The notes under the pieces: generated by a model
Seen by the model: only the letters and a program-made list of their open reading frames with translations
What the model was told of the DNA's origin: nothing
Database searches by the model: none
NCBI RefSeq assembly: GCF_016132445.1
Contig: NZ_CP046056.1
Coordinates: 1,550,001 to 1,614,000, forward strand
Direction: 5' to 3'
Origin: Venatoribacter cucullus
GTDB taxonomy: Bacteria; Pseudomonadota; Gammaproteobacteria; Pseudomonadales; Oceanobacteraceae
Length of the DNA: 64,000 bases
Program-made: the position numbers and the translations under genes
Shown: positions 1 through 64,000 of the stretch, one piece after another
Layout of the letters: every line of letters begins with the position of its first letter
How positions within the stretch are numbered: position 1 is the stretch's first letter

Positions 1-2
1 TT

Positions 3-1181
3 CACTGGAGCGTTCTCACCAGCCTGATTCAGCAATTCGGCCTGGGTATTCTGCTGGGTCTGATCGGTGGCTGGCTCTTATTGCAACTTATTAACCGCAT
101 CCATATTACTGATGGACTGTATCCTTTACTGGCCGTCACCGGCGGCATTCTGCTCTATGCCCTGTCCAGCGCCATCGGCGGCAGTGGCATTCTGGCCGTC
201 TATGTGTGCGGCTTACTGCTGGGCAACCGCCCGATCCGTAATCGCCACGGCATTCTGCACATGTTTGACGGGCTGGCCTGGATGAGCCAGATCGGCATGT
301 TCCTGGTGCTGGGCTTATTGGTTACGCCAAGCGAACTGCTGCCCATTGCCGTGCCGGCACTGCTGTTATCCGTCTGGATGATTTTCTTTGCCCGGCCATT
401 GGCCGTTATTATTGGCCTGCTGCCATTCCGTGGCTTTGACTGGAAAGAACGGGCCTTTATTTCCTGGGTGGGCCTGCGCGGTGCGGTGCCGGTTATTCTG
501 GCTGTGTTTCCGCTGATGGCCGGGCTGGAAAACGCCCAGCTGTTCTTTAATGTCGCCTTTTTTATTGTGCTGGTATCTCTGCTGGTACAAGGCACCACGC
601 TCTCACTGGCTGCCCGCAAAGCCGATGTTATTGTACCGGCGGCCCCCACACCGATTTCCCGGCTGGGGCTGGAAGTGCATCTGGCCAGCCAGTGGGAATT
701 ATTTATATACCGCCTGAATGCCAACCGCTGGTGCATTGGTGCCGAACTGCGCGAACTGCGAATGCCGGACAATACCCGTATTGTCGCGCTGTTCCGCGAC
801 AAACAGCTCCTACACCCCAGCGGCAGTACCCGGCTGCAGGCCCGGGATATTTTGTGCATCATCGGCCATGATCATGACCTGCCGGTGCTGGGCCGCATGT
901 TCAGCGAATCCCCGACCCGCAATCAGGACCTCAGCTTCTTTGGTGACTTCCTGATTGATGGCAGCGCCCGCCTCGCTGATCTGGCGATGTTCTACCCGAT
1001 TCCGGCCAGCGTTGAAGGCTTTGACACCATTGGCGAATTACTGACCCAGCGCCTTGGCGGCAAGCCGGTTGTCGGTGACAGCTGTGAATGGAGCGGCATG
1101 CGCTGGAATATTGCAGAAACCGATGGCGCCAGTATTGCCCGCATCGGGGTGAAGCCGGTGGAGAAACCCGCCATCGGATAA
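3..1181 (+). CDS. nhaP2: K+/H+ antiporter NhaP2/CvrA-like, 5' end outside the window
   Basis: The reading frame is open from the first bases of the window, so the N-terminal membrane segments are missing. What remains is the last part of a CPA1-type antiporter membrane domain, including the conserved stretch [20 protein letters not shown]. It is followed by a cytoplasmic TrkA-C (RCK-C) regulatory domain (about residues 205-275 of the visible part, starting near [12 protein letters not shown]) and a C-terminal CorC/HlyC-type transporter-associated domain. That domain order is typical of NhaP2/CvrA, which exports K+ in exchange for H+ at the inner membrane and supports volume and pH control. 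The function is inferred from the family. The stop codon is followed by about 110 bp before the next gene, with no clear terminator. Confidence 0.88.
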
Positions 1182-1292
1182 CGGTTAAAATGACGCATTT
1201 TGACCATTTTTATTGCCGTTCAGGCTTTTAATGTCTAGGCTCACGGCTGTTTACAACTTAATGAACAGGCTTAACCCTGACGAACACCCCTC

Positions 1293-2213
1293 ATGCCAGA
1301 ATCTCCTCAAGACACTCACCAGCACGCCATGACCACCATCCTCGACAGCCTCGATGCACTGGTTTACGTGGCCGATATGGACACCCACGAACTGCTGTTT
1401 CTGAACGAATACGGCCGCAGCAAATGGGGTATGCCGGCCGGACGCCGCTGCTGGGAAGTTCTGCAAAAAAATCAGCAAGGCCCCTGCGCCTTCTGTACCA
1501 ACCATCATTTACGTGATGCCGGCGGCAACAGCAGCGGCGTGCATGTGTGGGAATTTCAGAACACCGTCACCGGCCGCTGGTTTCAGTGCCGGGACCAGGC
1601 TATCCGCTGGGTGGATGGCCGATTGGTACGGCTGGAAATCGCGACCGATATTACCGACCGCAAGCAGACTGAGCAGGCGCTGGAAGAAGCCCGGATCAAG
1701 GCGCAGCAACTGGCCGATACCGATGTGCTTACCCACATAAATAACCGCCGGGCCTTTTTTAAACTGGGTGAGCAACTCTTGCTGCAGGCGCATCGCTTTG
1801 GCCAGCCGGCCAGCCTGATTATGTTTGATCTGGATTTTTTCAAGCAGATTAACGACAACCATGGCCATGCGGCCGGTGACGCCGTACTGGTGCAGATTGC
1901 GCAGTTATGCACCAGCAATATCCGCGACGCCGACATCGCTGCCCGCCTGGGTGGGGAAGAATTTGCCATTCTGCTGCCGCAAACCGATTACCCGCATGCG
2001 CTTAATCTGGCGACCCGCCTGCATAACGCCATTGCCAATAACCCCACCGCTTTTAATGGCCAGCAGCTGCCCTGTACCGCCAGCTTCGGGGTGACCTGTA
2101 CCGACCACTGGGTGCAGGCCGGTAATTCAATGCCAGTGCTGGATGAGTTATTAAATGCCGCTGACCAACGGTTATTCAGTGTTAAACGTAACGGCCGTAA
2201 CGGTATCGCCTGA
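1293..2213 (+). CDS. PAS-domain diguanylate cyclase (GGEEF)
   Basis: A soluble 306-residue protein with an N-terminal PAS-like sensor domain (about residues 15-120) and a C-terminal GGEEF domain (about 135-306). The catalytic motif GGEEF is intact at residues 220-224. An inhibitory I-site RDAD lies at 211-214, five residues upstream, so product inhibition by c-di-GMP is expected. The PAS part holds a C-x-F-C motif (CAFC) plus a nearby CW, which might bind a metal or sense redox state; that is inference. No signal peptide or membrane segment is visible. The ATG has no convincing ribosome-binding site; a second in-frame ATG twelve codons on (1329) is an alternative start. It is followed by a hairpin terminator. 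Confidence 0.9.
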   Translation: MPESPQDTHQHAMTTILDSLDALVYVADMDTHELLFLNEYGRSKWGMPAGRRCWEVLQKNQQGPCAFCTNHHLRDAGGNSSGVHVWEFQNTVTGRWFQCRDQAIRWVDGRLVRLEIATDITDRKQTEQALEEARIKAQQLADTDVLTHINNRRAFFKLGEQLLLQAHRFGQPASLIMFDLDFFKQINDNHGHAAGDAVLVQIAQLCTSNIRDADIAARLGGEEFAILLPQTDYPHALNLATRLHNAIANNPTAFNGQQLPCTASFGVTCTDHWVQAGNSMPVLDELLNAADQRLFSVKRNGRNGIA

Positions 2214-2260
2214 AATTGACGACCTATGGACGGGACTGACCAACCGTTGAACGTGCAAAG

Positions 2261-2290
2261 AAAAAAGCCCGGCATAAAGCCGGGCTTTTT
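2261..2290. terminator. Bidirectional hairpin terminator after the diguanylate cyclase gene
   Basis: The stem AAGCCCGGC / GCCGGGCTT has a short loop, with A-runs upstream and T-runs downstream, so it can act on either strand. It lies 47 bp after the GGEEF gene. Confidence 0.8.
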
Positions 2291-2396
2291 AGAATATGGA
2301 GCGGGACAAAAATGTCAGGAACATCTTTGTGTGAGCGCAGCGAATCCACAGGATCAGTCCCATGGATGGGACTGACAAACCGTTGAACGCGCAAAG

Positions 2397-2426
2397 AAAA
2401 AAGCCCGGCATAAAATCGGGCTTTTT
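2397..2426. terminator. Hairpin terminator of the tRNA array
   Basis: This is the second copy of the same hairpin, with one stem change (ATCGGGC instead of GCCGGGC). It lies 7 bp beyond the 3' end of the last tRNA-Gly on the minus strand and is the likely terminator of the four-tRNA transcript. Confidence 0.8.
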
Positions 2427-2432
2427 AGAATA

Positions 2433-2508
<76 letters not shown>

Positions 2509-2540
2509 AAATTGTTGTGCGTGCCACTTAAAAAATAAGT

Positions 2541-2616
2541 TGGCATCCCCAAGGGGATTCGAACCCCTGTTACCGCCGTGAAAGGGCGGTGTCCTAGGCC
2601 TCTAGACGATGGGGAC
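2541..2616 (-). tRNA. tRNA-Glu (TTC anticodon), copy 2
   Basis: A 76-nt minus-strand cloverleaf with acceptor GTCCCCA paired to TGGGGAT, anticodon loop CTTTCAC (anticodon TTC), T-arm GGTTCGAATCC and encoded CCA. The acceptor closes with a non-canonical G-T/U pair next to the discriminator. It lies 32 bp upstream of the downstream tRNA-Gly. Confidence 0.97.
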
Positions 2617-2704
2617 ATCGCAGAAAACGTTGTGCATTCTACTGCACTGCTGTTGAATTTCAAGAGTTTTTTCTTTCAAATCAACAACTTATTGATCAAG
2701 AGTC

Positions 2705-2780
<76 letters not shown>

Positions 2781-2818
2781 ATTCCATAAATGCCACCTTT
2801 ATAAAGCCTTATAAAAAG

Positions 2819-2894
2819 TGGCATCCCCAAGGGGATTCGAACCCCTGTTACCGCCGTGAAAGGGCGGTGTCCTAGGCCTCTAGACGATGGGGAC
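2819..2894 (-). tRNA. tRNA-Glu (TTC anticodon), copy 1
   Basis: First gene of the minus-strand array, with the same 76-nt sequence as the other tRNA-Glu, anticodon TTC and encoded CCA. The array promoter should lie just upstream, in the AT-rich stretch around 2900-2990; I could not fix its -35 and -10 boxes. Confidence 0.97.
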
Positions 2895-3080
2895 GTCTCA
2901 ATCAACGAGCGCGCATTCTAGTGATGCCGTTTTTAACCGTCAAGCCCTGAAAATAAGTTTTTTGCAGCTACACTCATATCTGCTGTTAAAGCATTAAGCA
3001 CAGCCTGCAAGGGTAAAACAACAGACAGAATTGCAGGTAAGATACGCGGTTAACCATTTGCATAAGGAATTTCCCCTGTT

Positions 3081-3827
3081 ATGCCGACCATGATTCTGGT
3101 CTTGCTGGCTGTCGGTGTTGCCATTCTGGCACTGGGCGCACTCTCTTATATCCGCTGGCGCGAGCAACAACGGTTGGCCCGGGCACGAGAAGCGGTCAAA
3201 CAAGCCGATTTTGCCACCTCACTCAGCAGCACCGGAGAACTGCTGCGCCCGTGGCTATCGCCTGGCCTGATGAGCTTCATGGCCACCGCCATCCAGTTCC
3301 ATGCCAATGCCCTGCGCCAGTTAGGCGTACCAGCCAACAAGGGCATCGCACTGGCGCTGGAAAATGCCCTGCTGTGGCAACAGAATCCACCCGGCGGCAA
3401 ACAGAAATTACCCGGCAGCAGCCGCGAAGCCCAGCAATTACAACATGCTATCCGCCATTTACTCGGCTATCTGCGCGACGCCTACAAGGCCAGCCGGTTA
3501 CAGGCCAGCGAAGTCCGCCGTTATCTGCAGGAAGCACGGCTGCTGAATCTTAAAATTTCTCTGGCCGTATTTGAGGACAAAGCCGGCGCCGCCAGCAAAA
3601 TCAATAACCATCATCAGGCCATACATTTTTTACGCAAGGCCGAAACCCTGCTGACCCAGCAATCCGAGTTACCGGCAGAACTGGCACCGGTACTGGATGA
3701 TATCCGTACCCGTCTGCAACACCATGAAGAACAGCGTCAGCGCAGCAATCAGGGCACCCGTCTGGAAGCCGGCACCGCCGCACTGAGTGCAGAAGAAGAT
3801 TCATGGAAAAAGAAAAAATTTGATTAA
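3081..3827 (+). CDS. Membrane-anchored protein of unknown function
   Basis: The family is not recognised. The 248-residue product begins with one clear hydrophobic helix (residues 4-24, rich in Leu, Val, Ala) followed by positive residues (IRWREQQR), so it is likely anchored with the body in the cytoplasm. The rest is helical and rich in Gln, Ala and Leu. A second half around residues 150-215 (LNLKISLAVFEDKAG...AIHFLRKAETLL) could form TPR-like helices. The C-terminus is charged and ends in KKKKFD. The upstream AAGGAA fits the ATG start. It precedes the hybrid sensor gene by 72 bp in the same direction, so they may be cotranscribed. Confidence 0.7.
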   Translation: MPTMILVLLAVGVAILALGALSYIRWREQQRLARAREAVKQADFATSLSSTGELLRPWLSPGLMSFMATAIQFHANALRQLGVPANKGIALALENALLWQQNPPGGKQKLPGSSREAQQLQHAIRHLLGYLRDAYKASRLQASEVRRYLQEARLLNLKISLAVFEDKAGAASKINNHHQAIHFLRKAETLLTQQSELPAELAPVLDDIRTRLQHHEEQRQRSNQGTRLEAGTAALSAEEDSWKKKKFD

Positions 3828-3899
3828 GTACGAAAAAAGCATGATTAATGAGCGACCTGCTCATTAATCAACCAGCAGCAACCGGTCAAAGGGAATGTT

Positions 3900-5990
3900 A
3901 TGACCATACCACTACCACGCACGCTGACGCTGCGACTGGCGTTTTTCTGTATCGCCATTGCGCTTATAGCCACGCTGCTGATTGGCGCCGGCAGCTACCA
4001 GGTACGCCATCAGCAACTGCAACAACTTCAGGACGAAGCGCTGTCCCATCTGCTGGACTCTACCCTGCCGGTATTACGCCAGTTACTGCATAACCAGCAG
4101 CCAGAATTAACACAGGGCTTAATCGCCGGGCTTACCCAGCACCCGGCCATAGCCTCGGTGGTGCTGCTGGATGAAACCGGCACCCTTCTGCAGCAAGCGG
4201 ATCGCCTGCAACGGCATCGCTGTAACGAAGGCTTTACCGCCACATTATGGTCTGCCGACCCCGGTCTGAGTATTTACCCGCTGCAGCAGGACAACCACAC
4301 TCTGGGCAAGCTGATACTGCAGCCCGACCGCTGCTATTTGCTGAATGCGCTGCATAACACGGTAGCCCGCCAGCTGGGTTACGCCCTGCTCAGCACCCTG
4401 CTTATCTGCAGCAGCCTTGGATTGCTGATCTTTTTCTTTTTTATCCGGCCGCTGCACCGCCTGCTGCAGCGCGCTACAGCCAAAACGCCGCTGCCGGCCA
4501 TGACGACTGACAGCGGCAACGAGCTGGAGTATCTGGAACAGTTGCTGACCCACCTGCAGCACGAATTACAGAATCAGCAACAGCAGCAAAGCCAGGCCGA
4601 AAGCACCATTCTGGATTACTCCCGTAAACTCGAAGCCCTGGTCAGCAAACGTACCGATGCCCTGACCCTGCTGAACCGGCGTTTACACGAAAGCCGCCTG
4701 CATACCAGCCAACCGGCGTTGCAATTACGCCTGAACCAGCTGATGCAACTCCTGCAGGCGCCTCTGCAACAACTGACAGAGTGCCTCGACCAGCATCAGC
4801 CGGAAGCGGCCAGAGCTTTAACCGCGCAAATACGCCAGCTGACCACCGACTTAAACACGCTGCAGGAAAGCGGCTGGGTGCAGACCTCTGAAAGCATTAA
4901 TCTGTGTGAACTGAGCGAAAACCTGCTGCAGCAATGTGACGCCGGCAACAGCGCCATCAGCCTTATCTGCGACCTGCACGAAGACATTCTGCTATCCCGT
5001 CCCTGCCTGTCCTTACTGCTGCAGGGCTTATTCAGCAATGCGCTGCTGCACCGTGGCCACAGCAGCCTGGTGCTGCACCTGCAACCGCTGCAGCAACAGC
5101 TGCAGATCAGTCTGTCCGGCAAACAGCTGCATATTCCGGCCGCCGGGATGCAGCGGGAATTACTGCCGCTCGATCCTGCCAATGCCCAGCTGCCCTCACT
5201 GCTGGGGCTGGGTTTGCTGCAGGAGCTGGTTACTCTGCTGGATGGTGAGTTGCGCCTCGAACCCTATGAGCTGCAAGGGCAAAGCCTGGTATGCATTCTG
5301 CCGCTGCGCCGCCGCAGCCATTTGCAAAGCACCTTACGGGGATATTTTTCAAAGCACCCGGTCAGCCTGCGCCTGAGCGATGACCAGCAGCGTCAGCGCA
5401 TTCAGCAATGGCTGCAGAACTGGCAGATTCCGTTCACCACCCAGCCCCCGGAAAGCCATCAGATTCTGCTGACCGACCTGCATCGCCAGGAACATCAGAG
5501 CGAACTGACCCTGTCACTGCATAGTGACGATGAATGGTCAGAAAGCCGGCTGATGCTGGCGCTGGAAACACTGATGCGGCAGCAACCCGGAGCGGGCAGC
5601 CACGATCTGAACATTCTGGTGGTGGACGACAACAGCATCAACCGGCTGCTGTGCGAGCGCTATCTGCGCAATCTGAATGTCCAGCCCGATCTGGCGGAAA
5701 ACGGTCTGCAAGCCGTTGAACTCGGCCACCGGCAACGCTACGACCTGATTTTAATGGATTGCCGGATGCCGGTTATGGATGGCCTGGATGCCACCCGCCA
5801 GCTACGTACCACCTCGCAGAACCGCGATACGCCCATTATCGCCCTGACCGGCCTGAGCGGTGATGACGAACGCCAGAACTGTCTGGCTGCCGGCATGAAC
5901 GACTTTATCAGCAAGCCGTTTAATCAGGAGCAGATTCAGGCGGTATTGATGCAATGGGTGCCGGAGTACGACGCCCCAGCCAGCGACTGA
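3900..5990 (+). CDS. Hybrid sensor protein with degenerate kinase core and intact receiver domain
   Basis: 696 residues. Two membrane helices (about 12-34 and 163-185) enclose a periplasmic sensor region of about 125 residues. A HAMP-like/coiled-coil stretch very rich in Gln follows (about 205-265). The region where a histidine kinase core is expected (270-475) has a recognisable ATPase-like end (LLGLGLLQELVTLLDGELRL). I find no canonical H-box (HExRTP) and no DxGxG motif, and the N-box is reduced to LFSNALLH. The C-terminal receiver (about 568-690) looks complete: acidic pair VVDD, phospho-acceptor D620 in LMDCRMPVMDG, T in IALTG, and K672 in SKPF. It may therefore be a phosphorylation target or scaffold rather than a kinase. 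The 3' end overlaps the convergent regulator gene by 71 bp. Confidence 0.82.
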   Translation: MTIPLPRTLTLRLAFFCIAIALIATLLIGAGSYQVRHQQLQQLQDEALSHLLDSTLPVLRQLLHNQQPELTQGLIAGLTQHPAIASVVLLDETGTLLQQADRLQRHRCNEGFTATLWSADPGLSIYPLQQDNHTLGKLILQPDRCYLLNALHNTVARQLGYALLSTLLICSSLGLLIFFFFIRPLHRLLQRATAKTPLPAMTTDSGNELEYLEQLLTHLQHELQNQQQQQSQAESTILDYSRKLEALVSKRTDALTLLNRRLHESRLHTSQPALQLRLNQLMQLLQAPLQQLTECLDQHQPEAARALTAQIRQLTTDLNTLQESGWVQTSESINLCELSENLLQQCDAGNSAISLICDLHEDILLSRPCLSLLLQGLFSNALLHRGHSSLVLHLQPLQQQLQISLSGKQLHIPAAGMQRELLPLDPANAQLPSLLGLGLLQELVTLLDGELRLEPYELQGQSLVCILPLRRRSHLQSTLRGYFSKHPVSLRLSDDQQRQRIQQWLQNWQIPFTTQPPESHQILLTDLHRQEHQSELTLSLHSDDEWSESRLMLALETLMRQQPGAGSHDLNILVVDDNSINRLLCERYLRNLNVQPDLAENGLQAVELGHRQRYDLILMDCRMPVMDGLDATRQLRTTSQNRDTPIIALTGLSGDDERQNCLAAGMNDFISKPFNQEQIQAVLMQWVPEYDAPASD

Positions 5991-6426
5991 GCAAAGCGCC
6001 CAGCCGCTGCTTCAGACTTTGCGCTTCGGTAATATCAACCCCGGTCGCACAGAGTATCTGTTGCGGAATGTGCTCAGCCTGCTGGCGTAAATCCAGCCCG
6101 GCGGCGGTCAGCGACACTTCCACGACCCGCTCATCGGCTGCCGCCCGGCGCCGTTGCAGCAGACCGGCGGCTTCCATGCGTTTCAGCAGCGGCGTCACCG
6201 TTCCGGTATCCAGCAGCAGGCGCTGACAGAGAAAACTCACCGTAAGTGCCGGCTGGTTTTCTTCCGCCGCCTGCCACAGCACCAGCAGCACCAGATATTG
6301 CGGATAGGTCAGCCCCAGCGGTTTCAGCAGCGGCTGATAGGCCTGAGTAATCAGCCGCGACAGGCTGTAAATACTGAAGCACAGCTGGTTATCCAGGTGC
6401 AGAAAAGGCTGAGGTTTAAGCATCAT
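5920..6426 (-). CDS. MarR/OhrR-family redox-type transcriptional regulator
   Basis: A 168-residue winged-helix regulator. The N-terminal LDNQLCFSIYSLSR places a cysteine (C16) where OhrR proteins carry the peroxide-sensing cysteine. The LGLTYPQYLVLLVLW and LLLDTGTVTPLLKRMEAAGLL segments are typical of OhrR. The gene lies 27 bp downstream of a glutathione peroxidase gene on the same strand, so the two are probably one operon. Control of that operon by this regulator through oxidation of C16 is inference from the family. The C-terminus extends about 15 residues beyond the usual OhrR length, with a Pro/Ser-rich tail. Its 3' end overlaps the convergent hybrid sensor gene. Confidence 0.85.
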   Translation of the reverse strand: MMLKPQPFLHLDNQLCFSIYSLSRLITQAYQPLLKPLGLTYPQYLVLLVLWQAAEENQPALTVSFLCQRLLLDTGTVTPLLKRMEAAGLLQRRRAAADERVVEVSLTAAGLDLRQQAEHIPQQILCATGVDITEAQSLKQRLGALLSRWLGRRTPAPIASIPPESAPD

Positions 6427-6453
6427 ATTCTGTCCAACAGCAAAGAGCCGGCA

Positions 6454-6933
6454 TTATGCCAGCAGTTGCTCGATGGCACTGGCCAGCTTTTCCGGCTTGG
6501 TGGTCGGGGCAAAGCGCTTAACCACTTCACCGTTGCGGTTAATCAGGAACTTGGTGAAGTTCCACTTAATGCCTTTGCTGCCCAATAAACCCGGAGCCGC
6601 CTGCTTCAGTTCGTTGTACAGCGGTGCCGCCTGGGCGCCGTTTACCTCAATCTTGCTGAACATCGGAAAGGTAACGCCGTAGTTTTTCTGGCAGAACGCA
6701 CCGATGGCGGCGCTATCACCCTTCTCTTGCTGACCGAACTGGTTGCAGGGAAAACCCAGCACCACCAGCCCACGGTCTTTGTATTGCTGATGCAGTTTTT
6801 CCAGCCCTTCGTACTGGTAGGTAAAGCCGCATTCACTGGCAGTGTTCACCACCAGCACCACCTTTCCGGCAAATTCCTGCAGATCCTGTGGCTGGCCGTT
6901 CAGTAATGGCAAGGTATGGTTGAGTACAGTCAT
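6454..6933 (-). CDS. Glutathione peroxidase family protein (Gpx/BtuE type)
   Basis: A 159-residue thiol peroxidase that reduces peroxides and lipid hydroperoxides, usually with thioredoxin or glutathione as donor. The catalytic cysteine C35 lies in NTASECGFT. The conserved FPCNQFG and KWNFTKFL blocks provide the Gln, Trp and Asn of the catalytic tetrad. The start was chosen at [11 protein letters not shown] because this matches the family length and an AAGG lies upstream; twelve more codons are open above it. It is cotranscribed with the OhrR-like regulator below. An ATTGT/ACAAT palindrome lies just above the start. Confidence 0.92.
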
Positions 6934-6957
6934 AGCGGGGACCTTATATTTTGTAAA

Positions 6958-6974
6958 ATTGTATTGCACACAAT
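6958..6974. promoter_or_regulatory. Candidate OhrR/MarR operator upstream of gpx
   Basis: The 17-bp motif ATTGTATTGCACACAAT has symmetric half-sites ATTGT and ACAAT, set in AT-rich DNA 24 bp above the glutathione peroxidase start. MarR/OhrR regulators commonly bind AT-rich palindromes of this type. Assignment to the neighbouring regulator is inference. Confidence 0.45.
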
Positions 6975-7052
6975 ATAGATGGCAGAAAAAAAGGCAACCT
7001 TCAGGCTGCCTTATTCACGGATCAAACCGGTCATCCCACCGGTAATCCCTGT

Positions 7053-7451
7053 TCAGCCGGCATCCGGCTCCAGTGTTAAGGAACGGGAATTAATGCAGTA
7101 ACGCAAACCGGTCGGGGCCGGGCCATCGGGAAAGACATGACCAAGGTGGGCCTCACAGCGTTCACAACGCACTTCGGTACGCACCATAAAATGGCTGGTA
7201 TCCAGCCGCTCTTCAATCACCTCATCGTGCAGTGGCAGCGAAAAACTCGGCCAGCCACAGCCGGAATCAAATTTTGCCGCGGAAGAGAACAATGGCTCAC
7301 CGCAACACACACAGCGATACGTGCCGCTGATTTTGCAATCATTGTATTCACCGCTGAAGGGCGCTTCGGTGCCGGCTTCACGGGTAATATGATAGGTTTC
7401 CGGGTCCAGCTCCTGCTGCCATTGCTGCGGGGATTTAAGGATTTTTTTCAT
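7053..7451 (-). CDS. msrB: Peptide-methionine (R)-S-oxide reductase MsrB
   Basis: A 132-residue enzyme that reduces methionine-R-sulfoxide in proteins, using thioredoxin. Two zinc-binding CxxC motifs are visible (CVCC near residue 48, CERC near 97). The catalytic block RYCINSRSL near the C-terminus carries the active cysteine, and GCGWPSF and HLGHVFPDGP are family signatures. The ATG at 7451 has an AAAGGTGG ribosome-binding site; the in-frame GTG one codon earlier is less likely. It is transcribed divergently from alaA and sits beside the peroxidase/regulator pair, consistent with an oxidative-damage group. Confidence 0.96.
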   Translation of the reverse strand: MKKILKSPQQWQQELDPETYHITREAGTEAPFSGEYNDCKISGTYRCVCCGEPLFSSAAKFDSGCGWPSFSLPLHDEVIEERLDTSHFMVRTEVRCERCEAHLGHVFPDGPAPTGLRYCINSRSLTLEPDAG

Positions 7452-7545
7452 CACGCACTACCACCTTTCTTAGTCTTTCGGCATCGCCGGCACAGGAGTA
7501 TGATGCCTGTTTCATTTTTCCTTTCAACAAAGGCAGTACGACTCC

Positions 7546-8763
7546 ATGCACGAGATCCTCAAGTCCGACAAATTGGCTAATGTGTTTTACGATTTGCGTG
7601 GACCCGTGCTGCAGGCCGCCAAGCGTATGGAAGAAGAAGGCCACCGCATTCTGAAACTGAATATCGGCAACCCCAAGCCCTTTGGCCTGGACGCACCGGA
7701 AGAAATTATTCAGGACGTTATTTACAACCTGCCCGATTCTGAAGGTTATTCTGATTCCAAGGGCCTGTTCTCGGCGCGTAAAGCCATTATGCAATACGCC
7801 CAGCAGAAGAATATTGCCAACGTCGGCATCGAAGACATCATCGTTGGCAACGGTGTCAGCGAACTGATCGTACTCAGCCTGCAGGGCTTACTGAACAACG
7901 GCGACGAAGTGCTGGTGCCAGCGCCTGACTACCCGCTGTGGACCGGTGCTGTGGCGCTGTCGGGTGGCCGTGCCGTGCATTATATCTGTGACGAAGGCGC
8001 CGGCTGGATGCCCGATCTGGATGATATGCGCGCCAAAATCACGCCCAAAACCCGCGCCATGGTGCTGATTAACCCGAACAACCCGACCGGTGCGGTATAC
8101 CCGAAAGAAGTGTTGCTGCAGATGCTGGAAATTGCCCGTCAGCACAACCTGATTGTGTTCTCGGACGAAATCTACGACAAAATTCTGTTTGATGAAGTCG
8201 AACACGTTTCCACCGCGTCACTGGCGGAAGACCTGCTGATCATTACCTTCAACGGTCTGTCAAAAAATTACCGGTTAGCGGGCTTCCGTTCCGGCTGGAT
8301 GATTATCAGCGGCGCCAAGCACAAAGCGCGTGATTATATTCAGGGCCTGGAATTGCTGGCCTCCATGCGTATGTGTGCCAACGTGCCGGCCATGTTCGCC
8401 ATTCAGACCGCGCTGGGCGGCTATCAGAGCATTAACGACCTGGTTGCTCCCGGCGGTCGTCTGCGCCAGCAACGGGATATTGCCTACGAACTGCTGAACC
8501 AGATTCCCGGCGTCAGCTGCGTTAAACCACAGGGGGCGCTGTATTGCTTCCCGAAAATGGACGCCAAAAAATTCAATATCCATAACGACGAACGCATGGT
8601 GCTGGATCTGCTCGAACAGCAGAAAATTCTGGTCGTGCACGGCACTGCCTTTAACTGGGCCCAGCCGGATCACTTCCGCGTAGTGTTCCTGCCGCGCCCG
8701 GAAGACATGACCACCGCGCTGTCCAAAATGCGTACCTTCTTTGAACAGTACCAACAGCTGTAA
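7546..8763 (+). CDS. alaA: Alanine transaminase AlaA, PLP-dependent
   Basis: A 405-residue class I/II aminotransferase very close in sequence to E. coli AlaA (YfbQ). It makes L-alanine from pyruvate and glutamate in the cytoplasm. Family landmarks are LKLNIGNPKPFG near the N-terminus, INPNNPTGAVYP (substrate and PLP binding), FSDEIYDKI, and the PLP-lysine block FNGLSKNYRLAGFRSGW. The length matches the E. coli protein. It starts 94 bp from the divergent msrB gene. The gene after it begins 5 bp beyond the stop, suggesting cotranscription. Confidence 0.95.
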   Translation: MHEILKSDKLANVFYDLRGPVLQAAKRMEEEGHRILKLNIGNPKPFGLDAPEEIIQDVIYNLPDSEGYSDSKGLFSARKAIMQYAQQKNIANVGIEDIIVGNGVSELIVLSLQGLLNNGDEVLVPAPDYPLWTGAVALSGGRAVHYICDEGAGWMPDLDDMRAKITPKTRAMVLINPNNPTGAVYPKEVLLQMLEIARQHNLIVFSDEIYDKILFDEVEHVSTASLAEDLLIITFNGLSKNYRLAGFRSGWMIISGAKHKARDYIQGLELLASMRMCANVPAMFAIQTALGGYQSINDLVAPGGRLRQQRDIAYELLNQIPGVSCVKPQGALYCFPKMDAKKFNIHNDERMVLDLLEQQKILVVHGTAFNWAQPDHFRVVFLPRPEDMTTALSKMRTFFEQYQQL

Positions 8764-8768
8764 CCGGC

Positions 8769-9197
8769 ATGCTGGATGTTCATATTGATGAGTTCTGGAA
8801 CGACTGCGCGGCCATTCTGCTGACCGGCATACGCAGCTTTCCGCGGCCGCAGACCCTGTTTATTGAGGATATCTGCGGCCCGGACAGCGTTGATGAATTC
8901 GGCCTGCACAGTGCCCGCCATTTAGCCGCACTGGGGGCAGTACAATGGCTGCAGGACGAAGGCTTTATCCGTTTCAGCACCCTCAACCGGCAGGAATCGG
9001 TCGACGATTTTGTGTTAACCGGGAAATCCTTCCGCCGTTTACTGACCATCGCCAACCCAGACTCATTAAAACGTGGCGCAGACCAACTCCAGCAAGCCGA
9101 CAGCACGCCAGTATTTCAGGTACTGGAATTCGCCCGCCTGCAGGGTAACAGTGGCTGGTGTGGCGAATTATTGCAGCACTATTTACTGCAACCCTGA
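8769..9197 (+). CDS. Small unknown protein coupled to alaA
   Basis: A soluble 142-residue protein that I do not recognise. It is acidic at the N-terminus (MLDVHIDEFWNDCAAILL) and mostly helical in character, with no membrane segment, signal peptide or catalytic motif visible. It begins five bases after the alaA stop, so it is very likely translated from the same mRNA. Composition and codon use match the neighbours, so it looks native rather than recently acquired. A segment resembling a winged helix (LAALGAVQWLQDEGFIRF) could mean a DNA-binding or protein-contact role, but that is weak inference. Confidence 0.75.
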   Translation: MLDVHIDEFWNDCAAILLTGIRSFPRPQTLFIEDICGPDSVDEFGLHSARHLAALGAVQWLQDEGFIRFSTLNRQESVDDFVLTGKSFRRLLTIANPDSLKRGADQLQQADSTPVFQVLEFARLQGNSGWCGELLQHYLLQP

Positions 9198-9304
9198 CCC
9201 CAGCGACGGCTTGACACTTCTGCATAAAACCAAAGCGACATAAGAAACAGATGCATTTACAATAGCGTCCAATTCACATCCGCTTTCATGTTAAGGAATA
9301 TGCC

Positions 9305-10315
9305 ATGAATCTGTTACGCGCCCCGCTGGTTGCCCTGCTGTTATTAATAACCGCCACCGCCCAAGCCGACACCCTGCATATTTATTCTTTCCGCCAGCCC
9401 TTTCTGATTGAGCCCATTCTGGCCGAATTCAGCAAACAAAGCGGTATTGAAACCCGGGTGGTCTTTGCTCAGGAAGGCCTGCTGCAACGCCTGCAGCGCG
9501 AAGGCCACCTGTCACCGGCCGACGTGGTATTAACCAGTGATTTTTTCAACCTGCTGGAACTGGCCGAACTGGGCCTGACCCAGCCCTTTAAAGCAACTCC
9601 GGCCTTAACCGGCGCGGTACCGGCGCATCTGCGTGACGAAGCCAATCAATGGCTGGCGCTGACCATCCGCGCCCGCAGTATTTATGTGGCCAAAGACCGT
9701 CAACCGGCCATCAGCACCATCCGCTATGAAGATCTGGCCAAGCCGGAATACCGTGGCCGCATCTGTACCCGCAGTGGCAAGCACCCCTACAACCTGTCAC
9801 TGGTGGCCTCATTAATCGTTCACCACGGTGAAGCTTGGACCGAACAATGGCTGCGCGATGTCAAAGCCAACCTGGCGCGTAAGCCACAGGGTAACGACCG
9901 CAACCAGATTGCCGCCATTCATCAGGGTCTGTGCGATGTGGCACTGGGCAACAGCTATTACCTGGGCAAAATGCTGGATGATCCGGCCATGCGCGAAGCG
10001 GCCGAGTCGGTACGCATTCTGTTCCCCAACAGCGATGATCGCGGTACTCACGTTAATCTGAGCGGCGCTGCCATTACCCGCCACGCTCCGAATGTCGCGC
10101 AGGCGCAGCAGTTACTGGAATTCCTGACCTCCCCCACCGCCCAGTCGCTGTACGCTGAGCTGAATATGGAATACCCGGTTAACCCACAGGTTAAGCCGTC
10201 TGCACTGTTGCAAAGCTGGGGCAGTTTCAACGCCGACCCGCACCCACTGGGCAATATCGCCCGCCACCACCGTGACGCCCTGCGCTTAATGGACAAGGTA
10301 CGCTTTGACCTCTGA
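9305..10315 (+). CDS. Ferric iron ABC transporter, periplasmic binding protein (FbpA/FutA type)
   Basis: A 336-residue protein with a signal peptide ending near residue 22 (cleavage after ATAQA). It matches the FbpA/FutA/IdiA family that binds Fe3+ in the periplasm. The paired tyrosines in GNSYYLGKML correspond to the usual iron ligands, and the IRARSIYVAKDR and ICTRSGKHPYNLSLV stretches are typical. It is the first gene of a three-gene importer; the permease start overlaps its end by 11 nt. A possible -35 box (TTGACA at 9211) lies upstream, but I see no convincing Fur box. Substrate assignment is from the family. Confidence 0.88.
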   Translation: MNLLRAPLVALLLLITATAQADTLHIYSFRQPFLIEPILAEFSKQSGIETRVVFAQEGLLQRLQREGHLSPADVVLTSDFFNLLELAELGLTQPFKATPALTGAVPAHLRDEANQWLALTIRARSIYVAKDRQPAISTIRYEDLAKPEYRGRICTRSGKHPYNLSLVASLIVHHGEAWTEQWLRDVKANLARKPQGNDRNQIAAIHQGLCDVALGNSYYLGKMLDDPAMREAAESVRILFPNSDDRGTHVNLSGAAITRHAPNVAQAQQLLEFLTSPTAQSLYAELNMEYPVNPQVKPSALLQSWGSFNADPHPLGNIARHHRDALRLMDKVRFDL

Positions 10316-11945
10316 AACCGCTTCCCGCTCATCACGCTGGCTGATGCTGGCCGCCACCCTGGCGGCTTTGCTGATGGTACTGCCGGTGGCGGCCCTGGTA
10401 TTGGAATCCATACAGGGCTGGTGGCGGGGCGAGCACAGCTCGCAGGACAGTGCCCTGCTGCTGACATACGCCGGTAACACCCTGCTGCTGGTGCTGCTGA
10501 CCGTGGTTATCAGCCTGTTATTGGCGGTGCCCCTGGCCTGGGGCTTTTCCCACTACGAGTTACCCGGCCGCCGCTGGCTGCAGTGGTTACCGGTGTTACC
10601 GCTGGCACTGCCAGCCTATATCAGTGCCTACATCTATACCGATCTGCTCGATTACGCCGGCCCGCTGCAAAGCCTGCTGCGCCAGCTGATCGGCTGGAAC
10701 AGCCCGGCCGACTACTGGTTTCCGCACATCCGCAGCCTGGGGGGTGCCAGCTTATTACTGGCTCTGAGCCTGTATCCTTATTTGTATTTACTGCTGCGCC
10801 AGGCCTTTGATCAGCGCCCCGCCAACCTGATTCAGGCCGCCCGCTTACTGGGCGCCAACCGGCGGCGGATTTTTACCAGTCTGGAATTACCCCTGGCACG
10901 CCCGGCGCTGGCCACCGGCGCCATCCTCATTGCCATGGAAACCCTGGCCGATTACGGCACGGTAAAACTCTTTGCCGTCAGCACCCTCACCACCGCGGTC
11001 TACGACAGCTGGCTGGTGTATGGCAGCCTTGCCAGCGCCGCCCAGATTGCATCCCTGCTGTTATTAATGGTGCTGCTGTTAACCGGTGCCGAACGGCTGC
11101 AACGCCAGCGCCAGCGTTTTTACGACAGCCGCTCAGCTGCGCCGGCGCGGCGCCAGCCAGCCAGCCGGCGGGTAAAAATTCTGTTACCCGGGCTGACGTT
11201 ATTGGTGTTTTTGCTGGGTTTCCTGTTACCCGTACTGATGCTGGGCAGCTGGAGCCTGAGTTACAGCAGCGACAACCTGCGCCCGCAACTCTGGCCCACC
11301 ATTCATACCAGCTTTATGCTGGCGCTGGCCGCGGCCCTGTTAACCGCCTCCATGGCCATTGTGCTCAACGCCCGTCTGCGTTTTACCAACAGCGCCACAG
11401 CGCGCAGCCAGCTGGCACTGGCCTCGCTGGGCTACGCCATTCCCGGTACCGTTCTGGCGATTGGATTATTGATTCCGTTCACCCAGCTGGATTATCTGCT
11501 GAACGATCTGCTGCTGTGGCTGGGGCTTGGTCAGGTCGGCCTGCTGTTATCCGGTACCGTCGCCGCGCTGGTGGTGGCCTATGTGATCCGCTTTGCAGCA
11601 CTGGCCAACGGCACCCTGCATGCCGCCTGGCAAGGCATTCCGGAATCGCTGGATCAGGCCGCCCGCACACTGGGCGATGCGCCGCCGGCTATTTTCCGCC
11701 GCGTCCACTGGCCACAGCTGCGCCCGGCCGTTCTCACCGCGCTGTTGCTGGTATTTATTGAAAGTGTGAAGGAGCTGCCGGCGTCATTGCTGTTGCGGCC
11801 CTTCGGCCTGGAAACCCTGGCCACCTATGTGTTTCAGTTTGCCTCGGATGAGCACCTGCAGCATGCCGCCATGGCCGCGCTGCTGATCTGCGCGGTAGGA
11901 TTGCTGCCGTTGTTACTGCTTAACCGTCATCACCGTCTGGAGTAA
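10305..11945 (+). CDS. Ferric iron ABC transporter permease (FbpB type)
   Basis: A 546-residue inner-membrane protein with about twelve hydrophobic helices in two homologous halves, as in the FbpB/SfuB permeases. Each half carries an EAA-type loop that contacts the ATPase: one near IQAARLLGANRRRIFTSLEL and one near LDQAARTLGDAPPAIFRRVH. The first codon is read as TTG, overlapping the end of the binding-protein gene; the next in-frame ATG is about 20 residues later, just inside helix 1, so the TTG start seems better. It is followed after 2 bp by the ATPase gene. Confidence 0.9.
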   Translation: MTSETASRSSRWLMLAATLAALLMVLPVAALVLESIQGWWRGEHSSQDSALLLTYAGNTLLLVLLTVVISLLLAVPLAWGFSHYELPGRRWLQWLPVLPLALPAYISAYIYTDLLDYAGPLQSLLRQLIGWNSPADYWFPHIRSLGGASLLLALSLYPYLYLLLRQAFDQRPANLIQAARLLGANRRRIFTSLELPLARPALATGAILIAMETLADYGTVKLFAVSTLTTAVYDSWLVYGSLASAAQIASLLLLMVLLLTGAERLQRQRQRFYDSRSAAPARRQPASRRVKILLPGLTLLVFLLGFLLPVLMLGSWSLSYSSDNLRPQLWPTIHTSFMLALAAALLTASMAIVLNARLRFTNSATARSQLALASLGYAIPGTVLAIGLLIPFTQLDYLLNDLLLWLGLGQVGLLLSGTVAALVVAYVIRFAALANGTLHAAWQGIPESLDQAARTLGDAPPAIFRRVHWPQLRPAVLTALLLVFIESVKELPASLLLRPFGLETLATYVFQFASDEHLQHAAMAALLICAVGLLPLLLLNRHHRLE

Positions 11946-11947
11946 CC

Positions 11948-12964
11948 ATGCCAACCCCACTGCTGCAGATACAGCAATTATCCCTCAGCTATGGCCCGAT
12001 GACGGTGTTGCAGGATTTCAGTTTAACGCTGCAACGCGGCGAAATTCTGTGTCTGCTCGGCCCCAGTGGCTGCGGCAAAACCAGTGTGCTGAAAAGCATT
12101 GCCGGGCTGACGCCGGGCGCCCGGGGGGATATCCGCATCGGCACTGACACCGTGTTATCAGCGCAGTATTCCATGCCTGCCGAAGAGCGCCGGGTGGGGT
12201 TTATTTTTCAGGATTACGCCCTGTTTCCGCACCTGACCGTGGCCGAAAACGTACGTTACGGCCTGCAGGATTTAACCGCCGCCGAACAACAGCAGCGCTG
12301 CCTGGAAGTGCTGCAACTGACCGAGCTGGACACACTCGCCGGCCGTTATCCGCATGAATTATCCGGTGGTCAGCAACAACGGCTGGCCCTGGCCCGGGCA
12401 CTGGCGCCCCGGCCACGGCTGCTGTTAATGGACGAGCCGTTTTCCAACATCGATGCACTGGTAAAACAACGCATGATGTCCGACCTGCGCCAGCTGCTGC
12501 GCCAGCAGGATATCAGCGTTATTTTTGTTACCCACGCCAAGGACGAAGCCTTTGCCTTTGCCGACCGTATGGCCGTCATGCTGGATGGCCGCATCGCTCA
12601 GACCGGCACAGTGTTTGATGTGCGCAACCAGCCCGCCTCGGTGGCCGTAGCGCAGATTATGGAGAGCGGCAATCTGCTGCAGGCCAGCCAGGCCGCGCGT
12701 TACCTGCACAGCCCCCAGCTGCACAGCGATCGTGACGATGCCGTGTGGTTATTGCAACCGCACTGGTTATGGGCCGAAGCCGATGATCAGGGGCCGGCAG
12801 AATTGTTAGGCACCCAACTGACCCAACATCATATCCGGCTGGAATTACGCATGCCTGAGGGAGAAATCTGGTATGTCGATCAGCATGAGCTGCCAGACTG
12901 GCAACCCGGTCAGAAACTGCGGCTGCACTACCAGCAGCCGCCCTACCTTATCCCGCTTCACTAA
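11948..12964 (+). CDS. Ferric iron ABC transporter ATPase (FbpC type)
   Basis: A 338-residue ATPase that drives the importer encoded just upstream. It has Walker A GPSGCGKT (near residue 39), a Q-loop in FIFQDYALFPH, signature LSGGQQQR, Walker B LLLMDEPFS and a switch histidine in FVTHAKDEA. A C-terminal regulatory domain of about 100 residues follows the nucleotide-binding domain, as in other FbpC/PotA-type subunits. The start lies two bases after the permease stop. The 3' end faces pdxB, with only 18 bp between the stops. Confidence 0.93.
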   Translation: MPTPLLQIQQLSLSYGPMTVLQDFSLTLQRGEILCLLGPSGCGKTSVLKSIAGLTPGARGDIRIGTDTVLSAQYSMPAEERRVGFIFQDYALFPHLTVAENVRYGLQDLTAAEQQQRCLEVLQLTELDTLAGRYPHELSGGQQQRLALARALAPRPRLLLMDEPFSNIDALVKQRMMSDLRQLLRQQDISVIFVTHAKDEAFAFADRMAVMLDGRIAQTGTVFDVRNQPASVAVAQIMESGNLLQASQAARYLHSPQLHSDRDDAVWLLQPHWLWAEADDQGPAELLGTQLTQHHIRLELRMPEGEIWYVDQHELPDWQPGQKLRLHYQQPPYLIPLH

Positions 12965-12982
12965 GCCGGGATAACGGCCGCG

Positions 12983-14125
12983 TTACTTAAGCCGCACATC
13001 AAAACCGGCGGAGGTCAGCAGGTTCTGCAACTCCTGGCATTTGGCCGGTACGCCCACCCGCAGGGTGGGAATATCCCGGCGTAATGGGTAATTACTGCGC
13101 AGACGGTCAAAGGTTTCCCGCAGGTTATCGCTGCGGCGGATGGCACTGCGCATCACGCCATCGTCCACCCGAATTTCATACGCGGCACGGATGGCGGTCC
13201 GCAACGCCTGGTGCAGCGGCGCCTGATCGGAAAAATTCACCCGTTTTACGCCCGGCTCCGGCAGAAACTGCGCCAGTTTGCGCCGTACCGGCAAGCCAAA
13301 AAACTCACACAGCCCCTGATACACAAACTCGGTGCCGCGCATTTTGCCATCCAGCGAATAGCCGGCAATGTGCGGCGTGGCCAGCAGACAACGCTGTAAC
13401 AGATCTACGTTCAGTTCCGGTTCGTTTTCCCACACATCCAGAATGGCTTCAAAGTCACGGTGCTTCTGCATGTGCGCCAGCAAGGCGGTGTTATCCACCA
13501 CGGCGCCGCGACAGCTGTTGATTAAACAGGCATCGGGCTTCATCTGCGCCAGCCGCTCGGCATTGATCAGATGATAAGTGGCATGCTCGCCCTCACGGGT
13601 TAAAGGCGTATGCAGACTGACCACATCCGCTTGCAATACTTCGTCCAGGCTCACCTGCGGGCCGGTTTCTTCTTCGCTGCGCAGCGGGTCAACGGCCAGC
13701 ACCGGCACCTTCATGGCTTCCAGGCGCTGGCGCAACAGCAGACCGACATTCCCTACCCCAACAATGCCGACACTTAAATCGGTAAACTGCAGTCCACGCT
13801 CATCCACCAGCACACTCAGGGCGCTGAGAACATAATCCACCACCGCCTGGGCGTTGCAGCCCGGCGCACTTTTGAAACCGATACCGGCCTGCTGCAGATA
13901 CTCCAGATCAATGTGATCGGTGCCAATGGTGGCGGTGCCGACAAACTTCACCGGCGTACCGGCCAGCAAGGCCTCATCAACCCGGGTCACCGAACGCACC
14001 AGCAGAATATCGGCGGTGGCCAGATCAGCGGCGGTCATAGTACGGCCGGGCACACGGGTGATGGTGCCGATATCGGCAAAGAATTCGTTCAGCAGGGGAA
14101 TGTTTTCGTCAGCAACAATGTGCAC
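12983..14125 (-). CDS. pdxB: Erythronate-4-phosphate dehydrogenase PdxB
   Basis: It catalyses the NAD-linked oxidation of 4-phosphoerythronate in pyridoxal 5'-phosphate synthesis. The product is about 380 residues, near the usual length. The D-2-hydroxyacid dehydrogenase fold is clear: Rossmann motif GIVGVGNVGLLLRQRL, catalytic Arg in SCRGAVV, Glu in WENEP and His in TPHIAGYS. A C-terminal PdxB dimerisation domain follows. The start is set at the GTG of VHIVADENIPLL because that matches the family N-terminus; 22 further codons are open upstream but resemble no PdxB. A perfect inverted repeat lies just above it. Confidence 0.93.
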   Translation of the reverse strand: MHIVADENIPLLNEFFADIGTITRVPGRTMTAADLATADILLVRSVTRVDEALLAGTPVKFVGTATIGTDHIDLEYLQQAGIGFKSAPGCNAQAVVDYVLSALSVLVDERGLQFTDLSVGIVGVGNVGLLLRQRLEAMKVPVLAVDPLRSEEETGPQVSLDEVLQADVVSLHTPLTREGEHATYHLINAERLAQMKPDACLINSCRGAVVDNTALLAHMQKHRDFEAILDVWENEPELNVDLLQRCLLATPHIAGYSLDGKMRGTEFVYQGLCEFFGLPVRRKLAQFLPEPGVKRVNFSDQAPLHQALRTAIRAAYEIRVDDGVMRSAIRRSDNLRETFDRLRSNYPLRRDIPTLRVGVPAKCQELQNLLTSAGFDVRLK

Positions 14126-14157
14126 TGGACTGCGCTCATGTAATTCGGGACGGCCAT

Positions 14158-14192
14158 TGTGGCAATTGTCACCGGCGATGACAATTGCCACA
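14158..14192. repeat. Perfect 14-bp inverted repeat between the oxidoreductase and pdxB
   Basis: TGTGGCAATTGTCA, a 7-nt spacer, then its exact reverse complement. There is no T-run after it, so it is not a standard terminator. Each arm itself contains the palindrome CAATTG. It sits between two genes read on the minus strand and could be an operator pair or an mRNA stabilising or attenuating hairpin. Confidence 0.85.
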
Positions 14193-14202
14193 GGCCTCCG
14201 CG

Positions 14203-16335
14203 TCAGACAATGGCTTCTACACGGACCGGCACGCCATTTAACGCCGCATTACCGGTCAAGCGGTCGATGTGCTGATCATCCGTCAGCGCGTTACAGTTCA
14301 CACCGGCAACCCGCTGCGCTTCCTGCATGCGGATACCCTGTGCATCATGCCCCCAGCCATGCGGCAGACTCACAACCCCCGGCATCAGTTCGTCAGTAAT
14401 TTCTGCCGTCACCCGGCGCCGCCCCACCCGCGACTGCACCTGCACTTCGCCCCCATCGGCAATGCCCAGCCGCTCCGCATCCACCGGATTCAGCATCAGC
14501 GTACAACGCTGCGGGCCTTTAACCAGCCGGCGACTGTTGTGCAGCCAGGAATTATTCGAGCGGATATGCCGGCGGCCAATCAGCAGCAATTCGCCGGTTG
14601 CCAGCGGTTGCTGCAATTCCTCTGTGGCCTGCTGCAATGCCTGCACAAACACATCCGGGGTCAGATTCAGGCGTTTATTGCGGGTGAACAACCGCTGCGG
14701 CATACAGGGTTGCAACTCCCCCAGATCCAGCCCCTGCGGGTTCTGCTGCAGCTGTTTCAGCGACAGCTTGTAGGGGCCGGATTTCAGTAATCGGTTCAGA
14801 ATGCCCTGCGGTTTCAGCCAGCCCATCACGTTCTGAACCAAGCCATCGGTCAGACGTTGCCGTAAGCCACCGCGGCGCAGGCGTTTGGCCAACTGCAGGA
14901 AAATCTCCCAGTCGTGATAACTGCCGGACGGTTTGCGGAATAACGGCGGCGAGTATTTAGCGACGTTACGCACCGCCAGCGCATTGAAAATAATGTCGTA
15001 GTGATCGCGCTCCAGCGGGCTGGCCGGCGGCAGAATCAAATCCGCATGGCGGGTCGTCTCATTCAGATAACTGTCGATCGACACCATAAATTCCAGCGAA
15101 CCGAATGCCCGCTCCAGCTGATCACTGTTGGGCGTCGACAACAGCGGATTGCCGGCCACAGTCAGCATGGCGCGGATCTGCCCGTTGCCTGGCGTCAGAA
15201 TTTCTTCCGCCAGCGCCGCCACCGGCAGCTCACCGCCAAACTCGGGCAAGCCGCGCACACGGCTGCGGTAACGGTCGTAATGGCCGCGTCCGCCCTGGGC
15301 CGCCGTTACCGCCACAATATCCACCGCCGGACGGGTAAACATGGCACCGCCCGCACGATCAAAATTACCGGTGATGATGTTCAGCACCTGAATCAGCCAC
15401 TGACACAGGCCACCGTACTGCTGCACCGACACGCCCATACGGCCGTAGCAAACCGCCGACTGAGCCGCCAGCCACTGCGCCGCCAGCTCCCGTACCTGCG
15501 CCGGCTGAATACCGGTGCGGGCCGCGGTACTTTCCGGAGCATAGGCCGCGCTCAGGGACGCCAGATCGGCGCTGTCGATGTAATCCGGTAACGACGGCAG
15601 CTGGGCAGACAGTTCATGGGTAAAGACATGCAGCAACGACAGCAACAACAGAACATCCTGCCCCGGGCGGATAAACCAATGCTCGCCCGCCACCGCCGCG
15701 GTTTCGCTGCGCCGGGGGTCAATCAGCAGAATCTTTCCGCCACGGGCGCTGATGGCTTTCAGGCGGTTTTTGATATCGGGCGCCGTCATCAGACTGCCGT
15801 TAGAGGCCAGCGGGTTGCCGCCCAGAATGATCAGAAAGTCGGTGCGATCGATATCCGGGATCGGAATCTGCAACTGATGCCCGAACAGGTAGTAGCTGGT
15901 CATGTGGTGCGGCAGCTGATCGACCGAGGTCGCGGAAAACTTATTGCGGGTACCCAACAAGCGCAGCAGCGGCGGCCCGAATAACAGATTGCCGTAGTTG
16001 TGTACGTTCGGGTTGCCCAGATACGTGCCGACGGCGTCACGGCCGTGAGTGTGCTGAACCCGGCGCAAACCTGCAGCTGCCTCGTTCAGAGCCTGCGTCC
16101 AGCTGATTTCCTGCCAGCCGTCGGCGGTTTTCTTCAGTGGCTTACGCAAGCGGTCGGGATCGTTGTGCAAATCCTGCAAGGCCGTCGCCTTCGGGCAGAT
16201 ATAGCCACGGCTGAACGGGTCCTGCTTATCACCCTTAATGGTCAGAATCTCTTCGGTCGCGGGATTCAGCTCAATCTCGATGCCACAGGTAGCCTCACAC
16301 AGGCTGCAGGTACGTTTATGCGTCTGAATGGTCAT
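14203..16335 (-). CDS. Molybdopterin-dependent oxidoreductase with N-terminal 4Fe-4S site
   Basis: A 710-residue protein of the DMSO reductase superfamily. The N-terminal CSLCEATCGIEIE with a later GYICPKA gives the four cysteines of a 4Fe-4S cluster. Molybdopterin guanine dinucleotide-binding segments follow (for example LGGNPLASNGS, LLIDPRRSETA), with a C-terminal molydopterin-binding domain that includes NPVDAERLGIADG. There is no twin-arginine signal, so it should be cytoplasmic. This form resembles assimilatory-type or formate-dehydrogenase-like enzymes of unknown substrate. It is read in the same direction as pdxB; the overlap of function is not evident. Confidence 0.85.
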   Translation of the reverse strand: MTIQTHKRTCSLCEATCGIEIELNPATEEILTIKGDKQDPFSRGYICPKATALQDLHNDPDRLRKPLKKTADGWQEISWTQALNEAAAGLRRVQHTHGRDAVGTYLGNPNVHNYGNLLFGPPLLRLLGTRNKFSATSVDQLPHHMTSYYLFGHQLQIPIPDIDRTDFLIILGGNPLASNGSLMTAPDIKNRLKAISARGGKILLIDPRRSETAAVAGEHWFIRPGQDVLLLLSLLHVFTHELSAQLPSLPDYIDSADLASLSAAYAPESTAARTGIQPAQVRELAAQWLAAQSAVCYGRMGVSVQQYGGLCQWLIQVLNIITGNFDRAGGAMFTRPAVDIVAVTAAQGGRGHYDRYRSRVRGLPEFGGELPVAALAEEILTPGNGQIRAMLTVAGNPLLSTPNSDQLERAFGSLEFMVSIDSYLNETTRHADLILPPASPLERDHYDIIFNALAVRNVAKYSPPLFRKPSGSYHDWEIFLQLAKRLRRGGLRQRLTDGLVQNVMGWLKPQGILNRLLKSGPYKLSLKQLQQNPQGLDLGELQPCMPQRLFTRNKRLNLTPDVFVQALQQATEELQQPLATGELLLIGRRHIRSNNSWLHNSRRLVKGPQRCTLMLNPVDAERLGIADGGEVQVQSRVGRRRVTAEITDELMPGVVSLPHGWGHDAQGIRMQEAQRVAGVNCNALTDDQHIDRLTGNAALNGVPVRVEAIV

Positions 16336-16811
16336 GCGGTTGTCCTGGGCCGGATAAGACCGGGCTTATTGTTTTACCCGACTATACCCGTTGCTCAATG
16401 GCTCGGAACAGGCCTGTTGTGCCAAAGTTCAGGACAACAAAACTCAGAACAAACAGTATTGCCTCAAGGTTCAGCGCGCCGCATTAACCCCTCTGATGTA
16501 CCTATGATGACGTCAGAAAGCCCCCTGAAAACCATGACTGCCGCCGTCCGCCTGCGCTGATAAACCGGAAAAATATCAGGCCTGATAATCATCACTCCTA
16601 TGAATAACGCACATCAGGGGGACTAATGCGCCTGACGCCATAATTCCGGTATACTCCGCGTCATTATAGAGGGGTAGTTTCCTGCAGAGGCTGATCGTCT
16701 ATTCAGGCAACTGCCCTTCTTTCTTAATGGTACTTAGCCACAACGAACACTATCCCTCGTTGCTGACTAACGTGCTCAAACATTGCTACTGAGGCTTTGA
16801 GAGGGTCGCTA
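16336..16811. promoter_or_regulatory. 476-bp divergent upstream region and leader of the first aconitase gene
   Basis: No gene is seen here. It holds a 14-bp perfect palindrome TATCAGGCCTGATA (16574-16587), a possible operator. A -10-like TATACT (16650-16655) preceded by CCGG suits a strong promoter for the aconitase, leaving a leader of about 150 nt. The leader ends in the ribosome-binding site GAGAGGG before ATG. I could not find a convincing -35 box or a known riboswitch fold. Confidence 0.4.
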
Positions 16812-19604
16812 ATGAGTCTGTATTCAGAATACCTGAAAGAAATTGAGGTTCGTAAGAACGAGCTGGGGTTACACCCTAAGCCGATCGACAGCGCAGAACT
16901 GCTGTCTGAAATCATTGCCCAGATCAAAGATACCGGCAATGCAGAGCGCGAAGCCTCTCTGAACTTCTTCATCTACAACACCCTGCCAGGTACTACCCCG
17001 GCCGCTGGTGTTAAAGCCAAGTTCCTGAAAGACATCGTCACCGGTGCAGAAACCGTTGCTGAAATCTCTCCGGCCTTTGCCTTAGAACAACTGTCGCACA
17101 TGAAAGGCGGCCCTTCTGTTGAAGCCCTGCTGGACATCGCGCTGTCTGACGACGCCAACAACGCCGCCGCTGGCGAAGTTCTGAAGTCTCAGGTATTCCT
17201 GTACGAAGCCGACACCAGCCGTCTGGCTGACGCTTACAAAGCAGGCAACGCCATTGCTAAAGGCATTCTGGAAAGCTACGCCAAAGCAGAGTTCTTCACC
17301 AAGCTGGCCGACATCCCAGAAAAAATTAAAGTTATCACCTACGTTGCTGCTGAAGGTGATATCTCTACCGACCTGCTGTCTCCGGGCAACCAGTCTCACT
17401 CCCGTGCTGACCGTGAACTGCACGGCCTGTGCATGATTTCTCCTGCCGCTCAGCAAGAAATCAAAAAAATGGGTGAAGACAACCCAGACGCCAAAGTGAT
17501 GCTGATCGCTGAAAAAGGCACCATGGGCGTGGGTTCTTCCCGTATGTCCGGTGTGAACAACGTGGCACTGTGGGCCGGTGAAAAAACCTCCCCGTACATC
17601 CCGTTCGTTAACAACCGTCCGGTGGTTGCTGGTACCAACGGTATCGCCCCAATCTTCCTGACCACCGTAGGTGTAACCGGCGGTATCGGTCTGGACCTGA
17701 AAAACTGGGTACAGAAAAAAGACGAAAACGGCAACATCGTCCGTGACGCCAATGGCGACGCAGTACTGGAAGAAAAGTACTCTGTTAAGACCGGCACCGT
17801 TCTGACCATCGACACCAAAGCCAAGAAGCTGCTCGACAGCCAAGGCAACGTGCTGGTTGACGTAGCCTCTGCTTTCACTCCACAAAAAGTGGAATTCATG
17901 AAAGCCGGTGGTTCTTACGCCGTAACTTTCGGTAAGAAAATCCAGACCTTCGCCGCTGAAACTCTGGGCATCGAAGCTCCGGTTGTTTACGCCTCTTCTA
18001 AAGAAATCTCTCACGAAGGCCAGGGCCTGACTGCTGTTGAGAAGATCTTCAACCGTAACGCCGTAGGCGTTAAGTCCAAGACTCCTCTGCACGCCGGTTC
18101 TGACGTTCGCGTTAAAGTGAACATCGTAGGTTCTCAGGACACCACTGGTCCGATGACCTGTCAGGAACTGGAATCCATGGCCGCTGCGACCATCTCTCCA
18201 AGCGTGGATGGTGCGTTCCAGTCTGGCTGTCACACTGCCTCTGTATGGGACAACAAAGCCAAGGCCAACACGCCTAAGCTGATGGCCTTCATGAACGCAT
18301 TCGGTGTAATCACTGCCCGTGACCCGAAAGGCGTTTACCACTCCATGACCGACGTAATCCACAAAGTACTGAACGACATTACTGTGGACGACCGCGCGAT
18401 CATCATCGGTGGTGACTCTCACACCCGTATGTCCAAAGGTGTGGCGTTCGGTGCTGACTCCGGTACCGTTGCTATCGCCCTGGCCACTGGTGAAGCGGCT
18501 ATGCCGATCCCTGAGTCTGTGAAGGTAACCTTCAAAGGCAAGATGAAGCCGCACATGGACTTCCGTGACATCGTACACGCCACTCAGGCGCAGATGCTGA
18601 AGCAGTTCAACGGCGAAAACGTATTCCAGGGCCGTGTCATCGAAGTACAGATCGGCACCCTGCTGGCTGACCAGGCCTTCACCTTCACCGACTGGACTGC
18701 AGAAATGAAAGCGAAAGCTTCTATCTGTATTTCTACCGATGACACCCTGATCAAGTCTCTGGAACTGGCCAAGTCCCGTATCCAGATCATGATCAACAAA
18801 GGCATGGACAACGAAGCCGGCATGCTGAAAGGCCTGATCGCCCTGGCTGACAAGCGTATTGCTGGTATCCAGTCTGGTGAAGAACCAGCCCTGGCTCCGG
18901 ACGACAACGCCAAGTACTACGCCGAAGTTGTGGTAGACCTGGACGTCATCGACGAACCGATGATTGCCGACCCGGACGTAAACAACGAAGACGTATCCAA
19001 GCGTTACACCCACGACGTGATCCGTCCGGCTTCTTACTACAATGGCCGTAAAGTGGATCTGGGCTTCGTTGGTTCTTGTATGGTTCACAAAGGCGACATG
19101 CAGATCATCGCTGCCATGCTGCGTAACCTGGAAAAGAACGGTCCTATCACCTTCAAAGCGCCGCTGGTTGTTGCACCACCGACGTACAACATCGTTGACG
19201 AGCTGAAAGCCGAAGGCGATTGGGACGTTCTGGCGAAATACGCTGGCTTCATCTTCGATGACAACAATCCGAAAGAGAAAGCCCGCACCAAGTACGAAAA
19301 CCAACTGTACCTGGAGCGTCCTGGCTGTAACTTGTGCATGGGTAACCAGGAAAAAGCCGAAGCCGGTGACACCGTTCTGGCCACCTCTACCCGTCTGTTC
19401 CAGGGCCGTGTAGTAGAAGACAGCGCCGAGAAGAAAGGTGAGTCTCTGCTGGGTTCTACCCCAATGGTTGTTCTGTCTACTATTCTGGGTCGTTTCCCGA
19501 CTCTGGAAGAGTACAAAGCAGCCGTTGACGGTATCAACCTGACTTCTTTCGCTCCGCCGTCTGCAGACCTGGCTCGTCCGTCTATCCCTCTGAAAGCTAT
19601 TTAA
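16812..19604 (+). CDS. AcnB-type aconitate hydratase, divergent paralogue
   Basis: A 930-residue cytoplasmic enzyme with AcnB domain order: N-terminal HEAT-like helices, a swivel domain (GTMGVGSSRMSGVNNVALW), then the catalytic part. Iron-sulfur ligands are visible as the cysteine in VGSCMVHKGD and the pair in GCNLCMGNQ. It should interconvert citrate and isocitrate and perhaps act on 2-methylcitrate intermediates. It is longer than and clearly different from the canonical AcnB encoded 6 kb further on, and reminds me of the longer AcnB form of Bacteroidetes. Codon use is strongly biased to preferred codons (GAA, AAA, GGT, TCT), suggesting high expression. The start follows GAGAGGG; an in-frame TTG five codons earlier is unlikely. 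Confidence 0.92.
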   Translation: MSLYSEYLKEIEVRKNELGLHPKPIDSAELLSEIIAQIKDTGNAEREASLNFFIYNTLPGTTPAAGVKAKFLKDIVTGAETVAEISPAFALEQLSHMKGGPSVEALLDIALSDDANNAAAGEVLKSQVFLYEADTSRLADAYKAGNAIAKGILESYAKAEFFTKLADIPEKIKVITYVAAEGDISTDLLSPGNQSHSRADRELHGLCMISPAAQQEIKKMGEDNPDAKVMLIAEKGTMGVGSSRMSGVNNVALWAGEKTSPYIPFVNNRPVVAGTNGIAPIFLTTVGVTGGIGLDLKNWVQKKDENGNIVRDANGDAVLEEKYSVKTGTVLTIDTKAKKLLDSQGNVLVDVASAFTPQKVEFMKAGGSYAVTFGKKIQTFAAETLGIEAPVVYASSKEISHEGQGLTAVEKIFNRNAVGVKSKTPLHAGSDVRVKVNIVGSQDTTGPMTCQELESMAAATISPSVDGAFQSGCHTASVWDNKAKANTPKLMAFMNAFGVITARDPKGVYHSMTDVIHKVLNDITVDDRAIIIGGDSHTRMSKGVAFGADSGTVAIALATGEAAMPIPESVKVTFKGKMKPHMDFRDIVHATQAQMLKQFNGENVFQGRVIEVQIGTLLADQAFTFTDWTAEMKAKASICISTDDTLIKSLELAKSRIQIMINKGMDNEAGMLKGLIALADKRIAGIQSGEEPALAPDDNAKYYAEVVVDLDVIDEPMIADPDVNNEDVSKRYTHDVIRPASYYNGRKVDLGFVGSCMVHKGDMQIIAAMLRNLEKNGPITFKAPLVVAPPTYNIVDELKAEGDWDVLAKYAGFIFDDNNPKEKARTKYENQLYLERPGCNLCMGNQEKAEAGDTVLATSTRLFQGRVVEDSAEKKGESLLGSTPMVVLSTILGRFPTLEEYKAAVDGINLTSFAPPSADLARPSIPLKAI

Positions 19605-19608
19605 TGAC

Positions 19609-19656
19609 GTACAGGATGTACTAATGCCGCGAAGGACAAGGATGTCCAAGAGCGGC
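19609..19656 (+). promoter_or_regulatory. Two GGA-loop hairpins resembling CsrA/RsmA binding sites
   Basis: Two short hairpins begin 4 nt after the aconitase stop: GTAC-AGGAT-GTAC (19609-19621) and GGAC-AAGGAT-GTCC (19634-19647). The second is enclosed by an outer GCCGC/GCGGC stem. The known high-affinity CsrA consensus contains ACARGGAUGU with GGA in a hairpin loop; the second hairpin matches it exactly and the first nearly. Role in the 3' untranslated region is inference. Confidence 0.5.
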
Positions 19657-19672
19657 GGCTTTTGAGGCGATT

Positions 19673-19710
19673 AGCCCACTGCCCTGACCTTCGAGTTCAG
19701 GCAGCGGGCT
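19673..19710 (+). other. Strong hairpin in the 3' region of the first aconitase transcript
   Basis: AGCCC and GGGCT arms enclose CTGCC/GGCAG and CTGA/TCAG pairs around a TTCG-containing loop, with one mismatch. Together with the GGA hairpins before it and the terminator at 19867, it gives a structured tail of about 300 nt. The remaining bases up to 19866 show no gene. Confidence 0.6.
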
Positions 19711-19866
19711 GAGCTCAGAACGAATGATTGGGTTTTGAGGTTCTGCAAAGAACGTGTTCAGACGCACAAAAGATCAATGACGAAGAGCGGATTTAGGCAG
19801 GTTTTAAACCGGCTTATGCAGCTCACTGAACGGATCGGCTTCTACTGAAAACAAAACGCGATCGAA

Positions 19867-19903
19867 TAAAAAAACCGGCACTCGCAAGAGGGCCGGTTTT
19901 TTT
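19867..19903. terminator. Hairpin terminator of the first aconitase transcript
   Basis: The stem AAAAACCGGC / GCCGGTTTTT has a loop of about 12 nt and a T-run on either side. It can also stop the minus-strand genes of the AT-rich island. Confidence 0.85.
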
Positions 19904-19975
19904 AGATCAGCTGTTAGAAGAGCCACTACCTGCTCATCCAGCAAAGAATCCTGAGCCGCAAACATGAATTATTTG

Positions 19976-20623
19976 TTATGCAATACTTTGAATATAGTTA
20001 AGAAAGCATTCTTCCCAAGATTTCATTCGTATTGTTTTTGGGTGCGGAGCACGAATAGTTACCGTTGGTAGTCGAGAGTGAATCAACCTTGCAAAGTGCT
20101 TTTCTGGTAAACCGTCTACATCCTCAAAAACTAGCCCCTCATACATTTTACTAAGCCGACTATCATACTTATGATTAGTAAAGAGAATACATACATCGGG
20201 ATTTAGTATATCGATCTCATCTCTGAGAATATCATCAAACTCGGCAACTTGATTGAGAACTTCTCCAACAGGAGCACCAACATTTTGATCAAAACGATTT
20301 AGGTTTGACCAAGCAATTGAGTATGGCGTAACACCAAGCGCGACTTCCACTTTTCGAATGATGTTCCAGAATGGTGTACTTTTATACTCAGAACCGAAGT
20401 TAAAGTCTTCATAGGTATTAAACTGATCAGTGATAGATAACGACTGCTCCCATCCATAAGTTTCTTGCCCTACAACCATTAATTTAAGGGGCTCTTGGGT
20501 ATAGCCACCAACTTTTACCAGTAATGGGCCGTGTAAATTCTCGCCGGAAAACTTTTCAACAAACTTTGTTAGCTTAGGAAGGTAAGAAGAGTATAGATCT
20601 TCTAACTTTTTGTTTATGCTCAT
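19976..20623 (-). CDS. Unknown protein with uracil-DNA-glycosylase-fold-like motifs
   Basis: A 215-residue protein encoded in AT-rich DNA unlike its surroundings, so probably acquired. A hydrophobic strand ends in a loop VVGQETYGW (around residue 57), and near the C-terminus stands RAPHPKT. A Gly-rich loop early and an HP motif late, plus the strand-turn AWSNLNRFD and NPDVCILFTNHK in between, recall the uracil-DNA glycosylase superfamily fold. I cannot show activity; the match is weak and the substrate unknown. The start at MSINKKLEDL was preferred over an upstream in-frame ATG because AAGGAATGTT stands just before it. It is the last of three island genes on this strand. Confidence 0.55.
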   Translation of the reverse strand: MSINKKLEDLYSSYLPKLTKFVEKFSGENLHGPLLVKVGGYTQEPLKLMVVGQETYGWEQSLSITDQFNTYEDFNFGSEYKSTPFWNIIRKVEVALGVTPYSIAWSNLNRFDQNVGAPVGEVLNQVAEFDDILRDEIDILNPDVCILFTNHKYDSRLSKMYEGLVFEDVDGLPEKHFARLIHSRLPTVTIRAPHPKTIRMKSWEECFLNYIQSIA

Positions 20624-20858
20624 AACATTCCTTTTTTGCATAACGCTCACGTAATAGGCGCGAGCTTGTGATGGTTATATTATCCCAACAAAACGGACAC
20701 GTTCATTTTCATGCCATTGTCCACTTGTACCTATTATAGAACAGCATCCTCTCTCGAATTCAACCGTTTCCAGCTTCAGTAATCGTTGACACATCTCCCC
20801 AGAGCATACTTCAAATCTTCTGCAGAATGAAATATCGCATTGCGAATCAGGTTAACTT

Positions 20859-21090
20859 TTATTGAACGAAAGAATGATGCCACATGTGCATTGTCAGTAC
20901 ATACACCCACCCCAATGATACACTGATTTCAAAGCTCTTTCTGATGCTCACTTCCCCTATATCCGACACCGCGCCTGCATTCAACACAAGACCTTCGGTA
21001 GCGCCACACTTACGTATCGCATTCATCAATGTTCTGCGAGTTACTTCTCGTTCATTTGATATCAAGGCTCAACCCAATGAGGGTTAGCAC
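20859..21090 (-). pseudogene. Possible decayed transposase/integrase-core fragment
   Basis: A minus-strand stretch of about 70 codons reads TRRTLMNAIRKCGATEGLVLN and then SIRKSFEISVSLGW. The pattern resembles the second half of an rve-type DDE transposase core (helix, then LVxDNG, then a segment with F near E), but the DNG motif is altered and no full frame survives. The surrounding 20624-21223 stretch has no other gene that I can support. Confidence 0.25.
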
Positions 21091-21223
21091 TCCAAACACA
21101 TTCTTTTGTTTGATAACCATCTATTTTTCAAGGGGATTTTCTATCATAACAATCCGACTTGCCCTCTAATTATTCTTTAAAAAATGAGAAGTCAACGTCA
21201 CTAACAGCCGAACCAGGCTTCTC

Positions 21224-21778
21224 TTAAGAATGCAATGCCAAATGCAACTTTAGCCAAGTGTCGTGCTCTTGGTCATCAAAAAAGAAGCAAGTATTGGGAA
21301 TTATATCCACCTCAAAACCTTGAACTATGGAAACGTAAAGATCTATTTCATCAAGAGGTATTTCTTTCCCCATTATCGTTAAGATTACGCCTTTCACATA
21401 AAGCCCATGGCTCTTATAAGTATTGATAGTATTTTGCAATACCCCCCATAAATTGAAAGCCAATTCTTTATGACCACCTTGTATCGTCACCACCCTAAAC
21501 TGACTACCATTACTCAGCCATGACTTAATATCTTGATCATCAATACAGACATACGAAAAACCACAACCAATATGCATATACGCATCAATCACCGATCTAG
21601 TGCTTTCGCTATCTCTTTGTGGTGATATTTCAATAAACCAGCATCCATCTGATTCTGATTGATATGATGTGGTATGCTCGCAATAACCATGAGGCCATAT
21701 CTGTACAGCATCTTCTATGAGTTGCGCCACTGCTGAATCAGGTGAATAAAACCTTTTAATCAATTTACCATCATTCAT
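21224..21778 (-). CDS. Unknown protein of the AT-rich island
   Basis: A soluble protein of 184 residues with no family that I recognise. It is rich in aromatic residues, with alternating hydrophobic strands (VDIIPNTCFFF, GLYVKGVILTIMG) suggesting an alpha/beta fold. There is no signal peptide, membrane helix or obvious catalytic motif. The start MNDGKLIKRFY is preceded by a good AAGGAAAG; 13 further codons are open above it but lack a site. It follows the DnaA-like ATPase gene by about 140 bp on the same strand and shares its low GC, so the two may work together. That is inference from position only. Confidence 0.7.
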   Translation of the reverse strand: MNDGKLIKRFYSPDSAVAQLIEDAVQIWPHGYCEHTTSYQSESDGCWFIEISPQRDSESTRSVIDAYMHIGCGFSYVCIDDQDIKSWLSNGSQFRVVTIQGGHKELAFNLWGVLQNTINTYKSHGLYVKGVILTIMGKEIPLDEIDLYVSIVQGFEVDIIPNTCFFFDDQEHDTWLKLHLALHS

Positions 21779-21916
21779 TAAAATACTTTCCTTAATAAGA
21801 TTTCCAATTAATGACAAGCAACAAAACCAACCAATTCTTGCACACCTCTACTTGTCACTATTACCAATCAAGCCTCATCATTATCAGAATTCAATACTTG
21901 ATCAATTACACTACTC

Positions 21917-22648
21917 CTAAAAACACCAACCCGGAAACAGTACTCTCAAATCTGAAATTGTAATATCCACGCCACTCCCAATAGAGTAGTGAAAATTAAT
22001 AGTATTCAAAACACCCATCAGCTCAAAGTAATTGTCATTAGTATTGTAATATATACAATTCAATGTCAACTCGTTCAACATCAATGATTGTTCTTTTGCA
22101 TAGCCAACAATAAATTTCTTTTTTATATCACCGACTGGACCCATCAAGTGAACAAGCACACCCGAACACAACCTCGAAATTAGATGCTCATTAATAGCAG
22201 CAGTATCACATTGCTCAAGTGGATTGCTGCTCGATGTCACAATAATACTTATATTTAACCTTTTAGCTCTCTTTACGAACTGAAGGAATTCTTCTTGAGA
22301 ACGGCTTTTATAAAAATAATACTGAATATCTTCTATTATCACATACTTGGCAGCATCAAATTCCACTTTGAATTCGCTCATACGATTACGTTTAAGGGCT
22401 GCCACCATCCTCCTAATCCATTCTTCTGCATCGATATGCACGATTTCATTTTCTAACACTCCTGATTCGAGCAACGCAACTTTAGTTAGTTCTATTAGAT
22501 GTGTTTTACCAACCCCACAGGGACCATAGATACAAAGAACATTATCTTCAGATAATGCATTGATTAACTTTTCAATAGCCTGAACTGCATGTGGATTACC
22601 GATTGCTACGGTTGATAGATTTCCTATCGGCAGCCTAATTTTTTTCAT
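21917..22648 (-). CDS. Orphan DnaA domain-III-like AAA+ ATPase
   Basis: 243 residues. Walker A GPCGVGKTH (42-50), Walker B-like VIIEDIQ (103-109) and a sensor/arginine region HLISRL all follow the order of DnaA domain III. The stretch EDIQYYFYKSRSQEEFLQF is strikingly close to the DDIQFFANKERSQEEF of DnaA, and IDAEEWIRRMVAALKRN to its initiator-specific segment. The protein ends where DnaA domain IV (the DnaA-box-binding helix-turn-helix) would begin and lacks it. Hda has the same size but a less conserved ATP site. It may modulate replication initiation or serve a mobile element; this is inference. A good AAGG site precedes the ATG. Its DNA is much more AT-rich than its neighbours. Confidence 0.8.
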   Translation of the reverse strand: MKKIRLPIGNLSTVAIGNPHAVQAIEKLINALSEDNVLCIYGPCGVGKTHLIELTKVALLESGVLENEIVHIDAEEWIRRMVAALKRNRMSEFKVEFDAAKYVIIEDIQYYFYKSRSQEEFLQFVKRAKRLNISIIVTSSSNPLEQCDTAAINEHLISRLCSGVLVHLMGPVGDIKKKFIVGYAKEQSLMLNELTLNCIYYNTNDNYFELMGVLNTINFHYSIGSGVDITISDLRVLFPGWCF

Positions 22649-22816
22649 GGGATACCTTATTGCCAGAGAGAAACGCTTACTGGTTGCAACACCTCATACC
22701 AGCATTCATACACATGGGGGTTAAACTTCTGGATCAGGCGCAACTTTTTTATCGCGAGTATGGCCCTGTAACCCTCCCCTACGGCGGTGATGATCTGCCT
22801 ACGCCCGAGAAGCGCA

Positions 22817-22832
22817 GGATTGTATACAATCC
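22817..22832. promoter_or_regulatory. Perfect 16-bp palindrome upstream of acnA (GntR-type operator candidate)
   Basis: GGATTGTATACAATCC is fully symmetric with a GTATAC core, 102 bp before the acnA start. GntR-family (FadR/PrpR-like) regulators bind sites with GT-AC symmetry of this kind. No such regulator is encoded in the window, so the partner is unknown. Confidence 0.4.
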
Positions 22833-22933
22833 GACTAAAGCGGCAGTCATAAACCTTGATTTACCCCCTCCTGCCGTTAAAATTGCCGACAATTCATACG
22901 CTTCGGCACATCCTTTTTCACCAGGAATCCAGC

Positions 22934-25651
22934 ATGACATCAGCCACCCATTTCGACCCATCCAGCTCAATCAAGACTCTGCCAGGCACGTCTCATCGTT
23001 TTCACAGCCTGCCAGACACCGCAAAGCGCTTAGGCATTAATCTGGATGAACTGCCGTTTTCCCTGCGCCCTATCCTTGAAGGCATCGCGCGTAATGTCGG
23101 CAAAAACGGCATCACGGTTGAGCAGCTGCAGGCGCTGGGTAACTGGCCTGAGCATCAGGGTAAAGAGCCGGTAGAGATTCCGTTCACTGCCGGTCGGGTG
23201 ATCATGCACGATCTGAGTGGTACACCCGCCATCGTCGATTTTGCTGCGATGCGTTCAGCGGTACAGCGCATGGGCCTGAACCCGGCCATTATTGAGCCGC
23301 TGGTGCGTGCGGATCTGGTGATCGACCATACGGTCACCATGGACAACACCGGCAGCCCGGCGTCGCTACGCATTAACAGCGAGCTGGAAGCGGCACGCAA
23401 CAAAGAGCGTTATGCCTTCCTGAAATGGGGTGCGCAGGCGTTTAACACCATCCGCATTATTCCGCCGCAAACCGGCATCGTGCATCAGGTGAACCTGGAA
23501 TATCTGGCGCAAGGTTATTTAGAACAAGACGACCTTATGATTCCGGATACCCTGATCGGTATGGACAGCCACACGCCCATGGCCAACGCGCTGGGTATTG
23601 TTGGCTGGGGCGTGGGCGGTATTGAGGCTGGTGCGTCTATGCTGGGCCAGCCGATGGAAATGCTGGCACCTGAGGTAATTGGTGTGGAGCTGACCGGCGC
23701 CCTGCGCGAAGGCGTGACCGCCACCGATCTGGTATTAACCATCACCGAAATGCTGCGCAAATACCCGGGCGGTGTGGTCGGTAAATTCGTGGAATACGTC
23801 GGCGAAGGCAGCGCGAATCTGTCGCTGCCAGACCGTGCGACTATCGCCAATATGTCGCCGGAATACGGCGCGACCATGGGCTTCTTCCCGTTTGATGAAA
23901 TTGCCGCCGATTATATGAAAGCCACCGGCCGCGATGGCGACCTGCCACTGGCGTATTACCAGGCGCAGAACATGGCGTGGAAAGCCGGCCAGAAACTACC
24001 GCGCTACACCGACCTGCTGCACCTCGATTTATCGACCGTTGAACCATCCGTTGCCGGGCCGAAACGACCACAAGACCGTCTGCCGCTGGGCGATATCGGC
24101 AAGGTATTCCAGAAGGCTGCTACCGCAGGCTCTCGCGTGCCTGAAGTAGCCACCGTCACGCCGGTTAAGGCCGACGAAGCCGGTATCTTCCAGTCACTGC
24201 CTGAGCGCACCTTAAAAGACGGCGACATCGTAATTGCTGCGATTACCGCCTGCACCAACACCTCGAATCCGGGCCTGTTAATTGCCGCTGGTTTGCTGGC
24301 GAAAAAAGCCAACCAACTGGGCATGAAAGTGCCGGACGGCGTTAAGACCTCAATGGCTCCCGGCTCACCGGTAGCGACCGACTTCTTAACCAAAGCCGGC
24401 TTGCAGCAGCATCTGGATGCGCTGGGCTTTAATACCGCAGGCTACGGCTGTACCACCTGCGTTGGTAACTCTGGCCCACTGGCGCCGAGCATTGAAGCGG
24501 CGTTGCGCGACCACGACATTATTGTGTCGTCCGTGCTGTCGGGTAACCGTAACTTCGAAGGCCGTGTTCACCCGGATGTTGATACCAACTTCCTGATGTC
24601 GCCGCCGCTGGTTGTTGCGATGGCCATTGCCGGCAACGTGAATATCGACGTCACCAAAGAGCCACTGGGCAAAAACGCTCAGGGCAATGATGTGTTCCTG
24701 AAAGACATCTGGCCAAGCAACGCGGAAATTACCCAAACCATGCACGAGTGCATGGACCCGAAAGCCTTCCGCGCAACCTACGAAAACTCACTCGCTGGCC
24801 CGGAAACCTGGCAGAAGCTGGAATCACCGACTGGCCCTGTGTATCAGTGGGACGAGGAATCCAGCTACATTCAGGAAATCTCGTTCTTTGACGGTTTCTC
24901 ACTGGAAACACCAAAGGATTCCCTCAACAACATCAGCAACGCACGCATGCTGGTGATGTGCGATGACAACACCACCACCGACCACATTTCGCCGGTAAGC
25001 CGTATCCGTCCGGATTCCGCACCGGGCCAGTACCTGATGTCGATCGGTGTCGATGCCAACGACCTGACCTCGCTGGGTGCGCGTCGTGGTAACCACCATG
25101 TGATGCTGCGCAGTATTTTCGGCAACGTAAAAGCCCGCAACCTGATGCTGCCGGGCACCACTGGTGCGGTGACGAATTACTACAACGCCAATGGCGACGC
25201 GGAAAAAATGTCGATTTACGATGCGGCATCACGCTACCAGCAGGAAGGCACGCCAACCGTGGTATTCGGCGGCAAGTTGTATGGCACTGGCTCATCACGG
25301 GACTGGGCGGCAAAAGGACCGGCGCTGCTGGGTGTGAAAGCCATCATCGCTGAAAGCTTTGAGCGTATTCACAAGTCCAACCTGGTGGGCATGGGCGTAT
25401 TGCCTCTGCAACTGCCGGAAGGCGTGACGCTGGGTTCTCTGAACTTAGATGGCTCTGAAACCTTTGACCTGGCGGGTATTGATCGCCTTGCGCCACGCGG
25501 CTCAGTGACGCTGACGATTAAGCGCAAAGACGGATCATCGGAACAGCACAAGCTGCTGTCGCGGGTGGATACGTCATCGGAGCTTGAGCAGATCCGCCAC
25601 AAAGGCATTCTGCCAATGGTATTGCGCGATATTATCGCGGCCAACCGTTAA
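22934..25651 (+). CDS. acnA: Aconitate hydratase AcnA
   Basis: A 905-residue cytoplasmic 4Fe-4S enzyme of the TCA and glyoxylate cycles, of the IRP/AcnA type. Cluster ligands are C in AITACTNTSNP and the pair in GYGCTTCVGNSGPL. The substrate-binding IGMDSHTPMANALGIVGWGVGG and the C-terminal swivel GTGSSRDWAAKGP are intact. The length is as expected (about 890-910). The start MTSATHFDP has an AGGA before it; the frame stays open upstream, but those codons resemble no AcnA. A palindromic operator candidate lies upstream. It lies between the AT-rich island and canonical acnB, all aconitase genes being read in the same direction. Confidence 0.97.
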   Translation: MTSATHFDPSSSIKTLPGTSHRFHSLPDTAKRLGINLDELPFSLRPILEGIARNVGKNGITVEQLQALGNWPEHQGKEPVEIPFTAGRVIMHDLSGTPAIVDFAAMRSAVQRMGLNPAIIEPLVRADLVIDHTVTMDNTGSPASLRINSELEAARNKERYAFLKWGAQAFNTIRIIPPQTGIVHQVNLEYLAQGYLEQDDLMIPDTLIGMDSHTPMANALGIVGWGVGGIEAGASMLGQPMEMLAPEVIGVELTGALREGVTATDLVLTITEMLRKYPGGVVGKFVEYVGEGSANLSLPDRATIANMSPEYGATMGFFPFDEIAADYMKATGRDGDLPLAYYQAQNMAWKAGQKLPRYTDLLHLDLSTVEPSVAGPKRPQDRLPLGDIGKVFQKAATAGSRVPEVATVTPVKADEAGIFQSLPERTLKDGDIVIAAITACTNTSNPGLLIAAGLLAKKANQLGMKVPDGVKTSMAPGSPVATDFLTKAGLQQHLDALGFNTAGYGCTTCVGNSGPLAPSIEAALRDHDIIVSSVLSGNRNFEGRVHPDVDTNFLMSPPLVVAMAIAGNVNIDVTKEPLGKNAQGNDVFLKDIWPSNAEITQTMHECMDPKAFRATYENSLAGPETWQKLESPTGPVYQWDEESSYIQEISFFDGFSLETPKDSLNNISNARMLVMCDDNTTTDHISPVSRIRPDSAPGQYLMSIGVDANDLTSLGARRGNHHVMLRSIFGNVKARNLMLPGTTGAVTNYYNANGDAEKMSIYDAASRYQQEGTPTVVFGGKLYGTGSSRDWAAKGPALLGVKAIIAESFERIHKSNLVGMGVLPLQLPEGVTLGSLNLDGSETFDLAGIDRLAPRGSVTLTIKRKDGSSEQHKLLSRVDTSSELEQIRHKGILPMVLRDIIAANR

Positions 25652-25786
25652 GAAAGGCGCACCTGATAAAAAGACAAGGGCGACTGGAAATTATGCAGAA
25701 GCGGCGTATGTTTACCCCTGTGATGCAGTATCGCCGCGATCCACAGATTGTCGACCTTTGTCTCTGAGTATTGCTCTCAGCACTGG

Positions 25787-25814
25787 TGTTAGAATTTTGG
25801 GGCGAAGCTATAAT
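25787..25814 (+). promoter_or_regulatory. Promoter candidate for acnB
   Basis: A consensus -10 TATAAT (25809-25814) stands about 17 bp after a weak TGTTAG -35 box. It would give a leader of about 55 nt before the GTG start of acnB, showing that acnB has its own promoter besides any read-through from acnA. Confidence 0.55.
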
Positions 25815-25873
25815 TCGGCCCGACAAATGAACGGACCGTGAAGAGTCTACTTGTTAACGATGAGGAAACCGCT

Positions 25874-28477
25874 GTGTTAGAAGCCTACCGTGCTCATGTT
25901 GCCGAACGTGCTGCTCTGGGTATTCCGCCCAAGCCGCTGAACGCAGAACAAACTGCCGCTCTGGTCGATCTGCTGAAAAACCCACCGGCTGGCGAAGAAG
26001 CCACTCTGGTTGACCTGCTGGAAAACCGTATTCCGCCGGGCGTGGACGAAGCCGCTTATGTTAAAGCCAGCTTCCTGACCGCCATCGTTAAAGGCGAAGC
26101 CTCCTCTCCCCTGGTCAGCAAGCAGAAAGCGGTACAACTGCTGGGCATGATGCAGGGTGGTTACAACATCACCACGCTGATTGAGCTGCTGGACAATGCC
26201 GACCTGGCCGCTCTGGCGGCTGAAGAGCTGAAGCACACACTGCTGATGTTCGACAACTTCAACGACGTAAAAGACAAAGCCGCTGCCGGCAACGCGCACG
26301 CCAAAGCGGTGATGGAATCCTGGGCCAACGCTGAGTGGTTCACCAAGCGCAACAAGGTTGCCGACTCCATCAAAATGACCGTGTTCAAGGTCACCGGCGA
26401 AACCAACACCGACGACCTGTCTCCGGCTCCGGATGCCTGGTCACGTCCGGACATCCCGCTGCACGCCCGCGCTGCATACAAAATGACCCGCGATGGTCTG
26501 ACGCCCGAAGAGCACGGCGTGACCGGCCCGATGAAGCAGATTGAAGCGATCAAAGCCAAAGGCCTGCCGGTTGCCTTCGTGGGTGACGTCGTCGGCACCG
26601 GTTCTTCCCGTAAATCCGCTACCAACTCCGTGCTGTGGTTCTTCGGTGATGACATCCCGGGCGTACCGAACAAGCGCGGCGGTGGTGTGTGTATCGGTTC
26701 CAAAGTCGCCCCGATCTTCTTCAATACCATGGAAGACGCCGGCGCTCTGGTATTCGAAGCACCGGTCGACAAGATGAACATGGGCGACGTGATCGAAATC
26801 CGTCCTTATGAAGGCAAAATCCTCAACGAAGCCGGTGAGGTGATCTCCGAGTTCGCGTTCAAATCCGACGTGATTCTGGACGAAGTACAGGCCGGTGGCC
26901 GTATTCCGCTGATCATCGGTCGTGGTCTGACCAACAAAGCCCGTGAAGCGCTGGGTCTGGGTCACTCCACCGCGTTCCGTCTGCCACAAGATCCGGAAGC
27001 CGGCACCAAAGGCTTCACCCTGGCGCAGAAAATGGTGGGTAAGGCCTGTGGCCTGCCGGAAGGCAAAGGCGTTCGTCCGGGCACTTACTGCGAACCGAAA
27101 ATGACCACCGTTGGTTCTCAGGACACCACCGGTCCGATGACCCGTGATGAGCTGAAAGACCTGGCCTGTCTGGGCTTCTCGGCCGATCTGGTGATGCAGT
27201 CGTTCTGTCACACCGCTGCGTATCCGAAGCCGGTTGACGTCGAAATGCAACACACCCTGCCCGACTTCATCCGTACCCGTGGTGGTGTTGCGCTGCGTCC
27301 GGGCGACGGCATCATCCACTCCTGGCTGAACCGTATGCTGCTGCCGGATACTGTGGGTACCGGTGGTGACTCGCACACCCGTTTCCCGCTGGGTATCTCT
27401 TTCCCGGCCGGTTCTGGTCTGGTGGCCTTCGCGGCCGCGACCGGTGTTATGCCGCTGGATATGCCGGAGTCTGTTCTGGTTCGTTTTAAAGGCAAAATGC
27501 AGCCGGGTATCACATTGCGCGATCTGGTTCACGCCATTCCGCTGTACGGTATCAAGCAAGGCATTCTGACCGTTGAGAAGAAAGGCAAGGTCAACGAATT
27601 CTCGGGTCGTATCCTGGAAATTGAAGGCCTGGAAAACCTGACCGTCGAACAGGCATTCGAACTGTCTGATGCCTCTGCCGAGCGTTCTGCCGCCGGTTGT
27701 ACCATCAACCTGTCAGAAGAATCCGTTGCCGAGTACCTGCGCTCCAACATCGTCATGCTGCGCTGGATGATCGCAGAAGGCTACGGCGATGCCCGTACTC
27801 TGGAGCGTCGTGCCAAAGCGATGGAAGCCTGGCTGGCGAACCCGAAACTGATGCGTGCCGACAAAGACGCTGAATACGCTCATGTGATCGAAATCGACCT
27901 GGCTGACATCAAAGAGCCGATCGTGTGCTGCCCGAACGACCCGGACGATGCCAAGTTCCTGTCTGAAGTAGCAGGCGACAAGGTTGACGAAGTGTTCATC
28001 GGTTCCTGCATGACCAACATCGGTCACTTCCGCGCTGCGGGTAAACTGCTGGCCCAGAACAAAGGCGCCCTGAAGACCCGTTTCTGGATGTCGCCGCCGA
28101 CCAAGATGGACGAAGCCCAGCTGATGGAAGAAGGCTACTTCAACATCTACGGCACTGCCGGTGTGCGCACCGAAATGCCGGGCTGTTCACTGTGCATGGG
28201 TAACCAGGCGCGTGTGGCTCCGAACACCACCGTACTGTCTACTTCTACCCGTAACTTCCCGAACCGTCTGGGCGATGGTGCCAACGTGTACCTGACCTCG
28301 GCGGAACTGGCAGCAGTGGGTGCGATTCTGGGTAAACTGCCGACCACGGCAGAATACATGGAATACGCCAACAAACTGGACAGCATGTCTGCCGATATCT
28401 ACAAGTACCTGAACTTCGACAAGATGGATCAGTACACTAAGAAAGCCGCGACTGCGGTGATCGCGACAGACAAGTAA
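25874..28477 (+). CDS. acnB: Bifunctional aconitate hydratase 2 / 2-methylisocitrate dehydratase AcnB
   Basis: An 867-residue enzyme, near-identical in length to E. coli AcnB (865). It carries the HEAT-like N-terminal domain, the swivel block [18 protein letters not shown], and cluster cysteines in [15 protein letters not shown] and [11 protein letters not shown]. It is the main aconitase of the TCA cycle and can hydrate 2-methylaconitate. The start is taken as GTG ([14 protein letters not shown]) because it matches the family N-terminus and has GAGGAAA before it; another GTG twelve codons earlier is possible. Preferred codons dominate, as in the first aconitase, implying high expression. A hairpin terminator follows. 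Confidence 0.96.
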
Positions 28478-28499
28478 TTAACCGGACGGTGAATTGCTG

Positions 28500-28526
28500 A
28501 AAAACCCGGCTCCGGCCGGGTTTTTT
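28500..28526 (+). terminator. Hairpin terminator of acnB
   Basis: The stem AACCCGGC / GCCGGGTT encloses a short loop and is followed by TTTTTT, 23 bp after the acnB stop. Confidence 0.88.
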
Positions 28527-28662
28527 ATGTCTGCAACCTCTCCCCGCCTTCGATCCGGTTACCAAAAAACACAGAAATACCGAAACCAAATCAGCCGATA
28601 AATTGCCCGATTCCGGGCTTTTTACTACCATATCGCCGGTTTAACGCTTGCAGGAATCCCTT

Positions 28663-29568
28663 ATGCAAACCTCTGCGGTCCGGCAAGGCTCTGTGCTGCT
28701 GGGCATGGTCAGCGCCTTAGCACTGCTGCTGAATACCCTGTTTCTGGGGGTGTTTTTATTCTTCTTTATCTTTCTGCGGATTATTCTGCCGGCGCGTCTG
28801 GCCCAGATTCTGGCCAATCCGGTTATTACCGCCATCGCCAGCCTCTGGGTTGCCTGCATTCTGTGGTGGATGAACCATGTTTATAAAGTGCAGTGGGATA
28901 TTCAGGGCTTACAGCGTACCGGTAAACAGGAGTGGTTTTTAATCAACGCCAACCACCAGAGTTGGGTGGATATTTTTGTGCTGTACCAGATTTATCTGGG
29001 CAAAGTGCCGCTGCTGAAATTCTTTATTAAAAAAGAACTGGGCTATATTCCCATTGTGGGTCAGGCCTGGTGGGCGCTCGATTTTCCCTTTATGCGTCGC
29101 CACTCTAAGGCCTACCTGGCCAAACACCCGGAGCAAGCGGGCAAAGACCTGGAAGAAACCCGTAAAGCCTGCGAAAAATTCTCGCAAACGCCCACCAGCG
29201 TGATGAATTTTCTGGAAGGCACCCGCTTTACCGAATACAAACACCGCGACCAGCAATCGCCGTTTAAATACCTGCTGAAACCCAAGGCCGGCGGTCTGGC
29301 CTTTGCCATTCAGGCGCTGGGCGATAAATTCAGCGCCTTAACCAACGTGACCATTTATTACCCGGACGGTATCCCCACGTTCTGGGGCATGATGTGCGGA
29401 GCCTTTAAGCGCTGTGTGGTGCGCATCGACGAACACCCCATTCCGCCCCATTTCAGCCAGGGCGATTACGAAACCGACGGCGAACTGCGGCTGGAAATCC
29501 AGCAATGGGTCACACGCCTGTGGCAGGAAAAAGACGAATTATTAACGCAATTAAACAGCGACCAATAA
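28663..29568 (+). CDS. 1-acyl-glycerol-3-phosphate acyltransferase family protein (YihG-like)
   Basis: 301 residues. Two N-terminal membrane helices (about 12-38 and 47-68) anchor a PlsC-type acyltransferase domain. The catalytic motif NHQSWVD (about residue 96) and the substrate-binding FLEGTRF are intact. The family transfers acyl groups to lysophosphatidic acid or related lysophospholipids; the YihG branch is thought to tune membrane lipid composition. The ATG with CAGGAA before it was preferred over an in-frame TTG five codons upstream. It stands alone between two terminators. Confidence 0.9.
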   Translation: MQTSAVRQGSVLLGMVSALALLLNTLFLGVFLFFFIFLRIILPARLAQILANPVITAIASLWVACILWWMNHVYKVQWDIQGLQRTGKQEWFLINANHQSWVDIFVLYQIYLGKVPLLKFFIKKELGYIPIVGQAWWALDFPFMRRHSKAYLAKHPEQAGKDLEETRKACEKFSQTPTSVMNFLEGTRFTEYKHRDQQSPFKYLLKPKAGGLAFAIQALGDKFSALTNVTIYYPDGIPTFWGMMCGAFKRCVVRIDEHPIPPHFSQGDYETDGELRLEIQQWVTRLWQEKDELLTQLNSDQ

Positions 29569-29581
29569 TTGATTGTTTTAG

Positions 29582-29619
29582 GCATAAAAAACGGGAGCCG
29601 AAGCTCCCGTTTTTTATGC
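29582..29619. terminator. Bidirectional terminator between the acyltransferase gene and aspS
   Basis: A nearly 17-bp stem, GCATAAAAAACGGGAGC paired with GCTCCCGTTTTTTATGC around a CGAA tetraloop. T-runs on both strands suit the two convergent genes it separates. Confidence 0.92.
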
Positions 29620-29629
29620 GCTGCTGTTA

Positions 29630-31411
29630 TTACTCAGCAGCCGCCGGCTTGGCTTTTTCACGCAGCTTAATGTGCAATTCACGCAGCTGGGTATTGCTCA
29701 CCTCACCCGGCGCCTGAGTCATCACACAGGCTGCGGACTGAGTTTTCGGGAAGGCAATCACTTCACGGATAGACTGAGCGCCGGTCATCAGCATAATCAG
29801 ACGATCCAGACCGAAAGCCAGACCACCGTGCGGCGGTGCACCGAACTTCAGCGCGTCGAGCAGGAAGCCGAATTTTTCGCGTTGTTCTTCTTCCGAAATA
29901 CCCAGCGCACGGAATACTTCCTGCTGCATATCCTGATCGTGGATACGAATAGAGCCACCGCCCAATTCAGTACCGTTCAGAACCATATCGTAAGCACGGG
30001 ACAGCGCGTTCAGCGGATCTTTGGCCATGGTTTCCGGTGAACCGATCGGCGCAGTGAACGGATGGTGCAGTGAGGTGATGCTGCCATCGTCGTTCTCTTC
30101 GAACATCGGGAAATCCACCACCCACAACGCGGCCCACTCGCTGGTGTACATGTTCAGATCGGCGGCTACTTTGCAGCGCAGTGCGCCCAGGGCATCGCAG
30201 ACGATCTTGGTTTTGTCGGCACCGAAGAACACGATATCGCCATTCTTCGCACCCAGTTTTTCCATGATCTTCATGGTGTTGTCATCGCCGATGAACTTAA
30301 TAATCGGCGACTGCAGGCCTTCCACGCCTTTTTCCAGCTCGTTGACTTTGATCCAGGCCAGACCTTTGGCACCGTAAATGGAAACAAAGTGGGTGTATTC
30401 GTCGATCTGCTTACGGGACAGTTCAGCACCGCCCGGTACTTTTAATGCAGCCACGCGGCACTTCGGATCTTTGGCCGGGCCGGAGAATACTTTGAAGTCG
30501 ATGTCCTGCAGGAATTCGGCAACGTCGATAATTTCCATCGGAATACGCATATCCGGCTTGTCTGAACCGTAACGGTTCATAGCTTCGGCATACGGCATAC
30601 GCGGGAAATCGCCCAGATCGACGTTCAGTTCCTGCTGGAAAATTTCTTTAATCATGCCCTGGGCGATACCCATGATGTCGTCTTCATTAATAAAAGACGC
30701 TTCGATATCGATCTGGGTAAATTCCGGCTGACGGTCAGCGCGCAGGTCTTCGTCACGGAAGCATTTGGCGATCTGATAGTAACGGTCAAAGCCTGATACC
30801 ATCAGCAGCTGCTTGAACAGCTGCGGTGACTGCGGCAGCGCGAAGAAAGAACCTTCGTGGGTACGGCTCGGTACCAGATAATCACGCGCACCTTCCGGGG
30901 TGGCGCGGGTCAGGATCGGGGTTTCAAAATCCCAGAAACCGTTGGCTTCCAGGTAACGACGCACATGGGACGTTACCTTGGAACGGAAGCGCAACTTTTC
31001 CTGCATTTCCGGACGACGCAGATCCATAAAGCGGTATTTCAGACGCACGTCTTCGCCCACATCGGTGTACCCATCCAGCGGGAACGGCGGTGTGGCGGCC
31101 TTGTTCAGAATGCCGATTTCTTTACCCAGCACTTCGATCATGCCGGTTTTCATATTGGCGTTAGTGGTGCCGGCCGGACGGCCACGCACACGACCGGTAA
31201 TCTGTACCACGTATTCAGAACGCACGCTGTCGGCGGTGGCGAACGCTTCCGGGGTATCCGGATCGAACACTACCTGCACCATGCCCTCACGGTCACGCAC
31301 ATCCAGGAAGATCACACCACCGTGATCGCGGCGACGGTGCACCCAGCCAGAGAAAGTTACGGTTTGGTCGATCAAGGTTTCGTTGATATCACCACAGTAA
31401 TGTGTGCGCAT
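29630..31411 (-). CDS. aspS: Aspartyl-tRNA synthetase AspS
   Basis: A 593-residue class II synthetase that charges tRNA-Asp. It has an N-terminal OB-fold anticodon-binding domain ([20 protein letters not shown] onward), motif 2 [18 protein letters not shown], a bacterial insertion domain and motif 3 [13 protein letters not shown]. The length matches E. coli AspS (590). The start MRTHYCGD was chosen for family alignment and an AGGA nearby; the frame extends 63 codons further up without family similarity. Whether it also charges tRNA-Asn cannot be judged here. Confidence 0.96.
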
Positions 31412-31762
31412 CGCTTGGTCCTGCATCTGAATCGTCAATGAATGGTGCATCGGGCCGGCTGGCGGCTGAGCATAAATAATGGCGGGAGAGTATACCGGAT
31501 ATCCTTTGCCCTGACAGCGCCTGCGGCAAAATCGTCGTAAAAACACCGGCACCTTACCAGTGCGCAGCAGACAAAACCGCCAGAGCTTGATACGGCTCAC
31601 ATTCTGACGCAGAAAAACCCTTAAAAACCCGGGTAAAACGCTTGCCGCTGGCTTTTATTTGCATAAGAATCAGGAACGTAACCAGCGTCACAGGCGTTAT
31701 AATCAGGCTTGTCAGGCGCCGGAAAATCCGCCCGCGGAAACAACAATCATAAGGATTACATC

Positions 31763-32242
31763 ATGGCTGCACCTAAGAAACCGGCTGCCAAAGCCACTGC
31801 CACCAAAGCCCCGGCTGCCCGCAAGGCTCCGGCTGCCAAGACCACTGCAGCCAAACCGGCAGCAGCCCGTAAAGCTCCCGCAGCGAAAGCCGCGGCGGTA
31901 AAAACCCCGGCCAGCAAAACCACCGCCATCGCCACCAAATACAGCAAAACTCAGATGGTTGCAGAAATTGCCGAAGTGACCGGCCTGACCCGTAAAGATG
32001 TGAATGCCGTCATGGATGAGCTGTCGTCCATTATTGAACGCCACATTAAGAAGCGCGGCGTCGGTGAGTTCACCCTGCCCGGTCTGCTGAAAATCAAAAC
32101 CGTGAAAAAACCGGCGCAGAAAGCCCGCAAAGGCGTACCCAACCCCTTCCGTCCGGGTGAAACTATGGACGTAGCGGCCAAGCCGGCCAGCACCAAAGTG
32201 AAAGTGCTGCCGCTGAAAAAACTGAAAGACATGGCGATGTAA
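31763..32242 (+). CDS. HU-family DNA-binding protein with histone-H1-like N-terminal tail
   Basis: 159 residues. The first 65 or so form a low-complexity Ala/Lys/Pro tail with repeats such as KAPAAKAAA and AAPKKPAAK, very like eukaryotic linker histone tails. A complete HU/IHF fold follows (TKYSKTQMVAEIAEVTGLTRKDVNAVMDEL to the end) with the DNA-contacting arm KGVPNPFRPGETMDV. It should compact or architecturally bend DNA. HU proteins with such N-terminal tails occur in several proteobacteria; standard HU is about 90 residues. The ATG at the AAGGA site was chosen over one 18 codons earlier. It is monocistronic with its own terminator. Confidence 0.92.
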   Translation: MAAPKKPAAKATATKAPAARKAPAAKTTAAKPAAARKAPAAKAAAVKTPASKTTAIATKYSKTQMVAEIAEVTGLTRKDVNAVMDELSSIIERHIKKRGVGEFTLPGLLKIKTVKKPAQKARKGVPNPFRPGETMDVAAKPASTKVKVLPLKKLKDMAM

Positions 32243-32258
32243 TCGGCATCGCTGCCAT

Positions 32259-32289
32259 AAAAAACGGCCTGCATTGCAGGCCGTTTTTG
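32259..32289. terminator. Terminator between the HU-like gene and gloB
   Basis: The stem AAAACGGCCTGC / GCAGGCCGTTTT has a three-base loop, with T-runs usable on both strands. It separates two convergent genes. Confidence 0.9.
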
Positions 32290-32305
32290 TCTCTGTACCG
32301 GAATC

Positions 32306-33094
32306 TTACCAGTGGTCGCGCAACTGTCGTAACGCCCGGAATACATCGCGGTCGCCCTGCCCCAGCTGCGGAAATTTCTGTAATAACTGTTCGCGGATAC
32401 GGCGCTCATGCAGCCGTAAAAACGGGTTGTATTCACGTTCCTGCCCCAGCGTCATCACCGGCATAGCATCCGGCTCCAGCGCCTGCACCTGATCAGCCCA
32501 GTAAGAAGCCATGGCATTACCCGGCTCGCGGTCGAGCGCAAAGGCCAGATTGGTTTTCATATAATCATGGCCCGGATACAGCAAGGTAGCATCCGGCAAT
32601 GGCAGCAGCTGCGACACAAAGCTGTCGTACATATCATCCACGTTGCCGCCATTTTTACAGTTACCGGCGCAGGCGTTAAACAGCGTATCGCCGGAAAATA
32701 ATACCGGCACCTCCTGCTGTGCCGAGGCCGGCGCCAGCAAACACAGATGCACCGGAGTATGGCCGGGGGTATGCAGGGCACGCAGCTGAATGCTGCCCAG
32801 ATTAATCTCATCACCGGCTTTAATGCCGTGTGACTGCCCCGGCACCCGGGCATTCTCATGCGCCCACACCGGGGCGTTGGTTAAGGCCTGCAGTGCCAGG
32901 TTACCTTGCACATGGTCGTGGTGCTCATGGGTATTAATAATCAACCGGATCACCCAGCCCTGTTCAACGGCCATAGCCTGCATAATGTCGGCATCGAACG
33001 GGTCCAGCGCAATGGCCTGGCCGGATTCTTCACAGCCGATCAGGTAATTAAAATTACGCAACGGGTTATGCATATAGCGGCGAATAATCTGCAT
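32306..33094 (-). CDS. gloB: Hydroxyacylglutathione hydrolase (glyoxalase II)
   Basis: 262 residues. It hydrolyses S-lactoylglutathione in methylglyoxal detoxification. The metallo-beta-lactamase metal motif THEHHDH is intact near residue 55. Further metal ligands lie in LHTPGHTP and FSGDTLF, and the C-terminal HAGH domain carries EREYNPFLR. It starts 15 bp downstream of the HIT gene stop on the same strand, so the two are likely cotranscribed. Confidence 0.92.
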   Translation of the reverse strand: MQIIRRYMHNPLRNFNYLIGCEESGQAIALDPFDADIMQAMAVEQGWVIRLIINTHEHHDHVQGNLALQALTNAPVWAHENARVPGQSHGIKAGDEINLGSIQLRALHTPGHTPVHLCLLAPASAQQEVPVLFSGDTLFNACAGNCKNGGNVDDMYDSFVSQLLPLPDATLLYPGHDYMKTNLAFALDREPGNAMASYWADQVQALEPDAMPVMTLGQEREYNPFLRLHERRIREQLLQKFPQLGQGDRDVFRALRQLRDHW

Positions 33095-33109
33095 AAAAGT
33101 CCCCTCCGC

Positions 33110-33568
33110 TTACCAGTAAACGTAATTTTCAGCGTCGTCTTCGGCGTTCATATCGGCGACAAAATGACTTTCAAACAGGCTTTTCAGTTCATGCACCCGC
33201 TGCTCCAGCTGTGCCGGAGTATAGGGAACCGCCGGGCTGTGACCCCACACCGGGCCGGGCCAGGCCGGGTCATCGGTAAAGCGGGCAATATGATGCACAT
33301 GCAGCTGCGCCACCACATTACCCAGCGCCGCGACATTCATGGATTTGGCGGCATAATGATCGGCCATTTTTTCCAGCACCCAGCTGGATTCTTTCGCCAG
33401 CTGCAGCCGGTCAGCTTCCGACAGATGATACATTTCAAACACATCGTTGCGCGCCGGCACCAGAATGACCCAGGGATAACGGCTGTCGTTCATCAGTAGC
33501 ACCTGGCTGAGCGGTAAACGGCCAATAAAGGTGGTGTCGGATTGCAGGCGGGGATCAAGCTGGAACAT
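33110..33568 (-). CDS. HIT-domain nucleotide-binding protein
   Basis: 152 residues of the histidine-triad superfamily, which hydrolyse or transfer nucleotides. The motif appears as QLHVHHIARF near residue 90; the order H-V-H-H-I keeps the first two histidines, including the likely nucleophile, but shows Ile where the third is usually placed. Similar short proteobacterial HIT proteins have this form, as far as I recall. It lies upstream of gloB in one likely operon. The substrate is unknown. Confidence 0.85.
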   Translation of the reverse strand: MFQLDPRLQSDTTFIGRLPLSQVLLMNDSRYPWVILVPARNDVFEMYHLSEADRLQLAKESSWVLEKMADHYAAKSMNVAALGNVVAQLHVHHIARFTDDPAWPGPVWGHSPAVPYTPAQLEQRVHELKSLFESHFVADMNAEDDAENYVYW

Positions 33569-33651
33569 ACTTCACTCCATCAGGTGCAGGGCACGCTGTT
33601 GTTACTTCATTTCGTATCATCATAGGCACAAACGACAGACAGGTCACGGCC

Positions 33652-34824
33652 ATGACAGAACTCCGGCTGCTCAGCAGCCTGCACGATATTCCCCGCCCGC
33701 ACTGGCAGGCGCTGTACCAACAGGTGGCAGCGCAAGGCTACCCGTTTCTGCGTTATGAATTTCTGGCCGCGCTGGAAGACAGTGGCTGCATTGGCAGCAA
33801 CGCCGATCACGACAGCGGCTGGCAGGCGGGGTATCTGGTGGCGGCCGAACCGGGGAAAACACCGACGCTGATTATTCCCTGCTTCGCCAAACAGCACAGC
33901 TATGGGGAATATGTATTCGACTGGCGCTGGGCCGAAGCCTATGAACAATACGGGCTGGATTATTACCCCAAACGCCTGTGTGCCATTCCCTTTACCCCGG
34001 CCACAGGCCCGCGCCTGCTGTACCGCGAACCCCGCGCCGTAACAGAGGCGGTGCAGGCACTGAACAGCCTGTGCGCGCAGGAACAGAGTTCCGGCTGGCA
34101 TCTGAATTTTCCGGACGCGCCGTTACGCGCCGTGCTGCAACAGCAACCGGAACTGGTGCAACGGCAGCACTGCCAGTTTCACTGGTTTAATCGTGGCTAT
34201 GAGGATTTCGAACATTTCCTCAGCCATTTCAGCAGCCGCAAACGCAAAAACGTGCGTAAAGAACGGCAGCGCGTGCAGCAACAGGGCATCCGCCTGGAAC
34301 GGAAAACCGGCGCCAGTATCAGCAACGAGGATATTGCGTTTTTCTTTCGCTGCTACCAGATGACCTATGCGCGCCGGCGTTCCTGGCCCTATCTGAACGA
34401 AGCCTTTTTCCGCCAGCTGGTGCAGACCATGCCCGAGCAAATTCTGCTGGTGCTGGCCTGGCAAGACCAGCAACCGGTGGCCGCGGCCTGGTATTTCTTC
34501 GATGCCGATACCTTATACGGACGCTATTGGGGCGCGCTGGATGATATCGACTCCCTGCATTTTGAAGCCTGTTATTACCAGGGCATTGAATTTTGCCTGC
34601 AGCAGGGCTTACAGCGCTTTGACCCCGGCACCCAGGGCGAACACAAAATTGCCCGCGGCTTTGAGCCGATCACCACCTACAGCTACCACCAGCTGCTGCA
34701 TCCCGGATTTCAGCAGGCCATTGGTCAGTTTGCCGCTGCTGAAGCGCAGCAGGTGGACCATTACCGGCACCAGGCGGCGGAATTATTACCGTTCAGCCAT
34801 ACCACCCAGCTGCCCGCCTCATGA
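33652..34824 (+). CDS. FemAB-like GNAT protein (peptidogalycan-biosynthesis/DUF482 type)
   Basis: A 390-residue soluble protein matching the DUF482 family, which has a double GNAT fold related to FemAB aminoacyltransferases. Family-like segments are FSSRKRKNVRKERQRVQQQG, FFRCYQMTYARRRSWPYLN and DPGTQGEHKIARGFEP. The biochemical role is not established; cell-envelope modification is often suggested. It starts with ATG behind AGGTCAC and is followed after 52 bp by a very small gene in the same direction. Divergent from the HIT gene. Confidence 0.85.
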   Translation: MTELRLLSSLHDIPRPHWQALYQQVAAQGYPFLRYEFLAALEDSGCIGSNADHDSGWQAGYLVAAEPGKTPTLIIPCFAKQHSYGEYVFDWRWAEAYEQYGLDYYPKRLCAIPFTPATGPRLLYREPRAVTEAVQALNSLCAQEQSSGWHLNFPDAPLRAVLQQQPELVQRQHCQFHWFNRGYEDFEHFLSHFSSRKRKNVRKERQRVQQQGIRLERKTGASISNEDIAFFFRCYQMTYARRRSWPYLNEAFFRQLVQTMPEQILLVLAWQDQQPVAAAWYFFDADTLYGRYWGALDDIDSLHFEACYYQGIEFCLQQGLQRFDPGTQGEHKIARGFEPITTYSYHQLLHPGFQQAIGQFAAAEAQQVDHYRHQAAELLPFSHTTQLPAS

Positions 34825-34876
34825 CCCACAACAGGAATTCTGGTATAAACCGCGGCCATTATTAAAGGAAAAAACC

Positions 34877-35095
34877 ATGCTGCTGCAGGCCTATAAAGTC
34901 GAACATTTACTGGTATTTGCCTTTCGCGGCACCGAAGCCAAAGTGCTGGCCGCGCCGCAATTACGCCCGATGGAAGAATGGCGCGAAGACGTCGCCGCCT
35001 GGGTAGCCCTGCGCGCTGACCGCAGCCCGGAACTGGACCATCTGGTCGATCCGGCCCGCACCGAACCCTATATTCACGGCCCGTCAGCGCAGTAA
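34877..35095 (+). CDS. Small conserved-looking protein, unknown function
   Basis: The product has 72 residues: an N-terminal part MLLQAYKVEHLLVFAFRGTE and an acidic C-terminal half. The strong ribosome-binding site AAAGGAAAAAACC just before the ATG supports real translation. No family is recognised. It is short, soluble and hydrophobic at the start, possibly a regulatory or adaptor peptide. The last 12 bases overlap the end of the convergent damaged C39 gene. Confidence 0.6.
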   Translation: MLLQAYKVEHLLVFAFRGTEAKVLAAPQLRPMEEWREDVAAWVALRADRSPELDHLVDPARTEPYIHGPSAQ

Positions 35096-36050
35096 TACGG
35101 CGGCGGTATAACGACGGCTGCCGTACTGAATCATGGCTGCCAGGTTATCCAGACTCACCGGCACATAAATATTGTCCAGTGCCACCTGATCCAGCGCTTC
35201 GTCCACGTCCGGGTCGTTGATGTAGGCATAATCCTCGTCCATGGCCACCAGCCACACCCAGTGTGGCGCCTTATTACGGTTCAGCCGCCAGGTGCTGATC
35301 AGCAATAAAATCCGCTCGCCCTGCTGTAACGCCGCGCGCAAATCGGCCACGATAAAACCGCCCAGCCGCTGAGGTATTCCGGCAGAATTACAGCGCTGCT
35401 GAAAATCCTCACCCACCAGCTGCATTAATTCACGCTTATGAGAACTGCGCACGCCATCCAGAAACGGCACATCGGCCTGTGACAACCACAACTGCGGCGT
35501 TAAACCGCGCTGCCACGCCGCCAGTGCCAACCCCTGCGGCGACGTGCCGCCATGGCCGGTGGTTAAATAAATGGTGGTGGCTTCGCGCCAGATATTCAGT
35601 TCTTCCAGCCGGCTAACAGGCGCCTGTGGCTGCAGACTGCGCCAGGCCATTAACAAGGCCGACGGACCACAGGTAAAAGGCGTGGTCTGGGCGTAAAAAG
35701 GCAAGTTCGCCGATGGTGCCACCGCCCGGCGCAAATGTTTTTCCAGCCGCCAGCCGTCAGCACCATCGTCATAATAATGCTGTAACCGGCGCAGCTTGTG
35801 ATAACCGCTGCGCTCGTATAATTGCAGTGCGGTGGCGTTATCCTGACGCACTTCTAAGCGCATAAACAACACATGGCGGGCCACCGCCTGCTGCTCAACA
35901 TGGTCGAGCAAATGTTGCCCCAGGCCACGACCGCGTGCCGTCGGTGCTACCGCCAATGAATACAACCGCGCCAGTGAAGTGCCACGATGAAACAACACCA
36001 GCGCATAGCCCAGTAGCTGCCACTGCGCTACGGCCGCCAGCTGGATACCC
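35084..36050 (-). pseudogene. GNAT/peptidase C39-like fusion gene, 5' end lost
   Basis: The sequence encodes the C-terminal part of a GNAT acetyltransferase domain (GYALVLFHRGTSLARLYSLAV, then the acetyl-CoA loop ARGRGLGQHLL) joined to a C39-like cysteine peptidase domain with TPFTCGPSALLMAW and later HWVWLVAMDEDYAYINDP. The beginning of the GNAT domain is missing: upstream of about 36050 the open frame is only the antisense of the neighbouring RimK-like gene and has no GNAT similarity. No good start is therefore present. In other genomes such proteins often sit beside a RimK-like ATP-grasp gene, as here, though in a regular arrangement. I call it a probable pseudogene. An assembly artefact is possible. 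Confidence 0.65.
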
Positions 36051-37232
36051 TGTATAAACGCACGGTCAGCAGTGGCGAAACCGTTACCCTGAGGTTTTAT
36101 TTCGGTCAGGCCGAACAGCCGGAACTGGCTTCGGTAGCGCGCCGAATCTTTGATACCTTCGCCTTCCCGGTGGTCGATATTACCCTCACCCGCCACCAGG
36201 CCAGCGTCTGGACCATCACGGCGGTACGCAGCCTGTCGCTGGATGATCTGGACGACACTGCGCAGACCCGTTTTGCCGATGCGCTGGATGCGTTCAGTCA
36301 TAAAATCTGGCGCACCCGCCGCGCCAATAAAGGCTACAAATACGACGTAGCGATTCTGCACAACCCGGAAGAAGCGCTGCCACCGTCCAACAAAGGCGCG
36401 CTGAAATCCTTTGAAAAAGCCGGCAAAGAACTGGGCCTGAATGTCGAATTTATTACCTGGAAAGACGCCTCGCGCATTGGTGAATACGACGCGCTGTTTA
36501 TCCGTGATAACCACCAAAGTGGATCACCACACCTACCAGATTGCCCAGAACGCCGAAAATATGGGCCTGCTGGTGATCGACAGCCCCACCGATATTATGC
36601 GCTGCTCCAACAAAGTGTATCTGCACGAACGGCTGCAGCGTTTCCAGGTCGATACGCCGAAAACCCTGCTGATTATGGGCAACCAACCCTACGATGTGGA
36701 CGGCTTAATTCACCAGCTGGGCCTGCCCATTATTGTTAAAGTTCCGGACGGCTCGTTTTCCATTGGTGTGGAAAAAGCCAAAGACCGCGACCAACTGCAG
36801 GAAATCATTGCCCGCCTCAGCGAACGCTCGGCCATTCTGCTGCTGCAGGAATATATGCCCACCGATTACGACTGGCGCATTGGCATTATGAATAATCAGG
36901 TGTTGTACGCCTGCCGTTATTACATGGCCAAAAGCCACTGGCAGATTTACAACCACAGCGCCCGCTCGCATAAATCCGGCAACGCTGATGCCATGGCGGT
37001 AGAAAAAGTACCGAAAAAAGTGGTGAAAACCGCCTTAAAAGCCGCCAAAGCCATGGGTAATGGTTTTTATGGCGTGGATTTAAAAGAAAGCGGCGAGCGC
37101 GTGGTGATTATTGAGGTGAACGATAACCCCAGCATTGATATGGGCGTGGAAGACCTGCACGCCGGCCAGATGCTGTACCAGCAGATTATGAGCAGTATGC
37201 TGCGTCAGTTAGACGAGCTGAATGGCCGCTGA
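36030..37232 (+). pseudogene. RimK-like ATP-grasp ligase gene, 5'-truncated and frameshifted
   Basis: The coding similarity to the RimK-family proteins (about 480 residues in pseudomonads) starts abruptly near QLDTLYKRTVSSGETVTLRF, so the first 80 or so residues are missing; a TAG stop lies just above. After EYDALFIRD the frame must move by one base: deleting one A of the pair 36509-36510 restores TTKVDHHTYQIAQNAENMG and the full ATP-grasp half. The rest is conserved: CSNKVYLHERL, KVPDGSFSIGV, QEYMPTDYDWRIG and VIIEVNDNPSIDMG. Without repair neither part can make the full ligase. It abuts the truncated C39 gene head to head. Confidence 0.75.
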
Positions 37233-37246
37233 CAGCGGCTGTTCAA

Positions 37247-38284
37247 TCAGGCCTGTTCCAGCCAGCTTTTCCAGTCAGCACCGGCCTGCATAAACGCTGC
37301 CGGTGTGGCGACCGGCTGATACTGCTGTAACGCCGCAATAATCTGTGCCGCTGCTTGCTCCACCTGCCCCGGCGCATACCGGTTAGCCGCGGCGTATTGT
37401 TCGCGGTAACACAGATCATCCGGCACCACCGGCACCGCGCCGGCGCTGACCGCTTCCAATACCGATAAGCCCTGAAATTCATGAATGGCGGTACTCACCA
37501 CCACCGGCGCCGCGCCCAGCCAATGTTCATACTCCGCCCGGCTGACCATGCCATCGGCGACAATGGCGGCGGCAAATTCGCTGCGTATCTGTTGCAGCAC
37601 TGGCGGTGTTTTTTCCGCCCTCGGCCCCAGCAATGCCAGCTTAAAATTGACGTGTTTGCTGCTTAAACCGCGCAGAATGGTGAGAAAATCCTCCGGTTTT
37701 TTGTCGTATTCCCAGCGATGATTCCACAAAATTAACCCTGGTATTTTTTCACCGACGGCCAGCGGATTAACCGGCACCGGCAACACCCGGCACTTGGGCT
37801 GCAAACGCGCGCGTAAGTCAGCCGGTTTGCAATCCGGCAGTTTCTTTAATAAGGCATCCACACCGGCGAGAAAGGTATCGCGATTAAACTGCGAATTAAA
37901 CAAACACTCATCGGCCGACAAGGCACCGTACAGCTGCACCATTTGTGGATCAACCGAATGGTGCTGCCCTTCGCCCTGCGGATAGGCAAACTGGTTTTCG
38001 TGGAAATAATAGCTGACCGGCACTGCGGCCAATTGCGGGAATAAGCCTTTAAGAGTGGCGATATCCACCATCGAGGTGGCCAGAATACGCTCGGGTTGCC
38101 AATCATTCAGCAGCGCCGGTAATTCATCCAGCCAGCTGAGCGGATTGCCGCGGATACGCCAGCGGTAATAGCGCCCCGGTAATTCCAGCACCCGCCAGTC
38201 GGCAGACAAATTTTGGGTCAGCCACTTTACCCAGCTGGCATGACTGTCGGATTTATAGGCAGAAAGCAGCAGTATTTTTTTCAT
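37247..38284 (-). CDS. tRNA-queuosine mannosyltransferase-like glycosyltransferase (DUF3524)
   Basis: 345 residues. It has a GT4-like glycosyltransferase fold with the DUF3524 N-terminal domain (KKILLLSAYKSDSHASWVKW, SYYFHENQFAYPQ) and a nucleotide-sugar-binding C-terminal half (ILWNHRWEYDKKPEDFL, EFQGLSVLEAVSAGAVPVVP). The vertebrate homologue GTDC1/QTMAN mannosylates queuosine in tRNA-Asp; bacterial members are named by similarity and their substrate is less certain. It is read towards the RimK-like gene on the opposite strand, with 14 bp between the stops. No partner gene for queuosine is visible nearby. Confidence 0.85.
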   Translation of the reverse strand: MKKILLLSAYKSDSHASWVKWLTQNLSADWRVLELPGRYYRWRIRGNPLSWLDELPALLNDWQPERILATSMVDIATLKGLFPQLAAVPVSYYFHENQFAYPQGEGQHHSVDPQMVQLYGALSADECLFNSQFNRDTFLAGVDALLKKLPDCKPADLRARLQPKCRVLPVPVNPLAVGEKIPGLILWNHRWEYDKKPEDFLTILRGLSSKHVNFKLALLGPRAEKTPPVLQQIRSEFAAAIVADGMVSRAEYEHWLGAAPVVVSTAIHEFQGLSVLEAVSAGAVPVVPDDLCYREQYAAANRYAPGQVEQAAAQIIAALQQYQPVATPAAFMQAGADWKSWLEQA

Positions 38285-38415
38285 AAGTTAAGCCGCCAAT
38301 GCGCCGGAAATTTTTACGATAGAAGGTTATAGCCAACAAGCCATAGAGTTACTAAAAAGGAACGTTAAAAACCAAAAGGCAAAATAAAGTCCCAATTAAG
38401 GGACTTTAAAATACA

Positions 38416-38443
38416 CTCAAGCCTCAAGCCTCAAGCCTCAAGC
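38416..38443. repeat. Tandem 7-bp repeat, four copies
   Basis: CTCAAGC is repeated four times without spacer. The last copy contains the TGA stop of rimO on the minus strand. It is too short for a CRISPR array and is a simple slippage repeat that can change copy number. Confidence 0.95.
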
Positions 38444-39778
38444 ACCAGTAACCGGCGACGCCCACAGGTCGTATTCGTCGGCGTGTTCAATTTCCACTTC
38501 AACAAAATCGCCCGGCTGGCAGTCGAAGAAATCGTTCAGGTACACCATACCGTCGATGTTCGGTGCATCGGCAGCTGAACGGGCGACCGAACCCTCTTCA
38601 TCCACTTCATCAATCAGCACGGTCATACGGGTGCCGATTTTGCGCTGCAGTTTACGTGCGCTGATGGCTTGCTGCGCCTGCATAAAGCGGTCGAAGCGCT
38701 CCTGCTGAATCTCTTCCGGTACATGGTCCGGCAGATCATTGGCTTTGGCGCCTTCCACCGGGCTGTATTTGAAACAGCCAACGCGGTCGAGTTCGGCCTC
38801 TTCCAGCCAGTCCAGCAGCAGCTGGAAATCTTCTTCGGTTTCACCGGGGAAGCCGACCACAAAGGTGGAACGGATCACCAGTTCCGGCACCAGTTCGCGC
38901 CATTTTTTAATCCGCTCCAGGGTGTTCTCGGCATGCGCCGGGCGCTTCATCAGCTTCAGAATGCGCGGGCTGGCGTGCTGGAACGGAATATCCAGATACG
39001 GCAGGATTTTGCCCTCGGCCATCAGCGGCAGAATGTCATCCACGCTCGGGTACGGGTACACATAATGCAGACGCACCCACACGCCCATATCGCCCAGTTC
39101 TTTGCACAGATCGTACAGCTTGGTTTTCACCGGCTTACCGTCCCAGAACCCGGTGCGGTATTTCATATCCACGCCGTAGGCAGACGTATCCTGAGAGATC
39201 ACCAGCAGCTCTTTGGTGCCGGCAGCGACCAGACGCTTGGCTTCGTCCAGTACATCGCCAATCGGGCGGCTGACGTGCTTGCCGCGCATATCGGGAATAA
39301 TGCAGAAGGTGCAGCTGTGGTTACAGCCTTCGGAAATTTTCAGGTAGGAATAATGGCGCGGGGTCAGCTTCACGCCCTCGGGCGGCACCGGCACCAGATC
39401 GATAAAGGGATTGTGTTCTTTATCCACCGGCGGCACCCATTCATGCACCGCGGTCATCACTTCTTCGTAGGCCTGCGGGCCGGTAATGGCCAGAATGCCG
39501 GGGTTCAGTTCTTTGATGGTTTCGGCGTCTTTGCCCTTGCCCATGCAGCCGGTAACGATCACTTTGCCGTTCTCGGTCATGGCTTCTTTAATGGCATCCA
39601 GCGATTCCTGTTTGGCGGCATCGATAAAGCCACAGGTATTCACCACCACCACATCGGCGTTGTCGTAACTATTTACCACCTCATAACCGTCGAGGCGCAG
39701 CTGAGTCAGAATTTTTTCTGAATCAACCAACGCTTTCGGGCAGCCGAGGCTGACAAAACCGACTTTACCACTGGACAT
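38438..39778 (-). CDS. rimO: Ribosomal protein S12 methylthiotransferase RimO
   Basis: A 446-residue radical-SAM enzyme that methylthiolates Asp88 of ribosomal protein S12. The N-terminal UPF0004 domain has cysteines for one 4Fe-4S cluster (C in [23 protein letters not shown]). The radical-SAM motif [15 protein letters not shown] and a C-terminal TRAM domain are present. Length is as expected (about 440). The ATG lies after a GAGGCTC. The gene downstream (glycosyltransferase) is 150 bp away with only an AT-rich spacer and a 7-bp repeat between. Confidence 0.96.
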
Positions 39779-39935
39779 ACAAGAGCCTCACCGAAGAAAA
39801 CAGCTGCCGGGCAGAAGCCGGCCAGCCTGAACACAGAATTGGGCGCGAATTGTACAGAGGCCGCTGCCCATGCGCCAGACGCACCGTGCGGCAATGTGCT
39901 ACCATGCGCGGCTTTCCCAGCCGCCAGAACCTGCC

Positions 39936-40643
39936 ATGCGTCTTGATAAATTTCTTGCTGACACCACCGACCTCACCCGCTCACTGGCCACCAAAGCCGT
40001 TAAACAAGGCCGGGTGCTGGTGAACGGTGACAAGCCCAAAAGTGCCGCCGTTAAAATTGCCGACACCGATCTGGTGACCTTCGATGGTGAAACCCTGACG
40101 CTGGAAAGCGGCTTCCGCTACATCATCATGAACAAACCGACCGGTTATGTGTGCACCCACCGCGACAGCACTCACCCGCTGGTGTTCGACCTGCTGGAAG
40201 GCATTATCAACCCACGCGACCTGCACACCGTCGGCCGCCTGGACGTCGACACCACCGGCCTGCTGCTGATCACCGACGACGGCCAGTGGTCGCACATTCT
40301 CACCTCGCCCAAACGCCACAAACCCAAGGTATACCGTGCCTGGCTGGCTGAAGACCTGTGCGACGAAGCCGAATTGCGTTTTGAGCGCGGCATTCTGCTG
40401 GAAGATGACGACACCCCCACCTTACCGGCGCAGCTGCAGCGCATTACCCCGCGCGAAGTGCTGGTGACCATCCACGAGGGTCGTTACCACCAGGTTAAGC
40501 GCATGTTTGCCGCGCTGAGCAATCATGTGGAAAAACTGCACCGCGAGAGTATGGGAGGGCTGGAGCTGCCCGCTGACCTGGCCGTGGGTGAGTACCGGCC
40601 GTTGACGGAAGAAGAAATAGCCCGGGCTATAGCCGTTGGCTGA
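39936..40643 (+). CDS. rsuA: 16S rRNA pseudouridine(516) synthase RsuA
   Basis: A 235-residue enzyme that isomerises U516 of 16S rRNA. It has an N-terminal S4-type RNA-binding domain (MRLDKFLADTTDLTRSLATK) and the RluB/E/F/RsuA catalytic block VGRLDVDTTGLLLITDDG with the catalytic Asp, followed by GRYHQVKRMFAA. The start at MRLDKFL fits the family; upstream codons in frame lack similarity. Transcription is towards the large inverted-repeat element, which begins 12 bp after the stop. Confidence 0.94.
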   Translation: MRLDKFLADTTDLTRSLATKAVKQGRVLVNGDKPKSAAVKIADTDLVTFDGETLTLESGFRYIIMNKPTGYVCTHRDSTHPLVFDLLEGIINPRDLHTVGRLDVDTTGLLLITDDGQWSHILTSPKRHKPKVYRAWLAEDLCDEAELRFERGILLEDDDTPTLPAQLQRITPREVLVTIHEGRYHQVKRMFAALSNHVEKLHRESMGGLELPADLAVGEYRPLTEEEIARAIAVG

Positions 40644-40655
40644 CGGCTGCCAGCC

Positions 40656-41420
40656 TTTTTGCCAGCCCGCTGGTACGGCCGCAGCTGACCTTGCATGCTG
40701 TACGCCAGCCCTGCCGGGCTGGTTTAGCTGCCGCTGCGCGGCAGCTTATGCGGCCTGCAGCCGCTGGACAGGCCGCCGTTGGCGGCCTGATGCGGGGCTC
40801 CGCCCCCGCGCCCCGATTGCGAGGAACTTATCCTCGCGCTCCAGCTTTGCGCTGTATAGCACGTATTCCCTCATTCACCGTCATTGCCTGCGGCCACGGA
40901 TCGTAAGGCGCGTCGTGCGCCACGATCCTCGCCCGGTCCATCCGGGCGGGCCTGTCAATGACGCTTCATTTCGGCGTGCTATAGGCGCGGATAAAACCGC
41001 AGCAAATTTAAAATCATATATCGGCCTGCGGCCGGAAGAATTTTCGGTTTTCGGATTTTGCGTGCGTAGCACGCCCCAAAAAGCCTTTCCGGCGTAGCCG
41101 CTGGGGTTTGTTCCGGCCCATTCGTTCCAGCCCGAAGTTTGGCAAAGCCAATAGCATCGTTTGGATGACTCCAAACGAGCGGCCAGGGGCATGGATGCCC
41201 CTTGACCGCGTATGCGTTATTGGCTTTGGTAAACGAGGATCAGCTGGGACGCGGGCCAGAGGGGATTGTAAGGGGATTCCTCCCCTTACATTGGGGCGCA
41301 GGGGCGGAGCCCCGCATCAGGCCAGCCGCGGCAGCGGCGGCCGTACCAGTCTGCAAGGCTGGCCTGCAGCACAAACCGCAGTGATGGCCAAAGACACCCA
41401 GCCCAACGGGCTGGCAAAAA
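40656..41420. mobile_element. 765-bp hairpin-dense element with imperfect terminal inverted repeats
   Basis: The gap between convergent rsuA and trpB2 holds no convincing gene but a symmetric structure. Collinear inverted pairs are TTTTTGCCAGCCCG (40656-40669 with 41407-41420, 14 of 14), CTGGTACGGCCGC (40670-40682 with 41337-41349, 13 of 13) and a 31-bp arm (40784-40814 with 41293-41323, 30 of 31). Inside are many perfect hairpins: GGCCGCC-GTT-GGCGGCC, GCGAGGA-ACTTA-TCCTCGC, GTTTGGA-TGAC-TCCAAAC and AAGGGGA-TTCC-TCCCCTT. There is also a nested stem from CGTCATTG (40879) to CAATGACG (40963). The ends lie 12 and 11 bp from the two stop codons. It could be a non-autonomous insertion of MITE type or an rsuA/trpB2 terminator complex; no target duplication was seen. 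Confidence 0.6.
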
Positions 41421-41431
41421 ACCCCGCGCTG

Positions 41432-42793
41432 TTAAGCGCCCTTCACCTTCGGTAAACGCTCCAGCGCTGCATCAATTTCCGCCTGCGGGTACTCGTAGTC
41501 TTCCAGCTGGTTATTCAGATACTTGTCGTACGACACCATATCGAAATGACCATGACCGGAAAGGTTGAAGAACAGCGTCTTGGCCTCGCCAGTCTCCTTG
41601 CAACGCAGTGCTTCATCGATACAGGCACGAATGGCGTGGTTGGATTCCGGTGCCGGGATAATGCCTTCAGTGCGGGCAAACTGCACACCGGCCTGGAAGG
41701 TCGCGACCTGCGGTACCGCCACCGCTTCGATCAGTTTTTCGTGGTACATCTGCGATACCAGCGTAGAAGCACCGTGGTAACGCAAACCACCGGCGTGAAT
41801 GCCCGGCGGCATAAAGTCGTGGCCAAGGGTGTATTGCAGCATCAGCGGGGTCAGGCCTTCGGTATCACCGAAATCGTAGGCGTAGTGACCACGGGTTAAG
41901 CTCGGGCAGGAGGTCGGTTCAACCGCCACCAGACGCACTTTTTTGCCACCGGCCGCTTCGTCGGCGTAGAACGGGAACGCCGCGCCACCAAAGTTAGAAC
42001 CGCCACCACAAGGGGCAAAAATCATATCCGGGTAGTCACCCACCAGCGCAAATTGCTTTTTCGCTTCCAGGCCAATCACGGTCTGGTGCAGCAGCACGTG
42101 GTTCAGCACCGAACCCAGGGCGTATTTGGTGTCGGCGCGACTGGCGGCTTCTTCCACCGCTTCGGAAATGGCAATGCCCAGTGAGCCCTGGTTATTGGGG
42201 TCGGCGGCCAGAATCTTACGGCCGGCTTCGGTAAGATTACTCGGGCTGGCAATCACTTCCCCACCCCAGGTCTGCATCATCGAACGGCGGAACGGCTTCT
42301 GCTCAAAACTCACCTTCACCATGTACACACGCACATCAATGCCGAACATCTGGCCCGCCAGCGACAGCGACGAACCCCATTGGCCGGCGCCGGTTTCGGT
42401 GGTTAAGCGCGTAATACCGGCTTGTTTGTTGTAATAGGCCTGCGCAATGGCCGAGGTCAGTTTGTGCGAACCGGCGGCGCTGATGCCTTCGTACTTGTAG
42501 TAAATTTTGCACGGCGTTCCCAGCGCTTCTTCCAGGCGGTGGGCGCGGAACATCGGCGTCGGGCGCCATTGCTGGTAAATCTCACGCACCGGCTCCGGAA
42601 TATCAATCCAGCGCTGCATCGAGACTTCCTGCTCAATGATATTGTCGGCAAAAATGGCCGACATCGCAGAACCATCCAGCGGCTTACCATCCGGGCCCAG
42701 TGACGGCGCCGGCGGGTTTTTCAGATCGGCCGCCACGTTGTACCACTGTTTCGGGATATCGGTTTCGGGCAGCAGGATTTTGGTTTGTTTCAT
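41432..42793 (-). CDS. TrpB2-type tryptophan synthase beta-like PLP enzyme
   Basis: 453 residues of the TrpB2 branch, which is longer than TrpB1 and often lies apart from the trp operon. Landmarks are GSHKLTSAIAQAYYNK with the PLP lysine, ETGAGQWGSSLSLA and the phosphate-binding CGGGSNFGG. It condenses indole and serine to tryptophan; TrpB2 proteins may salvage indole or use other substrates such as O-phosphoserine. No trpA is adjacent. The start is at an ATG, and the gene is divergent from lon. Confidence 0.92.
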   Translation of the reverse strand: MKQTKILLPETDIPKQWYNVAADLKNPPAPSLGPDGKPLDGSAMSAIFADNIIEQEVSMQRWIDIPEPVREIYQQWRPTPMFRAHRLEEALGTPCKIYYKYEGISAAGSHKLTSAIAQAYYNKQAGITRLTTETGAGQWGSSLSLAGQMFGIDVRVYMVKVSFEQKPFRRSMMQTWGGEVIASPSNLTEAGRKILAADPNNQGSLGIAISEAVEEAASRADTKYALGSVLNHVLLHQTVIGLEAKKQFALVGDYPDMIFAPCGGGSNFGGAAFPFYADEAAGGKKVRLVAVEPTSCPSLTRGHYAYDFGDTEGLTPLMLQYTLGHDFMPPGIHAGGLRYHGASTLVSQMYHEKLIEAVAVPQVATFQAGVQFARTEGIIPAPESNHAIRACIDEALRCKETGEAKTLFFNLSGHGHFDMVSYDKYLNNQLEDYEYPQAEIDAALERLPKVKGA

Positions 42794-42972
42794 GAAGGCG
42801 TTCCGCTTATACAGGTCATCGTAAAGGCGGGCAGTTTAAAAGATTTTGCCACCCTGAACCATGATGCAAGCCATTCTCTGCCCCACTCTGTTCCACCGCT
42901 GCAACAGCAACGCCTTGAAAAGCCGGCGGCACCGCCCTCATATAGCCAGCAATCCCTAATGGAACGTGAATC

Positions 42973-45354
42973 ATGTCGGATCAGGAACACGAATACATCG
43001 GCCGTGAAGAAACCCCCTCCGGGGTGGCACTGGCCAACGAAATATTGCCCGGGCAGCTGAACATTCTGCCGGTGAATGGCCGGCCTTTTTTTCCGGCTCA
43101 GGTGCAGCCGGTGATTGTCGATGAAAAGCTCTGGGGCGAAACCCTGCGCCGGGTGGCTAAAACCGACCATAAACTGCTGGGGCTGGCCTTTGTTGACGAT
43201 AAATTAACCGACGAAATCCCCACCATTGACCGTATTCCGTTAATGGGTTGCGTGGTGCGCATTCATCATGTGCAGGCTGAAGATGGCCGCATCCAGTTTA
43301 TTGCCCAGGGCGTACGCCGCTACAAAGTGCTGGAATGGCTGAGTGAAAAAGCACCGCTGCTCGGCCGGGTACATTACCCGCGCCACAGCGGTGACTTTAC
43401 CGACGAAATCAAGGCCTATGCCATGGCGGTAATCAACGCCATTAAAGAACTGGTGAGCATTAATCCGCTGTACTCTGAGGAACTGAAGCATTATTTAAAC
43501 CGCTTCAGCCCCAACGACCCGTCGCCGTTAACCGATTTTGCCGCGGCCATTACCACTGCCGAAGGCCCGGCGCTGCAGGAAATTCTGGAAACCATTCCGC
43601 TGCAGAAGCGCATGGAAAAAGTTTTGCTGCTGCTGAAAAAAGAAGTGGAAGTGGCGCGCCTGCAGGTGGAAATCAACAAAACCGTTAACGACAACATTAA
43701 CAAGCATCAGCGTGAGTTTTTCCTGAAGCAGCAGTTAAAAACCATTCAGAAAGAATTGGGCATATCCAAAGACGATAAAACCGCCGAAATCGACGAATTT
43801 ATGCAGCGCCTGCAGGGTAAAACCTTGCCCAAAGCGGCGCAAAAACGCATTGATGAAGAACTGCATAAACTGCAGATGCTGGAAACCGGCTCGGCCGAAT
43901 ATGCCGTTACCCGTAATTATTTAGACTGGGCCACCAGCATTCCCTGGGGCATCTACTCCACCGATGCCTTTAATTTAGCGCAGGCACGCGAGGTGCTTAA
44001 CGAACACCACGCCGGGCTGGACGACGTAAAAGACCGCATTCTGGAGTTTCTGGCCGTAGGCACCTTTAAGCAGGAAGTCTCTGGTTCCATCATGTTGCTG
44101 GTTGGCCCGCCTGGGGTGGGTAAAACCTCCATTGGCCGTTCCATTGCCGATGCGCTGGGGCGCAAATTTTACCGTTTCAGCGTTGGCGGTATGCGCGATG
44201 AAGCCGAAATTAAAGGCCACCGCCGTACTTATATTGGCGCCCTTCCCGGCAAGCTGATTCAGGCCTTAAAAGACGTGGAAGTGGCCAACCCGGTGATTAT
44301 GCTGGATGAAATTGACAAACTCGGCTCGTCCTATCAGGGCGACCCGGCCTCAGCCTTGCTGGAAGTGCTGGACCCGGAACAGAACCGCGAATTTCTCGAC
44401 CATTATCTGGATTTGCGCGTGGATTTATCCAAAGTGCTGTTTATCTGCACCGCCAACCAGCTCGACAGCATTCCGGCGCCATTGCTCGACCGCATGGATA
44501 CCATCCGCCTGTCGGGCTACATCACCGAAGAAAAACTGGCCATTGCCAAAAGCCATTTATGGCCACGGGTATTGCAACGCCACGGGCTGAAAAAATCGCA
44601 GGTAAAAATTGCCGACAGCACCTTAAAAGCCATGATAGAAGGCTACGCGCGCGAGTCGGGCGTACGCCATCTGGAAAAACTGCTGCAGCAGATAGCCCGC
44701 AAAGCGGTGGTGAAATTACTGGACAACCCGACGCTGAAAATTACCGTAAGCCAGAAAGACCTGCAGGCTTATCTAGGTGCGCCGGTGTTCCGCGCGGAAC
44801 GTATTTTACGCGGCGTCGGCGTAGTAACCGGACTGGCCTGGACCGCCATGGGCGGCGCCACATTACCCATTGAAGCGGCGGTGGTACACCAGCAAAACCG
44901 GGGCTTTAAACTCACCGGCAAGCTGGGCGAGGTGATGAAAGAATCGGCCGAAATTGCCTACAGTTTTGCCGCCGGCCACGCCCGGCAATTTGGCGGCGAT
45001 GCGGCCTTTTTCGACCAGCGTTTTATTCACCTGCACGTCCCCGAAGGGGCCACTCCAAAAGATGGCCCCAGCGCCGGCGTCACCATGACCACCGCGCTGG
45101 TATCGTTGATGCTGAACAAACGCATTAAACGCCCGCTGGCCATGACCGGCGAACTCACCCTGACCGGGCAAGTATTACCGGTGGGCGGTATCCGCGAAAA
45201 GGTGATTGCCGCACGGCGTTCAAAAATTATGGAAGTGATTTTGCCAGAGGCGAACCGGCGTGATTACGACGAACTCCCCGACCATATCCGCAAAGGGATG
45301 ACTGCGCATTTCGCCGAAAATTATCAGGATGTGTTTGATGTGGTGTTCGGCTGA
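42973..45354 (+). CDS. lon: ATP-dependent protease Lon (LonA type)
   Basis: A 793-residue cytoplasmic AAA+ serine protease. An N-terminal substrate-binding LON domain precedes a coiled coil (near NKHQREFFLKQQLKTIQKEL), the ATPase with Walker A GPPGVGKTS and Walker B VIMLDEIDK, and the protease domain with the catalytic Ser in PKDGPSAGVTM and a Lys near IREKVIAARRSK. It degrades damaged and short-lived regulatory proteins. It starts MSDQEHEY behind GGAACG. It may be one of several Lon copies, since no clpX/hupB neighbourhood is present. Confidence 0.95.
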   Translation: MSDQEHEYIGREETPSGVALANEILPGQLNILPVNGRPFFPAQVQPVIVDEKLWGETLRRVAKTDHKLLGLAFVDDKLTDEIPTIDRIPLMGCVVRIHHVQAEDGRIQFIAQGVRRYKVLEWLSEKAPLLGRVHYPRHSGDFTDEIKAYAMAVINAIKELVSINPLYSEELKHYLNRFSPNDPSPLTDFAAAITTAEGPALQEILETIPLQKRMEKVLLLLKKEVEVARLQVEINKTVNDNINKHQREFFLKQQLKTIQKELGISKDDKTAEIDEFMQRLQGKTLPKAAQKRIDEELHKLQMLETGSAEYAVTRNYLDWATSIPWGIYSTDAFNLAQAREVLNEHHAGLDDVKDRILEFLAVGTFKQEVSGSIMLLVGPPGVGKTSIGRSIADALGRKFYRFSVGGMRDEAEIKGHRRTYIGALPGKLIQALKDVEVANPVIMLDEIDKLGSSYQGDPASALLEVLDPEQNREFLDHYLDLRVDLSKVLFICTANQLDSIPAPLLDRMDTIRLSGYITEEKLAIAKSHLWPRVLQRHGLKKSQVKIADSTLKAMIEGYARESGVRHLEKLLQQIARKAVVKLLDNPTLKITVSQKDLQAYLGAPVFRAERILRGVGVVTGLAWTAMGGATLPIEAAVVHQQNRGFKLTGKLGEVMKESAEIAYSFAAGHARQFGGDAAFFDQRFIHLHVPEGATPKDGPSAGVTMTTALVSLMLNKRIKRPLAMTGELTLTGQVLPVGGIREKVIAARRSKIMEVILPEANRRDYDELPDHIRKGMTAHFAENYQDVFDVVFG

Positions 45355-45402
45355 ACACCACTCAAATTTTGCAAAAAAAGGCAGAAAAAACCGCCGGAAA
45401 AC

Positions 45403-45939
45403 TTACTTAATAATCTGAATCAGCTGTTTGAATTCCGGCCCTTCGGCGACCCGCTGCAATTCAAACAGTGCCAGCTCCATGCTGGTTAAATGCGCGCCCA
45501 GCTTTTCCATTTTACGGATGGCCAGCTCTTTGTTGGTCAGCACGCGGGAACTGACACAGTCTGTAACCAGATGCACTTCGTACTGGCTGCGCAGTAAATC
45601 GCACACCGTCTGGTACACGCACACATGGCTTTCCAGCCCGGCCACCAGCCATTGCTTACGGCGGGTATGCTGCACGGCTTTGGCAATCTCGGTGTTCTGC
45701 ATGCCACTGAAGCTGTGTTTTTCGTACGGCTGGCCTGGCAGCAGCGCAGCAATTTCCGGGCGGGTTTTGCCCAGTTTGGACGGAATTTGCTCCATCCAGA
45801 TTACCGGCAGGCCCAGCACTTCGGCGCCTTTAATCAGTTTTTGTACCTGGGTAAACATGGCCGCGCTGTCGTGCATCAGGTCGGACAACTTACCCTGAAT
45901 ATCCACAATCATCAGGCCGGTGGTGTCTTTGTTCAGCAT
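45403..45939 (-). CDS. Isochorismatase-like cysteine hydrolase (YcaC type)
   Basis: A 178-residue cytoplasmic protein. The triad of the isochorismatase-like family is present: Asp in MIVDIQGKL, Lys near EKHSFSGM and Cys in ESHVCVYQT. Members hydrolyse amides or vinyl ethers; the YcaC branch has no agreed substrate. It has a clear GGAGG site before the ATG. It lies tail to tail with lon, with a T-rich stretch but no strong hairpin between. Confidence 0.9.
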   Translation of the reverse strand: MLNKDTTGLMIVDIQGKLSDLMHDSAAMFTQVQKLIKGAEVLGLPVIWMEQIPSKLGKTRPEIAALLPGQPYEKHSFSGMQNTEIAKAVQHTRRKQWLVAGLESHVCVYQTVCDLLRSQYEVHLVTDCVSSRVLTNKELAIRKMEKLGAHLTSMELALFELQRVAEGPEFKQLIQIIK

Positions 45940-46015
45940 ACTGCCTCCGCTGTTTTTATAAGAACCGCAGCCACCAGCTTAGCCCTGTTCAGGCGCTGGC
46001 GGCAATGCGTGAATA

Positions 46016-46942
46016 TCAGCGGGTAAGAATGGCTTCCAGATCGGCCTCCGCCGGCATAAACCAGTAAGCGCCGGTTTCGGCGGTGGAATAGCGCATTAAA
46101 TGGTCGCTGTAGCCATCGTCGGTATTGCCCAGCATACGGTCCAGCTGAATGCGGATACGCTTCAGGTTGCAGGCGAAGGCAATAAAATACAGACCGTGGT
46201 CTTCCGCATTGCCATAAGGCGTACTGCGGCGCCAGATTTTCTGCCCAACGCCATCCACTGTTACATCGGTACGGCTGACGTGCGAGGTGGGCGGCATATC
46301 ATCGCCTTCCAGCTCGATATTGTCGTGTTTGGTGCGGCCAATCACCTGCTCCTGCTCGTATTCACTGAGTTTATTAAAGGTATGCAGATGGTGGCTCCAT
46401 TTCTGCGTCAGCACATAAGAACCACCAGCACCGGCTTCGCCCAGCGGAATTTGAGCGGCGGCCACGCGCTGTAATTCTTTCGGGTTGGCGGTGCCATCCA
46501 CAAAGCCGGTTAAATCGCGTTCTTCACGGTTTTTAAAGCCGTTTAAATCCAGCTGGGCAATTAATACATCGCGCACGGCGGCATGCACCTGCAACACCGC
46601 GTCCATAACATCACCCTGATCATTACCGTGAATCCAGAACCAGATATCCGACTGCGTCGACGGCATGGCATAGCCGTTTTTACCTTCCAGACGGGGAAAA
46701 GGCTGCAACTGGACCGGGGTAAAAGACGGCTGAAAACGCTGCCAGGCAGCGGCCCCAAAGGCGATACCGATATACACACCCTCTCGTGGCTGTAAGGCCT
46801 TGCGTAAGGCTTTTTGCAGCGTCACCCGGGACACGGCGTGCGGCCACAGCATTTCCAGATAATGCGCGCTGCGGAATGGATCGTCGTACAGGCCCGGCTG
46901 AGCCATGGCCAGTAACGCGGTCAGGTTTTCGGTGCTATCCAT
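46016..46942 (-). CDS. Dyp-type heme peroxidase
   Basis: A 308-residue protein. The distal-side motif is GFVDGT (Asp near residue 160). The proximal heme His is probably in PTSHVSRTD and the distal Arg in RRSTPYG, the usual set for dye-decolourising peroxidases. There is no twin-arginine signal, so it is cytoplasmic or encapsulin cargo; no encapsulin gene is visible. The start MDSTENLTALLAMAQPG is behind AGGAAG. The substrate is unknown; Dyp enzymes oxidise dyes, phenols and Mn. Confidence 0.93.
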   Translation of the reverse strand: MDSTENLTALLAMAQPGLYDDPFRSAHYLEMLWPHAVSRVTLQKALRKALQPREGVYIGIAFGAAAWQRFQPSFTPVQLQPFPRLEGKNGYAMPSTQSDIWFWIHGNDQGDVMDAVLQVHAAVRDVLIAQLDLNGFKNREERDLTGFVDGTANPKELQRVAAAQIPLGEAGAGGSYVLTQKWSHHLHTFNKLSEYEQEQVIGRTKHDNIELEGDDMPPTSHVSRTDVTVDGVGQKIWRRSTPYGNAEDHGLYFIAFACNLKRIRIQLDRMLGNTDDGYSDHLMRYSTAETGAYWFMPAEADLEAILTR

Positions 46943-46986
46943 ACATCTTCCTGTTGCGATCTTTTTTATAACAATGCCGGTGAAAA

Positions 46987-48288
46987 TTAAAAATGCCAGG
47001 CAATAAAGCGGCTGTTTTTCTGCCCTTGTGCCATGGGCACCACGGTTACACCCTGCGCGTCTACTGTACGCAATGTACGTTTTAACAGCGGAATATGATC
47101 CTGCTGCGATACCAGCGCAGTAAACCAGCCGACCTGCGCACCATACTGCACGCTTTCTTCGATCATACGGTTTAAAAACGCCAGTTCACCACCTTCGCAC
47201 CACAGCTCGTTACTCTGCCCGCCAAAGTTACGTTTTACCGAGGCTTCTTCGCCTTTTAAATTACGCCATTTGCGCCTTGACTGGGCTTCGGCTTCTTGCT
47301 GCGATTTGAAAAACGGCGGATTACACAGGGTTAATTCAAAGTAATCATCAGCACCAATAATACCGCTGAAAAACTGCTGCGGATTGCGCTGCAGCAACAG
47401 CTGTACCGATTGCAGCGCCGGGTTGGCAGCAATAATGCGGTGGCCGTTGGTCACTGCCACACCGTCGGTATCAGTGGCGGTAAATTGCCAGCCAAAAGTG
47501 CGGGTGCCCAGAATGGGGTAAATCAGGTTGGCGCCGGTGCCGATGTCCAGCACCCGCGGCACCGGGTTTTTGGTCGCCCGCTCACCGCTGGCCAACAAAT
47601 CATTTAAATACTGCAGATAGTCGGCCCGGCCCGGAATCGGTGGGCACAAATAGCCGGCCGGGATCTGCCATTGGGTAATGCCATAGTGATGCGCCAGAAT
47701 GGCCTGATTCAGACACAACACCGCCTTCGGGTTGCTGAAATCAATGGTTTGTTCACCGCGCGGATTGGGCGCTAAGTATTTATCCAGCGCCGGCAACGCC
47801 GCCACCAGCGCCTCCATATCGTAACGGCCCTGATGCGGGTTGGACGGATGCAGGCCTTCGGCCTTTTTTTCACCGTACAGGGGCGACACCGGTTCGGTCG
47901 GCGCGGCCTGTTCGCGGCGCTGACCGTAAGGCGAACCGGAACGCGGTTTATCCGAGCGGGGTTTATCCGCACGCGGTTTGCCGGCGTAGGGACTGTCAGA
48001 ACGCGGCTTATCTGAGCGCGGTTTGTTCGAGCCGGGCTTGTCCGAACGCGGTTTGCCCGCATAAGGGCTATCCGAGCGGGGTTTATCTGAACGAGGCTTA
48101 TCCGTACGCGGTTTGCCAGCATAAGGACTGTCAGAGCGCGGCTTGTCAGAGCGTGGCTTGTCATTGCGCGGTTTATCGGAACGCGGTTGTTCGCCGTCGG
48201 TTTTTTTACGGGCTCCCCAGGGGGAAAACGGGGTGCTGTTATCGTCGCTCATGCCGGCTTCATCATCAGAATCAAAGGCCGGCATCAT
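46987..48288 (-). CDS. rlmF: 23S rRNA (adenine1618-N6)-methyltransferase RlmF with repetitive N-terminal extension
   Basis: 433 residues. The C-terminal 300 match RlmF, which methylates A1618 of 23S rRNA with SAM: LDIGTGANLIYPILG (SAM binding), LTLCNPPFFKSQQEA (catalytic NPPF) and FGGQSNELWCEGGE. It is preceded by about 100 residues of low complexity, built from the units KPRSD and DSPYAGKPRSDK. Such basic, disordered tails can bind RNA. E. coli RlmF is about 308 residues. The ATG overlaps the TGA of the regulator above by 4 nt; MSDDNSTPF at 48252 is an alternative start. Coupling with the regulator gene is likely. Confidence 0.9.
   Translation of the reverse strand: MMPAFDSDDEAGMSDDNSTPFSPWGARKKTDGEQPRSDKPRNDKPRSDKPRSDSPYAGKPRTDKPRSDKPRSDSPYAGKPRSDKPGSNKPRSDKPRSDSPYAGKPRADKPRSDKPRSGSPYGQRREQAAPTEPVSPLYGEKKAEGLHPSNPHQGRYDMEALVAALPALDKYLAPNPRGEQTIDFSNPKAVLCLNQAILAHHYGITQWQIPAGYLCPPIPGRADYLQYLNDLLASGERATKNPVPRVLDIGTGANLIYPILGTRTFGWQFTATDTDGVAVTNGHRIIAANPALQSVQLLLQRNPQQFFSGIIGADDYFELTLCNPPFFKSQQEAEAQSRRKWRNLKGEEASVKRNFGGQSNELWCEGGELAFLNRMIEESVQYGAQVGWFTALVSQQDHIPLLKRTLRTVDAQGVTVVPMAQGQKNSRFIAWHF
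47935..48190. repeat. Degenerate in-frame tandem repeat within rlmF
   Basis: About 250 bp encode repeated KPRSD pentads, organised in larger blocks that end in DSPYAG. The DNA repeats at 15-bp and 60- to 75-bp periods with substitutions. Unit identity and frame preservation point to expansion by slippage or recombination under coding constraint. It is not a CRISPR array, since no unique spacers are present. Confidence 0.85.
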
Positions 48289-49298
48289 ACCATGCCCGCC
48301 GGGCCGGAGCTGCTGCCACGGAAGAGTTTGGCGCGCACTTTTTTGCGGTATTCCCCCGGTGTTTGCCCCGCCAGGCGGCGGAAAATGCGGGTAAAGTAGC
48401 CGCCATCGCTGTAGCCCACTGCCGCGGCAATGTCGGCAATGCTCAGGTTGGAGTTCTGCAGCAAATCACGCGCCGCATCACAGCGCTGTTGCTGCAAATA
48501 CTGACCCGGGGTTTGTCCGGTAACCGCCTGAAAACGCCGGTCAAACTGGCGTTTGCTTAACCCGGCGGCCTGCGCCAGCGCCGCCAAATCCAGCGGCCGC
48601 TGCAGATTCTGCTGCAGCCAGGTTTGCGCCAGGGCAATTTCCTCGTCCGGGTGCTGCTGCGCCTGGCCGGCATAAAACACCTTTTTCTCAAACGGATTAC
48701 GCACCTCGGGCGAAAACTGCTGCTCAACTTTTAAGGCCAGTTCGCGGCCGTACTGCAGGCCGAGAAAATGCACCATTAAATCGGCACCAGAGTTCACACT
48801 GGCGGCACAATAAATGCGCCCGGCCTGGGTTAACAAATGCTGGCGCTGCAACTGCACGCGCGGGTAATCCCGGGCGAAGGCATCCAGATAATGCCAGTGG
48901 GTAGTGGCCGGTTTGCCATCCAGAATGCCGCTTTCCGCCAGCAGGCACACCCCGGTGCCCACGGCAATAATGCTGGCGCCAGCGCGATACTGGCGCGCCA
49001 GCCAGTCCACCGTACCGGCCAGCGCTGGCAACTGCCGGCGTGGGTTACGCCACAGCGCCGGCACCACAATTAAATCGGTTTGCACAATATCGGGCAGGGT
49101 TTTGGACGGGCGGATCTGAAAGCCACCCAGCATGGTTAGCGGCTGCAGCTCGGCCGCCACCACATCCACCTTAAAACCGGCGCGGGCATCGCGCTTTACC
49201 CGCAGCTGTGCCCGGGCCGCTTCCAGCATTTCCAGCGGAATGGCGACGCTGGAACTCAGCATCTGATCAATCGCCAGTAAAGTAATGTGTTTAATCAT
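48285..49298 (-). CDS. GlxA-type AraC-family transcriptional regulator
   Basis: A 337-residue protein. It has an N-terminal DJ-1/PfpI-like domain (VVPALWRNPRRQLPAL, ASIIAVGTGVCLLAESG with a nucleophile-elbow-like Cys) and a C-terminal AraC double helix-turn-helix (LAQAAGLSKRQFDRRFQAVTGQTP, IADIAAAVGYSDGGYFTRIFRR). Members control catabolic genes; the ligand is not known here. It is divergent from mtfA and overlaps rlmF by 4 nt at the end. Confidence 0.93.
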   Translation of the reverse strand: MIKHITLLAIDQMLSSSVAIPLEMLEAARAQLRVKRDARAGFKVDVVAAELQPLTMLGGFQIRPSKTLPDIVQTDLIVVPALWRNPRRQLPALAGTVDWLARQYRAGASIIAVGTGVCLLAESGILDGKPATTHWHYLDAFARDYPRVQLQRQHLLTQAGRIYCAASVNSGADLMVHFLGLQYGRELALKVEQQFSPEVRNPFEKKVFYAGQAQQHPDEEIALAQTWLQQNLQRPLDLAALAQAAGLSKRQFDRRFQAVTGQTPGQYLQQQRCDAARDLLQNSNLSIADIAAAVGYSDGGYFTRIFRRLAGQTPGEYRKKVRAKLFRGSSSGPAGMV

Positions 49299-49354
49299 CG
49301 CCAGCCCCCGTTATTCCGTTATGATGCTGCCCAATCTTACCGTCCGGTGCTGTT

Positions 49355-50182
49355 ATGCAACCCGTTACCCTGTTTTTAGTGTTCGCTGCCGTGGTACTGG
49401 CCGCGCTTATTTTCTGGCTGTTTTTTTACCGCAGCTGGCGGCGTCAGCGCGAACTGGACAGCCCGTTTCCACCGCGCTGGCGCCAACTGCTGCGCGAACA
49501 ACTGCCCCACTACGCCCATCTGAACAGCAACCAGCAATACCGGCTGGAACAATGCGTACAGCTGTTTATGGCGGAAAAAACCTTCTACGGCTGCGATGGC
49601 TTTACCATCAACGACCGTGTGCGCATCACCATTGCCGGCCACGCCTGCCTGTTACTGCTGGGGCGCAGCTTTTCGCACTTTGACGACATCCGCAGCATTC
49701 TGGTGTACCCGGATGTTTACAAAGTACCCAACCGCCGTCAGGACGGGCTGGTGGTGCATCAGGGTAACGACGTGCGTGCCGGTGAAGCCTGGAGCGCCGG
49801 CCGCGTGGTACTGGCCTGGACCAGCTGCGAAGAAGCCAGCAAAGACCGGCATTTTCCGCACAACGTGGTACTGCACGAATTTGCTCACCAGCTGGACTAC
49901 CTCGACGGCATGGCCGATGGCGCGCCACCGCTGAACAGCGAACTGAGCGACGACTGGCCGCGCATTATGACCGCCGCCTTCAACGACCTGCAGCAGGCCA
50001 TGTACTACCAGCAACGCCCCTGGCTGGACCCCTATGGTGCCACCGAACCGGCCGAATTTTTTGCCGTACTGACCGAAACCTTTTACCAGCAGCCGCAACA
50101 CCTGCAGCAACAGCAACCGCAGGTATTTGACCTGCTGTGCCGTTATTACCGGACAGACCCGCGCCAGTTCAGCACCCGCTAA
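49355..50182 (+). CDS. mtfA: MtfA-type M90 zinc metallopeptidase
   Basis: 275 residues. The N-terminal hydrophobic helix (residues 5-24) is longer than in E. coli MtfA and may anchor it in the membrane. The HExxH-type motif is VLHEFAHQLDYLDG (near residue 180), followed by a downstream Glu in TEPAEFFAVLTETFYQ. In E. coli, MtfA interacts with Mlc and links to glucose PTS control; that is unproven here. The ATG start follows a short leader. The next gene follows in the same direction after about 130 bp. Confidence 0.9.
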   Translation: MQPVTLFLVFAAVVLAALIFWLFFYRSWRRQRELDSPFPPRWRQLLREQLPHYAHLNSNQQYRLEQCVQLFMAEKTFYGCDGFTINDRVRITIAGHACLLLLGRSFSHFDDIRSILVYPDVYKVPNRRQDGLVVHQGNDVRAGEAWSAGRVVLAWTSCEEASKDRHFPHNVVLHEFAHQLDYLDGMADGAPPLNSELSDDWPRIMTAAFNDLQQAMYYQQRPWLDPYGATEPAEFFAVLTETFYQQPQHLQQQQPQVFDLLCRYYRTDPRQFSTR

Positions 50183-50313
50183 GACACCCTTGCCTTGGTC
50201 GCAACAATTGCGACCTTATTGTCCTGCTTTATGACCAATCTATCCTAATAACCCTGCCGGTGCGCCCCCTACAATGGCCGCATTCCAAACAGGTACAGGG
50301 TTATTTCCGGGTT

Positions 50314-52035
50314 ATGCGCAAACTTGCTGTTATTACCGCCTTCGGTGGCATCAATGCCGCCGGCCGCAGTTCCGGCCATCAGGCTTTCCGTCGTCTGGTG
50401 CTGGACAAACTTTCTGCCACCCAGCAACTGGAAACGCTGAACGCCTTAGCGCAGCTGATGGGCCTGCCGCAGCAAAGCGACATAACCGCCGCCTGGCGCG
50501 AGCAGATTATTAACGGCAGCCTGATCCGTGGCTGGGACAATATCGACTGGGACGCCGCCGCCGTACCCTTCCACCAGCCTTTTACCGATGCCGAAGGCAC
50601 TCCCTGCTGGCGCTTAAGCCACAAACGGCTGGCGGTACAAAGCGCCGGCCAGACCCCCAAAGGCTTTGATCCGGCGTCGCTGTACCCGTCGCGTCATCAT
50701 CCGCGTGGCTTGCAGATGGCGGTGTATGGCGTTTCCGATGCGCTGGGCCAGCTGGGGCTGGATTGGGAAGTGATCCGCCAGCACCTGCGCCCCGACCAGA
50801 TTGCCGTGTACGCCGGTTCGGCCATGGGCCAGCAGGATGCCAATGGCCACGGCGGTATGCTGCAGTCGTTCCTGCAGGGCAAACGCACCAGCTCCAAACA
50901 GTGCGCGCTGGGGTTAAGTGAAATGCCGGCCGACTTTATTAACGCCTATGTGCTGGGCAACGTCGGCGCCACCGGCAGCATGACCGGCGCCTGCGCGACC
51001 TTTTTATACAACTTAAAAGTGGCGCTGGACGATATTCACAGCGGCCGCCGCCGGCTGGTGATTGTGGGCAACAGCGAAGCGCCATTAACCCCGGAAATTG
51101 TTGAAGGCTTCAGCGCCATGACGGCGCTGGTCACCGAACAAAAACTGCGCGATCTGGACGGCCTGGGCCGCGATGACACCCCGGATTTCCGCCGTGCCAG
51201 CCGCCCGTTTGGTGAAAACGGCGGCTTTACCATTGCCGAATCAGCGCAGTTTATTGTGCTGACCGACGACGCCTTAGCGCTGGAACTGGGCCTGAGCATT
51301 TATGGCAGTGTGGGCGATGTGTTTATTAATGCCGACGGCTATAAAAAATCCATCTCCAACCCGGGCGTTGGCAACTACTTAACCATGGGCAAAGCCATGG
51401 CCGAAGCGCGCCGCTGGCTGGGTGAGCTGGCGCTAAAACATGGCTCGTTCGTACATGCCCACGGCAGCAGCACGCCGGCCAACCGCACCACCGAATCGCA
51501 TATTTTCAGCGAACTGGCCAAAGCCTTCCGCATTCCGGCCTGGGACATTACCGCCGTAAAAGCCCACGTTGGCCACTCTATTTCGGCCGCCAGCGCCGAC
51601 CAGTTAATGGCCACGCTGGGCAGCTGGGCGCACGGCATTATTCCCGGCATTACCACCACCAGCGCGGTAGCCGCAGATGTGTACCAGAGCAACCTGAACA
51701 TTCTGCTGCAACACAAAGAAATGGATGCCGAAAAAACTCCGCTGGCCTTTGTAAACTCCAAAGGGTTTGGCGGCAACAACGCCTCGGCGTTTTTTGTCAG
51801 CCCACACAAAACCCTGGAAATTCTGCAGCGTAAATACAGCGGCCAGGAATGGCACGACTATCACAATAAAAATGTCGATGTGCAGCAACGCAGCCAGCAA
51901 TGGGATAAAGACACCAGCGCCGGTCTAACCAAACCGATTTATCGTTTTGGCGAGGCGGTACTGGAACCAGAAGACCTGGAATTAAGCGACCTGCGCATTC
52001 ATATAAAAGGCTGGGATAACCCAGTAGAACTTTAA
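50314..52035 (+). CDS. fabY: FabY-type beta-ketoacyl-ACP synthase
   Basis: 573 residues, closely matching the FabY protein of Pseudomonas aeruginosa (PA5174, remembered), which starts fatty-acid synthesis from acetyl-CoA and malonyl-ACP. The catalytic Cys sits in TGACATFLYNL. His in VHAHGSSTPANRTTES and VKAHVGHSISAASADQL complete the triad. The early block AAGRSSGHQAFRR is typical. The start MRKLAVITAFGG is chosen by family match; the frame is open for 59 codons above but reads as non-coding. It faces a truncated SDR gene. Confidence 0.92.
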   Translation: MRKLAVITAFGGINAAGRSSGHQAFRRLVLDKLSATQQLETLNALAQLMGLPQQSDITAAWREQIINGSLIRGWDNIDWDAAAVPFHQPFTDAEGTPCWRLSHKRLAVQSAGQTPKGFDPASLYPSRHHPRGLQMAVYGVSDALGQLGLDWEVIRQHLRPDQIAVYAGSAMGQQDANGHGGMLQSFLQGKRTSSKQCALGLSEMPADFINAYVLGNVGATGSMTGACATFLYNLKVALDDIHSGRRRLVIVGNSEAPLTPEIVEGFSAMTALVTEQKLRDLDGLGRDDTPDFRRASRPFGENGGFTIAESAQFIVLTDDALALELGLSIYGSVGDVFINADGYKKSISNPGVGNYLTMGKAMAEARRWLGELALKHGSFVHAHGSSTPANRTTESHIFSELAKAFRIPAWDITAVKAHVGHSISAASADQLMATLGSWAHGIIPGITTTSAVAADVYQSNLNILLQHKEMDAEKTPLAFVNSKGFGGNNASAFFVSPHKTLEILQRKYSGQEWHDYHNKNVDVQQRSQQWDKDTSAGLTKPIYRFGEAVLEPEDLELSDLRIHIKGWDNPVEL

Positions 52036-52047
52036 AACAGAAGAACG

Positions 52048-52287
52048 TTAAGACGGAATAACCGAACCGTCCCAATGCAGCAGTGCGCCGTGCTGCTGCG
52101 CCTGCTGTAAAAACGGCTGCACCAGCGGGATTGAAGTGGCTGCCGATAAATCGGCCACGCAATGGAAATCCGACGGCGCGCCGGAACGGCTGAGGGTAAA
52201 CACCGTATAACCCGCTGCGCGCAGCTGGCGGGCCAGTTCGGCACCAATACCGCCAGAAGAACCGGCTACTAAAACGCGCTGGACCAT
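52048..52287 (-). pseudogene. SDR-family oxidoreductase stump
   Basis: 79 codons encode only the first Rossmann half of a short-chain dehydrogenase: RVLVAGSSGGIGAELARQL with the TGxxxGIG-type glycine motif, then a sequence ending HGALLHWDGSVIPS and a stop. SDR enzymes are about 240 residues and need a YxxxK motif, which is absent. The 3' portion is gone where the fabY gene ends, 12 bp away. So it is a remnant after deletion, or a small peptide with a different role. Confidence 0.7.
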
Positions 52288-52341
52288 AGGCTTACCCTCA
52301 GATCAGATTATTCAGACGGTACTTTCTTAGAAAGACCTTCC

Positions 52342-52722
52342 TCAGAACGGCACGTCGTCATCATAGGCCGGGGCATCGTAGTTTGGCATGGTTTGCGAAA
52401 ACTCATCCGCACCACCACTGCCCGCCCCTTCAATGCGCCACGCCTGCAGGCTGGTGAAGCATTTTTCCGGGTTACCCGGTTTGGCCCACAGACGGCCCGA
52501 CAGGTTGAAGGTCACTTTAATTTCATCGCCAATGCGGTAGTTATCCATCAACGCACATTTGTCTTTCAGCAACTCCAGCGCCACGTAATTCGGATACTCC
52601 GGCTTCTCGCCTTCGCCGGTGAGCTTGATCACAAACTCGCGTTTGGTGAAACCGTTGGCACCGTAGGAACGGGTTTCGTCGATGGAATGAATGGTGCCCT
52701 GCACCTCGAAGTTCTTGGCCAT
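52342..52722 (-). CDS. DUF3127-family protein with SSB-like acidic C-terminus
   Basis: 126 residues. The core FEVQGTIHSIDETRSYGANGFTKREFVIKL, then an OB-fold-like region, matches the DUF3127 family of small single-strand-DNA-binding-like proteins. A disordered linker leads to an acidic tip ending DDDVPF, very like the DDDIPF tail by which SSB recruits repair and replication proteins. The start MAKNFEV has AGGA nearby; the frame continues 20 codons further up without sense. Function in DNA metabolism is inferred. Confidence 0.85.
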   Translation of the reverse strand: MAKNFEVQGTIHSIDETRSYGANGFTKREFVIKLTGEGEKPEYPNYVALELLKDKCALMDNYRIGDEIKVTFNLSGRLWAKPGNPEKCFTSLQAWRIEGAGSGGADEFSQTMPNYDAPAYDDDVPF

Positions 52723-52819
52723 GAGAGAGTCCTGAGTATTGCTGGTATAAAAAGAAGTGCCGATGGTATCACCAAACGGCACATTATTATGGGTTGAACT
52801 GAGTGGTGAAGACTGAAAT

Positions 52820-53233
52820 TCAGGAATGCAGGCTATTCAGTTCATCCAATGCTGCCTGAGCAAGGAAACCAGAACGGCTGCCATAACGGGGATTCGCCGA
52901 CACAATGGCATCAATCCGTTTGATCAGACGATCAGGCAAGGTGACATTGATTTTCTGTGATTTACCCAGGTAAGGGGTGATATCAAAATCCACCAACGCC
53001 CAGATACGGTCGGTATACGCCGGGTTTTTACGGTGTTCTTCAATCAGGCCAGCCTGGGGAACCGGGTCACCTTCTTCAAACAGAAACTCCATATACCCTT
53101 CCAGCGCTTCGTAAGCATTAGCGATGGCCTCATCCAGGGTATCGCCAGCCGATACACAGCCCGGGATATCCGGAAACTCGACCCCGTAAGCCTGGGTTTC
53201 GTTGCCAAGTTCAATCGCAATAGGAAATTTCAT
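52820..53233 (-). CDS. hicB: HicB-family antitoxin
   Basis: 137 residues. The N-terminal partial RNase-H-like HicB fold (YGVEFPDIPGCVSAGDTLDEAI) is joined to a C-terminal ribbon-helix-helix DNA-binding domain (INVTLPDRLIKRIDAIVSAN). HicB neutralises the HicA mRNase and represses the operon. The start MKFPIAIEL has AAGGGG before it. Upstream lies a hicA with a premature stop, so the antitoxin may persist as an orphan regulator. Confidence 0.93.
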   Translation of the reverse strand: MKFPIAIELGNETQAYGVEFPDIPGCVSAGDTLDEAIANAYEALEGYMEFLFEEGDPVPQAGLIEEHRKNPAYTDRIWALVDFDITPYLGKSQKINVTLPDRLIKRIDAIVSANPRYGSRSGFLAQAALDELNSLHS

Positions 53234-53247
53234 AGACAACCCCTTAA

Positions 53248-53427
53248 TTAAAGCTGTGCCTGTGTTCGTATGGCACGAACAGTACCGGGCGGCAGGTCTT
53301 TTTTAGGATGTGGCACCGTTACTTTGCCGGGTTAGGTTGGGTGCTTGTAATAGTGATGCGAGCCTCTGACATTCACCAGATACCAGCCATCCTCCTCGAG
53401 GTCTTTGATCAATGCCCGACTGTTCAC
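53248..53427 (-). pseudogene. hicA: HicA toxin gene with in-frame nonsense codon
   Basis: Reading from GTG (with GGAG before it) gives VNSRALIKDLEEDGWYLVNV, then RGSHHYYKHPT, a TAA at codon 32 (53334-53332), and then PGKVTVPHPKKDLPPGTVRA to a normal stop. Typical HicA reads HPTKPGKVTVPHPKKDLP, so one substitution, AAA to TAA, explains it. The catalytic histidine pair is retained before the stop, but the C-terminal half of the small dsRBD fold is lost. The gap to hicB is 14 bp. Confidence 0.85.
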
Positions 53428-53566
53428 AGAGCCTCCGTGCCCATAAGCGCACTTCAGTCGGAGTTACTATAACCCCGCCATCTGATTTGGGTCAACGCAT
53501 GCCACGGGCAAAGCGAGCGCCCTCGCCAGCCCACTGCCGCGGTCAGCCAGTTCGGGGTTTAAAGGA

Positions 53567-53610
53567 GCGTTTACAGGGGCGTTTACAGGGGCGTTTACAG
53601 GGGCGTTTTT
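53567..53610. repeat. Tandem 12-bp repeat, three and a half copies
   Basis: GCGTTTACAGGG is repeated three times, followed by a partial GCGTTTTT. It lies in the non-coding space between hicA and the YgjP-like gene. I see no gene in 53428-53669; a short hairpin-like AACGC/GCGTT near the end may help termination. Confidence 0.9.
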
Positions 53611-53669
53611 CCAACGCTGTTACCAACGCCTGGCGGATACATCTGAGAAAAAATCACGCACTGTGCTTA

Positions 53670-54383
53670 TCAATACGCCCACGAATCATGCGCCAGCGGC
53701 GAACTGTTCAGCAGATTCCGGCGCTCGCGCCAGTCAGGCAGGTATTTATCCATCAGCGTCATAAAGCGCTCGTTATGATGCCGTTCATGCAGGTGTACCA
53801 GTTCATGCACCAGAATAAACTCCAGGCACTCGGGTGCTTTGCGGGCAAGGTCAAGGTTCAGCCAGATGCGTGCCGCTTTAATATTGCAGCTGCCCCATTT
53901 GGTTTTCATGCGCTTAACGCCCCAGCTATCGGCCTGCACGCCTATTAACGGCTGCCAGTATTCCAGCAACTGCGCCGTCGCCGTTTTCATCTGCGCGCGA
54001 TAGTACTCATTCAACAGCGCCATACGGTTATCGCGATGGGTGCCAGGCTGAACGAACAGCGTGATTTTGGTTTTCGTAACCTTAACCTCGTGTTTGCCCG
54101 CGCGCTCACGCACATCCAGCCGTAACCGTTTGCCCCACAGGTAGTGAGTTTCGCCATTCACCATTTCACGCTCGGTCTGGCGTGGCTGGCTGGTAAAGCT
54201 TTTCTGCTGCTTACGAATCCAGGGAATACGCGAGATGACGGCCATACGAATGGCGGTATCGGTCATCTGCAGCGGTGCCGATACCCGCACCTTACCGTCA
54301 GGCGGTAACACGTTGATGTGCAGGTTTTTAATGGCTTTACGCTGCAGGACCAGTGTCAGCTCTCCAAAGCGGAGTTCTGCCAT
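53670..54383 (-). CDS. YgjP-like M48-related metallopeptidase in the RM operon
   Basis: 237 residues of the YgjP/DUF45 family. The zinc motif HELVHLHERHHNERF near residue 200 is intact, with a preceding TKWGSCN block that is the family signature. No membrane helix is visible. The ATG overlaps the hsdR stop in a TAATG arrangement, so translation is coupled. Members often follow type I restriction operons; their role there is not established, and proteolytic control of the restriction subunit is one possibility. Confidence 0.9.
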   Translation of the reverse strand: MAELRFGELTLVLQRKAIKNLHINVLPPDGKVRVSAPLQMTDTAIRMAVISRIPWIRKQQKSFTSQPRQTEREMVNGETHYLWGKRLRLDVRERAGKHEVKVTKTKITLFVQPGTHRDNRMALLNEYYRAQMKTATAQLLEYWQPLIGVQADSWGVKRMKTKWGSCNIKAARIWLNLDLARKAPECLEFILVHELVHLHERHHNERFMTLMDKYLPDWRERRNLLNSSPLAHDSWAY

Positions 54384-57300
54384 TATTCGTAGTCCTTCTG
54401 CGCTTTGACCAATTCCATCACCTGCTGAATATCCACCTCATAGCCCTTGGACTCATCTCGGATCGCATTAGCGATTTCCTTCTCTTTAATGCGATCACCG
54501 TTCCAGTCGGCTTTTTTGGTGTAACGAATGGCGGTATCAATACGGTTAGCCAGCACTTCATCACGGCCTAAGTTATCGTACAACGCGCGTTTAGCGCCGG
54601 TGTCGATGGTCGGCGGATAAGTAACCGCTGCAGTGTCTTCCGGGCGTTTTACCATCCGAGCCAATTTGGCAATTTCTTCCAGATATTTTTTATACTCAAT
54701 CGCCTTTTCACGGCGCAGAGTAATCAGTTCATCCAACAACGCCGACATTTTTTCGTAGTAACGCGGGTTAACCGGGTTTTCGTCAATGATGGTTTTTCGC
54801 ACGTTGTTTTCAATGGCTTCGGCCATGGCTTCGTCATTTTTGCGCAAAGATTCCGGCAGCTGTTCAAGCCCGTCTACGCCTTTCTGCACCACCAGTTCAA
54901 TCAGCCCCAGCTCTTCAAAATCCATCAATTTTTCGCTGTCATCGGCGCGAATATACATATCCAGCAGATGACGCATAGCCGGCTCAAAGCGCTTCATATC
55001 CAGCGCATCACCGCTGGCAAGTTTGATTTCTTCGCGCAGTTTTTCGTAATGCGCCACTTCGGCACGAATAGCGTCTATCTGCTCGCGCGTATAACCCGCC
55101 TCCTGCATTTCGTTGGCGATATTGGCATAAGCACGAATCAACTTAGCCACTGACTGATACAGGTTTAAGCGCAAGGCTTCGCGCTCAGTTAATTCATCAG
55201 CATTGTTGCCCGACTCACCGCAAAAATAATGCTGATACTCAAGCTGACCACGGGGTGCCTTCACGTCTTCGCACAGGGCACGCACCACTTCCAGTGCGTT
55301 ATCCAGGTCTTCTTTAGCCTGCACTAACCGGTCTTTCAGCAGGCCGGCAACGTCTTCCTGATCGTAGCCATCAAAGGCTCCGGCGGTGTAATCCTTAATG
55401 GCTTTATCCAACGAGCGGAACAGGTCTTTATAGTCGATGATGTAGCCGTATTCTTTATCGTCGCCATCCAGTCGGTTAACCCGGCAAATAGCCTGAAACA
55501 AATTGTGGTCGGCCATCTGTTTGTCGATATACAGATAGGTTGCCGAAGGCGCATCAAAGCCGGTCAGCAGTTTGTCTACCACAATCAGCAGCCGCATTTG
55601 TCCCGGTTCTTTGATAAAGCGTTTTTTAACGTCTATCTCAAACTCATCCACGCGGCTGGCCGCCTGTTCTTCGGTGGTTTCAAAATAGTCCGCCAACATA
55701 CGGCGATAAATATCGTATTTGAACAGTTTTTCCGTCAGGCCTTCGCCGGTTTCTTCGCCTTTAATGCTGGCCGCCGTAGGCTGAAAGCTGGTAACAATAG
55801 CAACCTTACCGGCCAGATCGGTCTGGTTAAACATCTCGTAGGCTTTACACGCCTGATACACGCTGGCACACACCAACATGGCGTTGCCACGGCCATCCAT
55901 TAAGCGTGGGCGGGTTTCCATATCCAGAAGAATATCGTTCACAATCTGCTGCAGGCGCGACTTGCTCGACAGCACCTTCTGCATGGTGCCCCATTTCTGC
56001 TTTAGCTGGGTTTTGGCCAGCCCGGACAGTTCGCGGGTTTTGGCCTCAAACCATTCGTCGATCTTTTTCTGCGAAGTAATGTGCTGGTCGATATCACGGG
56101 CTTCGTAGCGCAAATCCAGCACCACGCCATCGGCCACCGCCTGATCGAACTTATAGGTATGAATGAAAGGGCCGAACACTTCGATGGATTTTTTCTTGTC
56201 CTTCTTCATCAGCGGCGTGCCGGTAAAACCAATAAACATCGCCTGCGGCAGAATGGTTTTCATGGCGTCGTGCAACTTGCCCGACTGGGTTCGGTGGCAT
56301 TCGTCCACAAACACAAACAGATTGCCCTTGGCCTGAAAGTTAGCCGGTAACGACGCCTTCAGCTCGGCGATAAAATCGGCCGCGTGTTGTTCGTTGTCAT
56401 CATCGTCATCACCAAAACGGCCAAACTTATGCACCAGCGAACACACCAGCCAGGGGGTGGGTTTATTCAGGCTATCAATCAGGTCGGCACCGCTTTTCGT
56501 GCGATAAATCTGCTCCTGCACGCCACTGAATACTTTCTCGATCTGCTCATCCAGCTCGCTGCGGTCGGTAATAATCAACACGCGGGCATTGGGCTGATTT
56601 TCACGAATCCACTTGGCCAGCCACACCATGGTTAAACTTTTACCCGAACCCTGGGTGTGCCAGATAATGCCACCCTCACGGCGGGCAATGTGCTTTTTAG
56701 CCGCCTGAATACCGAAATACTGGTTGTGCCGGCAGGTTTTTTTAACCCCGGCGTCAAACACCATAAAATCGTGAATCACTTCCAGAAAGCGCGCTTTGTT
56801 GCACAGTCGGGTCAGGTGGTAATCCAGCAAGTTGCCTTCTGGCAGGGTTTCATCGTCTTTCCATTCCAGATAATGCTTTTCCGGGGTTTCGATGGTGCCG
56901 TAGCGCAAGCCCTGGGTATCGTTACCGGCCATCACCAACTGCATGGTGGTGAAGAAATTGCGGATAAAGTCTTTCTTCTGGTTATCCAGATTCTGGTGAA
57001 TACCCTCGGTCACACTCACCGACGAACGCTTGAGTTCAATCACGCCCAGCGCAATGCCGTTTACATACAACACCAAATCCGGGCGCTTGGTTTTGGCCGA
57101 TTGCGATGTGCCTTTTACCGTCACCTCTTCGGCAATGGCAAAGTCGTTGGCTTCGGGGTTTTTCCAGTCGATCAGCCATACCGTCTGATTCAGCTCGCCT
57201 GCACCTTCTTTGTCTTTCACGCCGTAACGCAGCAGGCTGTACACCTCCTGATTGGCGTAATACAGGGTTTTGCCTTCTCCCAGCGCAGCAGCGGTATCCA

Positions 57301-57496
57301 ACTGACGCATCACACGCTTGATCAGCGCCTCGCTGATGCCGCGCTTCTGCAGCCAGGGCACCAGCAGGTCGGGCATCACATTGCGGTTATCGGGCCGGTC
57401 GCTCCAGTCGCCCAGATAGCGATAGCCCAGCTCGCTGCGGAATAACTCCACCACCCGGTTCTGTGTTGCGCGTTCGCGCTGGCCTACTACCGACAT
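54383..57496 (-). CDS. hsdR: Type I restriction endonuclease subunit HsdR
   Basis: A 1037-residue motor and nuclease subunit. The N-terminal nuclease has PDLVLYVNG (Asp near 140) and the ExK motif in GVIELKRS (154-156). The SF2 helicase has Walker A GSGKSLTM, motif II DECHR and motif VI region ICRVNRLDG. A long helical C-terminus contacts the methylase core. It cleaves DNA after translocation when the site is unmethylated. It is separated from darG by 160 bp holding a 24-bp direct repeat, so it may also be expressed separately. The start has GAAGG before it. Confidence 0.95.
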   Translation of the reverse strand: MSVVGQRERATQNRVVELFRSELGYRYLGDWSDRPDNRNVMPDLLVPWLQKRGISEALIKRVMRQLDTAAALGEGKTLYYANQEVYSLLRYGVKDKEGAGELNQTVWLIDWKNPEANDFAIAEEVTVKGTSQSAKTKRPDLVLYVNGIALGVIELKRSSVSVTEGIHQNLDNQKKDFIRNFFTTMQLVMAGNDTQGLRYGTIETPEKHYLEWKDDETLPEGNLLDYHLTRLCNKARFLEVIHDFMVFDAGVKKTCRHNQYFGIQAAKKHIARREGGIIWHTQGSGKSLTMVWLAKWIRENQPNARVLIITDRSELDEQIEKVFSGVQEQIYRTKSGADLIDSLNKPTPWLVCSLVHKFGRFGDDDDDNEQHAADFIAELKASLPANFQAKGNLFVFVDECHRTQSGKLHDAMKTILPQAMFIGFTGTPLMKKDKKKSIEVFGPFIHTYKFDQAVADGVVLDLRYEARDIDQHITSQKKIDEWFEAKTRELSGLAKTQLKQKWGTMQKVLSSKSRLQQIVNDILLDMETRPRLMDGRGNAMLVCASVYQACKAYEMFNQTDLAGKVAIVTSFQPTAASIKGEETGEGLTEKLFKYDIYRRMLADYFETTEEQAASRVDEFEIDVKKRFIKEPGQMRLLIVVDKLLTGFDAPSATYLYIDKQMADHNLFQAICRVNRLDGDDKEYGYIIDYKDLFRSLDKAIKDYTAGAFDGYDQEDVAGLLKDRLVQAKEDLDNALEVVRALCEDVKAPRGQLEYQHYFCGESGNNADELTEREALRLNLYQSVAKLIRAYANIANEMQEAGYTREQIDAIRAEVAHYEKLREEIKLASGDALDMKRFEPAMRHLLDMYIRADDSEKLMDFEELGLIELVVQKGVDGLEQLPESLRKNDEAMAEAIENNVRKTIIDENPVNPRYYEKMSALLDELITLRREKAIEYKKYLEEIAKLARMVKRPEDTAAVTYPPTIDTGAKRALYDNLGRDEVLANRIDTAIRYTKKADWNGDRIKEKEIANAIRDESKGYEVDIQQVMELVKAQKDYE

Positions 57497-57534
57497 ACCT
57501 TCAATCCCTTAAAAGCCCATTCCAGTTAGATGCC

Positions 57535-57658
57535 CATCAAACAACGATCAAACAAATCTGAACGCTGCTAACCCGCATGGATACAGGCATACGCCCGTTA
57601 ATGGCAAGATTATTAACTATCAGGAACTGTAACTCATCAAACAACGATCAAACAAATC
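57535..57658. repeat. Exact 24-bp direct repeat in the darG-hsdR gap
   Basis: CATCAAACAACGATCAAACAAATC occurs at 57535-57558 and 57635-57658. The second copy overlaps the darG stop codon. Each copy holds two ATCAAACAA motifs, so four are present. It may be a scar of insertion or deletion, or an operator. Confidence 0.95.
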
Positions 57659-58727
57659 AGGCAGCCTGAAACCGAGCCAGACGCTCAATCGCAATGTGCA
57701 GGCTGTTGTCGTCGAACAACCGATTCTTACGCTGCGCCCAACGCGCCCCCGCTGGCCAGTGCTGCAATGCCGCGCGCACATCGGCCACATTGGCATTAAC
57801 CCCCTCACGGGTTAACAGCCAATCGACGGTTGCCAGCAGCTCCATGCCATAGGGGCTTTCAAAGCCTTCAATCATGGCCGAGGCCATTTCCAGTGCAGGC
57901 ACATAGTCTTTGGCGGCCGAATTCAGGTAGGCCTGCACCTTGTCGCGGGTTTCGTCACGAAACCAGATCACGTCCAGTGGGTCGCTGTCGGGAATACGCT
58001 TCTCGGCCTTCAGATAACTGCCATCCAGTGCATTCAGCAGATGATCAAGGTTATTGGCGTAGGGGCCGTAATTATTGGCAACAAAATTCAGCTGCAGCTT
58101 ATCGGGCAGCCCCTGCAACTGAATGGCGCGCTGAAGGAACCAGGCCAGCTTCTGAATTTCCAGCAGGCTGCAATCAATACCCAGCAACCAGTAACGGCGC
58201 ACCAGTTCGGCCACTAAGGCCCGTGCTTCGGTAAGATTCTGCACGCCATTACGCTTGGCCACGTTCTGGTAGGCAGCAGTTGGTTCGTACACCAGCACCT
58301 GCACACCGGGTATATCCCCCAGCGCGGCCTCGATACGGGGTTTTACATCCGCCCAGCTCAGGCCACCGTTCCCTGCTCCCAACGGCGGAATGGCAATCGA
58401 CTGTACCTGCTGCTCGACAATAAAGCGCCGTAAATCCTGCAGGCCAGACTCTACCCACTCCATGCGGGAGTTGCCGCGCCAGTGCTGTTTGGTGGGAAAA
58501 TTCACAATCCAGCGCGGGCCCATCAGTTCACCGGTTTCGGTAATGAACATATGCCCGGTCTGCACCTGCTGTTGCTTACAGGCCTGAGCATAGGCCTGCA
58601 TATTGGCCGGGAAGCGCTCTTTGAACATCAATGCAATGCCCTTGCCCATCACACCCACGGTGTTAACGGTGTTTACCAGCGCCTCAACCGGCGCTTCCAG
58701 CAAGTTGCCCTGTGTGTATTCAATCAT
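57657..58727 (-). CDS. darG: DarG macrodomain DNA ADP-ribosyl glycohydrolase (antitoxin)
   Basis: 356 residues. The macrodomain (1-155) has the loop [12 protein letters not shown] (25-36), the FPTKQHWR block with K80 at the position of the catalytic lysine of known DarG, and [13 protein letters not shown]. The C-terminal half (about 170-355; [17 protein letters not shown] and the [14 protein letters not shown] block) is the DarT-binding domain. It removes ADP-ribose from thymidine in DNA and binds DarT directly. The start follows TGATG overlap with darT; ATG 4 codons earlier is possible. It is the only antitoxin seen for two DarT-like proteins. Confidence 0.95.
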
Positions 58728-59371
58728 CAGAAGTACCATCCCGGCCGGGCTTCAACCTGAAGCCCCAGCCCTTGTGCTGTTACCTGAGCCTGAACATCGG
58801 CCCGGTCTGTGTCGTTATGGGTGATGATACCGATCAGCGCCGTAACAGGACAATGCTGATACACCAACGCCTCGGCTTGATAGCGTTCGATCTTGGCCGG
58901 ATCATCGACACTGCGCGCAAAATCGCGCCGCTGCAGCAAAGGCCAGTCGATCTTATCCAGATGTGCAGCACAGGTGTAGAAATTCGCCCATTGGTAATAG
59001 GCATGGCTGTCGGTAAACACATAGGGCAAGCCCGCCTGCTCCAGCCGGTGAATGCTGGACACCAGAATCACGATCTCGTCATTGCTACGGCGGGTAATGC
59101 CGCCCCAGCCGGTCTGAATATTGCGCAACATGGGCGAAAACGGCGTGAAATAAAACGGCACATAATCATTCAGCACACCAAATGGCCGCACCGGCACCCG
59201 GTGGCTGCCGCGCTTAGTGATCAGCTCCGGGTTGCCAATGGATACCCAATTATCCGAGTGCTGCGCATGATTTCCCGCATACAGACCATTGGCCAGAATC
59301 CACGGCAGGTTATCCCGGTGCACAATACGCCAGATCAGGGCTTTTTGAGGATTCAGGCTGGTATAAAGCAT
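58727..59371 (-). CDS. darT: DarT DNA-thymidine ADP-ribosyltransferase toxin
   Basis: 214 residues. Very close to the E. coli DarT sequence as I recall it: [45 protein letters not shown] and the catalytic glutamate E167 in ERYQAEALV. It attaches ADP-ribose from NAD+ to thymidine in single-stranded DNA, blocking replication and aborting phage growth. The start MLYTSLNP has AAGGTGAT before it; codons open further up overlap the preceding gene. It begins four bases after the stop of a second DarT-like gene. Confidence 0.95.
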
Positions 59372-59375
59372 GGCA

Positions 59376-59966
59376 TCACCTTGCAAACATCCACGGCGCC
59401 ACATTGACATGAAGCGTCAAACCGGCGGCTTTCAGATACGCCTGAACAGTCGCCCTATCTGCGTCAGTTTTTACATAGATGGAATGAAATTTCGCAGCAT
59501 CAACGGTTACCGGTGACAGGCATTCCGCCATGCAAGTCTGCTTGTAGTCCTGATCAGTGGCGTAACTGTGCTCTTCGCTGTGCATTAAATCCCAGTTAAT
59601 GGCATTAAAGCCCGCGTCATAATCCATAATGTCCGGGGCTGCACCGCACAGCGGATGGCTGGGTACAATCTTCCAGTTATTGGCCTTTGCCAACTCACGA
59701 TGAACCGCTAAAACAACAAAGGGCGTCGCTGGATGTTTGTGCATAACTGCATAGTCAAACGGGGTGCGTGAGAAAAAGTGAAACGGCACATGCTCTTCCA
59801 ACCCTTTGCTCTTACGTGACTCCAGAATGCTGTGATCCGCCACATCAGCAAAACCCGCACCCGACAATGCGGCACGTGACTGCAGCCCATTTTTCAAAAT
59901 CGACGGCAGATTCTCCATTGCCGTGAGGTGATAGAGCAGTTTCTGATTTTTATAATTTTTTGCCAT
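59376..59966 (-). CDS. Second DarT-like (DUF4433) ADP-ribosyltransferase
   Basis: 196 residues, clearly different from the DarT below it yet of the same family. It opens LLYHLTAMENLPSILKNGL, like the NAD-binding start of DarT/DUF4433 proteins. EEHVPFHFFSRTPFDYAV matches the [10 protein letters not shown] region, and it has a glutamate (E148) in KQTCMAECLSPVTV at the place of the catalytic EALV. The overall length and fold order fit an active enzyme. The target base or sequence may differ. The start follows a TAAGG site made from the hsdS stop, 9 bp away, so translation is coupled. No own DarG is present. Confidence 0.85.
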   Translation of the reverse strand: MAKNYKNQKLLYHLTAMENLPSILKNGLQSRAALSGAGFADVADHSILESRKSKGLEEHVPFHFFSRTPFDYAVMHKHPATPFVVLAVHRELAKANNWKIVPSHPLCGAAPDIMDYDAGFNAINWDLMHSEEHSYATDQDYKQTCMAECLSPVTVDAAKFHSIYVKTDADRATVQAYLKAAGLTLHVNVAPWMFAR

Positions 59967-59975
59967 GTTATGTCC

Positions 59976-61472
59976 TTATACTAAACGGGTTTTTCCGGTC
60001 AGCAGTTCCTGCATCATGCCCTGTTTAATCTGGCGGGTTTTGTTGAGGCGTTGCTCCAGTGCCTGAATCTCGTTGTCCATATCGGAAAGGATGGTGGCGA
60101 TGGCGGTTTGTTCTTCAGCATTCGGATAGCACACACTAATTCTCCCAAGTGCACTACGAGAAATTCTCTTATGTGTTGTACCACCAACCTGTTCGAGAAC
60201 AGATTTAAACCAATCAGATGAAGAAAAATATTGATTGTAGAACTCCCGATTAGCCACTTCAGACGATGATCTAAATATTGTGACATCAACAGAAGTAATT
60301 ACTTTATCTTCACCAATATCAGGAAGAATGCATGATCGTCCAGCAGGTTCTGCCAAACGACAAATCAGTAAATCACCTTTCCTTAATTCCTTACACTTTA
60401 ATTTTTCAAAAGACTCTTCAAAAATGTACTTCTTCGCGTCTTTTTCAATATAACGACCAACACCTATATTTCCTGTTTGTATTAGCCTGACACCTTTATC
60501 TGTAATGTGTTCTGCTTCAATCCAGTCACCATCATCAAAAAGACTTTTTTGACAACCAGCCAGCTCAAAGACAGTTTTTAAATCCCAATCCTCCGGTATT
60601 TCCCCCAACTCACTGGGCTTGGTGCCTTTTGGCGTACCATCGTCGCGCAACGCAAATTGCGGCAGGCGGGTGCGGCCGGTGAGGAGTTGTTGCATGGTGG
60701 CGGTTTTAATCGCCTGTTTTTTGGCGATCAGTTTTTCCAGCTCGCTGACCAGGGCATCGACATCGGATAAGGCATTAGCGATGGCGGTTTGTTCTCGCTT
60801 ACTACTGGGCAAAGGAACAAAGAAATTTTCCATCTCGCCTTTCTGGGTATGTACTAGCGCAGACGCACCATGTGCGGAATCTTCAATCTGCTTGGTTAAT
60901 TGTTTCAGAATGTGGAAAAAATATCCTGAATCAACACCCTCGCCCCTAACTACCAATTTCCAAGTATGGTAATTGAGGAGCGCATCACCACCAAACCAGA
61001 TATGAGGCCCGAATGAGGTGCCCCGACTGCCGGACCATGCAAAAAGAAGCTGTCCATCCTGCACAAATATTTTAGGGTCGTAGTATCCCTGATAGTGGTT
61101 AAACTCATCAGAACCATTAAGGTTTTGAATTCTTATAATAGGCAGGCCTTCTGTGCTCCATTCATAAGGCTTAAAGCCTCGCCCATTAATCAGAGTACAG
61201 ATTTCACCAAATTTCGGCGTATTCCAATCCGCCGGAATCACTCCCACTTCCGTTTGTTTATAGCCCGGCGGGCACACCATTCCCACCTGCGCAGGATTCA
61301 GACCTGCGCTGGCAGAACGTGAAACATATCCGGCACTGGCCTCTGCCGTATACTTTGGACTTACTTCCGCTACTCCGCTGGTACGCCGGCTATCCATGCC
61401 TCCGCCCTGCGGGCCGCCGCAAGCGGCGTTCGCTGTTTGTGAAGAAATAGGTTCTCCCGAAAAACTTGTCAT
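59976..61472 (-). CDS. hsdS: Type I restriction-modification specificity subunit HsdS
   Basis: 498 residues with two target recognition domains and two conserved helical spacers (QTAIANALSDVDALVSELEK and QTAIATILSDMDNEIQALEQ). It determines which bipartite site HsdM methylates and HsdR cuts. The first 60 or so residues are a low-complexity lead before PPGYKQTEVGVIPADW that is unusual for HsdS. The second TRD (about residues 300-455) lies in DNA distinctly richer in A and T than the spacers, suggesting TRD exchange. The ATG overlaps the hsdM stop (ATGA). Confidence 0.94.
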   Translation of the reverse strand: MTSFSGEPISSQTANAACGGPQGGGMDSRRTSGVAEVSPKYTAEASAGYVSRSASAGLNPAQVGMVCPPGYKQTEVGVIPADWNTPKFGEICTLINGRGFKPYEWSTEGLPIIRIQNLNGSDEFNHYQGYYDPKIFVQDGQLLFAWSGSRGTSFGPHIWFGGDALLNYHTWKLVVRGEGVDSGYFFHILKQLTKQIEDSAHGASALVHTQKGEMENFFVPLPSSKREQTAIANALSDVDALVSELEKLIAKKQAIKTATMQQLLTGRTRLPQFALRDDGTPKGTKPSELGEIPEDWDLKTVFELAGCQKSLFDDGDWIEAEHITDKGVRLIQTGNIGVGRYIEKDAKKYIFEESFEKLKCKELRKGDLLICRLAEPAGRSCILPDIGEDKVITSVDVTIFRSSSEVANREFYNQYFSSSDWFKSVLEQVGGTTHKRISRSALGRISVCYPNAEEQTAIATILSDMDNEIQALEQRLNKTRQIKQGMMQELLTGKTRLV

Positions 61473-63985
61473 ACCGTCCACTCCAGCCCCATGGCTCTTA
61501 AGTGACCAGCGACTTTGTCGCTTAACGCATCGACCGATTGGGTAATGGCCGGCAGTGGTTCGGCGTAGCGCTCCTCCAGCTCCTTAACGCGGTTAGCCAG
61601 TTGCTGAGTCATGCGCTCAATTTCGGCCTGCAGGCCGGCTTGTAATGTGGCCAGCCACTTATCGTCCACCACCAGCGCTTTGATGTCGTCTTCATCCAGT
61701 TTGCTGTATTGCTGGAATATGGCCAGGTCGAGTTCGTCCTGGGCTTCTTTTAAAGCTTTTTTGGCTTTTGTTTCTGCGTCCATCAGCTTGCTGCATTGCT
61801 GCAGGGCGTACCATTCCTCGTAGGCTTCGGGATGTTCTGCCTCATAGTTATCGTTTAACAACTCAGCACCACCCAAAGTAATGGCCAATGCTTTAATACG
61901 AGCCTTAACCGTCGCAGCGGTGACTTTGTCTTTATCGTTCAGGGCGTCGTTGAGCAGGCCGTCTTCACCGCTGTTTTCCTCGATGAAGCTTTCCAGTTCC
62001 TGCGCGGCGCTGTCGAGGTTGGCTTGCAGTTGCTCGATATGGCGTAACTGGCTGCTGAAAAAGCGCTCGGCTATTAATGCCGGCGGAATCAGCTCGGCTT
62101 TGTATTTGCTTTTGCCAATCACCAGATCGGGCTGTTCTTTGATTTTTTCCTGTTTGCTTTTATCGGCCACCAGCTCGCGCAGCTGGGCGGCGGCTTGCCA
62201 GCCGTCCTGGGTAATCAGGTACAGGTCGTCCTGCAATGTGTCGGCCCAGTAGTCCATTAAAATCTGGTACACATCGTATTTGCTCAGCAGTGGCACACTG
62301 CTGTAGCGGTTGAGCAGGTCTTCGGCAATACGGTGAATAATGTCTTTGGGCTTTTCGCCCAGGGTAATTTCATCCAGCGCGGCGGCGCTGGCCCAGTCGT
62401 TAAAGGGCTGGGTGCTGGCTGTAGCAAAAGCAGTAAATTCCGGGTGAGCCAGAATACTGGCTTTTACCACGGAGGCCTTCACCAGCGCGGTGCTGTAGCC
62501 GGGGCGGCCCGGTACAAACAGGCTGGCGCGGATGCTGGGGAATACCTGCCAGTAACGCTCTAAGGCGTCGATATCGCGGTTGGGAATGCCGCCCTGCAGG
62601 TGGGCGCTTAAATCGTGCAGGTCTTCGGCTTCGCTGCTGTCGATATAGCGCGGAATGTTCAGGTTGTAATCGTTGGCGGCGATTTCACTTAACGGCACCA
62701 TGCGGCTGTAGCGCGGCAGTTGCAGTTGTTTGGTGAAGACATCGACGATTTTGTGAATGTCCTGCGAGCGCAGGCGGTTTTTATTGCCGTCTTTGGCGAA
62801 GCCTTTGCTGGCATCGACCATAAAAATGCCCTGTTTATCACTGGCTGCGCCAGTTGCGCTGAAGGCTCTCTGCGGCGCCTGCTCTTTGTCGATCACAATA
62901 ATGCAGGCAGGAATGCCGGTGCCGTAAAACAGGTTGGCCGGCAGGCCGATAATGCCTTTGATGTAACCCTGTTTGATCAGGTTTTCGCGGATACGGGCTT
63001 CGGCATTACCCCGGAACAATACGCCGTGGGGCAGAATCACCGCGCCTTTGCCGGTGCTGTTCAGGCTTTTGAGAATGTGCAGCAGAAAGGCGTAGTCGCC
63101 GTTTTTTTCTGGCGGAATGCCCCAGCTGAAGCGGCCAAATTCGTCTTCTTGCGGGTTGATGCCGCTGGTCCAGTTTTTATTGGAAAACGGCGGGTTGGCC
63201 ACGGCAAAGTCGAAGGTTTTCAGTTGGCCGTTAGAGTCTTTCCACTGCGGTGATGCCAGGGTGTTGCCCTTCCAGATTTTGGCGGTGGCGTTGTTATGCA
63301 GAATCATGTTCATACGTGCCAATGCACTGGTGGCGTTGTCCATTTCCTGGCCGAAAATCGACAAGCCACGCGGTGCTTCATCGCTGGCTTTTAACAACAG
63401 CGAGCCGGAACCACAGGTTGGGTCGTATACCGTAGCGTCTTGCGATGTATCACTGGTAATGCCCACCACTTTGGCGAGGATGCGCGACACTTCCGCCGGG
63501 GTATAAAACTGGCCTTTGCTTTTACCCGATTCGGTCGCGAAGTGGCGCATTAAGTATTCGTAAGCGTCGCCCAAAAGGTCGTCGCCGTCGGCGCGGTTGC
63601 CGGACAGATCGATGCCTTCAAAGATACCAATCAGATTGGTGAGGCGATCGACCATTTCTTTGCCTTTGCCGAGCTTGTCTTCGTCGTTGAAGTCGGCAAC
63701 GTCGATCACGCCTTTCAGGTCGTTGGCTTCGGCCAGTGCGCCGATGATTTTGTTGATTTTGTCGCCGATTTCTTTGTCGTTTTTGGCGGCGATCATATCG
63801 TCAAAGCTGGCACCGTCGGGCACGTCGATCATGCCGTAGGGGTCGTCTTTGTATTTGTCAGAGACGTACTTCATAAACAACAGGGTGAGTACGTAATCTT
63901 TGTATTGCGAGGCATCCATACCGCCGCGCAGTTCGTCGCAGCTGGACCAGAGGGATGAATAAAGCTGGGTTTTCTTAATGGCCAT
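61469..63985 (-). CDS. hsdM: Type I restriction-modification methyltransferase subunit HsdM, long form
   Basis: 838 residues, longer than the usual 500-540. The N-terminal helical domain precedes an N6-adenine methyltransferase with SAM motif DPTCGSGS (188-195) and the catalytic ANPPFSN (NPPF at 264-267). After the core there is about 300 residues of further sequence, ending in long coiled-coil stretches (650-838) such as LDSAAQELESFIEEN and EAQDELDLAIFQQYSKL. It is the first gene of the defence operon in view, with AGGAAC before the ATG; the promoter lies at or beyond the window end. Confidence 0.94.
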   Translation of the reverse strand: MAIKKTQLYSSLWSSCDELRGGMDASQYKDYVLTLLFMKYVSDKYKDDPYGMIDVPDGASFDDMIAAKNDKEIGDKINKIIGALAEANDLKGVIDVADFNDEDKLGKGKEMVDRLTNLIGIFEGIDLSGNRADGDDLLGDAYEYLMRHFATESGKSKGQFYTPAEVSRILAKVVGITSDTSQDATVYDPTCGSGSLLLKASDEAPRGLSIFGQEMDNATSALARMNMILHNNATAKIWKGNTLASPQWKDSNGQLKTFDFAVANPPFSNKNWTSGINPQEDEFGRFSWGIPPEKNGDYAFLLHILKSLNSTGKGAVILPHGVLFRGNAEARIRENLIKQGYIKGIIGLPANLFYGTGIPACIIVIDKEQAPQRAFSATGAASDKQGIFMVDASKGFAKDGNKNRLRSQDIHKIVDVFTKQLQLPRYSRMVPLSEIAANDYNLNIPRYIDSSEAEDLHDLSAHLQGGIPNRDIDALERYWQVFPSIRASLFVPGRPGYSTALVKASVVKASILAHPEFTAFATASTQPFNDWASAAALDEITLGEKPKDIIHRIAEDLLNRYSSVPLLSKYDVYQILMDYWADTLQDDLYLITQDGWQAAAQLRELVADKSKQEKIKEQPDLVIGKSKYKAELIPPALIAERFFSSQLRHIEQLQANLDSAAQELESFIEENSGEDGLLNDALNDKDKVTAATVKARIKALAITLGGAELLNDNYEAEHPEAYEEWYALQQCSKLMDAETKAKKALKEAQDELDLAIFQQYSKLDEDDIKALVVDDKWLATLQAGLQAEIERMTQQLANRVKELEERYAEPLPAITQSVDALSDKVAGHLRAMGLEWTV

Positions 63986-64000
63986 GGTGTTCCTGGGAAA

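Follow-up and report, generated by a model that had tools for sequence, protein, structure and literature searches.

The gap between rsuA and trpB2 in the 64 000-nucleotide stretch of Venatoribacter cucullus DNA analyzed here (hereafter, the window) is filled by one copy of a dispersed, palindromic element with relatives at ∼30 places in the same genome. The explanation we favor, with a probability of about 0.55, is that this element stands in for ordinary terminators and carries paired RNA modules of the TwoAYGGAY type that are candidate CsrA-binding sites, with the copies serving as CsrA decoys. Under this explanation, the element is non-coding and has taken the place of ordinary terminators, chiefly those of convergent genes. 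Full copies contain two divergent TwoAYGGAY-type modules, each with a long stem that closes a three-way junction with two GGA-loop hairpins and is followed by a tail of GGA hairpins; the outward strand of each module would be transcribed, its GGA hairpins would bind CsrA/RsmA dimers, and the copies would jointly make up a dispersed set of decoys.

The element occupies positions 40644–41432, its last base falling in the trpB2 stop codon. The stop codons of rsuA and of trpB2, which is encoded on the minus strand, are located at 40643 and 41432, respectively, so that the gap is 788 bp long, and the outermost arms begin ∼12 bp inside each of the stops. The preliminary description presented a symmetrical element with inverted pairs spanning the entire gap and ends close to the stop codons, and the arms are indeed where it placed them: 40656–40673 with 41403–41420 (18 nt, 94%), 40670–40687 with 41332–41349 (18 nt, 94%) and 40772–40817 with 41290–41335 (46 nt, 85%), along with further inner pairs. 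The RNA folding that it recommended gives, for the entire element as one strand, a minimum of −465 kcal/mol compared with −344 ± 8 for dinucleotide shuffles (z = −14.9, 0 of the 20 shuffles as low). The open reading frames of 153, 103 and 115 amino acids within the element are unsupported readings of the repeat and are not counted as genes; as also noted initially, the element encodes no credible protein. The informative part of the preliminary description was the recurrence of GGA in the loops. Each half of the window element has two GGA-in-loop hairpins on its outward strand, four in all, compared with a background level of 0.25 per 270 nt.

A pattern scan detects a terminator-like hairpin with a T run over the rsuA stop codon (40635–40659, plus strand) and a terminator-like site over the trpB2 stop codon (41422–41439, minus strand), both reading into the element. 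Small palindromes, such as CCAGCCCTGCCGGGCTGG at 40705–40722, form a left (40656–40790) and a right (41320–41420) outer array; this exact hairpin class has 17 occurrences genome-wide, of which 16 are at element sites. Between the left array and the center, on the minus strand, lie a GGGGC-GGA-GCCCC hairpin with its GGA on this outward strand (40794–40808), the tail hairpin of the left module, located by alignment (GCGAGGATAAGTTCCTCGC, 40819–40837), and the left module proper, of class A (40849–40988), with a long stem around a three-way junction, a core at 40890–40958 that scores 29.1 bits with the model R1 (see below), and a hairpin CCCGG-AUGGA-CCGGG (40932–40946) that is a candidate CsrA site. 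The A+T-rich center (40989–41106), without a sigma-70-like promoter in the scan, is followed by the right module, of class B (41115–41257, plus strand), a TwoAYGGAY homolog with an R1 core at 41147–41217 (42.5 bits). In hairpin 1 of this module (CGUUUGGA-UGAC-UCCAAACG, 41158–41177, plus strand), the GGA can pair with UCC, so that the site is probably masked; hairpin 2 (GGGGCAUGGAUGCCCC, 41186–41201, plus strand) has a canonical AYGGAY loop and is another candidate CsrA site. Further out on the plus strand are the tail hairpin GTAAGGGGATTCCTCCCCTTAC (41268–41289), the best-conserved piece across the genus, and a second GGGGC-GGA-GCCCC hairpin (41301–41313), its GGA again on the outward strand.

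As a query against its own genome (2 827 114 bases, one contig), the element yields 122 matching pieces at ∼30 places, and the stretches around nearly all of these were taken for comparison; searches of phage and plasmid records found no similar DNA. Most copies begin at one gene's stop codon and extend to where the neighboring gene ends, a full copy being ∼600–850 bp long. Convergent gaps hold 16 of the 30 element sites compared with 11 of the 49 neighboring gene pairs in the window (P = 2e-4), and no element site lies between divergent genes, compared with 10 of the 49 pairs (P = 1e-3); these counts are approximate because the gene orientations come from simple ORF calls. The halves of the copies, compared in the outward orientation, give 49 modules with a core unit of ∼143 nt, which fall into three classes, A (14), B (20) and C (15). 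All 20 copies with two opposed modules are divergent and none is convergent: the left module lies on the minus strand and its right-hand partner on the plus strand, so that both point outward. At one other site, the two modules are in tandem. The symmetry of the element is that of two divergent RNA modules, an arrangement that recurs in relatives. The modules are flanked on the outside by the tail hairpin, a GGGGC-NNN-GCCCC hairpin and small palindromes, whose mosaic varies between copies, and within a class, the module cores are nearly invariant while the outer hairpins are variable. About half of the 16 copies scanned have an inward-facing hairpin with a T run in an outer arm.

The identification of the modules as homologs of TwoAYGGAY RNA (Rfam RF01731; Weinberg et al. 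2010, PMC2864571) is well supported. RF01731 matches the right module at 41120–41254 over model positions 1–168 of 168 with 39.8 bits (E-values from 3e-5 to 2e-4 in small searches). This is the best score in the genome, where no copy reaches the gathering cut-off of 43 bits, and the three sub-threshold matches there are all inside elements. The cut-off is exceeded in 11 of the 35 genomes of relatives, in 0 of the 14 control genomes and in 15 of the 369 genomes sampled across the class. At E ≤ 0.001, there are 54 matches in relative G010, 27 in G018, 17 in G017 and 15 each in G003 (a complete genome) and G008. Because relatives carry copies over the cut-off, several of them in high copy, we consider the point of homology settled. 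The covariance model R1, built from 25 cores with no class A sequence in training, nevertheless recovers the class A modules at ∼29–32 bits, and its genome-wide census comprises 42 cores, none outside elements and both window modules included. With RF01731 matched without truncation and the R1 core matched as well, the full architecture, a long stem around two hairpins, is present. As to the AYGGAY loops, in the window element, hairpin 2 of the right module has AUGGAU and hairpin 1 is masked, and the left module has AUGGAC in one hairpin and no GGA in the other; in class C, GGA is present in both loops of some copies. The structured RNA proposed initially holds in part, the element being a structured-RNA homolog, and the family of that part is known, both modules going with TwoAYGGAY. 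Given this RNA homology, an integron attC array is unlikely. The modules resemble TwoAYGGAY RNA in the long closing stem, the three-way junction, the two GGA-loop hairpins, the end-to-end match and the copies over the cut-off in relatives, but differ in that the copies in this genome fall below it, with one of the two loops masked or lost. The RNA family itself is already known; what appears new is that it is dispersed in divergent pairs, each within a large, multi-copy palindrome that replaces terminators, a setting absent from the descriptions in the accessible literature, that is, outside supplements and subscription journals.

In an alignment of 25 divergent cores, 86.6% of the cells are paired, compared with 57.4% after shuffling and only 26–54% for slid structures, and the covariation score is 0.632 versus 0.165 (0 of 500 shuffles as high), while the GGA and the following G are invariant in both loops. 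Covarying stems combined with invariant GGA loops are the signature expected of CsrA binding, and the modules would, by inference, be bound by CsrA. Several loops equal or nearly equal the CsrA SELEX consensus RUACARGGAUGU quoted in PMC7652899, for example, GUACAGGGAUGUAC at locus L230 of a relative and GGUACAGGAUGUACC in class C of this genome. Among the 49 modules of this genome, the mean number of GGA-loop hairpins per module is 1.6–2.3 on the outward strand and 0.3–0.7 on the inward strand, against the background of 0.25, and all 49 keep at least one on the outward strand. The excess of G.U over A.C pairs in the unique stems of G018 (36 to 10, P = 1.6e-4) supports the AYGGAY strand; the support is weak in this genome (29 to 14 pairs, P = 0.03; 18 to 4 in its cores only, a subset chosen afterwards), and the remaining genomes, taken together, give a null result (35 to 31). 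Unpaired GGA in the minimum-energy folds of single modules is not significantly more frequent than in shuffles, so that the argument from GGA is carried by polarity and the invariant columns. TwoAYGGAY was predicted to bind CsrA from motif matches, according to PMC4333381, and a CsrA gene is present in this genome. A scan for sigma-70-like promoters in the window element and 13 centers gave none above shuffles and the terminator-like hairpins at the edges read inward; the copies may, therefore, be silent. The Rfam RsmZ model has no match in this genome, which is weak evidence because the model is narrow.

For the neighboring trpB2, the nearest named relatives are Thalassolituus and other Oceanospirillaceae/Saccharospirillaceae. 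Close pairs of cores in the relatives are divergent in 14 cases and convergent in none, and within the genus and among its closest relatives, the divergent cores are mostly separated by ∼138–148 bp; the divergent arrangement is a conserved one. Gaps between convergent genes hold 20 of the 43 clusters in relatives, and single modules in these genomes show no preference for the strand of the neighboring gene; a strand-specific role in cis was rejected on the latter ground. Two relatives show other arrangements. G010 has same-strand tandem arrays of two to four TwoAYGGAY cores at a spacing of ∼320–425 bp (L230–L234). In G018, copies with a very similar 69-nt core are each enclosed in their own unique, nearly perfect inverted repeat of ∼25 bp (L208–L215 and L225–L229); that the core stays constant while every copy has a different stem suggests that the copies inserted into palindromes or that insertion itself makes inverted flanks.

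A search for empty sites, also recommended at the outset, found short gaps in relatives at all three loci checked, and plain terminators in two of these gaps. The rsuA and trpB2 genes of Thalassolituus marinus (L058) are convergent too, with a gap of ∼90 bp and a plain bidirectional terminator. In a joined-flank query, the gene pair at L162 (on the left presumably a yjgA-like and on the right a nitrilase-like gene), 759 bp apart in this genome, is nearly abutting in several relatives, and the pair at L146 (which we take to be hda-like and aspC-like), 699 bp apart in this genome, is separated in relatives by less than ∼200 bp, several of these gaps showing terminators. It follows that the element was gained at these loci in this lineage, replacing ordinary terminators. 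The element has inverted ends, but the original spacer in relatives is too diverged to define a target duplication. As a candidate reading, the non-autonomous mobile element of the preliminary description fits in part: the dispersed repeat and the empty sites agree with it, but the REP transposase family is absent.

Classes A and B each have one loop of the two masked or lost, which makes a decayed or purely parasitic DNA repeat a serious rival. The element could be a REP/BIME-like or MITE-like DNA repeat, with a transposase acting in trans and palindromes that matter as single-stranded DNA hairpins, the resemblance to RNA being incidental or left over, an explanation that we regard as possible although unlikely. 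It accounts for the dispersed, mosaic, palindromic copies at the 3' ends of genes, the preference for convergent gaps and avoidance of divergent ones in this genome, the indifference of single modules in relatives to the strand of the adjacent gene, and the REP-like blocks (GTAGGAGTGGATC...) that flank copies in the genus; a similar pattern is described for REPs in PMC3733652. The REP/BIME units are, however, 20–40 bp long, far smaller than a 600–850 bp element with 143-nt modules; the outer hairpins are REP-sized. As a mobilizer, a RAYT/Y1 transposase (PF01797) was rejected, being absent from this genome and from the copy-rich G003 and G008. The element shares with MITEs the lack of coding capacity, dispersal, inverted-repeat ends and empty sites in relatives, but not a fixed terminal sequence, an observed target duplication or an identified partner transposase. 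Nor would a DNA hairpin explain GGA loops that are invariant while the stems covary and that face mainly one strand.

Alternatively, the copies could be relicts: TwoAYGGAY elements would have spread in an ancestor, and their descendants would since have decayed and become neutral. This seems less probable than a REP- or MITE-like repeat. The scores below the Rfam cut-off throughout this genome, the loss or masking of one GGA site in class A and class B modules, and the failure of the sigma-70 scan and the PF01797 search to find a promoter or a mobilizer agree with decay, but the near-invariance of the cores within each class next to variable outer hairpins and the retention of an outward GGA loop in every module do not. 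Still more doubtful is a cis-acting 3' element of the flanking genes, that is, a replacement terminator, a stabilizer of mRNA 3' ends or an antisense insulator for convergent genes. Such a role would suit copies that reach from one stop codon to the other at places occupied by ordinary terminators in relatives, the convergent excess and the inward hairpins with T runs in the outer arms, but terminators alone need neither conserved 143-nt three-way junctions nor invariant GGA loops, the first module strand met by each mRNA in a convergent gap would be the wrong one, and single modules in relatives occur on either strand. Finally, the preliminary description allowed for a single-copy sequence or for chance arms in G+C-rich DNA. 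The sequence is G+C-rich, but the folding z-score and the ∼30 homologous copies refute chance inverted repeats, leaving this explanation a negligible probability, and the element is anything but single-copy.

The small RNAs that sequester CsrA or RsmA, CsrB, CsrC and RsmX/Y/Z, are encoded by one or a few genes with their own regulated promoters. The modules share with them several hairpins with GGA in the loop, some of which equal the SELEX consensus, but comprise ∼42 dispersed cores without a visible promoter. A more far-reaching version of the decoy explanation, which we offer as a tentative and rather improbable proposal, is that a mobile or formerly mobile element carries a pair of CsrA decoy RNAs as cargo and spreads by replacing the terminators of convergent genes, so that dozens of GGA-loop modules together would set the level of free CsrA, in place of or beside the classical Rsm small RNAs. 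If the decoy explanation holds, the tuning of a global regulator would fall to a family of repeats instead of one or two small RNA genes dedicated to it. In the accessible literature, TwoAYGGAY, a candidate RNA since 2010, has no established function, and its link to CsrA is a prediction only. A high-copy, dispersed set of divergent pairs in one family of marine gammaproteobacteria, with dozens of copies in some genomes, makes CsrA binding and titration directly testable, and complete genomes and, perhaps, culturable strains offer the testing ground.

The composition of individual copies varies further. One convergent gap (L152, G000:C1:1915164-1915366) has only the small outer palindromes, without an RNA module. 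Single-module copies at L141, L143, L145 and L155 adjoin heptad-like repeats (CAACGCTCAACCCTGAACG) that seem to belong to another repeat family, and what we take to be Pseudomonas-like REP sequences (GTAGGAGTGGATCTTATCCACG, GTGGGAGCGGGC...) flank elements or sit inside them in this genome and the genus (L031–L033 and L163). In some class B modules (L158, L162 and L039), the GGATG loop is enlarged by an extra hairpin block (ATGGACAATTTTGT...AAAGGCAGGATGCCTGAAGTCT), and this block is nearly identical in another species, which implies that hairpin blocks are exchanged within modules.

Follow-up and report, generated by a model that had tools for sequence, protein, structure and literature searches.

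The closest described relatives of the locus analysed here are the DarTG systems, in which a DarT toxin is encoded alongside a DarG antitoxin. In the DarTG2 systems of Thermus, EPEC and M. tuberculosis, a toxin with the ADP-ribosyltransferase (ART) fold is partnered by a macrodomain protein, and roles have been assigned to the residues of the Thermus DarT active site: H13, T15 and N19 engage the adenine-side ribose, Tyr71 stacks with the nicotinamide, R51 acts in polarisation and proton abstraction, and H119 locks the thymine (PMC9967889). The catalytic residue of this enzyme is E160, and it was crystallised as the E160A variant. DarTG1 systems combine DarT1 with a NADAR, and ADP-ribosylate guanine (PMC11543638). 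That DarTG2 occurs within type I restriction-modification (RM) operons is already known, having been first noted in PMC5179494.

The window, meaning the whole 64,000-nucleotide stretch of the Venatoribacter cucullus genome analysed here, contains such an RM-embedded module with a further DarT-like gene, P1, immediately before darT2. We put at about 0.68 the probability that P1 is a catalytically competent toxin from a third DarT clade that has joined DarT2-DarG, generating an operon with two toxins and one antitoxin.

The operon around P1

The genes lie on the minus strand in the order hsdM-hsdS-P1-darT2-darG-hsdR, followed by a metallopeptidase gene:

61469..63985, minus strand: hsdM, type I RM methyltransferase
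59976..61481, minus strand: hsdS, specificity subunit of the type I RM system, immediately before P1
59376..59966, minus strand: P1, divergent DarT-family ADP-ribosyltransferase, 196 aa, ATG start at 59966
58727..59371, minus strand: darT2, canonical macrodomain-type DarT toxin, 214 aa, with E167 (catalytic Glu), R54 and H123
57657..58739, minus strand: darG, macrodomain antitoxin with a C-terminal toxin-binding region, K80 present
54383..57496, minus strand: hsdR, endonuclease subunit of the type I RM system, following darG
53670..54383, minus strand: YgjP-like metallopeptidase gene (PF01863, 198 bits), overlapping the hsdR stop

These genes are tightly packed, with 9 bp between the end of hsdS and P1, 4 bp (59372-59375) between the P1 stop and the darT2 ATG at 59371, and a darG start, at either 58739 or 58727, that overlaps the 3' end of darT2. 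The toxin and antitoxin following P1 are ordinary members of DarTG2: darT2 scores 245.5 bits against the NCBIfam DarT model (cut-off 150) and has Thermus DarT (7omv) as its best solved relative (E 2.1e-25), and darG scores 453 bits against the NCBIfam DarG model (cut-off 250). The C-terminal region of DarG had no match in Pfam even at E 5 when Panacea or SocA domains were sought. The YgjP-like gene probably corresponds to "M48" in the EPEC DarTG2/RM island (PMC12255303). At the other end of the operon, the 5' end of hsdS (61290-61480) encodes an N-terminal extension of approximately 75 residues that is of odd composition and overlaps the end of hsdM; this junction is present in a single copy in the genome, which rules out a repeat element.

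Family, clade and active site of P1

A sequence-only reading of this DNA had proposed that a second DarT-family enzyme precedes darT by 4 bp, and both profile and structural comparisons agree. P1 matches the Pfam DarT family (PF14487) at 98.2 bits, far above the cut-off of 22.5, and the PADLOC DarT profile at 134 bits; its 70.8 bits against the NCBIfam DarT equivalog fall below that model's cut-off of 150. The AlphaFold2 model, built from a 29-row alignment (pLDDT 89.9, pTM 0.87), has an ART fold, and its top Foldseek matches are solved DarTs: that of Thermus (7omy; TMq 0.81, E 3e-9), followed by those of M. tuberculosis (TMq 0.79) and Thermosipho (TMq 0.74) and E. coli DarT1 (8baq; TMq 0.67). 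A sequence-profile search of solved structures had the Thermosipho africanus DarTG fusion (7omu) as its best match (E 5e-15), with KptA/Tpt1 appearing as weak matches in both the Foldseek and profile searches, and a viral structure library returned only weak, general ART-fold matches to the model. By family profile and predicted fold, P1 is therefore classed as a true DarT-family ADP-ribosyltransferase, the prediction giving none of the non-ART character that would have counted against the sequence-only reading, and automated annotation already labels its homologues DarT.

Aligned over 207 columns, P1 and the adjacent DarT2 are 24% identical (E = 3e-11), which marks them, at the level of sequence, as distant yet clearly homologous across their whole length. 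In a tree of 74 DarT rows, the 33 distinct P1s form a single clade (support 100/99), separate from the DarT2 clade, which contains the window's darT2 and Thermus DarT, and apart from the group holding the NADAR-linked DarT1s and the Thermosipho fusion. Pfam confirmed a PF22397 NADAR neighbour for four of the five DarT1 rows, the fifth (L066) being assigned by tree position. The low identity and separate clades rule out a recent tandem duplication of darT2, bearing out the original suggestion that the two genes are anciently diverged; equally, the tree, residues and partners exclude P1 being a DarT1 that has lost its NADAR. Tree position, equivalog score and the residues at the Tyr71 and Met78 positions all place P1 outside the DarT2 subfamily, whereas the H119 equivalent agrees with it. 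The P1 clade would hence stand as a third beside DarT1 and DarT2. We found no paper naming this clade or describing a P1-DarT2-DarG tandem in a literature search that covered few subscription journals, and the tree of approximately 5,000 DarT sequences in PMC11481870 may include P1-type proteins unremarked.

The P1 reading frame (59966..59376, minus strand) is open throughout, without internal stops, and dN/dS between tandem homologues was 0.06-0.18 for P1, 0.04-0.14 for darT2 and 0.02-0.10 for darG, placing P1 under purifying selection like the adjacent darT2. As the 33 distinct homologues make up one clade, and the ratio is this low among close homologues, the open reading frame is not a chance occurrence; a pseudogene in the window is likewise ruled out by the open frame, intact active site and low dN/dS in its kin.

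The predicted active site comprises H13 (59930-59928), R51 (59816-59814), H63 (59780-59778), H104 (59657-59655) and E148 (59525-59523), with the motif LLYHLTAMENLPSILKNGL at residues 10-28. E148 had been proposed to stand where DarT has its catalytic glutamate, and it does align with E160 of Thermus DarT and E167 of the neighbouring DarT2. Across the tree set, the equivalents of Thermus R51, H119 and E160 (R51, H104 and E148 of P1) are kept in 33/33 P1s, E148 being lost only in the frameshifted locus L050, and the wider set of H13, T15, N19, R51, H119 and E160 equivalents is kept in 31-33 of the 33. What sets the P1s apart is the Tyr71 position, which is histidine (H63) in all 33, and the Met78 position, which is phenylalanine (F70) in 31; the DarT2 rows of the same alignment have tyrosine at the former in 33/33 and methionine at the latter in 30. 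The Tyr71 to His replacement is a clade-defining change at a functional position, and together with Met78 to Phe it means that the chemistry or acceptor could differ. The H119 equivalent shared by P1 and DarT2 is missing from the DarT1 rows. However, its link to thymine is not absolute, because the thymidine-modifying M. tuberculosis DarT appears in the alignment to have asparagine there. Separately, the NAD-site His13 of Thermus is replaced by arginine at residue 15 of the window's darT2, and in 23/33 DarT2 rows, a further active-site change.

Tandem and paired loci

Homologues of P1 were sought in whole genomes, annotated plasmids and phages, GTDB genome contigs and viral contigs; the last of these gave no match to the P1 sequence alone, and six loci when searched with an alignment. 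Once identical copies were removed, 34 P1-clade loci remained, divided equally between two arrangements. In 17 non-identical tandem loci, found only in Pseudomonadota (Pseudomonas, Marinomonas, Shewanella, Idiomarina, Formivibrio and others) or on unnamed or viral contigs, P1 precedes darT2 and darG, overlapping darT2 or sitting a few bases from it; L084 constitutes an eighteenth. The 17 paired loci, a count that leaves out L008 as a weaker DarT outside the P1 clade, have no DarT2: P1 lies directly before a macrodomain DarG in 16, and is convergent with its DarG, beside a Tn7-like tnsD/tniQ gene, in one more (L059). They come from Bacillota (Bacillus, Cytobacillus, Paenibacillus, Filibacter, Streptococcus and Lachnospiraceae), Bacteroidota and one gammaproteobacterium (L060). 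A convergent P1 and macrodomain DarG also adjoin a tnsD/tniQ gene at L075:5835-9992 (genome G645), so that a Tn7-like transposon is accompanied by cargo of DarTG type whose genes are unusually oriented.

Every P1 on a contig that extends far enough had a macrodomain DarG next to it, the one P1 with none in view (L038) being on a contig that stops close to the darT2 end; nor was a NADAR ever seen adjoining P1. Hence the absence of an antitoxin of its own, which the sequence-only reading had noted for P1, holds at the window and the other tandem loci but not for the subfamily: since P1 elsewhere forms ordinary two-gene pairs with DarG, this is a local state. Hsd-type matches occurred in the flanks of 9/17 tandem and 0/17 paired loci, among which flank lengths differ, so P1 is not a typical type I RM operon gene and the RM link belongs to DarTG2. 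On two viral contigs from one source genome (L037 and L038; 2585427985_000004 and 2585427985_000002), P1 precedes a much more diverged DarT2, which suggests that it joined a second DarTG lineage.

The DarGs likewise divide by arrangement. In a tree made by a quick method and containing several long branches, 15/16 tandem DarGs fell within a clade shared with the DarGs of DarT2 loci lacking P1, and 16/18 paired-P1 DarGs formed their own clade. The catalytic K80 is present in 56/56 DarGs, including that of the window, whose nearest kin (L003 and L004, from the same family) both come from loci without P1. The tandem DarG lineage and these P1-less relatives make P1 an accessory toxin of DarTG2 modules, gained or lost on repeated occasions next to DarT2-DarG; the tandem P1 would use, or at least live with, the antitoxin of DarT2.

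Where loci are broken, it is the toxins that are lost and DarG that stays, although the cases are few and some of the assemblies are drafts. P1 is frameshifted in L050/L074, and has no common start codon in L014, both cases having an intact darT2 and darG. At L084:7748-8889 (genome G1017, of the window's taxonomic order), both P1 and darT2 contain in-frame TAA codons and darG is intact; with a KwaB-like (Kiwa) gene immediately before it, the locus reads as a decaying two-toxin module inside a defence island. At L004:1300-2777 (genome G018, of the window's family), P1 is absent and the darT2 after hsdS has an internal deletion, whereas darG is intact, an antitoxin left without toxins.

Proposed function and comparison with described systems

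An active enzyme could nevertheless have altered chemistry. Its H-H-E site may modify another acceptor, be it a different base or an RNA substrate such as uridine, making the operon a DNA toxin plus a toxin of another kind, with DarG covering both or only one. The replacements of Tyr71 in 33/33 and Met78 in 31/33 P1s, specific to this clade, are consistent with this, as is the use of H-H triads by the related KptA/Tpt1 fold families. Moreover, T. aquaticus DarG also removes uracil-linked ADP-ribose (PMC13036486), so the macrodomain tolerates a change of substrate, and such a modification would be reversible. Yet P1 keeps R51 and the H119 and E160 equivalents, as DarT2 does, and its partners are all macrodomain DarGs rather than NADARs. 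The possibility that a third class of DarT begins with P1, acting on an acceptor of its own (RNA, another base or another motif), such that one DarG controls two chemically distinct nucleic-acid ADP-ribosyltransferases, is consequently on the unlikely side. The same invariant H119 equivalent and macrodomain partners weaken the earlier suggestion that P1 modifies another base, leaving a distinct sequence motif as the part that survives.

It is unlikely, too, that the single DarG leaves P1 unneutralised, with P1 curbed by low expression, by the RM proteins or some other factor, or being non-toxic at native levels. The tandem DarGs are of DarT2's lineage, and the DarG of a paired Cytobacillus P1 is only 35% identical to that of the window, but every P1 that could be checked has a macrodomain DarG beside it, DarG is the part remaining when loci decay, and a shared macrodomain could clear P1 adducts because it hydrolyses the adduct itself, whichever enzyme made it. 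Less probable still is the earlier proposal that P1 regulates DarT, in which a tandem P1 would tune DarT2 release by binding DarG or single-stranded DNA as a regulator or decoy, catalysis not being needed. P1 does open the sub-operon without a DarG dedicated to it, and some loci have lost it or carry a broken copy where DarT2-DarG is intact; against this stand the invariant catalytic residues of tandem P1s, purifying selection on them like that on DarT2, and the paired loci of Bacillota, Bacteroidota and a gammaproteobacterium, which have no DarT2 to regulate.

P1 is therefore most likely a second DarT toxin, probably directed at thymine and held in check by a shared DarG. Neutralisation of both toxins by the single DarG is favoured because P1 does not occur without a macrodomain DarG where this can be checked, and the tandem DarG is that of DarT2. 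The toxicity of P1, its base target, its neutralisation and its role against phages, as we infer them, would then combine as follows. Both P1 and DarT2 would use NAD+ to ADP-ribosylate bases in single-stranded DNA, the acceptor of P1 most likely being thymine, given the retained H104 and R51, within a sequence motif of its own. The DarG macrodomain, through K80, would strip the adduct made by either enzyme, in keeping with the substrate tolerance of T. aquaticus DarG, and its C-terminal region, which mimics single-stranded DNA for its own DarT2 in a finding cited in PMC13368585, would hold at least DarT2 and possibly also P1. Phage infection might upset DarG, releasing both toxins to stop replication as a layer of defence behind restriction. 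Carrying a further, divergent DarT would increase the number of motifs modified and confer resistance to anti-DarT proteins that fit one DarT: AdfB acts on DarTs near its target, leaving a more distant DarT unaffected (PMC11481870), and two divergent DarTs may be harder to escape with one such protein.

Hence the P1-DarT2 tandem may explain how hosts blunt these phage countermeasures. It is also an arrangement that recurs in nature, with a single enzymatic antitoxin apparently serving a pair of divergent toxins, and raises the question of whether DarG protection is set by adduct chemistry, through the macrodomain, or by toxin recognition, through the C-terminal domain. The P1 clade, with its distinctive active-site change, is unnamed in the DarT1/DarT2 scheme as described in available papers, and is a candidate source of new motif specificities for DNA ADP-ribosylation tools.

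Compared with described systems, P1 resembles the DarTG2 toxins in its ART fold, Pfam family, R51/H119/E160 equivalents and macrodomain partner with K80, but differs in lying outside the DarT2 clade, in having His for Tyr71 and Phe for Met78, in scoring under the equivalog cut-off, and in adding a second toxin to one antitoxin. It shares superfamily and fold with DarT1, yet lies outside that clade, has no NADAR neighbour, and carries the H119 equivalent that DarT1 rows lack. The Thermosipho africanus fusion, the best profile match, similarly joins a toxin to a macrodomain partner, but as one fused polypeptide that the tree places away from P1. The EPEC island (RptR-RMS-DarTG-M48, PMC12255303) has the same hsdM-hsdS-darT2-darG-hsdR-metallopeptidase order as the window. 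In the DNA read upstream of the window's hsdM, no obvious small regulator gene on the same strand was recognised as a candidate rptR. The window differs in the insertion of P1 between hsdS and darT2.
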